From Nitrospirota bacterium (GTDB taxonomy: Bacteria > Nitrospirota > Thermodesulfovibrionia > Thermodesulfovibrionales > UBA1546), in NCBI GenBank assembly GCA_016208915.1, contig JACQXE010000037.1, positions 68,905-101,757 on the forward strand: 32,853 nt of DNA. Reading direction: 5' to 3'. A program made the position numbers and the translations under genes. Below the pieces are notes generated by a model. The model saw only the letters and a list, made by a program, of their open reading frames with translations. It was not told the origin of the DNA and made no database searches. This document shows positions 1 through 32,853 of this stretch, piece after piece; position 1 is the stretch's first letter, and each line of letters starts with the position of its first letter.

Positions 1-20
1 AATAAAGTAGAACTGCTCAT
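1..20 (-). CDS. Start of probable CcsA/ResC cytochrome c biogenesis protein (partial)
   Basis: On the minus strand an ATG at 18-20 overlaps the TGA stop of the resB gene in an ATGA arrangement and opens a frame reading MSSSTL up to the window edge. The assignment rests on context: in system II cytochrome c biogenesis the resB gene is commonly followed directly by ccsA/resC, the membrane haem handler that works with ResB. Only six codons are visible, so the product is inferred from gene order and the translational-coupling overlap, not from its own sequence. Confidence 0.4.
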
Positions 21-1588
21 TGATTTTCTCCTTCCCCTGATTTGCTCAGAAGAGCAATCATCTTGTCAACCTTTCTTTCAAAAGCCGGTCTGTTTTTATT
101 TGCGCTTAGTGCAATAATGACCCTTGTGCTGTTTTTTTCATCAACGAGCCTTACCCATAGCTTTTTGTGGCTCATAAAAAGCGCAGTGAAAAGCCCGATA
201 CCCATTGCTGCAAAACCGAGGTATACAATCAATACGCCGGGATCTTTTCTTACCGAAAGGCCTGTGTACTCAACACCCCAGTAATCGATAAGCTCTACTA
301 TATGGCCTTCAGGAAGCCTGCCTGTTTCAGGATATCTTTTCATGATCCAGCCGGAATATTTCGGTTTGCCTTTTTCTGTGAAAGCGATTAAAACTGCCGG
401 ATTAGTCATTTGCTCGCCGGATGTAAACGGCCTTCCTGTAGGCTCAAAGGCAAGCGCAGGGCTAAAGTCTGCCAGTGCTCCTTCCAAATCTGTGCCGGGG
501 ATAATAAATTTCTCGCCGAAAGGCATCTTTTTAATCTCAGATACTCCGGTCTTTGATGTAAGCTTAAGAATAAAAATTCCTTTTGCGCCGGGTACCATGC
601 CATAACTGGACTGGTAGAAAGTAATGCCGCCATAGTTTAGAGGGTCGTTGACAACTATGCTCTTTTTCATTACCTCTTTGCCCTCTTTTATTACGGTCAG
701 CCAGCTTCGATATTCCTTTGGCATATTAGAACCGCCATAATAATCAGTGGCAAAGTTATCGCACCTGATGCTAAAACCCAGAGGTTTGACTCCGTACCTT
801 TTCAGTTTTGCTTCGAACGTCTTTTCGTCTATTCCAAGCTTCTTGGCCGCGCTTGCACTTTTGCCTTCAGTTGCCTGTAAGGCATCCAGTATCGTGTCCA
901 TTTCGAATTCATCGGCGCTGTTCGTTATAGCCTTACCGCGTACAAAGGCCATAGCATAGGTTTTCCCTTCAGGCAGATTGATGGATCCTTTGAATCCGAA
1001 GAATATGCCGATGATTGCACCTAAAAGCATCAGGAGGATACTTAAGTGTGTTATGTAGACGCCGAGCCGGGTGTAATTACCTTTCTCGGAATAAAGCTGA
1101 TAGCCATTTACTCCCTTTGATTCGAGCAACTTGAATCCTATCTTTTTTATGGCATGTTCAAATGCATTTTTTATACTTTCAGTTTTGCCTTTCAGGAGGA
1201 ACTCTTTCTTGATTCCTACATTCTTGAAATGTTCTTCAGGAAGCGGTCTGATCGGGTCTTTTATAAGTTTCCATATCCTCGGAAGTCTGTCTATGGAGCA
1301 TATTATGAGGTTGGTAGCGAATAGCAGCAGAAGCGTGACAAACCACCATGAATGGTACATGTCCATAAAACCTAGTTTTTCGAAGATGGGATAGAGCGTT
1401 GGGGCAAGTGAATCGCCAAAAAGCTTGCCAAGCAGTTTGATGTTTTTTTCAGGCGCTGCGTTTTGCTCCAGTATCGTACCTATTATTGAGGTTAGTGCAA
1501 TGAGTGCGAAAAGCACTACTGCAAGCGTTATAGATGCAAAGAAATCCCATATTTTATCGACAACTGTTTTGTTTTTGTCCTCTTCCAC
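17..1588 (-). CDS. resB: ResB-family cytochrome c biogenesis protein
   Basis: This 523-residue membrane protein resembles ResB/Ccs1, the partner of CcsA/ResC that carries haem across the membrane and attaches it to apocytochromes c in system II. The N-terminus has the family look: a short charged stretch, a helix around residues 15-45, and the motif TSIIGTILEQN. Further hydrophobic helices lie near 78-98, 172-198 and 455-480, with a large extracytoplasmic region between the last two. The start is GTG at 1586-1588, preceded five bases upstream by AAGGAG. A DsbA-like gene lies upstream and a probable ccsA start overlaps its stop, so it sits in a redox and cytochrome maturation cluster. ccdA, another part of system II, lies about 6 kb away. 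Family assignment is firm; haem ligands were not checked residue by residue. Confidence 0.9.
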   Translation of the reverse strand: MEEDKNKTVVDKIWDFFASITLAVVLFALIALTSIIGTILEQNAAPEKNIKLLGKLFGDSLAPTLYPIFEKLGFMDMYHSWWFVTLLLLFATNLIICSIDRLPRIWKLIKDPIRPLPEEHFKNVGIKKEFLLKGKTESIKNAFEHAIKKIGFKLLESKGVNGYQLYSEKGNYTRLGVYITHLSILLMLLGAIIGIFFGFKGSINLPEGKTYAMAFVRGKAITNSADEFEMDTILDALQATEGKSASAAKKLGIDEKTFEAKLKRYGVKPLGFSIRCDNFATDYYGGSNMPKEYRSWLTVIKEGKEVMKKSIVVNDPLNYGGITFYQSSYGMVPGAKGIFILKLTSKTGVSEIKKMPFGEKFIIPGTDLEGALADFSPALAFEPTGRPFTSGEQMTNPAVLIAFTEKGKPKYSGWIMKRYPETGRLPEGHIVELIDYWGVEYTGLSVRKDPGVLIVYLGFAAMGIGLFTALFMSHKKLWVRLVDEKNSTRVIIALSANKNRPAFERKVDKMIALLSKSGEGENQ

Positions 1589-1666
1589 AATTTGCTCCTT
1601 AGAGTTTAATTTTTATATATTATGATTTTTGTTTAAAAATAAGCAAGGGACTTTAAAAAATCCGTT

Positions 1667-2290
1667 TCATTTAAGTATGCTCCTCAGAATCATCATAACA
1701 TTCTCCCTGAAGGCATCAGCGTTATGACCAAAGGGGTGGAGATTTGTCATAATATTGCCGGCAATGATTAATGTGGGGGTTTCTTTAACGCCATACGCTC
1801 CAGCCATATCCAGAGCCTTCTGAATATCTTTAGCCTTATCCCCTGACCTGAGTTTTTTGCTAAAATCAATGCCAAGCCCTATCTTTTCCCCTATCTCTTC
1901 AAGCACTTTTATATCACCGATGTTCTTTCTTTCAATAAAGTGGGCGCGGAAAATGGCTTCCTTCATCTTTTCTCCTTTGCCGGCCTCTTCTGCAAGAAAA
2001 TATGCCTCTCCTGGCTTTGGAGAACCCTTCTCCCAATAGATTGGGATGGTTTTCCATTTAATCTTTTTTGGGAAATTCCCTTTGATGACAGGTATTGACT
2101 TTTCAAAGTCATAACAACCATCACAGTAAAAGCTTAGAAATTCTATTACCTCAACTGTTTTGCCGTCAAATTTAAATTGATGCCCGGGTATTTGGGAATG
2201 GATTCCTTTGATAGAAGTCTCTGACTCTACGCGTAATGGTGAAAACGCTACGATTAATAACGTTAAGGCTAATAACATTTTTTTAAACAT
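1667..2290 (-). CDS. Exported DsbA-like thioredoxin-fold protein
   Basis: This 207-residue protein has a signal peptide (charged MFKK, hydrophobic stretch to about residue 20) and a thioredoxin/DsbA fold. The active site is FYCDGC, with cysteines at about 56 and 59, followed by the acidic Y-x-F-E usual in DsbA-type proteins. A cis-proline motif (KETPTL) lies near residue 170. DsbA proteins oxidise or handle thiols in periplasmic proteins; next to resB and a multiheme cytochrome, a role in preparing CxxCH motifs is plausible but inferred. The dipeptide DG between the cysteines differs from the PH of E. coli DsbA. The ATG at 2288-2290 follows a strong AAAGGAGGA, which supports the start. It could equally be a DsbC/G-like reductant partner. 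Confidence 0.8.
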   Translation of the reverse strand: MFKKMLLALTLLIVAFSPLRVESETSIKGIHSQIPGHQFKFDGKTVEVIEFLSFYCDGCYDFEKSIPVIKGNFPKKIKWKTIPIYWEKGSPKPGEAYFLAEEAGKGEKMKEAIFRAHFIERKNIGDIKVLEEIGEKIGLGIDFSKKLRSGDKAKDIQKALDMAGAYGVKETPTLIIAGNIMTNLHPFGHNADAFRENVMMILRSILK

Positions 2291-2361
2291 CTGATTCCTC
2301 CTTTGTTTACATTTAATTTATTGGTAACTATTCAGTCATACATGGCCATGTGCCTCACCTA

Positions 2362-2427
2362 CCGTCATTCCCGCTTGTCGGGAATCTTTTTTCCACGGAA
2401 GGATTGCGGACAAGCCGCAATGACAGA
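2362..2427. repeat. Palindromic intergenic repeat, copy A
   Basis: Two back-to-back imperfect palindromes: CATTCCCGC..GGGAAT and ATTGCGG..CCGCAAT, bracketed by GTCATT and AATGAC. This is the widespread intergenic family that reads VIPAKAGIQ when translated. The flanks carry longer, weaker inverted arms (near 2318-2340 and 2449-2470). The right flank (CTTACTTATGA..TTAGTAAT) is shared with copy B on the other side of the cytochrome gene. Confidence 0.75.
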
Positions 2428-2471
2428 ATCAGACCCGAAAATGTCTTCTTACTTATGACCTTATTAGTAAT

Positions 2472-3650
2472 TTATTTGTGTTTGATCTTCTCCAGATAAA
2501 CCGGATAATTAAAATCCGGACTCGTGCTCTTTATATGGCATTTTAAGCAGACATACTCCGCCACAGGCTGCACCGGTTTTGAAAAATCCAAAAGGTGCTC
2601 TCTCCCATATCCATGACACGCCTCACACTGAACATTTGTCAGCATTGGCGTTGTTTTAGCGCTGTAAAAACCTCCTTTCTCACCAAAGCCTACAGTATGA
2701 CACTTTATACACTCGGGGTCTCCTGACTTGCCCGCCCGCTCAAGCGAAGAAAAGGCGCCGGCATGTCGTGTCTTCTTCCAGCTCTCAACAAAAGGTTGAT
2801 GACACTCTCCGCATTTAGAAACACCAAGGTAAGAAATCTCTGCTAACGGCTTGCCGGCACCCTTTAAAAGCCCTGCAACACCGGCACCGTACTCCTTTAA
2901 TGCCTTGCGGACGTTGACATCTTCTTTTACATCTTTACCAAGGGCTTGCCACCTGTGCTTAAATTCCAACACCTCTCCACTGCTATCAATCTGCAATGTC
3001 AGGATACCCAATCTCTCTCCTTTTGGATAACCGCTTACAATAATAGTTCCATTTGCCTTGAGAGGCTCTTCAAGGATTTCTCCTGATGAGAGTATTATGA
3101 CATCCCATCCCTTCAGGTGTTTAATCTCGGGAATAGGCTGGTCTGTAAGAAGGACATTCAATCTGCCCTTTTGATAATTCATCGGGTTTACGCTGACATT
3201 AACATCAAAAGCGTCACGTTTTGTTGAAATAGATTGTCTATATCGAGGCATATCAGAGATAACAGGAATTTTATATTTTTTCAAAAGACCGGAAAAGAAG
3301 CTGTAAGGGAATTCCTTCTCCATTTTTAAAAAAGCCGCCGCATCATATTTCATAATGCTGAAGGCTTTCAACATTGCCTCGGCCTTGAGCCTCTCCTGCG
3401 GGGTATCCTTATCGAGAAAATTCCCTGCATCTACAAGAATATAAGGAGAAAGCGTCTTTCGATGTTCAGTAAGGTAACCTGCTCGCCTTGCAACACCTCC
3501 AAAATCAGTCTTTGGAGAGCAACCGCATGGTTCAAGCTTGCCATTTACGCCGCCTGTATAGACAATATTGAGTGTCTTTACCTGTCCATGCATGACAGAT
3601 GGAAATAACATAACGAACGGTATCAGGACATATAAAACAAAAAATCTCAT
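2472..3650 (-). CDS. Exported tetraheme cytochrome c with degenerate metallophosphatase-like N-domain
   Basis: The 392-residue product has an N-terminal signal peptide (hydrophobic to about residue 20). A domain around 27-230 resembles the 5'-nucleotidase/SoxB-type metallophosphatase fold by layout (NIVYTGG..G-KLEPCGC, then VDAGNF). The C-terminal third carries four haem-binding CxxCH motifs at about 280-284, 314-318, 342-346 and 368-372, like cytochrome c554-type modules. The Asp and His metal ligands expected in an active phosphoesterase (D-x-H, GDxxD) are not visible, so the N-domain is probably not a conventional phosphatase. A start at residue 13 of a longer frame is chosen because GGAG lies eight bases before ATG 3648-3650 and the signal peptide then begins properly. 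The gene is flanked by two copies of a palindromic repeat. Periplasmic electron transfer is likely; the partner is unknown. Confidence 0.8.
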   Translation of the reverse strand: MRFFVLYVLIPFVMLFPSVMHGQVKTLNIVYTGGVNGKLEPCGCSPKTDFGGVARRAGYLTEHRKTLSPYILVDAGNFLDKDTPQERLKAEAMLKAFSIMKYDAAAFLKMEKEFPYSFFSGLLKKYKIPVISDMPRYRQSISTKRDAFDVNVSVNPMNYQKGRLNVLLTDQPIPEIKHLKGWDVIILSSGEILEEPLKANGTIIVSGYPKGERLGILTLQIDSSGEVLEFKHRWQALGKDVKEDVNVRKALKEYGAGVAGLLKGAGKPLAEISYLGVSKCGECHQPFVESWKKTRHAGAFSSLERAGKSGDPECIKCHTVGFGEKGGFYSAKTTPMLTNVQCEACHGYGREHLLDFSKPVQPVAEYVCLKCHIKSTSPDFNYPVYLEKIKHK

Positions 3651-3726
3651 ATTAACAACTCCGGGTTTTCCGTTAGAAGTCTTCAATTTCTAAACGGGGT
3701 TTATGCAATGAATTTAACAATAAAAC

Positions 3727-3844
3727 CATAAGTAAAGACATATTTACATACCCGTTTCTGTCATTCCGTGCTTGACACGGAATCCAGTCTTTTAGCTGGA
3801 TTCCCGCTTTCGCGGGAATGACGAATTGTGTGGCTTTACTTATG
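3727..3844. repeat. Palindromic intergenic repeat, copy B, with inverted outer arms
   Basis: The core at 3758-3826 has two palindromes (CATTCCGTG..CACGGAATCC and GGATTCCCGC..GCGGGAATGAC) and is the classic VIPAKAGIQ-coding repeat. It is enclosed by a perfect 11-bp inverted pair, CATAAGTAAAG (3727-3737) and CTTTACTTATG (3834-3844). An open frame of 65 codons across it is a by-product of the repeat, not a gene. Confidence 0.8.
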
Positions 3845-3906
3845 AACTCCTTAGTAATAATCCAAAACACACAAAAACTATGCTGTATTTTGAAATTGAT
3901 TAACGA

Positions 3907-4194
3907 CTATGTCTGTGGAGGTTTATTGATTGGAAAAAATACTTCTAAATAAACAATAATGGCTGTCTGATTTTTAAATGGAATTCCTAAAAGCAAGGTT
4001 TTATAGCTGTCAGAAGCAAATCCCTCAATGGGATTGAAACAGAGGGGACAAACGTTATCATTAGCATCAAGTCCTTTCCCCTGTAGTGGTGTTGTGCAGT
4101 CATCGCAAGCTATACTGTCAATAGAAGGTGCAAAGATAAAGAGCAAAAGTAAAAATAGAATAATCAGATTTTTTATGAGTTTGCTTTTTTGCAT
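3907..4194 (-). CDS. Small exported Cys-rich hypothetical protein
   Basis: I do not recognise this protein. From the ATG at 4192-4194 it has 95 residues: a charged start (MQKSKLIKN), a strongly hydrophobic signal segment to about residue 25, then two cysteine pairs, CDDC near 30 and CPLC near 49, and a hydrophobic tail near 75-88. The pairs could bind metal or a cluster, or be redox active; this is inference from spacing only. A longer frame starts at 4236, but that would put a non-hydrophobic 14-residue leader before the signal peptide. A TTGACT-18 bp-TAGTAT promoter-like pair ends five bases before the chosen ATG, and no Shine-Dalgarno is visible, so a leaderless start is possible. Composition is AT-rich. 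It could be non-expressed. Confidence 0.45.
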   Translation of the reverse strand: MQKSKLIKNLIILFLLLLFIFAPSIDSIACDDCTTPLQGKGLDANDNVCPLCFNPIEGFASDSYKTLLLGIPFKNQTAIIVYLEVFFPINKPPQT

Positions 4195-4241
4195 AGTTAA
4201 TACTATCAATTGTTTAGCGTTTAAGTCAATTGACATATAAG

Positions 4242-4445
4242 CTATGTCAATATCTTCGGTCTGTCTCTTTTTGCATTTACAATACAGAGGAATCCAAAAG
4301 GTTTTTTAAAGGGATTCTTTAATTGATGGGGAGTGTGGGGTGAGAAGTAAAGCATGTCAAAGGGCTTCACCTCATAAATCTTTTTCCCGACGACAGCTTT
4401 GCCTTTTCCTCTTATGCATATAACAACATGCTCATGTCTGTGCAT
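4242..4445 (-). CDS. Cupin-domain protein, 5'-truncated
   Basis: The 67-residue frame has a clear cupin core: HRHEH at the start gives the H-x-H..E-type metal-binding box, then GKGKAVVG, a PFDMLYFSPHTPHQLKNP segment with the second-box histidine, and a short tail. Upstream in the same frame the sequence still reads like the family N-terminal strand (KFHVRYFEIASGGNSSFE) back to about 4511, but there is no ATG, GTG or TTG in it and two consecutive TAA codons close the frame. So the usual first 20-30 residues are missing. The only in-frame start is at MHRHE, with GGAGG 15 bases upstream, which is a poor distance. It may be a remnant or use an unusual start. It is divergent from hisD. Function unknown. 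Confidence 0.5.
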   Translation of the reverse strand: MHRHEHVVICIRGKGKAVVGKKIYEVKPFDMLYFSPHTPHQLKNPFKKPFGFLCIVNAKRDRPKILT

Positions 4446-4610
4446 CTCAAAGCTGCTGTTCCCTCCGGATGCTATCTCAAAATACCTAACATGAAACTTT
4501 GATGTCTCCCCTTTAGTATTTTATTATAATACTTTTCTTGGAAAAAAACTATAAGTCCGACCTGATATTGCAGCTTGAATAAAAGAGAATTTAAGGATAA
4601 AATTAGTGTC

Positions 4611-5936
4611 ATGAGAATATTAAAGAATAAGAATGAGATTGCTCTTTTTCTGAAGATTCTGGCGAAGAGGGCTGCCGGCGTTAGCATTGGGATAGAAAAC
4701 AAAGTGCGAACCATACTTGCCGACGTCAGAAGAAATGGGGACGTTGCTGTGCTGAGGTATACAAGAAAATTTGATTATCCAGCAGCAGTGGCAATTGCAT
4801 TAAAGAGATCAGAAATCTCGAAGAATGCCAATAAGGCGGACAAGAGGATCGTCAGGGCGCTCGAGAGTTCTGCAAAGCGGATAAGAAAATTTCATGAAAT
4901 GCAAAAAGAGCAGTCGTGGTTCGTAAGGGATACTGCATATAAGAAAAAATATTCACATAAGATTATTACAAAGGATAAAACCGTTCTTGGTCAGATTATA
5001 AGACCGCTCGAACGGGTAGGGGTTTATGTGCCTGGCGGAAAGGCGTCATATCCTTCTACAGTTCTTATGAATGTAATACCTGCGCAGGTTGCTGGAGTGA
5101 AAGAGATCTCACTCTGTGTTCCCACTCCCCGTGGAGAGATAAATCCATATGTAATGGCAGCAATAGAGATGCTTGATATAACAGAAGTGTATAGAATCGG
5201 TGGAGCTCAGGCAATTGGAGCAATGGCTTATGGCACGGAGACGATAGGGAAAGTTGATAAGATTGTTGGTCCTGGCAATATCTATGTGGCAACCGCAAAG
5301 AGAATGGTATTTGGAGAAGTGGATATTGACATGATTGCAGGCCCAAGCGAGATATTGATCATCGCTGATGATTCTGCAAATCCCACATTTGTAGCAGCGG
5401 ACTTGTTGAGCCAGGCAGAGCATGATGACCTCGCATCTTCAATACTGATTACTGATTCTGAAATACTTGCTGAAAAAGTTCGCAAAGAGCTTCAGGGACA
5501 ACTCGCTCTGCTTAAGAGGAAAGAGATTACTAAAAAATCTCTGACGAATTATGGAGCTATTATCATTACGAAGAATATTGCTGATGCCGTTGAGCTCTCG
5601 AATCGTATTGCACCTGAGCACCTTGAGATTATGATTAATAACCCCGATGCAGTTATGCCGGTGATCAGGAATGCAGGTGCGATTTTTGTCGGACAATGGA
5701 CGCCTGAGCCTCTGGGAGATTATTCGGCAGGACCGAATCATACCCTTCCAACAGGGGGCACTGCAAGATTCTCATCTCCCCTTGGCGTTTATGATTTCAT
5801 AAAACGCTCAAGTGTTCTTTCATTTACGAAGCAAGGTTTTATGAATCTTGCAAAGACAGTTGAGACAATCGCAGATGTCGAAGGGCTTGAGGCGCATGGG
5901 AATACAATAAGGGTTAGGATGGAGAAAAAATCTTAA
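4611..5936 (+). CDS. hisD: Histidinol dehydrogenase
   Basis: This 441-residue enzyme carries out the last two steps of histidine synthesis, oxidising L-histidinol to histidine with two NAD+. Conserved segments are in order: VPGGKASYPST (about 140), VGPGNIYVATAKR (about 219), IDMIAGPSEI (about 239), LLSQAEHD, APEHLEI and GDYSAGPNHTLPTGG. Zinc ligands match the E. coli spacing: Gln268, His271, Asp370 and His429, and the catalytic Glu-His pair is 336-337. The ATG at 4611 gives the usual family N-terminus (MRIL...); a TTG at 4575 would add 12 residues without a good ribosome site. No other his genes are nearby, so it stands alone here. It is followed by a hairpin-rich gap before tsaC. Confidence 0.95.
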   Translation: MRILKNKNEIALFLKILAKRAAGVSIGIENKVRTILADVRRNGDVAVLRYTRKFDYPAAVAIALKRSEISKNANKADKRIVRALESSAKRIRKFHEMQKEQSWFVRDTAYKKKYSHKIITKDKTVLGQIIRPLERVGVYVPGGKASYPSTVLMNVIPAQVAGVKEISLCVPTPRGEINPYVMAAIEMLDITEVYRIGGAQAIGAMAYGTETIGKVDKIVGPGNIYVATAKRMVFGEVDIDMIAGPSEILIIADDSANPTFVAADLLSQAEHDDLASSILITDSEILAEKVRKELQGQLALLKRKEITKKSLTNYGAIIITKNIADAVELSNRIAPEHLEIMINNPDAVMPVIRNAGAIFVGQWTPEPLGDYSAGPNHTLPTGGTARFSSPLGVYDFIKRSSVLSFTKQGFMNLAKTVETIADVEGLEAHGNTIRVRMEKKS

Positions 5937-5940
5937 CCTA

Positions 5941-6115
5941 ATATTCATTAAGAATAATGCAGACATTGCTCAAAAATTTATTTAACTCGATGAATATCGG
6001 GATTATCTTGCAATGTTATTATGTATAAAAACATTTCTCTTATCATTACGGTAAGGTAGCAAAGGTATCGAAAAATAAATTTTTTCTCAACATCTGCATT
6101 AAGTTAATATGAATC
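5941..6115. repeat. Inverted-arm element in the hisD-tsaC gap
   Basis: A left arm at 5943-5983 and a right arm at 6073-6114 are imperfect inverted repeats of about 42 bases sharing ATTCAT, AATGCAGA and AAATTTATTT. The roughly 90-bp interior has smaller inverted pairs (CGATgaatATCG; AATGTT..AACATT). There is no open frame. It fills the first half of the 327-bp gap after hisD and overlaps the end of the next element by a few bases. It looks like a MITE-like or structured element; no transposase is present. Confidence 0.55.
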
Positions 6116-6253
6116 CGTAAGGGAAAACTGCTTTTAAGCGGCATTATTTTGCCGATATTCCGGCAGGACAGATTTTAATAATCGAGAGGTAAAATACCTC
6201 GGAGGGCGAAGCCCGAGAATGAGCGAAAAAGTTGTTTCCTATTACGGTCTTAT
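6112..6253 (+). repeat. Structured repeat element, copy 1 (core GCGGCATTATTTTGCCG)
   Basis: The core contains GCGGCATTATTTTGCCG, a GAGGTA..TACCTC hairpin, a GGGCGAAGCCC hairpin and GAATGAGCGAAA. It is enclosed by arms CCGTAAGGGAAAACTGCTTTT and CTTTTT/GTTTCCTATTACGG that pair imperfectly over about 25 bases. Two other copies, with different arms, lie at 8274-8442 and 23228-23352. This element and its neighbour account for the whole intergenic stretch before tsaC; no gene is seen there. Confidence 0.7.
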
Positions 6254-6263
6254 TTAAAGTTAT

Positions 6264-6881
6264 ATGGTTGTAAAAGTTACAAAAGATAATCTAACAGACA
6301 TCCTTAAAAAAGCAATCGGGATACTGAATAAGGGCGGTATCATTGCCTATCCAACTGAGACCTTCTATGGTATTGGTGCGCGCTTTGATATCGAGAATGC
6401 CTTGAAGCGGATTTATGAATTAAAAAAAAGACCTGAAGAAAAACCTATGCCTTTGATTATTGGCGACAGAAAAATGCTTTTAATGATCTCGGTACCAATC
6501 AATAATACTGTATCAGCGCTTATGGATAAATTCTGGCCCGGGCCATTAACCTTACTTTTACGGGCGAAAAAAGAGTTATCGCAATATCTCACAGCAGGGA
6601 CAGCTAATATTGCTGTCAGGATCCCGGGCGAGTCAATTGCCCTTCAGCTTGCAATAATGATGGGATTTCCTATAACAGCTACGAGTGCGAATCTTTCAGG
6701 AATGCCTCCGGCAGAGGATGCAGAGACAGTTCTGAAGTATTTCGGCAATACGATAGATCTGATCATTGACGGAGGAAAAACGCCGGGAGGGTTTTCCTCA
6801 ACAATCATTGATGTCACAGGAGAAAAGATTAAAATAGTTCGCGAAGGAGCAATACCGATTTCTGCTCTAAAGGATTTTTAA
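6264..6881 (+). CDS. tsaC: L-threonylcarbamoyladenylate synthase (Sua5/YrdC family)
   Basis: The 205-residue protein is a single YrdC domain that makes threonylcarbamoyl-AMP from threonine, bicarbonate and ATP for the t6A37 modification of ANN-decoding tRNAs. Family motifs visible in order: IAYPTETFYGIGA (about 29), KRPEEKPMPLI with the lysine-rich substrate loop, FWPGPLTLLL (about 90), VRIPGE, PITATSANLSG (about 136) and GFSSTIIDV (about 172). It lacks the extra C-terminal Sua5 domain, so it is the short TsaC/YwlC-like form. The start has only a weak ribosome site and lies 11 bases after a hairpin element. Stand-alone gene; 51 bases before the cyclophilin gene. Confidence 0.92.
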   Translation: MVVKVTKDNLTDILKKAIGILNKGGIIAYPTETFYGIGARFDIENALKRIYELKKRPEEKPMPLIIGDRKMLLMISVPINNTVSALMDKFWPGPLTLLLRAKKELSQYLTAGTANIAVRIPGESIALQLAIMMGFPITATSANLSGMPPAEDAETVLKYFGNTIDLIIDGGKTPGGFSSTIIDVTGEKIKIVREGAIPISALKDF

Positions 6882-6932
6882 GTTTAATGTATTTTCTGTT
6901 AAACTAAAAAAAAATATCTACAGGAGGGTTCA

Positions 6933-7523
6933 ATGAGTTTTCGGACAGGTTGCGTGTTCTTTAGTATTCTTTTCTTGATCGCTTCAGCTTTTGCTGAACC
7001 AAAGCAAAAACCATTTACCAAAGAGGAGATTAAGAAGATGGCAGAGACAAAGGCTGTTGTCGAGACAAAGTTTGGGAATATAGAACTCAGGTTTTTCCCG
7101 GATGTTGCGCCAAAGCATGTGAATAATTTCATCGAGCTTGCGAAAAAGGGATTTTATGACAATACAACCTTTCACCGTATTATCCCCGGCTTTATGATTC
7201 AGGGAGGCGACCCGAATTCGAAAAACCCCGATAAGTCAAAGCACGGGATGGGTGGCCCCGGATATGCAGTTAAGGCAGAATTCAGTAATAAGCCTCATAA
7301 GAAGGGAATACTGTCCATGGCGCGGTCTGCGAATCCTGACAGCGCAGGTTCTCAGTTCTTCATCTGTGTTGCAGACGCTCCATTTCTCGACAAGCAGTAC
7401 ACTGTGTTTGGCGAGGTGGTTTCAGGAATGGAAGTAGCAGATAAGATTGTCAGCCAGCCGAGGGATGCAAGGGACAATCCAAACGAAAGGATTGAGATGA
7501 AGGTGCGGATTGTGGAGAAGTAA
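6933..7523 (+). CDS. Exported cyclophilin-type peptidyl-prolyl isomerase
   Basis: This 196-residue protein has an N-terminal signal peptide ending near ASAFA (residue 21), a charged linker, then a cyclophilin domain from about residue 35. The catalytic segment FHRIIPGFMIQGGDP, the SMARSANPDSAGSQFFI segment and YTVFGEVVSGMEV are all present, so the arginine, phenylalanine and glutamine of the active site appear intact. It would catalyse proline cis-trans isomerisation in the cell envelope. The residue equivalent to the cyclosporin-contact tryptophan is replaced within FLDKQY, as in many bacterial PpiA/B proteins. A strong AGGAGG seven bases before the ATG fixes the start. The gene converges on ccdA, with four bases between the two stops. 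Confidence 0.92.
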   Translation: MSFRTGCVFFSILFLIASAFAEPKQKPFTKEEIKKMAETKAVVETKFGNIELRFFPDVAPKHVNNFIELAKKGFYDNTTFHRIIPGFMIQGGDPNSKNPDKSKHGMGGPGYAVKAEFSNKPHKKGILSMARSANPDSAGSQFFICVADAPFLDKQYTVFGEVVSGMEVADKIVSQPRDARDNPNERIEMKVRIVEK

Positions 7524-7527
7524 GAAT

Positions 7528-8250
7528 TTAAAAATTTATCCCTAAATTAGGGAAGAATTGGGTGAGTTCTCGGAGCCGATTTGTGAGGAGCATAACGCCG
7601 AAAATAATCAGAAGCAGACCGCTGATAATCATGATCACCCGCATGTATCTCTGAATCTTTTTTGAATAACTCAGGAAGCTGTTCATTGCAAGCGATGAGA
7701 GAAAAAATGGCACAGCAAGTCCGAGTGAATAGACTGAAAGCAATTTTAAGCCATATATCGTAGATCCTTTTGAGCTCGCATAGAGGAGGATTGTGCCCAA
7801 TATTGGGCCAATGCACGGTGTCCATCCGGCAGCGAATGTCATACCAATGACGAATGTGCCGATGTAACCCGCGGGTTTACCGCTTAAGTGAATCTTCTTA
7901 TCCCTCATGAGGAAATCGAGCCTGAGAAAACCTGCAATGAAAAGGCCGAAGATGATGATGAGTATTCCGCCGATGATCCTTATCCACTCCTGATATTGAA
8001 AAAAAAGCTGTCCTACTGCGGATGACGAAGCTCCGAGTGCAATAAACACAGCAGAAAATCCGCATATAAATATGAGCGAGTTTATGATCGTGAGCCTTTG
8101 TATCCGTTTCCTGTCGCTGCCTCCTGTGAGATCCTCGAATGATATGCCTGTTATGAATGAAACATACGAAGGGACTAAGGGCAGGACGCATGGCGAAAGA
8201 AAAGATAATACGCCTGCTACAAATGCAAAGGAAAAAGAGACGTCTTTCAC
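7528..8250 (-). CDS. ccdA: Cytochrome c biogenesis protein CcdA
   Basis: This 240-residue membrane protein with six predicted helices matches CcdA/DsbD-beta, which passes electrons from cytoplasmic thioredoxin to periplasmic thiol carriers needed for haem attachment. The two reactive cysteines sit in the family motifs LSFLSPCVLPLVPSY (residue about 21) and GWTPCIGPILG (about 142). The start is GTG at 8248-8250, preceded by AAAGGAG at a spacing of six, and both neighbours agree with it. It is downstream of the mog gene on the same strand, with a hairpin repeat element between. Together with ResB at the left end it points to system II cytochrome maturation. Confidence 0.93.
   Translation of the reverse strand: MKDVSFSFAFVAGVLSFLSPCVLPLVPSYVSFITGISFEDLTGGSDRKRIQRLTIINSLIFICGFSAVFIALGASSSAVGQLFFQYQEWIRIIGGILIIIFGLFIAGFLRLDFLMRDKKIHLSGKPAGYIGTFVIGMTFAAGWTPCIGPILGTILLYASSKGSTIYGLKLLSVYSLGLAVPFFLSSLAMNSFLSYSKKIQRYMRVIMIISGLLLIIFGVMLLTNRLRELTQFFPNLGINF
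7539..7553 (-). terminator. Possible terminator hairpin at the 3' end of ccdA
   Basis: A perfect TCCCTAA-A-TTAGGGA palindrome lies in the last codons of ccdA. Read on the minus strand it is followed by TAAATTTTTAAATT, an AT-rich tail, so it could end ccdA transcription. No T-run follows it on the plus strand. Stem strength is modest. Confidence 0.35.
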
Positions 8251-8273
8251 TGTTGCTCCTTTCTAATAATAAG

Positions 8274-8442
8274 TGGCAAAAGATTACTTTTAAGCGGCAT
8301 TATTTTGCCGATCTTCCGACTGTACCCCCCTTTATCCCCCCTTACCAAGGGGGGATATGAGGGGGGTGAGGCAAAAACCTCGGAGGTCGAAGACCGACCT
8401 GCCTGCCGGCAGGCAGGGAATGAGCGAAAAGTAATCTTTTGT
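8274..8442 (+). repeat. Structured repeat element, copy 2, with two nested repeats
   Basis: The outer arms CAAAAGATTACTTTT (8277-8291) and AAAAGTAATCTTTTG (8427-8441) are perfectly complementary. The core matches copy 1: GCGGCATTATTTTGCCGAT, AAACCTCGGAGG, GAATGAGCGAAA. The small hairpin GGTCGAAGACC replaces GGGCGAAGCCC of copy 1, a compensatory pair change. Two other repeats interrupt it: a C/G-rich palindrome at about 8325-8366 and a perfect 20-bp palindrome at 8398-8417. It separates the mog stop from the ccdA start. Confidence 0.75.
8398..8417. repeat. Perfect 20-bp palindrome nested in repeat copy 2
   Basis: CCTGCCTGCCGGCAGGCAGG reads identically on both strands. It is inserted next to the conserved GGTC-GAA-GACC hairpin, at the position where copies 1 and 3 read straight through from GCCC to GAGAATGAG. 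Confidence 0.7.
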
Positions 8443-8927
8443 CATGACCTCCCGCATTCTGATAAATCTCCTCTTGTCTTTTCAATTGCATGCGGAATAA
8501 CGTCTATTATAACACCAAGATTTTCTTTTACAGCCTTTGGACTGCCAGGAAGATTTATTATTAATGTTCTCCCACGTATGCCTGCGACTGCCCTTGAGAG
8601 CATGGAACGCCTTGTTTTTTTCAACCCTTCACTTCTCATAGCCTCTGCAATTCCGGGAATCTCTTTCTCAATCACTTCAAGCGTGGCCTCAGGCGTAACA
8701 TCCCTTGGTGAAAGGCCTGTGCCGCCGGTAGTGAGTATCAGGTCAACCTTATCAGAGTATTCGAGGAGCTTTTTCTTGATCAAGTCCTTTTCATCAGGCA
8801 GAATATCATAATATTGAATCACAGCATCTATCCCTTTGAGCGCATCTTTTATTACGGAACCGCTAATGTCTTCCCGTTCGCCTTTTGAACCTTTGTCACT
8901 CAATGTAAGGATAGCAACAGTAATCAT
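8442..8927 (-). CDS. Molybdopterin adenylyltransferase-like protein (MoaB/MogA family)
   Basis: The 161-residue protein is a single MoCF-binding domain. MogA adenylates molybdopterin before molybdenum insertion; MoaB is its close relative. The characteristic segments are ILTLSDKGSKGERED (start), DLILTTGGTGLSPRDVTPEAT (about 81), the E-x-x-IPGIAEAMR segment (about 107) and LIINLPGSPKAV (about 131). The TGGTG loop and downstream aspartate are the substrate-binding features. The next gene upstream encodes a MOSC protein, a family linked to molybdenum-cofactor enzymes, which supports a cofactor role. MogA and MoaB cannot be told apart from sequence alone. Its stop codon abuts the right arm of a repeat element. 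Confidence 0.85.
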   Translation of the reverse strand: MITVAILTLSDKGSKGEREDISGSVIKDALKGIDAVIQYYDILPDEKDLIKKKLLEYSDKVDLILTTGGTGLSPRDVTPEATLEVIEKEIPGIAEAMRSEGLKKTRRSMLSRAVAGIRGRTLIINLPGSPKAVKENLGVIIDVIPHAIEKTRGDLSECGRS

Positions 8928-8933
8928 AAACAG

Positions 8934-9001
8934 TCAGCTGTCAGCTATCAGCCGTCAGCATCAGGATGCTTGTCCTTTTGCTGTCTACTGCTTGCTAACT
9001 A
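8934..9001. repeat. Heptameric repeat array
   Basis: Four 7-bp units TCAGCTG, TCAGCTA, TCAGCCG, TCAGCAT run at 8934-8961. After a gap, three related units (CTGTCTA, CTGCTTG, CTAACTA) run at 8981-9001. The second part supplies the last codons and the stop of the MOSC gene. Confidence 0.65.
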
Positions 9002-9425
9002 CTATTTCGTCTCCTTTCTTAATTTTTCCGCCTTTCAGCACCTTTACAAATATCCCCTCTTTTGGCATAACACAATCGCCTGCCTGATAATATATATTGC
9101 ATCTCGTGTGGCACTCTTTTCCTATTTGGCTTACCTCCAGAGCAATTTCACCGATACTTATCCGTGTGCCAATCGGAAGATCAACGAGATTTATGCCTTC
9201 TGTAGTGATGTTTTCTGCAAAATCACCTGGCTTTACATCCAGTCCCATCCGCTGCATTTTCTGAATGCTTTCGATTGCAAGGAGGCTAACCTGTCTGTGC
9301 CAATTAGAAGATGCATGGGCGTCGTCTTCAATCCCATAATTATGTTTTATCAGCGCCTCATGAACAGGTTTTTTGCGGACGCCTTTTTCTGAACTGATAT
9401 TAATCGAAATGACTTTTCCTGTCAT
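8985..9425 (-). CDS. MOSC-domain protein
   Basis: This 146-residue stand-alone MOSC domain is the family named after the C-terminus of eukaryotic Mo-cofactor sulfurase; members bind the cofactor or move sulfur for it. Visible markers are VRKKPV, the IEDDAHA segment, LLAIESI, PGDFAENITTEGI, the conserved cysteine region IGKECHTRCNIYYQAGDCVMP, and a closing KKGDEIVV. The first cysteine (about residue 104) is the likely sulfur carrier. Its ATG (9423-9425) overlaps the stop of the upstream UPF0104 gene as ATGA. The last residues SKQ and the stop lie within a heptameric repeat, so the original C-terminus may have been replaced. Paired with the MoaB/MogA gene downstream. Confidence 0.88.
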   Translation of the reverse strand: MTGKVISINISSEKGVRKKPVHEALIKHNYGIEDDAHASSNWHRQVSLLAIESIQKMQRMGLDVKPGDFAENITTEGINLVDLPIGTRISIGEIALEVSQIGKECHTRCNIYYQAGDCVMPKEGIFVKVLKGGKIKKGDEIVVSKQ

Positions 9426-10321
9426 CTTTTTATCCTTAGGTATTCAAAGAGTCCAGCGAGTCCTCCGAATGCCACTGACAGAAACCATGCAAATGACATT
9501 GCTGTTGCTATCTCAGGCTTCACGCCTACCAATCCAAATAAAAGAACAAAAGCGCCTTCTCTTATTCCAATCCCTGATATGGAGATTGGCAGAGCTGCAA
9601 TTGTTACGATGATGGGGAAAAAGATAAAAAAGTAGATGAGCGATATATGCTGTCCAAGACCAAGTGTTACCACGTATATGGATATCGTATTCATAATCTG
9701 GACAACAAAAGAGAGGCAAATAGTTTTCATAATCAGGATTCTCTGGTTTCGGTATTCATCAAAATAGTTGTAAAACTCGGATAAGAGCCTTATGCCTTTG
9801 CCAAGACGCAGTCCGAATATTACAAGGCTTGAAATCAAGAACAACAGAATTATTGCTGGCAAAAGCCATTCTATTATTGAGCCCTTTACATAGTCAAACC
9901 CGATGATAAAGGCAGTCAGCCCTATGATCATGAGCGATATGAAGCCTACATACCTGTCCATGAAGACAGAGGCAAGACTGAGGCTGCCTTTGTTTGTTTT
10001 TTTGTAGAGATAGTAAGTCTTAACAACGTCGCCACCGACAAGCCCGGGCATAAATGTGTTAAAGAATGAGCCTATAAGGTAGTAAGAGAAGAGATTCTTT
10101 GATCTGAACTCCTCAGGCAGCAAGAGTTTCCAGCGAATAGTTGATACATATAAGGAAAATATATATATGAGTACTGCGGCTATAAATGCAAGAGGATGAA
10201 TGCCTTTTATTGTGAACATCACCTTCTCTATCCCTGCTTTTGATAAGACGAAATAAAGCAGGCTTGAGCTTATCAAAAGCTTTATAAAAAGAAGGAGTAT
10301 TTTTTTTATATTACGAGCCAA
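9422..10321 (-). CDS. UPF0104 / flippase-like integral membrane protein
   Basis: The 299-residue protein is almost wholly hydrophobic helices and belongs to the UPF0104 (lysylphosphatidylglycerol synthase membrane-domain, AglD-like) group. Visible landmarks are the STIRWKLLL segment near residue 60, the FFNTFMPGLVGGDVVKTYYLYKK segment near 90-112, and the late SISGIGIREGAFVLLFGL segment near 248. Such proteins accompany lipid-linked sugar synthesis and may move or modify lipid intermediates; the biochemical role is not settled. It overlaps the upstream glycosyltransferase gene by 11 bases and the downstream MOSC gene by four, so translation is probably coupled. Together with the two upstream genes it suggests a lipid or envelope glycosylation cassette. 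Confidence 0.82.
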   Translation of the reverse strand: MARNIKKILLLFIKLLISSSLLYFVLSKAGIEKVMFTIKGIHPLAFIAAVLIYIFSLYVSTIRWKLLLPEEFRSKNLFSYYLIGSFFNTFMPGLVGGDVVKTYYLYKKTNKGSLSLASVFMDRYVGFISLMIIGLTAFIIGFDYVKGSIIEWLLPAIILLFLISSLVIFGLRLGKGIRLLSEFYNYFDEYRNQRILIMKTICLSFVVQIMNTISIYVVTLGLGQHISLIYFFIFFPIIVTIAALPISISGIGIREGAFVLLFGLVGVKPEIATAMSFAWFLSVAFGGLAGLFEYLRIKR

Positions 10322-11249
10322 TGACTTTCTTTATCACATAAATCGGTTTTCTCTGGCTTTCATGATATACCCTTACAAGCATTTCGCCCAGAAGCCCCAT
10401 GCCTATAAGCTGAATCCCTACGATTATAAGCAGTACTCCGAGAAGAAGCAGCGGTCTGCCTCCTATGGCTTTACCAATAAATATCTTCTCAATAGTCAGA
10501 TAAAGTGATATAAGAAATCCCAACGCACCGCTAAGCAATCCGATTGGGCCAAAGAACTGAAGTGGTTTTGTTGAGAAGCTCTGAAGGAATTTAACTGTTA
10601 TAAGGTCAAGGATTACTTTGACTGTGCGTGACATTCCGTATTTTGACTTGCCTTTAAATCTCGGATAATGAGTTGTCTCAACTTCGGCAAGACGGACGCC
10701 ATACCAGCTCGCAACAGCAGGTATGAATCTGTGCATCTCGCCATAAAGTTTTAAATTCTTTATAACGTCCTTCCTATACGCTTTCAGCGAGCAGCCGTAA
10801 TCATGGAGTTTTACTCCGGTAACCCTGCTTATTATCCAGTTAGCAAGGATAGAAGGCAAACGCCTTGTAAAAAAAGGATCTTTTCTTTTTTTTCTCCACC
10901 CGCTTACGAGATCGTGGTCTTTCATCTTTTCAAGGAGTTTGGGGATGTCTTTTGGATCATTCTGAAGATCTCCGTCCATTGTGACGATTACGTCTCCCCT
11001 CGCAAAGTCAAACCCGGCAGCAAAAGCAGCAGTCTGTCCAAAGTTTCTTCTGAGACTCAGAACCACAACGCTCTTATCTTTTTCCTGAATCCCTTCAAGT
11101 TTTTTCAGCGTCTGATCAGTGCTTCCGTCGTCAACGTAGATTATTTCATATCCGGAGCCGAGATTGGAAAGAGTCTCCTTAACCCTCTCATGCAGGATTT
11201 CAACATTCTCATCTTCATTATACAAAGGTATTACAACCGAAACTGTCAT
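10311..11249 (-). CDS. Polyprenyl-phosphate glycosyltransferase, GT2 (DPM1/ArnC-like)
   Basis: This 312-residue protein has an N-terminal GT-A domain with SVVIPLYNEDENV, the YVDDGSTDQT nucleotide-binding acidic motif (about 40-49), RRNFGQTAAFAAGFDFARGD, and the metal-binding TMDGDLQNDP (about 90). Two C-terminal helices lie near 232-255 and 270-292. This layout is that of enzymes loading a sugar from a nucleotide donor onto undecaprenyl phosphate at the cytoplasmic face, such as ArnC or GtrB. Its product would be the natural donor for the ArnT-like fusion protein encoded immediately upstream (stop and start overlap by one base). The sugar cannot be told from sequence. Confidence 0.9.
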   Translation of the reverse strand: MTVSVVIPLYNEDENVEILHERVKETLSNLGSGYEIIYVDDGSTDQTLKKLEGIQEKDKSVVVLSLRRNFGQTAAFAAGFDFARGDVIVTMDGDLQNDPKDIPKLLEKMKDHDLVSGWRKKRKDPFFTRRLPSILANWIISRVTGVKLHDYGCSLKAYRKDVIKNLKLYGEMHRFIPAVASWYGVRLAEVETTHYPRFKGKSKYGMSRTVKVILDLITVKFLQSFSTKPLQFFGPIGLLSGALGFLISLYLTIEKIFIGKAIGGRPLLLLGVLLIIVGIQLIGMGLLGEMLVRVYHESQRKPIYVIKKVIGS

Positions 11250-13471
11250 CAGTAGCTTGTTATCTCCTCCTGTTTCATGCCCTTAAAATTATAGCATTTA
11301 AAAATCGAATAATCTCTGTTTTTTGTCCCCCCGTGATAGACAGTAAAGGTTTTCTTCTCGCAATTGTCAAATGATTTCGCAAACATGTCAGATACTTGAG
11401 CATCGCCTATTGTAACAAAAATTGCATTGTAGTGAATAAAGCCTTTGAATCCCGGCCATAAGTCATACTGATTCATTCTCCTTCCGAGATTCACACAATA
11501 GGTGACAGGCTGACCCTTTACATAAAATGCAAGTTCGCTTGAGACCTGATATTTATCTGAAAATATAAAAAATGGGCTTGTTTTTGAAATTTCATCAGAA
11601 ATCATGCTTACCTCAGAGCCGAGTTCTTTCCATCCCCTTGCCCTTGAAGTCGGATCTAATTTAGTCGGGTCTATTTTAGGAAGCAGTTGCAGGATGGCAG
11701 GATAGTGGGCTATTGCGATGGGTATCAGTTTAAGAGGCAGCGCAGGATAATGGGCTATTGCAGTGATTATCAGTGAGATAAGGACACCGGCGATTACTGT
11801 CCACTGGGTCCATTTTTTAATACTTTCCCATCGGCTGATGAAGACAACAGAAAAGGCAATAAACCCGGCTGCATAAGCAGGCAGCGCCCAGTTTGCCTGC
11901 ACCTTGCCGTGAAAACTCTTAAGCAGGAAGAAGGCAAATATAGGAATGGAAAACCAGAATAGAAAAGAAGACTGCGGATCACGGTATGACTTCAGAAGTC
12001 TGAAAATGGCATAAAATATCATTACAAATAGAATCGGAGTTATTATGCCGATTTGCGAGCCAAGAAATTCTGAGAAATCTTTCAGCCATTGGCTGCTGAT
12101 TATTGACCACTGGTCTGCAATATTAGCCTGTCCTGCCGTATGTTTTAAGGTGACCCAGTCACGAGCGGCGTTCCAGACAATAACAGGGCTGAAGATAATA
12201 AGACTTAAAGCAAGGCTTATGTAAGGCTGTTTTGTGCGGAGAATACTTCTGTATTGTTTTGCGGTAATCAGAAAAAGTAATGCGCAGATGTAAAAAAATG
12301 CCATTGTATATTTCGTAAGAAGACCGAACCCTATCGAAACCCCGAGAAGAATCCATACCCCCCCTTTAATCCCCCCCTTATCAAGGGGGGGCTGTGGGGG
12401 GGGTGACGAGTGACGAGTAACGAGTAACGATAACCCTCCTTTAATTTCCCCTTTTGGTAAAGGGGGGCAGGGGGAGATTTGACTGTTGACTGCTGCTCCA
12501 CTGCTCTTTTGCTCTACTGCCCTGTAAAAAAGATAAAGCGACAGTATCCAGAAGAGTATGAACGGAGAATCAATCGTAAACAGGACACCATAAGCAGAGT
12601 ATAAAGGGACAATCTGCATTAATATCGCCGCTGAGATGCCTGTGCGTTCATCAGATAGGGATTTACCCAACTTATATAATAAAATGCTGCTCAATGCAGA
12701 AAAGATAACGGCCATTATTCTTATGCCGAATACATTATCTCCGAATATAGCAGTGCCGAGCGCTATTAGGTATGCAATCATTGGCCCCTTTGAGTAATAG
12801 CTCAGGTCGAGCCGCCTCGACCATTCCCAGTAATGCGCTTCATCAGGACTTAGATCGATGACACCTGTCGTAATGTAATAAATCCGGAACAAGCTTAGCA
12901 CCAGCACAGAGATTATGAGAATCGTAGTGGAAGGCTTAGTTTGATATCTTCGAGACGCCCATTCATACAGCTTAATGACAGATTCCGAGATAATAAGACC
13001 GATCAATAATCCAGCAATCACATCTGACACATAATGAACCCCGACATATATTCTTGAAAATCCAACGAGCAGAGCTATCAGAATGAGCAGCAGGCGGAGC
13101 CATTTCTTGGATTTGTAAGACAGGGCAAGTATAATTGCAGATGCATTAGCAGCGTGGTTTGAAGGCATTGAAAAAGAATTCCCGCATCCAACCAGCAGTC
13201 TAACACCATCTGAAATATAGCAGGGTCTTGGCCTCTCTATCAAATGCTTTAATGTATTGGATACCCAGTCAGATAATGCGACTGCTGCGATAGTGAGCAC
13301 TATAGGCACAAAGGCTCTTTTTTTGTCCCTTATCAGAAACCAGAACATTATGGCCAGTATAATGAAGTAATATCTGTTTGTTATCAGAGGCATGATAACA
13401 TCCATAAAGCTATTCTGAATTCTGCTGTTTATGAAAGAAAATAAGAGGGTGTCAATATCCTGAAGGTTCAT
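11249..13471 (-). CDS. PAP2 phosphatase - ArnT-like glycosyltransferase fusion
   Basis: The 740-residue membrane protein joins two enzymes. Residues about 1-170 form a PAP2 lipid phosphatase with KX6RP at 75-83, PSNH at 103-106 (glycine of PSGH replaced by Asn), and SRX5HX3D at 139-150. Residues about 195-720 form an ArnT/PMT-type (GT83/GT39) transferase, with the acidic DLSPDEAHYWEW near 207-217 and many helices. ArnT enzymes move a sugar from undecaprenyl phosphate to a lipid acceptor outside the membrane. Residues about 321-371 are encoded by repeat DNA inserted in frame (CPPLPKGEIKGG and PPLDKGGIKGG). Next comes a GT2 gene that probably makes the donor. The phosphatase could recycle or trim the carrier or dephosphorylate the acceptor; this is inference. 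ATG at 13469-13471. Confidence 0.85.
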   Translation of the reverse strand: MNLQDIDTLLFSFINSRIQNSFMDVIMPLITNRYYFIILAIMFWFLIRDKKRAFVPIVLTIAAVALSDWVSNTLKHLIERPRPCYISDGVRLLVGCGNSFSMPSNHAANASAIILALSYKSKKWLRLLLILIALLVGFSRIYVGVHYVSDVIAGLLIGLIISESVIKLYEWASRRYQTKPSTTILIISVLVLSLFRIYYITTGVIDLSPDEAHYWEWSRRLDLSYYSKGPMIAYLIALGTAIFGDNVFGIRIMAVIFSALSSILLYKLGKSLSDERTGISAAILMQIVPLYSAYGVLFTIDSPFILFWILSLYLFYRAVEQKSSGAAVNSQISPCPPLPKGEIKGGLSLLVTRHSSPPPQPPLDKGGIKGGVWILLGVSIGFGLLTKYTMAFFYICALLFLITAKQYRSILRTKQPYISLALSLIIFSPVIVWNAARDWVTLKHTAGQANIADQWSIISSQWLKDFSEFLGSQIGIITPILFVMIFYAIFRLLKSYRDPQSSFLFWFSIPIFAFFLLKSFHGKVQANWALPAYAAGFIAFSVVFISRWESIKKWTQWTVIAGVLISLIITAIAHYPALPLKLIPIAIAHYPAILQLLPKIDPTKLDPTSRARGWKELGSEVSMISDEISKTSPFFIFSDKYQVSSELAFYVKGQPVTYCVNLGRRMNQYDLWPGFKGFIHYNAIFVTIGDAQVSDMFAKSFDNCEKKTFTVYHGGTKNRDYSIFKCYNFKGMKQEEITSY
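12357..12525. repeat. Compound repeat insertion inside the PAP2-ArnT gene
   Basis: In order on the plus strand: a C/G-rich palindrome (about 12358-12403), four 7-bp units TGACGAG, TGACGAG, TAACGAG, TAACGAT (12404-12431), a second C/G-rich palindrome (about 12434-12476), and a looser heptamer-like run (about 12481-12524). Read on the minus strand it keeps the frame open with no stop and adds about 51 residues between two membrane helices. A C/G-rich palindrome of the same kind is nested in the repeat element at 8325-8366. Confidence 0.8.
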
Positions 13472-13482
13472 TGCGGTATCTA

Positions 13483-13923
13483 TTATAGTGAAACGCTTTT
13501 TCTTAATCCATCAATAAATTCTTTTACCTTTTCTTTTATCTCATCTCTTGCCCTTCTGAATTCTTTCATTATCTGTTCTTCTGTGCCGATTGTCCCAACC
13601 GGGTCTTTGATGGGCCAGTGCATACGTTTTATCTCAGACGGAGTCCAAGGGCAGAATTCTTCGGCATTAATGCAGAGAGTAACGATTATATCCATTTTCC
13701 TCAGAAAATCTCTGTCTATCTCTTTTGACTGCTGTTTTGAGATGTCTATGCCCAATTCCTGCATAACCGCAATTGCTTTCGGATGAACAATTGTTTCCAT
13801 AAGACCTGCGCTGTAAGTTTCGATGATGTCTTTGGCGAATTCTCTTGCAAAGCCTTCTGCCATCTGGCTCCTGCAGGAATTGCCTGTGCACAGGAATATT
13901 ACTTTTGATAATTTACTTTTCAT
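13483..13923 (-). CDS. arsC: Arsenate reductase, thioredoxin-coupled (LMW phosphatase-like)
   Basis: The 146-residue protein reduces arsenate to arsenite for export. It has the low-molecular-weight phosphatase fold: the P-loop CTGNSCR near residue 11-17 holds the nucleophilic cysteine, the acidic DPVG segment near 107 supplies the general acid, and VTLCINAEEFCP gives a Cys pair seven residues apart. That matches the Cys82/Cys89 relay of the S. aureus enzyme, so electrons should come from thioredoxin rather than glutaredoxin. It is the last arsenic gene of the run, 33 bases after the Usp gene and 11 bases before the unrelated membrane glycosyltransferase gene. No clear ribosome site was seen at the ATG. 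Confidence 0.93.
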   Translation of the reverse strand: MKSKLSKVIFLCTGNSCRSQMAEGFAREFAKDIIETYSAGLMETIVHPKAIAVMQELGIDISKQQSKEIDRDFLRKMDIIVTLCINAEEFCPWTPSEIKRMHWPIKDPVGTIGTEEQIMKEFRRARDEIKEKVKEFIDGLRKSVSL

Positions 13924-13956
13924 GACATTGTTTTTTAGTTTCTGAGAAAAGTTTTT

Positions 13957-14844
13957 TTAAATCCTTTCTAGGCATTGTGGGCTTTTGATTAGCAATACAG
14001 GTCTATCGCTGTACTCAACAACGTTTCTTGAAACAGAACCCCAAAGCATCCCTTCAACATATCCCTTTCCGTGAGAGCCCATAATAATGAGAGATACATC
14101 CTCTTCTTGGGCTATCTTTATGAGGTCAGTTCCTGCCTTACCAACATGCAAATGGGTTTTTACTTTGATGCCTTCCATTCCAATGTCCTGTCTGATAAGC
14201 TCTAACTTCTTCTGGTCTATCTCCTTGAATTCCTTGAATCTGTCAGCAGGTTGAAGTCTCATGGCCTTTTCATCCATGACATGGGCGACAACAACCTCTT
14301 CAACCCCAGCATCTTTTAATCCCCTGAGATATTTCGATGCTATCTCTGCACAGTCTGACCAGTCTGTTGGATAAAGTATTTTGTGAAAGACCCTTTCGCA
14401 TAATCTCTCGCATGCCTTTTTGTCTTCTAAAAAAGTTGCAGGATATTTAGGAACATATACAGGGAAATGCCCATAACGTATAACCTTATCAGTAGTTGAA
14501 CCGATAAATATCTCTCCGAAAATCCCTTTTTTCTGTCGGCCGGATACGATAAGCGATACCCTCTCATTATCAGCAACTTTCAATATCTCTTTATAAGGAA
14601 CTCCTACTTCTATCCTTTTCTTTGCCTTGAGCCCTGAATCTTCAATAACTTTGAGTGCCTGTTGCATCTTTGTATTGGCAGACTTTACGAGTTTCTTTAT
14701 ATTGGTGGCATGAGTAAGGGGATCAGCATCAATTACATGGAGTAATATTATCTCTTCTGTCCCTACTTTTTTAAAATTCAAAACATATGAAAGGACGTCA
14801 ATTGAAAACTCTTCGAATTTTGTCGGATACAGTATCTTTCTATA
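13957..14844 (-). CDS. Universal stress protein with two Usp domains
   Basis: The 295-residue product has two tandem Usp domains, starting MYRKILYPTKFEEF and FHKILYPTDWSDCAE (about 150). The second retains the ATP-binding signature GxxG-9x-GS (GSHGKG...LWGS near 260). The first has a changed version (GRQKKG...IGST). Usp proteins are small ATP-binding stress factors; here the gene sits inside an arsenic operon, seven bases after acr3, so co-expression under metalloid stress is likely. A longer frame would add 20 residues, but the chosen ATG (14842-14844) has AAAGGAG nine bases upstream and begins at the conserved domain edge. The biochemical role is not known. Confidence 0.88.
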   Translation of the reverse strand, partial: YRKILYPTKFEEFSIDVLSYVLNFKKVGTEEIILLHVIDADPLTHATNIKKLVKSANTKMQQALKVIEDSGLKAKKRIEVGVPYKEILKVADNERVSLIVSGRQKKGIFGEIFIGSTTDKVIRYGHFPVYVPKYPATFLEDKKACERLCERVFHKILYPTDWSDCAEIASKYLRGLKDAGVEEVVVAHVMDEKAMRLQPADRFKEFKEIDQKKLELIRQDIGMEGIKVKTHLHVGKAGTDLIKIAQEEDVSLIIMGSHGKGYVEGMLWGSVSRNVVEYSDRPVLLIKSPQCLERI

Positions 14845-14851
14845 CATTGGT

Positions 14852-15904
14852 TTACTCCTTTCCACTAAAAAACTTATGCTCTGTCTTTTTTGCAAACCAT
14901 ACAAGCACGAGCATTACAGGTACCTCTATCAACGGGCCGATTACCGTTGCCAAAGCTACTGTCGGGTTAAAGGCAGTAATTGCAATTGCAATAGCTATTT
15001 CAAAATCCCTACCCGTAGAATTGAATCCTACAGCCACTGCGTCTTTATAATTCAGACCCAGCTTCCACCCGACAAGATAGACAACAACAAACATAATCCA
15101 GAAAAAGATGGTCATAGGGATAGCCATCTGGACAATAAGCATCGGCTTTTCAAGTATCAAATCGCCTTTTAAGGCAAACATGACAATGAGGGTAAAAAGC
15201 AGCCCTATGATTGACAGCGTATCGAGATAAAATTTGAGTTTATGAAACCATTTCTCACCGAATCTCTTTACCCCTAAGAACCTTGTAAGCATTCCTGCAA
15301 TTAGGGGAATGCCTAAATAAAGAAGAACGCTTTCACCTACAACCCAAACATCAAAACGGACATCGCCTAACAAGAGCTTGGCATAGACCGGAATCAGCAT
15401 CATCTGAATTATGGAGTTCAGCGCAACCAGTATTATTGCAAGGGGACCGTTGCCGGCAGAAAGGTAGGTGAAGACTATTACCATCGCAATACATGGGGCG
15501 AGTCCGTATAGGACAAGCCCTGTATATAGATCTGGTTCACCGCTCAAGAATATCTTTGCGAGCAGGAGCATAAAGAACGGGGCAACTGCATAGTTGAAAA
15601 ACACCACAATAAGGAGCTGTTTCGGCGAGCGAGTTGCTTTTCCCAAATCCTCAAACTTTATGTTTGCCATTGCCGGATACATCATCATGAAAAGACCGAC
15701 AATAACACCAAGTGCAAGGGTATTTGAGATGCTGAACTCATATGTGCCGTGAAATATTGATTTAATGGCATCAATGGGCGGCGTCAATTCAAAATTGGAA
15801 ATGCCATACCACTTGCCGATGACTATACCGATGACCATGCTGACAATGACAAATACTGGTAAAAGCCTGAAGTTGTGCAATTTTTCAAGAAACTTTTTAA
15901 TCAT
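14852..15904 (-). CDS. acr3: ACR3-family arsenite efflux permease
   Basis: This 350-residue protein with about ten membrane helices is an ACR3 (BASS superfamily) arsenite exporter. Landmarks are [16 protein letters not shown] near 73-88, the conserved cysteine in [21 protein letters not shown] (about 138), and the late [14 protein letters not shown] segment (about 296). The cysteine is essential for As(III) transport in studied members. The ATG overlaps the arsR stop by four bases, so the two are translationally coupled. With ArsC it forms the standard reduce-and-export route. Some annotations call this gene arsB, but the sequence is of the ACR3, not the ArsB, family. Confidence 0.93.
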
Positions 15905-16284
15905 CCCTTACCTCTGCAACATCTGTTCTTAGTCTTGATACTGACGACCTTTATCTTGGCCTCTTTTGATTCCAGAAATTTATCCAGCCTTTTTCTATCT
16001 TCAGATATCGCGTTGTCTGTAACCCTTTCAAGCACAGAAAACAATAAAAACCGTTTTAATATATCCGAAGCATCAATACTATAGTGAATCCATTTGCCAT
16101 GTTTCCTGTCTTTAATAAACCCGGCCTTTTTTAAAACGCATAGATGAAAGGAAACCTTGGGCTGTATCATACCCAGCGCAGCCATGATGTCGCATACGCA
16201 TAGTTCACCTTGCTCAAGTATTTTCAATATCCTGAGTCTCGTTTCATCAGACAGGGCTTTGAAAATAATCAACAACTTTTTCAT
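15901..16284 (-). CDS. arsR: ArsR-family metalloregulator
   Basis: The 127-residue repressor has the winged-helix ArsR fold: [12 protein letters not shown] at 9-20, then [12 protein letters not shown] with Cys29 and Cys31, the classic As(III)-sensing pair at the start of the recognition region, followed by [27 protein letters not shown]. An additional Cys near 49 and a C-terminal Cys pair (about 122-123) may add a third ligand. Arsenite binding would release DNA. The ATG at 16282-16284 is two bases after the stop of the upstream thioredoxin-like gene; an ATG six codons earlier overlaps that gene. It is encoded in the middle of the operon it probably controls. A 26-bp AT palindrome at 18150-18175 is a likely operator. 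Confidence 0.9.
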
Positions 16285-16286
16285 GA

Positions 16287-16526
16287 TTACATCTCTGCCC
16301 ATATTAAATCTTTGACTTTTTCAGGGCTCGGTAAAGGTTTTCCTGAATGTTTCAGTTTACCATTTATGATAAGTCCGGGTGTTGACATGGTGTATTTCAT
16401 TATTTCCTGAATATCAGAAACCTTTTCTATCCTTGCATCTATCCCTAACTCTTTTACAGCTGCCTTTGCCATCTCTTCCATCTTGTGGCAGTTCGGACAT
16501 CCCGGACCTAATACTTTAATCTCCAT
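16287..16526 (-). CDS. Small CxxC thioredoxin-like protein
   Basis: This 79-residue single-domain protein belongs to the small redox-active disulfide (thioredoxin/glutaredoxin-like) family. The start [16 protein letters not shown] gives the active-site CPNC at residues 10-13; a cis-proline follows in STPGLIING (near 50). It has no signal peptide, so it acts in the cytoplasm. In an arsenic operon it may pass electrons to ArsC or handle arsenite-bound thiols; both are inference. It is coupled to arsR with two bases between stop and start. The gap of 56 bases upstream is the largest in the operon apart from its front end. Confidence 0.88.
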
Positions 16527-16582
16527 AGTTTATTTCTCCTTATTTTTGTTTTAAAGATAAAAAATGTTTGGCTCTGACACGT

Positions 16583-16879
16583 TTATCCTTTACATCTATA
16601 ATAGATGCTGCAGCAAGCACTTTGCCCGCTCTCTGCATTTGTCCATTCTTCCAAGTATTTTCCTTCAATCCATATGCGATTAGACTGTGAAGGGTCTTTA
16701 TGAAATGTGTCAAAATTTATAGCTATTTTTTCTAAAACAATTTCCATTCCTAATGGTGCAAGAGATTGTTTAAGTTTGATAAGAGCTTTTTCAATCTCAT
16801 TTTCTGTTGAACCACATCTCTGGCAGGTCTGATTTTTTTCATCTAACAAGCGCTGCCATTTAATCGTGAGTGTTTTCAT
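16583..16879 (-). CDS. DUF2703 protein, short C-terminus
   Basis: This 98-residue protein matches the DUF2703 family, often seen near arsenic and redox genes. Visible features: TIKWQRLL at the start, TCQRCGSTENEI with Cys19 and Cys22, a central SLAPLGMEIVLEKI segment, SNRIWIEGKYLEEW, and QSACC at 86-90. As I recall the family it normally runs further past the CC pair, with another cysteine motif; here it reads SIYYRCKG and stops at TAA. It may be a natural short form or be truncated by a small mutation. Function is unknown; the two Cys pairs suggest metal, metalloid or thiol chemistry. The ATG is three bases after the stop of the preceding extended frame, with AAGAAGG as ribosome site. Confidence 0.75.
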   Translation of the reverse strand: MKTLTIKWQRLLDEKNQTCQRCGSTENEIEKALIKLKQSLAPLGMEIVLEKIAINFDTFHKDPSQSNRIWIEGKYLEEWTNAESGQSACCSIYYRCKG

Positions 16880-16882
16880 ATA

Positions 16883-17188
16883 TCATGCCTTCTTAATTTT
16901 TCTTATTGTTTCCCTTATGGTTTCTACTGAAGGGACTTGCAGGAGTCTTCCAGACTCATCCCTGAATAACCTTCAGGAAAAACCTTGGTTATCAACAGGC
17001 TGGATAGCCTCTCCGTCGATAAGCACAGAAGGCGACCCCTTTAGTCCAAGAGTATTCGCTTCATCATTGGTGATGCAGTAAAAGCTGACATCAGCATGTA
17101 TGCGCTCAAGGGATAAAGCCTTTGAGATGTTATCCCTGAGCTCAGCTTCTGTGCCGCAGTGTGTTGATATATAACAATCTATTTTCAT
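16883..17188 (-). CDS. Probable selenocysteine-containing thioredoxin-like protein (UGA at codon 72)
   Basis: The frame starts at ATG 17186-17188 and runs 71 codons to a TGA at 16973-16975, then stays open for 29 codons to a TGA at 16883-16885, three bases before the next start. The product reads MKIDCYISTHCGTEAEL (Cys5, Cys11), a thioredoxin-like core with GSPSVLIDG, QGFS-U-RLFRDESG, then PSVETIRETI. From memory, related proteins have Cys at the UGA position (SCRLY-type segment). A hairpin GAGTCT-GGA-AGACTC follows 15 bases after the UGA, with its loop 21 bases from it and G at the loop start, which fits bacterial SECIS rules. So UGA is likely read as selenocysteine. If not, it is a 71-residue truncated protein. 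The upstream permease gene ends two bases before. Confidence 0.65.
16943..16957 (-). promoter_or_regulatory. Candidate SECIS hairpin
   Basis: On the minus strand GAGTCT-GGA-AGACTC forms a perfect 6-bp stem with a GGA loop (or a 5-bp stem with loop TGGAA). A further CAG/CTG pairing is possible outside with a bulge. It begins 15 bases after the in-frame UGA at 16973-16975. The position and the G at the loop start match the published consensus for bacterial SECIS elements. The stem also codes for residues DESGRLL. Confidence 0.5.
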
Positions 17189-17190
17189 TT

Positions 17191-18141
17191 CTATAAAATT
17201 GCGTTGAACAGGTAGCCAACCAATATTATGGTTACAGTCATAATGGTAACAAATACACCAAGCAGTTTTATCTTCAGTGCCTTTCGCAAAATTATTATTT
17301 CTGGCAATGACAGAGCAGTAACTGCCATCATAAAGGCAAGAACAGTTCCGATGCTCAGCCCTTTTTCCATCAATGCATAGACAATAGGTATTACCCCTGC
17401 AGCATTTGAATAGAGGGGTACTCCAATTGCGACTGCAACAGGCACTGCAAAAGGATTCTGAGGGCCTGCGTAATATGCGAGAAAATCCTGTGGTACATAA
17501 CCGTGAATGAATCCTCCAATGCCGATAGCAATTATAATGAATAGCCAGACTCTTTTTAAGATGTCAGCAGTATTCCATTTTGCATACTGTATTCTATCTC
17601 TGAAGGTCTGACGGGTTATTTCCTGATCATGGTTCAGGTGAAACTTATAGACGTATTCCTCAACCCATTTCTCCAGCCTTAACTTGCCTATAATAAATCC
17701 TCCAAGCAAGGCAACAAGGAGCCCAGTTCCCATATAGATAGCTGCTATCTTCCATCCGAAAAGCCCCCAGAGAAGCACTACCGCCACTTCATTCACCATT
17801 GGGGAAGATATAAGAAAAGAAAAGGTTACTCCGAGCGGCACGCCTGCCTCAACAAAACCTATAAACAACGGAACCGCAGAGCATGAACAGAATGGCGTAA
17901 CAACGCCAAGCAGGGCTGCAAGAATATTACCTATAAATTCTTTTTTATGTGAGAGGATTCTCTTGGTCCTCTCAGGAGGGAAGTAGCTTCTTACTACAGA
18001 AACCGCAAATATTATAACAGAAAGAAGCAGGAATATCTTAGTGGTGTCATAGATAAAGAATTCAAGAGCGTTTGCAAGCATGGAACCATGCTCAAGCCCT
18101 ATCATGTTGTATGTTATATATGTGGAAACCTGTTTTAGCAT
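17191..18141 (-). CDS. ArsP-like permease (DUF318 family)
   Basis: The 316-residue protein is an integral membrane permease of the DUF318/ArsP family, with about eight helices in two halves. Landmarks are the double-cysteine motif TPFCSCSAVPLF near 81-92, SSPMVNEVAV near 107, a long charged cytoplasmic loop (about 155-190), and the second-half repeat GVPLYSNAAGVIPI near 240. ArsP members export trivalent organoarsenicals; other members are tied to metal resistance. It is the first gene behind an AT palindrome and leads the arsenic operon, with two bases between its stop and the next start. ATG at 18139-18141; the ribosome site is weak (CCAGG), and an ATG at residue 21 is an alternative. Confidence 0.85.
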   Translation of the reverse strand: MLKQVSTYITYNMIGLEHGSMLANALEFFIYDTTKIFLLLSVIIFAVSVVRSYFPPERTKRILSHKKEFIGNILAALLGVVTPFCSCSAVPLFIGFVEAGVPLGVTFSFLISSPMVNEVAVVLLWGLFGWKIAAIYMGTGLLVALLGGFIIGKLRLEKWVEEYVYKFHLNHDQEITRQTFRDRIQYAKWNTADILKRVWLFIIIAIGIGGFIHGYVPQDFLAYYAGPQNPFAVPVAVAIGVPLYSNAAGVIPIVYALMEKGLSIGTVLAFMMAVTALSLPEIIILRKALKIKLLGVFVTIMTVTIILVGYLFNAIL

Positions 18142-18149
18142 GCCTGGTT

Positions 18150-18175
18150 AATATATAAAATATATTTTATATATT
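18150..18175 (-). promoter_or_regulatory. Probable ArsR operator and promoter region
   Basis: A perfect 26-bp palindrome made only of A and T (AATATATAAAATA and its mirror) lies eight bases upstream of the permease ATG. ArsR/SmtB proteins bind AT-rich inverted repeats of this kind over promoters. Its place at the front of the arsenic operon makes it the best candidate operator. The remaining sequence to 18305 has a GACAG..CTGTC hairpin but no gene. Confidence 0.5.
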
Positions 18176-18305
18176 CATATCATGAAGACAGTCTTTCTGT
18201 CAAGCAGAGGACCGGACATGACTGCATAAAAGAATCACTGTCTTTTATAACTGGAAAAAATACGGATAAGCGAAATATATGTAGATTCAGACGCTAAAAT
18301 ATTTA

Positions 18306-18839
18306 TCAGGATGTCTTTAATTTTTGGATTTCCTGCTTTACCCTTTCAGCTTCAGGCGCATTGGGAAATAGCTCGAGATACTTTTCAAACTCTTTTATCG
18401 CCTGTTTCCTGTCATTCATATCGTATGCCAGGACAATGGCAAGATTTTTGCGGCTATTCTGATGTCTTGGGTTTATCTCAAGCCCTTTCCTGTATTCTTG
18501 AACAGCCAGGTCAGGCCTGCCGCTATATCTGTAACATGTGCCCATATCAACCCTCACATCAATATTCTTTGGATCTATATCGAGAGCCTTCTTATAGGCT
18601 TCGATTGCCTCATTAAAGCGTGAGGCATCCATCAGGATATTGCCCATCTTTATCCATGCATTTACGTTGTGCGGATCTTTTTTTACTGCCTCCTGAAGAA
18701 TCTTTACATCATCCTGTATCTGAACAGGAGCTACCTGAACAGGTCCGGTCGGAAACTGATATTGAGACTTTGGCTCTTCTTTCTGCTGGCATCCTGAAAT
18801 TGCTATTGCCAGTAATAATATTAAAAATGTTTTTTTCAT
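18306..18839 (-). CDS. TPR-repeat lipoprotein
   Basis: The 177-residue protein has a lipoprotein signal MKKTFLILLLAIAISGC, with the lipid-bearing cysteine at about 20, then a short Gln-rich linker and at least three TPR units: PHNVNAWIKMGNILMDASRFNEAIEAYKKAL-type repeats at about 58-91, 92-125 and 126-160. TPRs mediate protein contacts, so an envelope scaffold or assembly role is likely, but no partner is visible. ATG 18837-18839 is chosen because GGAGG lies five bases before it and the signal peptide then starts correctly; two earlier in-frame ATGs lack that. It is divergent from hemL. Confidence 0.85.
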   Translation of the reverse strand: MKKTFLILLLAIAISGCQQKEEPKSQYQFPTGPVQVAPVQIQDDVKILQEAVKKDPHNVNAWIKMGNILMDASRFNEAIEAYKKALDIDPKNIDVRVDMGTCYRYSGRPDLAVQEYRKGLEINPRHQNSRKNLAIVLAYDMNDRKQAIKEFEKYLELFPNAPEAERVKQEIQKLKTS

Positions 18840-18965
18840 TCTTTCCTCCATAGTTTTTTTATATTTTAACAGAATTAGCAATTACGTTAAAGGCATATTA
18901 TCATACAAACAAGTTAGTTTGACATATAAAAGATGTTCATGATAGACTTGAGCACTTTCAAGGCA

Positions 18966-20264
18966 ATGACAACTTATAAGAACTCACATAAGAACTCACA
19001 GAAACTTTTTGAAAAGGCAAAGGCCGTAATACCAGGCGGTGTTAACAGCCCTGTCCGGGCATTTAAGGCTGTTGGAGGAAACCCTATTTTTATACAGAAG
19101 GCAAAGGGTTCGAAGATATTCGATGTTGACGGTAATTCCTATATTGATTATGTGCTCTCATGGGGTCCTCTGATACTTGGGCATGCGCATCCCAGAGTCG
19201 TTAAGGCTTTAAAGGCAGCAATAGAAAAAGGGACAAGTTACGGCGCCCCGACGCCGCTCGAAATCGAGCTTGCTAATCTGGTGCTTAAGGCATATCCTTC
19301 AATGGACAAGGTCAGAATGGTCAATTCAGGCACAGAGGCGACTATGAGCGCTATAAGAGTGGCGAGAGGATTTAGCAAGAGAGATGCAATAGTAAAATTT
19401 GAAGGATGTTATCATGGTCATGCAGACGGACTGCTGGTAAGGGCCGGATCAGGCGCAACAACTTTTGGGGTTCCTGATAGCCTCGGAGTGCCAAAATCTT
19501 ATGCGAAGAATACGATTACACTGCCTTTTAATGATTCGAATGCATTAAAGGCTTTGATTAATAAGGAATGGAAAAAAATCTCATGTATAATACTCGAGCC
19601 GGTTGTGGGCAACATAGGATGCGTGCTTCCAAAGCCGGGCTTTTTGGAGACTCTCAGGAGTCTGACAAAGAAATACGGAATAATTCTTATATTTGATGAA
19701 GTGATGACAGGCTTCAGGGTTTCTTACGGCGGAGCACAGGAATTTTATAAAATAAAACCTGACATGACATGCCTTGGAAAAGTAATAGGCGGAGGGCTTC
19801 CGGTCGGAGCTTACGGAGGCAAAAAAGAAATAATGTCAATGGTGTCTCCTGAAGGGCCTGTTTATCAGGCAGGCACATTGTCAGGCAACCCGCTTGCGAT
19901 GACAGCAGGGATAGAGACATTAAAGCTGCTCTCAGAGAAGGGTGTATATAAGAGGCTTCAATATCTCTCGTCAATGTTAGAGAAAGGGTTAATCGATGCT
20001 GCAAAGAGGGCGAAGGTAACTACAAGATTTTATAGGGCAGGTACGATGTTCTGCACATATTTCACTGACAGAGATGTATTCGACTATAAAACTGCCAAGA
20101 CATCTGACACAGCAAAATTTTCACGGTTCTTTTCAGGCATGCTCAGAAGAGGGATTAACTTAGCGCCATCTCAGTTTGAGGCGGGTTTTATGTCTCTTGC
20201 GCATACAGAAAAAGATATAGAGAAGACGGTAAGAGCAGCATACAGTTCGTTTAAAGAGTGTTGA
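18966..20264 (+). CDS. hemL: Glutamate-1-semialdehyde 2,1-aminomutase
   Basis: The 432-residue PLP enzyme turns glutamate-1-semialdehyde into 5-aminolevulinate in the C5 route of haem synthesis. Visible motifs: [13 protein letters not shown] near 21, [16 protein letters not shown] near 61-76, [14 protein letters not shown] near 118, [11 protein letters not shown] near 148, [10 protein letters not shown] near 242 and the PLP lysine in [16 protein letters not shown] (Lys272). Length and spacing agree with the family. The ATG at 18966 gives the usual distance to PGGVNSP; an ATG at 18933 would add 11 residues. Neither has a good ribosome site. Haem supply fits the cytochromes elsewhere in the window. 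Confidence 0.94.
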
Positions 20265-20325
20265 AAAAATCCGCTCAAATACTATGCCCTGCCTTTTATA
20301 CCCATTATAGCTATCAGGTAATGAT

Positions 20326-20556
20326 ATGGCAGATAAACCATTATTCAAACAGCTCCTCAAGGCGAGCACTGTAGGGCTTAATCTTGTCCTTGCGACATTT
20401 GTAGGGCTTGCAATGGGTTATGGTCTTGATAAAATTTTAAACACCTCTCCTTGGATGACAATAATCTTTCTCATCCTGGGCATAATTGCAGGTTTCCGCG
20501 AACTTGTGAGGATGGCAAGAAGGACATACAATGAAAATAATGAAAAAGATTTATAA
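20326..20556 (+). CDS. AtpZ/AtpI-like small membrane protein
   Basis: The 76-residue protein has two hydrophobic helices (about 14-34 and 42-60), the family features GLAMGYGLDK and GFRELVRMARR, and a charged tail. AtpZ-type proteins are accessory to F-type ATP synthase and are usually encoded just before atpI; they have been linked to Mg or Ca transport and assembly. Here it overlaps the next gene by 26 bases, and that gene looks like AtpI, so the pair is in the usual order. No atpB or atpE follows, which is unusual. Confidence 0.75.
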   Translation: MADKPLFKQLLKASTVGLNLVLATFVGLAMGYGLDKILNTSPWMTIIFLILGIIAGFRELVRMARRTYNENNEKDL

Positions 20557-20893
20557 ACAGTCTGTCTTTATCCTGGCGCCGGCTGCTCTTATTTCAGCAT
20601 TGTTTGAGTGGCAGAAAACGCCTTTAAGTATTCTGACCGGAGGCGTGCTTTGTCTTGCTAATCTTAAAGGCCTTGTCTGGGGCGTTGAGGGACTGATGGG
20701 AACGCAAGGTGCGACTTCAAAGCTTTTATTCCTTAGCTTTACTAGATTTCTGATAATCGTTGCAATTCTGCTTATCCTGGTATGGTTGAGACTTATAAAT
20801 ATGGTAGGAGTCCTTATCGGTTTCACACTGGTATTTATTCTATTGCTAAAGGAAGGTGTAAGGACGGCAAGAGACGAAGGGTTGGGACAATGA
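20531..20893 (+). CDS. ATP synthase subunit I-like protein
   Basis: The 120-residue protein has four hydrophobic helices in the AtpI layout (about 11-24, 33-45, 63-85, 89-108), a conserved GG near the second helix, and a charged tail (KEGVRTARDEG). AtpI helps form the c-ring of the F-type ATP synthase. The match is by length, helix pattern and partnership with the AtpZ-like gene, since the family is weakly conserved. The ATG at 20531 has AAGGA seven bases upstream. Its stop overlaps the start of a TPR gene (ATGA). The rest of the atp operon is absent here. Confidence 0.65.
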   Translation: MKIMKKIYKQSVFILAPAALISALFEWQKTPLSILTGGVLCLANLKGLVWGVEGLMGTQGATSKLLFLSFTRFLIIVAILLILVWLRLINMVGVLIGFTLVFILLLKEGVRTARDEGLGQ

Positions 20894-21573
20894 GATGTAT
20901 CATTATAATAATTAGTATTGTTTTGTTTTTCTCAACTTCATCTTTTATTTTTGCAGAAACTGCCGATGATGTTGAGACTCAAGAATCTGTAGTAGAAGAT
21001 AAAGAGCCATTAGAAGACAAAAAGCCGGCAGATAATAAAGAACATATAGTTAAAGGAGATGTGCAGGATATAAGCGCTGAAGAACCACCTAAAGATGTTG
21101 ATAAAAAAAAGGATCTCATTAAGGCTCAGGTAAATGAACTGTTCGAAAAAGGAAATAAGCACAGTCTAAATAACAAATTTGATGCAGCGATAGAGGAATA
21201 TAGCGCTGTCATTGCATTAGATGCGAATTTTGCACACGCATATAGCAGTCGCAGTCTTATGTATATTTACAAAGGTCAGTATGATAGAGCTGTTGAGGAT
21301 TCGAGCAAGGCTATAGCATTGAATCCTAATGATGCCTATTCGTATGCTAACCGCGGAGTTGCATATAATTACAAGGGGCTTTACGATCGGGCAATAGAGG
21401 ACTTTAACAGGGCGGTTGGCTTAATGCCGAATTACGCAAAGGCATACAATGATCGGGGTATTGCCTTTAAGAGAAAAAATATCATAGGCAGGGCTATATC
21501 AGATTTTCAAAAGGCATGCGATTTTGGAAATAAAGACGGATGTTATAACTTACAGATGATTTTTAGAAGGTAA
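20890..21573 (+). CDS. Exported TPR protein
   Basis: The 227-residue protein begins with a signal peptide (MRCIIIIISIVLFFSTSSFIFA), then an acidic, low-complexity linker (residues about 23-75 rich in D, E, K), then about four TPR units from 79 to 220, of the AHAYSSRSLMYIYKGQYDRAVED type. The end carries CDFGNKDGC, a Sel1-like loop. It probably acts as a periplasmic or outer-membrane-associated contact protein; partner unknown. The ATG overlaps the AtpI-like stop; a longer upstream frame lies within that gene and is not coding. It precedes pgi by 15 bases. Confidence 0.82.
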   Translation: MRCIIIIISIVLFFSTSSFIFAETADDVETQESVVEDKEPLEDKKPADNKEHIVKGDVQDISAEEPPKDVDKKKDLIKAQVNELFEKGNKHSLNNKFDAAIEEYSAVIALDANFAHAYSSRSLMYIYKGQYDRAVEDSSKAIALNPNDAYSYANRGVAYNYKGLYDRAIEDFNRAVGLMPNYAKAYNDRGIAFKRKNIIGRAISDFQKACDFGNKDGCYNLQMIFRR

Positions 21574-21588
21574 CAGGGGAGGTCTTTG

Positions 21589-22926
21589 ATGCTTGAGCTA
21601 AATTTTTCTAATATGATGGGAGAGGTAATCGGTGAGAGAGGCATATCTGAAAGACAGATAGAGGGCATTAAGACAACAGTGCATGATATTGACAGGCGAA
21701 TAAAGGGACGGGAGCGTAACGAGCTTGCATTTATAGATCTGTTAGAGCAGGACACAACAGAGATTAAGGGGATAGCATCTGACATCAGAAAACAGTTCGA
21801 GAATTTTATTATCCTTGGGATTGGCGGATCCGCACTTGGGCCAAAGGCAATATTAGAAGCGCTGAGTCCCTTACACAATCTTGATAAAAGGCCGAAGGTT
21901 TTTATATATGACAATGTAGATCCAAGAACACTCGACAGGATTTTATCACTGATAGACATAAAAAAAACTGCTGTGAATGTTATCACTAAATCAGGAAGCA
22001 CTGCAGAGACAATGGCGTCTTTTATGATACTCTGGGATAAGTTCAGCAAGTCTGTCCCGGATGCCCAAAAGCGATTTTTCGCGACAACAGACCCTGTAAA
22101 AGGAAACCTCAGAGAGATTTCAAATGAAAAGGGGTTCAGAACCCTTCCAATCCCTCAGAACGTTGTCGGCAGATATTCTGTATTAAGCCCTGTTGGGCTT
22201 CTGCTTGCTGAAGTAATCGGAATCAATTCCGCTGAGATTCTGAAAGGTGCAATCGATATCCATAAGAAATGCTCTGATCCGGAGATATGGAAAAACCCTG
22301 CATACCTTTTCGGCGTGCTGCTCTACATCATGGATAAGGAAGAGAAAAAGAATATAAATGTAATAGTCCCTTATGCAGACGGGCTGAAATCAACAGCAGA
22401 ATGGTTCTGCCAGCTATGGGCAGAGAGCCTTGGTAAACTCGGTACAGGTTCCACCCCATATCCATCCATTGGAACAACAGACCAGCATTCTCAGCTTCAG
22501 CTCTGGATGGAAGGGTCTGAGGATAAGGTAATAATATTTGTAAAGATTAATGATTATGGCTGTGATCTGAAAATTCCAATGATTTTTCATGACATGGACG
22601 GTCTGAGCTATCTCGGAGGACATACATTGTCAGAGCTTATTAAGGCAGAAGAGGAATCAACAGAGCTTGCACTGGCGAGGATAAAGAGGCCTAACATGTC
22701 CATAAGCATTCCTAAGGTAGATGCCTATCATATGGGGCAGATGTTTCATTTTTTTGAGATTGCAACAGCATTCGCAGGATTTTTATATGGAGTGAATCCG
22801 TTCAACCAGCCTGGAGTCGAAGAAGGAAAGAACTTCACATACGGGATGATGGGAAAAAAGGGATACGAGGCGAAAAAAGAAGAGGTAATAAAGGCTCGTG
22901 AAAAAAAGATGTGCTGGAGAGTATGA
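21589..22926 (+). CDS. pgi: Glucose-6-phosphate isomerase
   Basis: The 445-residue enzyme interconverts glucose-6-phosphate and fructose-6-phosphate. Motifs visible in order: LGIGGSALGPKAI near 78 (phosphate loop), TKSGSTAETMASF near 132, ATTDPVKGNL near 160, GRYSVLSPVGLL near 190, GTGSTPYPSIGTTDQHSQLQL near 287-307 (signature), and NPFNQPGVEEGKN near 404. The catalytic Glu/His/Lys set lies in these segments. The length is that of the shorter bacterial form. GGGGAGG seven bases upstream selects the ATG at 21589 over a preceding TTG. Its stop overlaps the next start (ATGA). Confidence 0.95.
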   Translation: MLELNFSNMMGEVIGERGISERQIEGIKTTVHDIDRRIKGRERNELAFIDLLEQDTTEIKGIASDIRKQFENFIILGIGGSALGPKAILEALSPLHNLDKRPKVFIYDNVDPRTLDRILSLIDIKKTAVNVITKSGSTAETMASFMILWDKFSKSVPDAQKRFFATTDPVKGNLREISNEKGFRTLPIPQNVVGRYSVLSPVGLLLAEVIGINSAEILKGAIDIHKKCSDPEIWKNPAYLFGVLLYIMDKEEKKNINVIVPYADGLKSTAEWFCQLWAESLGKLGTGSTPYPSIGTTDQHSQLQLWMEGSEDKVIIFVKINDYGCDLKIPMIFHDMDGLSYLGGHTLSELIKAEEESTELALARIKRPNMSISIPKVDAYHMGQMFHFFEIATAFAGFLYGVNPFNQPGVEEGKNFTYGMMGKKGYEAKKEEVIKAREKKMCWRV

Positions 22927-23219
22927 GAATTATTACTTTTGTAATAGGCTTAATATTTTCTCTCGTGCTTGTTGCACCATCTGATGTCGTTGCAGGCACT
23001 CATGTGACTGTGTATTTTGCAGGTGGATTTGTAATTGGAGGAGTTGCAGTGTTTTACTCAGTATTAATCGGTGGTGACAGGCGTCATTCAAAGAATGAGA
23101 AGAAGAATGAAGAAAATCTAAATTCTTTAGCCGAAAAATATGCTTTAAACACAAGGTCAGTGCAGCACACAGAAGAAGATATCAGTCAGTCAGGGATGGT
23201 GAAGGTTCTTGAATGGTAG
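22923..23219 (+). CDS. Small membrane or exported hypothetical protein
   Basis: I do not recognise this 98-residue protein. It begins with a signal-like helix (MRIITFVIGLIFSLVLVAPSDVVAG), followed by a second hydrophobic segment (YFAGGFVIGGVAVFYSVLIGG, about 31-51), then a charged, probably extended tail rich in K, N, E, Q and S that ends SQSGMVKVLEW. The topology suggests a membrane-anchored protein with an exposed tail. The ATG overlaps the pgi stop and has GGAG four bases before it, so co-translation with pgi is likely. A repeat element follows. Confidence 0.6.
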   Translation: MRIITFVIGLIFSLVLVAPSDVVAGTHVTVYFAGGFVIGGVAVFYSVLIGGDRRHSKNEKKNEENLNSLAEKYALNTRSVQHTEEDISQSGMVKVLEW

Positions 23220-23227
23220 AGCGGCAT

Positions 23228-23352
23228 TAAACAATAGGATAAGCCTTTCGCTCATTCTCGGGCTAAAGCCCTCCGAGGTTTTTGACTCTTTATACATAAT
23301 TTTCCATCGAATATTGTCAAAAAAAGCCGCTCAAAGTTTATCCTATTGTTTA
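23228..23352 (-). repeat. Structured repeat element, copy 3
   Basis: Outer arms TAAACAATAGGATAA (23228-23242) and TTATCCTATTGTTTA (23338-23352) are perfectly complementary. The core, read on the minus strand, matches copies 1 and 2: GAGCGGCTTTTTTTG, CAATATTCG, AAAACCTCGGAGG, GGGCTTTAGCCC, GAGAATGAGCGAAA. The arms are unrelated in sequence to those of the other two copies. Confidence 0.75.
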
Positions 23353-23378
23353 TAGATAATCCATAGAAATGTTGAACC

Positions 23379-23732
23379 ATGGATAAAGATTTAAAAGACA
23401 TTATTGAAAAACTTTTAAAATTCCGCAGAGAGCGAGACTGGGAGCAGTTTCACCGCCCAAAAGAACTTGCCATATCTATTGTTCTTGAGGCCGCAGAACT
23501 GCTTGAGGAGTTTCAGTGGAAGAATGATGAGGAGATAAAGAAGCATCTCAAAGCAGAGGGATTGGAGAATGTTAAGGATGAGGTCGCTGATATTGCAGTA
23601 TATATTCTTCTTTTATCCCATGACCTCGGGATTGATCTTGTTGATGCGATTAGAAAGAAGCTTAAGAAAAATGAGGCGAAGTATCCTGTTGAGAAGGCTA
23701 AGGGAAGCGCAAAAAAATATAACAGGCTTTAG
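23379..23732 (+). CDS. MazG-like nucleotide pyrophosphohydrolase
   Basis: The 117-residue all-helical protein fits the RS21-C6/MazG-like group, which hydrolyses (d)NTPs to monophosphate and pyrophosphate, often to clear modified nucleotides. The metal-binding acidic motifs are visible: LEAAELLEEFQW (about 36-47) and VKDEVADIAVYILLL (about 65-79). The upstream FRRERDWEQFH and downstream KYPVEKAKGSAKKY segments are typical for the family. ATG at 23379 lies 26 bases after the right arm of repeat copy 3 with no strong ribosome site. Substrate cannot be named from sequence. Confidence 0.88.
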   Translation: MDKDLKDIIEKLLKFRRERDWEQFHRPKELAISIVLEAAELLEEFQWKNDEEIKKHLKAEGLENVKDEVADIAVYILLLSHDLGIDLVDAIRKKLKKNEAKYPVEKAKGSAKKYNRL

Positions 23733-23747
23733 TTCTCAAAAAACCTT

Positions 23748-25022
23748 TCAACACTGATCCTCCTTTTTTTCGTCTTTGGGAATGAACAGAATGGTCAGGA
23801 TGCCTGGGATCGCCAGGACGCAGACGATAACAAAAAACATTCGGTATCCAACCGCCTGCTGGAGATACCCGCTGATGAACCCCGGCAGCATCATGCCGAG
23901 GGCCATGATGCCGGTGGAAATAGCGAAGTGGGAAGTTTTATATCTGCCTCGCGCGGCATACATAAGATACACCATGAATGCCGTGAACCCCAACCCGTAG
24001 CCGAACTGTTCCAAAGCAACCAGGACATAGACAAGCTCTATCTCAGGTTGCGCATAGGCCATATACACATAGAACAGATCAGGGAAGTTGAGGGCAATTG
24101 CCATGGGCCAGATGCACTTCTTGAGCCCGAACCTGGATATGAGCCATCCGCCGAGGATTCCTCCCACAACGAGACAAATTATGCCTACCATGCCGTAGAC
24201 TAACCCGACCTGCTGAGTGGAAAGTCCAAGCCCGCCCGCATCTTTAGGATCGAGTAAAAAAGGCGGAACTAGCTTGAGAAGAATTGCTTCAGCGAAACGG
24301 TAAAGCAGAATAAAGGCGATGATTGCTCCGATCTTTTCCTGTTTGAAATAAGAACGAAATATTTCAACAAAAGGAACTTCACTCGTAGCGTCCCGGGGTG
24401 AACGTTTAATGTCCTTTGCGGAAAAGGGAAGCACGAACGTGTGATACAGCGGCACCAGAACGAACACAAAACCTGTCGCACCGATGACAACTGTCCAGCT
24501 CAATGGAATGTTGCCTGTGAGAGTCTCGATCCTGCCCGCCGCGTACACGAGCAGACCTGAGCCAAAGATCATGGCAAGCCGGTAAAATGTGGCACGGATA
24601 CCCACGAACAATGCCTGGTCTTCCTTGCTGAGGACAAGCATGTAAAACCCGTCGGTTGCAATGTCATGCGTTGCTGAAACAAACGCGCCGGCCACAAATG
24701 CTGCGAGAGAAAGGAAGAAATATCCCTTTGTGTTCAGCGCATACGCAGTAAAGAACAGACAAATAGCCATGGCGAACTGCATATAGAGAATCCACCTTCT
24801 CTTCGTTGAGTAGAGATCTACGAGCGGCCCCCAAAACATCTTGACGACCCAGGGGAAATAAAGCCAACTTGTCCAGAAGGCGATACTGGCATTGTCGATA
24901 CCCATCTTTTTATACAGGATGACTGAGACGGTGTTGATGATGATGTACGGCAGGCCTTCGGCAAAATAAAGTGTGGGGACGAACATCCAAGGGTTGCGGG
25001 AAGCGGCAGGCTGTCTGCTCAT
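23748..25022 (-). CDS. MFS transporter, AmpG-like (PAT family)
   Basis: This 424-residue protein with twelve expected helices resembles the AmpG/peptide-acetyl-CoA transporter branch of the MFS. Landmarks are YFAEGLPYIIINTVSVILYKKMG near 18-40, LYFPWVVKMFWGPLVDLYSTKRRW near 54-77 with the loop-2 D..S..RR signature, and ATHDIATDGFYML near 117-129. AmpG imports anhydromuropeptides during wall recycling; other members carry different substrates, so the cargo is uncertain. Its DNA looks more GC-rich than most genes here, and it runs in the same direction as the following kinase-like gene 50 bases upstream. Confidence 0.78.
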   Translation of the reverse strand: MSRQPAASRNPWMFVPTLYFAEGLPYIIINTVSVILYKKMGIDNASIAFWTSWLYFPWVVKMFWGPLVDLYSTKRRWILYMQFAMAICLFFTAYALNTKGYFFLSLAAFVAGAFVSATHDIATDGFYMLVLSKEDQALFVGIRATFYRLAMIFGSGLLVYAAGRIETLTGNIPLSWTVVIGATGFVFVLVPLYHTFVLPFSAKDIKRSPRDATSEVPFVEIFRSYFKQEKIGAIIAFILLYRFAEAILLKLVPPFLLDPKDAGGLGLSTQQVGLVYGMVGIICLVVGGILGGWLISRFGLKKCIWPMAIALNFPDLFYVYMAYAQPEIELVYVLVALEQFGYGLGFTAFMVYLMYAARGRYKTSHFAISTGIMALGMMLPGFISGYLQQAVGYRMFFVIVCVLAIPGILTILFIPKDEKKEDQC

Positions 25023-25072
25023 ACGGAAAAGACTACCAAATTATCGGACAAACATCCATAAAAAAATACGGC

Positions 25073-26803
25073 TCACTGCGATGATACGGTATCAGAAGTC
25101 TTCCATATAAGTTCTAAATTGCATATAATGACTTCCGGTTCGCCAGAAGTGTTTTTTATAATCTCTCCTTTATTGTCTATCGCTAACAGAAGGTCGTTGG
25201 TTTTTAGCAATGATCCGTCATAGCCGGCATTTTTTAGTTTTTCTTTTACTCTGTTTAAAAGGTTTTGACATTGTGATTCATCAATAATCCCTCTATAGGG
25301 GGTTTTGGAAAGATCTACTGGAGTGTATAATGCATCATTATGTTCGGCAACCCACTGATCGGGACCGTTGTAATAGCCTCTGATTGTTATATAGTTATGA
25401 TTTTCCTGAAGAATAGAACTGCCTTCAGGGTCAAGTATATTTTTGTGAGACTCGTATTTTCTCAGGTCAGTTGATGTTTCTATCTTTGTGCTGCCGGTCA
25501 TATATATCGCCCTTACATAGACCGAGGGTATTCCAAGCCGGTTCAGTTCAAGTGCGATCGCAAATTCTTCAAATGGGCTGTTTATCCCGAACTGACGGAT
25601 TTTGGAATTGCAGTTCACATCGTCCTCCCCACCGGGCATTTCACCCACACGGGAAGTTTTCCAGACAAGGTGAATATTGTCTTTTGTTATCGTATAGAAC
25701 ACTTCTTTCGCAAAGGATAGTTTGATTGAAGGAGTCTTTCTCCACCTCTCAGGAAGGAAATAATCGAACAGGTGGGCATTCTTTCCAACAACCCATAAGC
25801 GGCCGCCGGTGCTTTCTGCATGTCCATAAATGTAGGGCACACCTAAAATCTCTCTGTATGACAGATGGGCAGGCAACGGAGTTGGGTTAAAGCGATTCAG
25901 TTGCTCATCCAGATAGGAATGTCTCCTCAAAGATTTAACTGCGTCTTCATGTACAGGAGTGCGTGACAGAAGCTCATAGTCAATCACAGAATATCTGCTG
26001 TCATTCAATAATTGATAGAGCAGTTCCACCTGTTTCCGATAGGTATCGATATTTTGTGTGGGGCCGAGTTCTTTAATGCGTTCGGTGTCAGCTTCACTGA
26101 TGATGATATGCTCGGGCTTCATATCAGCAACCAGATATCCTTTCTTGTTGAGGTCTCCGATAACCTTGTAATTAATCTTTTTCAGATGGCTGATAAGTTC
26201 AACAGTATCAACATCTATAAGTTCAAAAACTTCGATGAGATTTTTGCCTTTAATCCATTCATAAATAAGTTTGTACTGTTTCAGTATATCCAGATCGATG
26301 CCGGGATGTTTGGCCCTTATCCGGTTGATCTTTTCCCGTGACCTCCCGCTCTGCCACAATTGCATCCTTTCCGGCGGCACATAAATCGCCATAGGTTGCT
26401 GGGTATGGACACTCATCTCTTTTGGACCATAGTTGCCTTCACGCATCTCTGTGACCAAAGAAAACTCTTCCCACGGGCTATTGAACTCGGCGTCACAAAA
26501 TTCCTCCAAAGTATGTGTATCTAAAGGAACATCTTCTCCCACGCGGCAGTTCTTTACGACGAGGTCAAGGCTTTTCCCTTCAATCTCTTTTGTAGGCACC
26601 CTATATACGGAACTTGTACCCTTAAGTCTCACTTTGTGTTCATTGAACCAATTTTTTTCATACCAGTTTTTTATATCGAAATGTTCCTCGTAGGATTCGG
26701 CAAACCGTGTGAGATACAGGTCTCCGCCGTCGCTCGTCTTGGTATGGACATACACAACACCCAATACATTAACCAATGATTTTTTTGAAATCATCTTATA
26801 CAA
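25073..26803 (-). CDS. Uncharacterised protein with two kinase-like halves
   Basis: I do not recognise this 576-residue protein by name. It seems to be a tandem duplication of a protein-kinase-like fold. Half 1: LDLVVKNCRVGEDVP (Lys84 as candidate ATP lysine), FNSPWEEFSLVTEM (about 107-120), a hinge-like LIYEWIKGKNL (179-189), GYLVADMKPEHIII (Asp227 as catalytic-loop residue, Asn replaced by His) and YSVIDYELL (Asp275 for DFG). Half 2 repeats HLVWKTSRVGEMPGG (378-392) and INSPFEEFAIALEL (407-420), but its C-lobe is short and ends EVIICNLELIWK, without the catalytic Asp. So half 1 may bind or transfer phosphate; half 2 looks like a pseudokinase. Located between an AmpG-like transporter and an NDK-like gene. 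Confidence 0.5.
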   Translation of the reverse strand: MYKMISKKSLVNVLGVVYVHTKTSDGGDLYLTRFAESYEEHFDIKNWYEKNWFNEHKVRLKGTSSVYRVPTKEIEGKSLDLVVKNCRVGEDVPLDTHTLEEFCDAEFNSPWEEFSLVTEMREGNYGPKEMSVHTQQPMAIYVPPERMQLWQSGRSREKINRIRAKHPGIDLDILKQYKLIYEWIKGKNLIEVFELIDVDTVELISHLKKINYKVIGDLNKKGYLVADMKPEHIIISEADTERIKELGPTQNIDTYRKQVELLYQLLNDSRYSVIDYELLSRTPVHEDAVKSLRRHSYLDEQLNRFNPTPLPAHLSYREILGVPYIYGHAESTGGRLWVVGKNAHLFDYFLPERWRKTPSIKLSFAKEVFYTITKDNIHLVWKTSRVGEMPGGEDDVNCNSKIRQFGINSPFEEFAIALELNRLGIPSVYVRAIYMTGSTKIETSTDLRKYESHKNILDPEGSSILQENHNYITIRGYYNGPDQWVAEHNDALYTPVDLSKTPYRGIIDESQCQNLLNRVKEKLKNAGYDGSLLKTNDLLLAIDNKGEIIKNTSGEPEVIICNLELIWKTSDTVSSQ

Positions 26804-26898
26804 ATCTTTGGATCCTCCAAAACGGATTCATTCGGACGCAACTTAAACAATAAAGGGAAAGGGCCATGGGATTTGTTTTACGGATAAAGAAACTATGC

Positions 26899-27636
26899 TT
26901 AATCCTCCTGACTGTAATTGACAAGATATTTAGCAGCCACTGTTTCAAGAGAACAAGGGGATGGTTGCCCTTTATACAGAAGACGCAGCGCTTCCAGATC
27001 AGACTTCCATACAACATCACCCGGAGCGAGCAGACAAATACTGTCAGGAGCGTGTGTCAGAGATAGTTTGCCATCCTTGAAATAAAAATGGTCATTGTTT
27101 ATTTCTGTGGGATATGAACGCATTGACGGAGGAATATCAACAGGGTTGAACCAGAGTTTGATTTCCCGTTCAGCATCACTATTTGTAGCTGAAGCATGTA
27201 TAAGGTTATCCATGCGCTCCCCAATAACCTTGCCTGAGGCGTCTTTAAGGGGAACGATTGTGCCCAAAGCGCGAATGCACCCAGGTCTTTGCTCACGGGC
27301 GATATGAGGATTGGTTGGTCCACAGATGTCGCGTATCTTTTTGACAGCCTCCGGACCCTGATAAACAAATGCTATTACCCTGCGCTTCCAAGGTTCATCA
27401 GGATAATGAGCAAATCCCATGATGAAATCTATCAGTGAAGGATAAAATACCTTACTACGGTGTTCAGCATAGTGTTCTTCAGCAAGCATCCTGCTCACAT
27501 GGACTATTTTTGTTCCAGCAAAACGCAGATTGGTATGAAACTCTGAAAGCTGAGAAAGCACGTATCCTGTTAATGAATTTTTTAGGGCATCTGGTTTAAT
27601 TAATACGAGTGTCTGTTCGAATGCTTCTTTATGCAT
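26899..27636 (-). CDS. Nucleoside-diphosphate kinase-like protein with insert and C-terminal extension
   Basis: The 245-residue protein carries an NDK domain: QTLVLIKPDAL at 8-18, GPTNPHIARE (106-115), a recognisable RPGCIRALG (118-125) and the catalytic histidine in DNLIHASATNSDAEREIKLWF (His147). NDKs move the terminal phosphate between nucleotides through that histidine. It differs from usual 140-150-residue enzymes: about 12-15 extra residues (KDASGKVIGERM) precede the active site, HGSD is HASA, and about 80 residues follow the domain (TEINNDHFYFKDGKL...). It may be an NDK with altered substrate or a diverged paralogue. The neighbours are the kinase-like gene and PEP carboxykinase, a GTP user. 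ATG at 27634-27636. Confidence 0.75.
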   Translation of the reverse strand: MHKEAFEQTLVLIKPDALKNSLTGYVLSQLSEFHTNLRFAGTKIVHVSRMLAEEHYAEHRSKVFYPSLIDFIMGFAHYPDEPWKRRVIAFVYQGPEAVKKIRDICGPTNPHIAREQRPGCIRALGTIVPLKDASGKVIGERMDNLIHASATNSDAEREIKLWFNPVDIPPSMRSYPTEINNDHFYFKDGKLSLTHAPDSICLLAPGDVVWKSDLEALRLLYKGQPSPCSLETVAAKYLVNYSQED

Positions 27637-27757
27637 TTACGAATCCTTTCTTACAAACAATTTAAGCTTATTATTTATATACTATCATTTCTTCCCAATT
27701 GATGTTAAACACATCTGTTGGATTAGCGTCTGCGTAAGGACAAATTGCGCAGCCTTA

Positions 27758-29542
27758 TTAAAGACGCGTTATGAGGTCTTTGAGCTGATGTTTCAGCTTT
27801 TCCGGAAGGCGTTTTCCAAACATGGCGAAATGCGCCTCGATGTCGGGTATCTCAGCCCGCCACTCAGCAGGGTCAACACTCATAAGTTCTTCCATGTTTT
27901 CGGCTGATATGTTTAGTCCTGTCAGGTCGATATCTCCTTCCAAAGGCAATAAACCTATAGGAGATTTTTGGGCGCTAACCTCGCCGTCGACACGGTCGCA
28001 CATCCATTTGAGTACTCTGCTGTTGTCGCTGAAGCCGGGCCACAAGAACTTTCCTTCCTGACTCTTTCTGAACCAGTTTACATAGAAGATCCTCGGCGCC
28101 TTACTCCCGAGCTTTTCGCCCATATTCAGCCAATGATGGAAGTAGTCGCCCATATTGTAGCCGCAGAAAGGCTTCATTGCAAAAGGGTCTCTCCTAAGGT
28201 TGCCTACAGCGCCGATATTGGCGGAAGTAGTTTCAGAGGCTGCAGTTGCGCCAAGGAAAACACCGTGCTCCCATGAGAAGGCTTCATAGACCAGAGGGAC
28301 AACGCTGCCTCGCCTACCGCCGAATATAAAGATATCAATTGGAACTCCCTCAGGGTTTTCCCAGTCCTTGCAGATAACAGGGCATTGGGACGCAGGCGCT
28401 GTGAAGCGCGCATTCGGATGGGCTGCATCATTCTTACTCTCAGGGGTCCAGTCTCGTCCCTTCCAGTCAATGAGATGGGATGGCACAGCATCATTGATTC
28501 CTTCCCACCAGACATCTCCTTCATCAGTCAAGGCGCAGTTTGTAAAGATGACATTTTCCTTGAGAGTGTCCATTGCCATGGGATTGGTGTCATATGATGT
28601 CCCTGGAGCTACTCCGAAGAAACCGCTTTCCGGGTTAATGGCATAAAGACGTCCGTTTGCACCGATTTTCATCCATGCAATATCATCACCAATGCATTCA
28701 CATTTCCAGCCTTTGACAGCTGGCTGCATCATAGCCAGATTGGTCTTGCCGCACGCAGAAGGAAAGGCAGCAGCAATGTGATACTGTTTTCCTTCCGGAT
28801 TCGTGAGCCTGAGTATCAGCATATGTTCTGCCAGCCATCCCTCTCTCTTTGCCATGGCAGAAGCAATGCGGAGAGCTAAACATTTCTTACCTAAGAGGGC
28901 GTTGCCGCCGTAACCAGAACCAAATGACCAGATCAGATTTTCCTCTGGAAAATGGCTTATATACTTACTTTCGATTGGTGCGCAGGGCCATTGTACATCT
29001 TCCTGTCCTTTCTTTAAAGGCGCGCCGATAGAATGCAGGCAGGGGATAAAATCTCTACCAGCATCAAGGAGATCCAATACTTTTGAACTTACACGGGTCA
29101 TAATATGCATATTGCAAACCACATAAGGACTGTCAGAGATTTCAACTCCGATCTTTGAAATAGGAGAACCTATAGGACCCATGGAAAAGGGTATTACATA
29201 CATTGTACGGCCTTTCATACAACCCCTGTAGAGACGCTTCATTTTTTCTTTGAGCTCAGACGGATCTATCCAGTTATTTGTCGGTCCAGCTTCATCTTTT
29301 GATGAGGTGCTAATAAATGTACGGTCCTCGACACGCGCAACATCGCTCGGGTCAGACCGGAAGAGATAGCTGTTGGGCCGCTTCTCCAGCGGAATGGCGC
29401 TGCCGCTTGCTATCAATTTTGCCATCATAAAGTTATACTCTTCCTTGGTTCCGTTGCACACATAGATATTATCAGGCTGGCACATATCAGCCACTTCTTT
29501 GATCCAGTTACTGAGCTTTTCATTTTTGATAGCAGCATTCAT
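27758..29542 (-). CDS. pckG: Phosphoenolpyruvate carboxykinase (GTP)
   Basis: The 594-residue enzyme converts oxaloacetate and GTP to PEP, CO2 and GDP (or the reverse). It is clearly the GTP-dependent class by its length and motifs: the kinase P-loop [17 protein letters not shown] near 272-288, GDDIAWM near 300, [17 protein letters not shown] near 420, and [16 protein letters not shown] near 505-520. A start at residue 9 of a longer frame is chosen because AAAGGAG lies nine bases before the ATG at 29540-29542 and the family begins at about this point. It precedes the NDK-like gene by 121 bases on the same strand. It links amino acid and organic acid metabolism to sugar synthesis, in line with pgi here. 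Confidence 0.95.
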
Positions 29543-29767
29543 AAAATATTTCTCCTTTAAAAGCAAAAATTTTTAAATTTCCGGGCAAATAAAAAATCTT
29601 AGTTTTCATTTAAATCCAGAGAACAAATAATTATACGAATTTTCCTGTCATAAGGTAAAGAGATATTCTGCTTGGAGTGCTTACAGCATTTTGACATAGA
29701 GAGAAAGTACAATTGACTTTTCAATGAAAAACCCATTATAGTGCTTAAGGTTTTCAGGTAGATAACA

Positions 29768-30436
29768 TTGGACATCTCGGCTATTCTCAGACAACTGGCG
29801 ATATCCGCACTTCCTGTGCTGATAGCAATAACATTTCACGAACTTTCCCATGGTTTTATTGCTAACAAGCTTGGCGATCCAACTGCAAAGATGATGGGTC
29901 GCCTGACAATAAACCCGCTTGCCCATATAGATCCTGTTGGCACAATCCTTATGCCCTTTCTTCTTCTGATAGTCACGAATGGTCAGTTTGTTTTTGGTTA
30001 TGCAAAGCCGGTGCCGATAAACCCGATGAACTTCAAAAATCCAAGAAAGGGGATGGCGATATCAGCTGCAGGAGGGCCTGCTACAAATATCCTGCTTGCT
30101 TTAGCAAGCCTTTTAATCTTTAAATTTGTAATCATTCCTTTTTCATCATTAATGCCTGAGAACATAGCAGGCATTATTTTAGAACCCATTGGCATGATGC
30201 TGAGATCAAGCATAATCATAAATGTAGTTTTAGCGTCGTTCAATCTCATTCCGATTCCTCCGCTTGACGGAGGCAGGGTGCTGACGGGATTTCTTCCCTA
30301 CAAACAGGCGATGTCATTCAGCAGGATAGAACCTTTTGGTTTTATAATAGTTATCATACTTATTGTTACAGGATTATCAGACTATTTTGTAATCCCTATG
30401 GTAAATTTTTTTCTTAGACTTCTGCAGATGTTTTAA
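29768..30436 (+). CDS. Site-2 protease family (M50) membrane metalloprotease
   Basis: The 222-residue polytopic protein is a short M50 protease. The zinc motif HELSH lies at residues 24-28 within the first helix. A second active-site motif with the aspartate ligand lies in FNLIPIPPLDGGRVL (about 158-172). KLGDPTAKMMGRLTINPLAHIDPVG (34-58) is typical of the group that lacks PDZ and CBS domains. Such proteins cut membrane substrates, often regulators, within the bilayer; the substrate here is unknown. The start is TTG at 29768 with only AGGT nearby, so the start is less certain. Stand-alone, divergent from pckG. Confidence 0.88.
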   Translation: MDISAILRQLAISALPVLIAITFHELSHGFIANKLGDPTAKMMGRLTINPLAHIDPVGTILMPFLLLIVTNGQFVFGYAKPVPINPMNFKNPRKGMAISAAGGPATNILLALASLLIFKFVIIPFSSLMPENIAGIILEPIGMMLRSSIIINVVLASFNLIPIPPLDGGRVLTGFLPYKQAMSFSRIEPFGFIIVIILIVTGLSDYFVIPMVNFFLRLLQMF

Positions 30437-30518
30437 TCAGCCCTTTGTCTTGACAAACAATAGTGTGCGTGAAATAATTTGATTGTTAGCGATCAAAATG
30501 AAAAAAGGCAGATAAGCA

Positions 30519-31532
30519 ATGAAAATTTTGATAGTAGACGACAATCCTGACGCCAGAAAGATTTTAAGATATAACATTGAACACCATGGTTGCGGGGTTA
30601 TAGAGGCTGAAGACGGCCAGGCTGGATTAGAGAAGGCATTAAAGGAGAAGCCTGATATAATTATATCAGATGCGCTTATGCCAAGGATGGACGGTTTCCA
30701 GTTTTTGAGGGCTATTAAGCAGAATGAAAGCCTGAGGGATATCCCTTTTGTTTTTTATTCAGCGGTGTATACAGGATATAAAGCGGTAGAGCTTGCGGTA
30801 AAAACAGGGGCAGATGCATTCATAATAAAGCCTAAGGAGCCTGAAGCGTTCTGGGCAGAGCTTGAGGGAGTGCTTGAGGAATGCAGGCTTAAGAAGGAGA
30901 GGCCGATAAAGGCGCAGTTGATAGAAGAGGAAGAGGAATTTCTGAGGATGTACAGCGACGTTGTAGCTACGAAGCTTGAGGAAAAGGTTAAAGCACTAGA
31001 AAAGGCGAGGACTGATACGGATAAAAGCGAAAGAAAATATGAAAACCTCTTTAACAGCATCAGGGATGTAATAATAATCACAGACCCCGATCAGACGATT
31101 TTAGATGTGAATCAGCCGGCGCTCAGAAATATATTCGGTTATGAATACAATGATATAATCGGAAAGAATGCGAAGGTTATTTATGCTGACGAGAAAGGTT
31201 ATAAGCTGACAGGCGGGGAGATATTTGAGCGTAGGGAATATGTCGAAGGCAAGATTATAGAGGTGGAATGCAGGAGGAAGAACGGCAAGACTTTTTTTGG
31301 CGAGATATCAGCTCTAAAACTGCTTGATGAGAATGGAGTGGCGATAGGAAATATAGGCATATACAGGGATATTACAGAGCGGAAAAAGGCGCAAGACGAG
31401 CTGATGGAAAAGATAAAGGAACTGGAGCGGTTCTATGAGGTTGCTGTGGACAGGGAACTCAAGATGAAGGAACTAAAGGAAGAAGTTGAGAGGCTAAAGG
31501 CTGAGCTTTCAGAATATAAGAGTAAGAAATAG
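30519..31532 (+). CDS. Response-regulator receiver with PAS domain and coiled coil
   Basis: The 337-residue cytoplasmic protein starts with a REC domain (1-120): Asp7 and Asp8, phospho-acceptor Asp51 in IISDALMPRMDG, and Lys104 in FIIKPKEP. A charged linker helix (about 125-175) leads to a PAS domain (about 177-290; ENLFNSIRDVIIITDPDQ, RNIFGYEYNDIIG, then the closing GIYRDITERK). It ends in a long coiled coil (ELMEKIKELERF..LKEEVERLKAELSEYKSKK). There is no histidine kinase, GGDEF or DNA-binding module, so it probably signals by dimer shape change or binding to a partner. No cognate kinase is in the window. ATG at 30519 follows a weak AAGGCAG. Confidence 0.88.
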   Translation: MKILIVDDNPDARKILRYNIEHHGCGVIEAEDGQAGLEKALKEKPDIIISDALMPRMDGFQFLRAIKQNESLRDIPFVFYSAVYTGYKAVELAVKTGADAFIIKPKEPEAFWAELEGVLEECRLKKERPIKAQLIEEEEEFLRMYSDVVATKLEEKVKALEKARTDTDKSERKYENLFNSIRDVIIITDPDQTILDVNQPALRNIFGYEYNDIIGKNAKVIYADEKGYKLTGGEIFERREYVEGKIIEVECRRKNGKTFFGEISALKLLDENGVAIGNIGIYRDITERKKAQDELMEKIKELERFYEVAVDRELKMKELKEEVERLKAELSEYKSKK

Positions 31533-31550
31533 TCTACTCTGTTCGATTCC

Positions 31551-31579
31551 TTGACAGGCTGTCATATATAAATTACACT
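31551..31579 (+). promoter_or_regulatory. Probable trpS promoter with overlapping palindrome
   Basis: TTGACA (31551-31556), 17 bases, TACACT (31574-31579) gives a sigma70-like promoter for trpS. A palindrome TGACA-GGC-TGTCA (31552-31564) overlaps the -35 box and could be a regulator site. The leader also has a TTCTTC..GAAGAA hairpin at 31619-31637. No T-box signature was seen. Confidence 0.45.
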
Positions 31580-31705
31580 TAATAATTCATGCTATATTCA
31601 GGTGCCGTTATATGTAATTTCTTCGCTGGCAGAAGAAGAGGCAAATATTCTTATGGATAAGCGCCTGACATGCCTGAAATCTATTATTCGGAGGTAGTTT
31701 AGTCT

Positions 31706-32695
31706 ATGGCTCAGGAAGACAGGGTTTTAAGCGGAATGCAGTCAAGCGGAAGGCTTCACATTGGGAATCTTGTTGGAGCGCTTCAGAACTGGGTAAGGCT
31801 TCAGGACAAATATGACTGTTTTTATTTTATTGCAGACTGGCACAGCCTTACAACAGGATACGCAAATCCGTCTACTATAAAGGAATCAACAGAAGACCTT
31901 CTTATGAATTTTTTGGCAGCCGGGCTTGACCCTGACAGGTGCACGATATTCATACAGTCCAGAATACTTCAGCACGCTGAACTCCATCTCCTGCTTTCGA
32001 TGATTGCGCCTCTGGGTTGGCTTGAAAGGGTGCCTTCATACAAGGAGAAACAGCAGGAACTAAAGGACAGGGATCTATCCACCTATGGTTTTTTGGGATA
32101 TCCACTCCTTCAGACAGCAGACATTATAATATATAAGGCAAAGTATGTGCCTGTTGGAATTGACCAGGTTCCTCATCTTGAGATATCGAGGGAGATAGCA
32201 AGAAGGTTCAATTTTCTTTACAGAGAGGTTTTCCCGGAGCCAGAGGCATTATTGACAGAGTTTCCAAAGGTCCCCGGAGTTGATGGAAGGAAGATGTCAA
32301 AGAGCTATGACAACGCTATATATCTTTCTGATGCTCCTGAGGTTATTGAAAATAAACTCAGGACCATGATGACAGACCCTGCAAGAAAAAGAAGGACAGA
32401 CAGGGGTAATCCGGAACTTTCACCTGTTTTCCATCTTCATAATATCTTTTCGTCAAAAGAGGAGCAGGATGAGGTTGCAGAGGGTTGCAGGACTGCAGGG
32501 ATAGGATGCATTGACTGCAAGAAAATACTGATAAAAAATATATTCAGGATTCTCGAACCAATCTGGGCAAAACGTGCAGAGCTTATTTCGAATCCGAGGA
32601 TTCTGAATGAGGTCGCTGAAAAAGGCACAGAGAAAGCGAGAAAGGTTGCAGAGGAGACAATGGTGCTTGTTCGTGAGGTAATGGGACTCAGATAG
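31706..32695 (+). CDS. trpS: Tryptophanyl-tRNA synthetase
   Basis: The 329-residue class I synthetase charges tRNA-Trp. The HIGH-type motif GRLHIGN is at 15-21 and the KMSKS motif GRKMSKS at 194-200, with the DQVPHLEISREIARRFN region (about 153-169) as in bacterial TrpRS. The length matches the family. ATG at 31706 is preceded by GGAGG 11 bases upstream, a slightly long spacing. The gene has its own promoter-like sequence at 31551-31579. It is followed 143 bases later by the probable start of scpA, a gene order also seen in other bacteria. Confidence 0.96.
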   Translation: MAQEDRVLSGMQSSGRLHIGNLVGALQNWVRLQDKYDCFYFIADWHSLTTGYANPSTIKESTEDLLMNFLAAGLDPDRCTIFIQSRILQHAELHLLLSMIAPLGWLERVPSYKEKQQELKDRDLSTYGFLGYPLLQTADIIIYKAKYVPVGIDQVPHLEISREIARRFNFLYREVFPEPEALLTEFPKVPGVDGRKMSKSYDNAIYLSDAPEVIENKLRTMMTDPARKRRTDRGNPELSPVFHLHNIFSSKEEQDEVAEGCRTAGIGCIDCKKILIKNIFRILEPIWAKRAELISNPRILNEVAEKGTEKARKVAEETMVLVREVMGLR

Positions 32696-32734
32696 GATTT
32701 TTATTAAGCATGACTAACTCACTGATAGGTAAGC

Positions 32735-32837
32735 CACTGGTTTGACCAGTGTGACTTGAAAAGGTTTGACCTTGCAGAATTAAGTAAGATAAACCTCCAG
32801 AGAGGCTTGACGGAGTCAAAGGCTATCTGGAGGTTTA
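32735..32837 (+). promoter_or_regulatory. Hairpin series sequestering the scpA Shine-Dalgarno
   Basis: Three hairpins run in order: CACTGGT-TTG-ACCAGTG (32735-32751), AAGGT-TTG-ACCTT (32761-32773), and a long one whose outer stem TAAACCTCCAGA (32790-32801) pairs perfectly with TCTGGAGGTTTA (32826-32837). The last strand contains the GGAGG Shine-Dalgarno of the next ATG. An inner TTGAC-GGA-GTCAA hairpin lies at 32807-32819. The layout suggests translation control of the downstream gene. Confidence 0.55.
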
Positions 32838-32838
32838 A

Positions 32839-32853
32839 ATGGACAGTTATAAA
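32839..32853 (+). CDS. scpA: Start of probable scpA (partial)
   Basis: ATG at 32839 is preceded by GGAGG with a five-base spacer and reads MDSYK to the window end. ScpA proteins of many bacteria start with a very similar M-x-SY-x segment and scpA follows trpS in several genomes. ScpA is the kleisin of the SMC condensin complex. Only five codons are visible, so the name rests on gene order, ribosome site and this short match. Confidence 0.4.

Follow-up and report, generated by a model that had tools for sequence, protein, structure and literature searches.

The closest described relatives of the protein reported here make up the "hypothetical protein DF" family, which came out of the deep-Sep work of Xiao & Zhang (2025; PMC12013277), is represented by the curated model NF049942 and is listed in a 2026 review (PMC13188914). 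In the deep-Sep paper Sec was described from one Desulfosediminicola only and no TGA-containing homologues were reported (PMC12013277). A second point of comparison is the selenocysteine-assisted organometallic (Sao) system. The locus studied here resembles it in that a small thioredoxin-like selenoprotein adjoins organometal genes, the neighbouring permease resembles SaoE, and some relatives of the protein carry a fused SaoL/MerB-like lyase domain. It differs in that all of the SaoE- and SaoL-type matches among the operon neighbours and relatives compared lie below the cut-offs of the Sao models, and the SaoT model NF040730 gave no match to the selenoprotein among those listed up to E 10. The MTH895/ArsE-family and MJ0307-type thioredoxins, with solved structures 1ilo and 1fo5, share the thioredoxin-like fold and give weak profile matches over residues 1-60, but the protein of this locus is without their CxxC at helix 1 and its second invariant residue is the predicted Sec72 in a C-terminal loop. 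The groundwater survey of Deng et al. (2026), as cited in PMC13188914, contains unvalidated candidates, and these could include the clade described below. Our literature search found no paper that connects this selenoprotein with ArsP, with Nitrospirota or with arsenic.

The window analysed is a stretch of 32,853 nucleotides from a Nitrospirota bacterium (Table 1). The first-pass annotation had placed a probable new selenoprotein within an arsenic operon at 16883-17188; that position stands, and we add the strand, which it had not given and which is minus. The gene starts with ATG at 17188-17186, has an in-frame UGA at codon 72 and continues through 29 sense codons to TGA at 16885-16883; three bases on, at 16879, the DUF2703 gene begins with its ATG. 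These coordinates agree with the first-pass reading, as does the recomputed intergenic gap of 93 bases that termination at the UGA would leave. The read-through product, translated with UGA as U, has the form MKIDCYISTHC...GSPSV...GFSURLFRDESGRL...VPSVETIR..., and no Pfam model matched it at E 0.001. On the minus strand the gene order is ArsP_1/SaoE-like permease, selenoprotein, DUF2703, ArsE-family thioredoxin, ArsR, ACR3, Usp and ArsC, with the permease ending 2 bases upstream of the selenoprotein start. By the profile matches of its neighbours (ArsP_1, ArsE-like, ArsR, ACR3, ArsC), the gene is part of an arsenic operon.

Table 1. Features of the locus, in the order in which they are read on the minus strand, with the evidence for each.
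Feature	Position	Strand	Evidence
ArsP_1/SaoE-like permease	17191..18141	minus	PF03773 E 7.7e-81; NF040736 (SaoE) 132.7 bits (cut-off 325, not reached)
Predicted selenoprotein gene, 101 residues, Sec72, thioredoxin-like	16883..17188	minus	read-through translation, alignment, fold model
UGA codon 72, predicted to be read as Sec	16973..16975	minus	UGA invariant in relatives; Cys in remote homologues
SECIS-like hairpin GAGUC(U)-GGA-(A)GACUC	16943..16957	minus	fold, pairing in 56 sequences, synonymous codon bias
DUF2703 protein, next downstream gene	16583..16879	minus	PF10865 E 3.9e-26
MTH895/ArsE-family thioredoxin-like protein	16287..16526	minus	PF13192; TIGR00412 88.8 bits, over cut-off 62
ArsR-family regulator	15901..16302	minus	PF01022 E 2.4e-18
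ACR3-type arsenite efflux transporter	14852..15904	minus	PF01758; TIGR00832 263.6 bits, just under cut-off 282.8
Universal stress protein (Usp)	13957..14904	minus	PF00582
ArsC-like arsenate reductase, thioredoxin type	13483..13923	minus	PF01451; TIGR02691 169.8 bits, just under cut-off 174.3

We propose, with a probability of roughly 0.9, that this gene encodes a small thioredoxin-fold selenoprotein in a metal(loid)-linked setting. The evidence begins with its relatives. Among 396 Nitrospirota genomes searched with the read-through product, 54 held relatives, and a search with NF049942 added more; the viral contigs, searched with the single window protein, yielded none. Translation with U written for UGA showed the codon at the identical place in 60 sequences, 59 of them distinct, and about 55 Nitrospirota genomes besides that of the window carry it at the same codon, with the tail GFSURMF.DESGRL..VPSVE..R kept in nearly all. 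In the alignment of 59 sequences, in which the aligner writes U as C, the UGA occupies a single column, identity to the window protein is 24-68%, the residues C11, G51, S52, P53, U72, R73 and P86 are invariant, and the tail behind the UGA ranks among the best conserved parts. Homologues do align past codon 71, as the first-pass reading would lead one to expect, and because 59 sequences share the column and the tail is so well kept, the UGA is more than a chance occurrence. The same TGA in dozens of other genomes rules out, for practical purposes, a misread base at 16973-16975. Neither UAA nor UAG was seen at codon 72 among the relatives in the clade of the window protein. Two relatives deviate in other respects: in L092 (G236:C83) the reading frame breaks before the Sec codon and the remainder lies in another frame, from a frameshift or an assembly error, and L077:2992-3294 (minus strand) reads MKIECYLSHGUSSEE, with a further in-frame UGA in place of Cys11, and may be a double-Sec protein or, alternatively, a draft-genome error.

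The first-pass annotation had stated that homologues have Cys at codon 72, and this is so in nine distant homologues (L095, L096, L050-L053, L106-L108), in which Cys aligns to the UGA column and the frame is uninterrupted. L095 scores 116.7 bits against NF049942. In L050-L053 a Cys-form DF domain is followed in frame by an ArsC-like domain of the low-molecular-weight phosphatase type (the profile test was run on L050 only), and the genomes that carry them are of the same order and have selA, while L106-L108 are Cys-form proteins of actinobacterial plasmids annotated as alkylmercury lyase (MerB-like). Fusions also occur among the Sec forms, four of which are joined to a MerB domain (L025:1501-2484, L035:1501-2484, L043:864-1847 and L041:814-1794). 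One of these was run against NCBIfam and its nearest model was SaoL, at a score below the SaoL cut-off; three of the four lie next to a reductase from a cluster represented by MerA.

The window protein is homologous to the DF family over 89 residues (E 2.8e-11), with Sec and Cys in the same aligned column and with C11, GSP and the C/U-R motif common to both. It differs in that it reaches 43.3 bits against a cut-off of 70, in the Sec-flanking motif of its clade (GFSURMFxDESGRLxNVPSVE), and in that UGA is present in dozens of Nitrospirota genomes as against one Desulfosediminicola. Because it is homologous and yet below the NF049942 cut-off, we file it in a homologous sister clade and not as a DF member. 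Of the first-pass wording, "selenoprotein" holds on the conserved UGA, the Cys homologues and the machinery described below, whereas "new" has to be qualified for a divergent DF relative under the cut-off. By sequence comparison, the predicted protein represents a branch, so far undescribed, of a selenoprotein family that received its name in 2025, and not a wholly new kind. It should be noted that two other UGA-bearing proteins, L049 and L097 (G370, same class), do score over the DF cut-off, as against none in PMC12013277, and that their hairpins, of the GGGCAUC-GUC-GAUGCCC type, are unlike those of the window clade in sequence.

Refolding confirmed the hairpin that the first-pass annotation had described, with six base pairs and a GGA loop 21 bases after the UGA. 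The element GAGUCU-GGA-AGACUC spans positions 19-33 counted from the U of the UGA, so that a hairpin with a G-containing apical loop, as in a SECIS, stands 3' of the recoded codon. Its upper stem is 87% paired across 56 sequences, and the upper stem together with a nine-pair lower stem is 79% paired compared with 31-46% in slid controls, a comparison that partly favours a structure derived from one of the compared sequences. Codon choice follows the same pattern. At codon +6 all 43 Glu codons are GAG, against 49% upstream in these genes; at codon +10, CTC accounts for 48 of 56 Leu codons, against 22% upstream; at codon +7, Ser is always TCN; and codons +6 and +10 are fully paired in 49 of 57. 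The binomial p-values for this bias ignore kinship and serve as indications only. RNAalifold returned no consensus structure on the 48-column alignment, and the folding energy of the full segment was only slightly lower than that of synonymously recoded versions (mean z -0.78), hence the support for the hairpin rests on the counts of named pairs and on the synonymous codon bias. A scan of the window against Rfam at gathering scores gave no match. On these counts the synonymous codons after the UGA are constrained in the way that the hairpin demands.

Searching the genome for selA, selB, selC and selD, the check that the first-pass annotation had called for, located all four: selA, selB, selD and a tRNA-Sec with anticodon UCA are present, each over its curated cut-off. 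The SelD of the same genome (L105, C18:13866-14783) also has an in-frame UGA with a similar hairpin behind it. All 56 UGA-form genomes tested have at least one part of the Sec machinery over cut-off, and 50 of the 56 have selA over cut-off; selA is present as fragments in G274 and G033 and absent in four draft genomes (G142, G211, G402, G084), selB over cut-off is absent in G142 and G084, and each of these six genomes has selB or tRNA-Sec over cut-off. The genomes of the distant Cys-form proteins L095 and L096 (G243 and G021) gave no selA, selB or tRNA-Sec over the cut-offs. As many relatives that lack the selenoprotein gene have selA too, we regard it as necessary but not discriminating, and the distribution of the machinery as a consistency test only.

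These observations bear on how the codon is decoded. Translation with table 11 ends at the UGA, and the resulting 71-residue protein would keep most of the thioredoxin core, so one might take the UGA as a true stop and the 29 later codons as a stretch left open by chance or the decayed end of a gene. We consider this extremely improbable, given a tail strongly kept in dozens of genomes and in stop-free Cys homologues, a codon that is never UAA or UAG, and the wide gap that termination would leave in an otherwise tight operon. Scarcely more credible is insertion of Trp or Cys by near-cognate suppression in place of Sec: such read-through of UGA is a known phenomenon and the homologues do carry Cys, but the genome holds the full Sec machinery, the codons behind the UGA show a constraint compatible with the hairpin, and SelD provides a second UGA selenoprotein in the same genome. 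The probable recoding of the UGA as Sec is strongly supported by the comparative evidence, and we propose that SelB would decode codon 72 as Sec, guided by the hairpin just downstream.

An AlphaFold2 model built from four sequences is thioredoxin-like (pLDDT 84.7), with the strand and helix order of that fold and a predicted cis-Pro-type loop at Pro53. Its best structural neighbours are thioredoxins at Z of about 9, a level that shows the fold only. Cys11 directly precedes helix 1 in the model, Sec72 lies in a loop of lower confidence (pLDDT 64-73), and the motif at helix 1 is a lone invariant Cys within CG[ST]E rather than CxxC. Because both residues are invariant in the Sec and Cys forms, we infer that the two would work as a pair, Cys11 from the mouth of helix 1 and Sec72 from the loop that follows the cis-Pro-type GSP strand.

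The genomic setting points to arsenic or organometal chemistry. Searches by tblastn with the window's own proteins placed ars neighbours in 15 examined loci, the window included, and an ArsP-like permease lies upstream on the same strand in nine, again with the window included. In six other loci a reductase of a single cluster lies near by, and the sequence that represents this cluster scores over the MerA cut-off. Most of the other loci have no recognised ars or mer neighbour within the stretch examined, often only 1.5 kb on each side, so that a role specific to arsenic is no more than tentative. The same majority, together with the thioredoxin fold, would suit a Sec protein that serves redox homeostasis in general, as a thioredoxin or a reductant of peroxides, and whose recruitment to ars and mer operons is incidental. 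We think this unlikely in view of the ars neighbours in 15 loci, the MerA-type reductase adjoining in six, the four MerB/SaoL-like fusions, and the Cys-form fusions to ArsC and to actinobacterial MerB-like domains. A metal(loid)-binding chaperone or shuttle, with Cys11 and Sec72 as ligands and no redox catalysis, is a better candidate, although still a tentative one. It would account for the combination of a distant Sec with a single invariant Cys at helix 1, where the motif is CG[ST]E and not CxxC, and the Sec of the SaoB, SaoC and UXX-star families has been suggested in review to be a metal ligand (PMC13188914); nothing specific speaks against it, but the thioredoxin fold and the ArsC fusion suit redox chemistry equally.

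With regard to the exact chemistry of the proposed selenoprotein, our suggestion is a guarded one, namely that it may bind or reduce an arsenical or organometal and would serve the adjacent permease or reductase as a redox partner or as a shuttle for the metal(loid). Equally provisional is a reading that takes in the whole Sec clade, in which the Cys11-Sec72 unit might be a shared module for arsenical and organomercurial detoxification that delivers or strips the metal(loid) for each partner. These partners would be ArsP/SaoE-like permeases, served by the stand-alone protein, MerB/SaoL-like lyases next to MerA, to which it is fused, and ArsC, to which the Cys form is fused.

Standard annotation would truncate the selenoprotein at residue 71, and the curated model of the nearest named family (NF049942) would miss the window protein. 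The clade is widespread in Nitrospirota. It would tie selenium use to arsenic and organomercury handling, add to the few known Sec-assisted metal(loid) systems and offer a defined Cys/Sec pair for testing.
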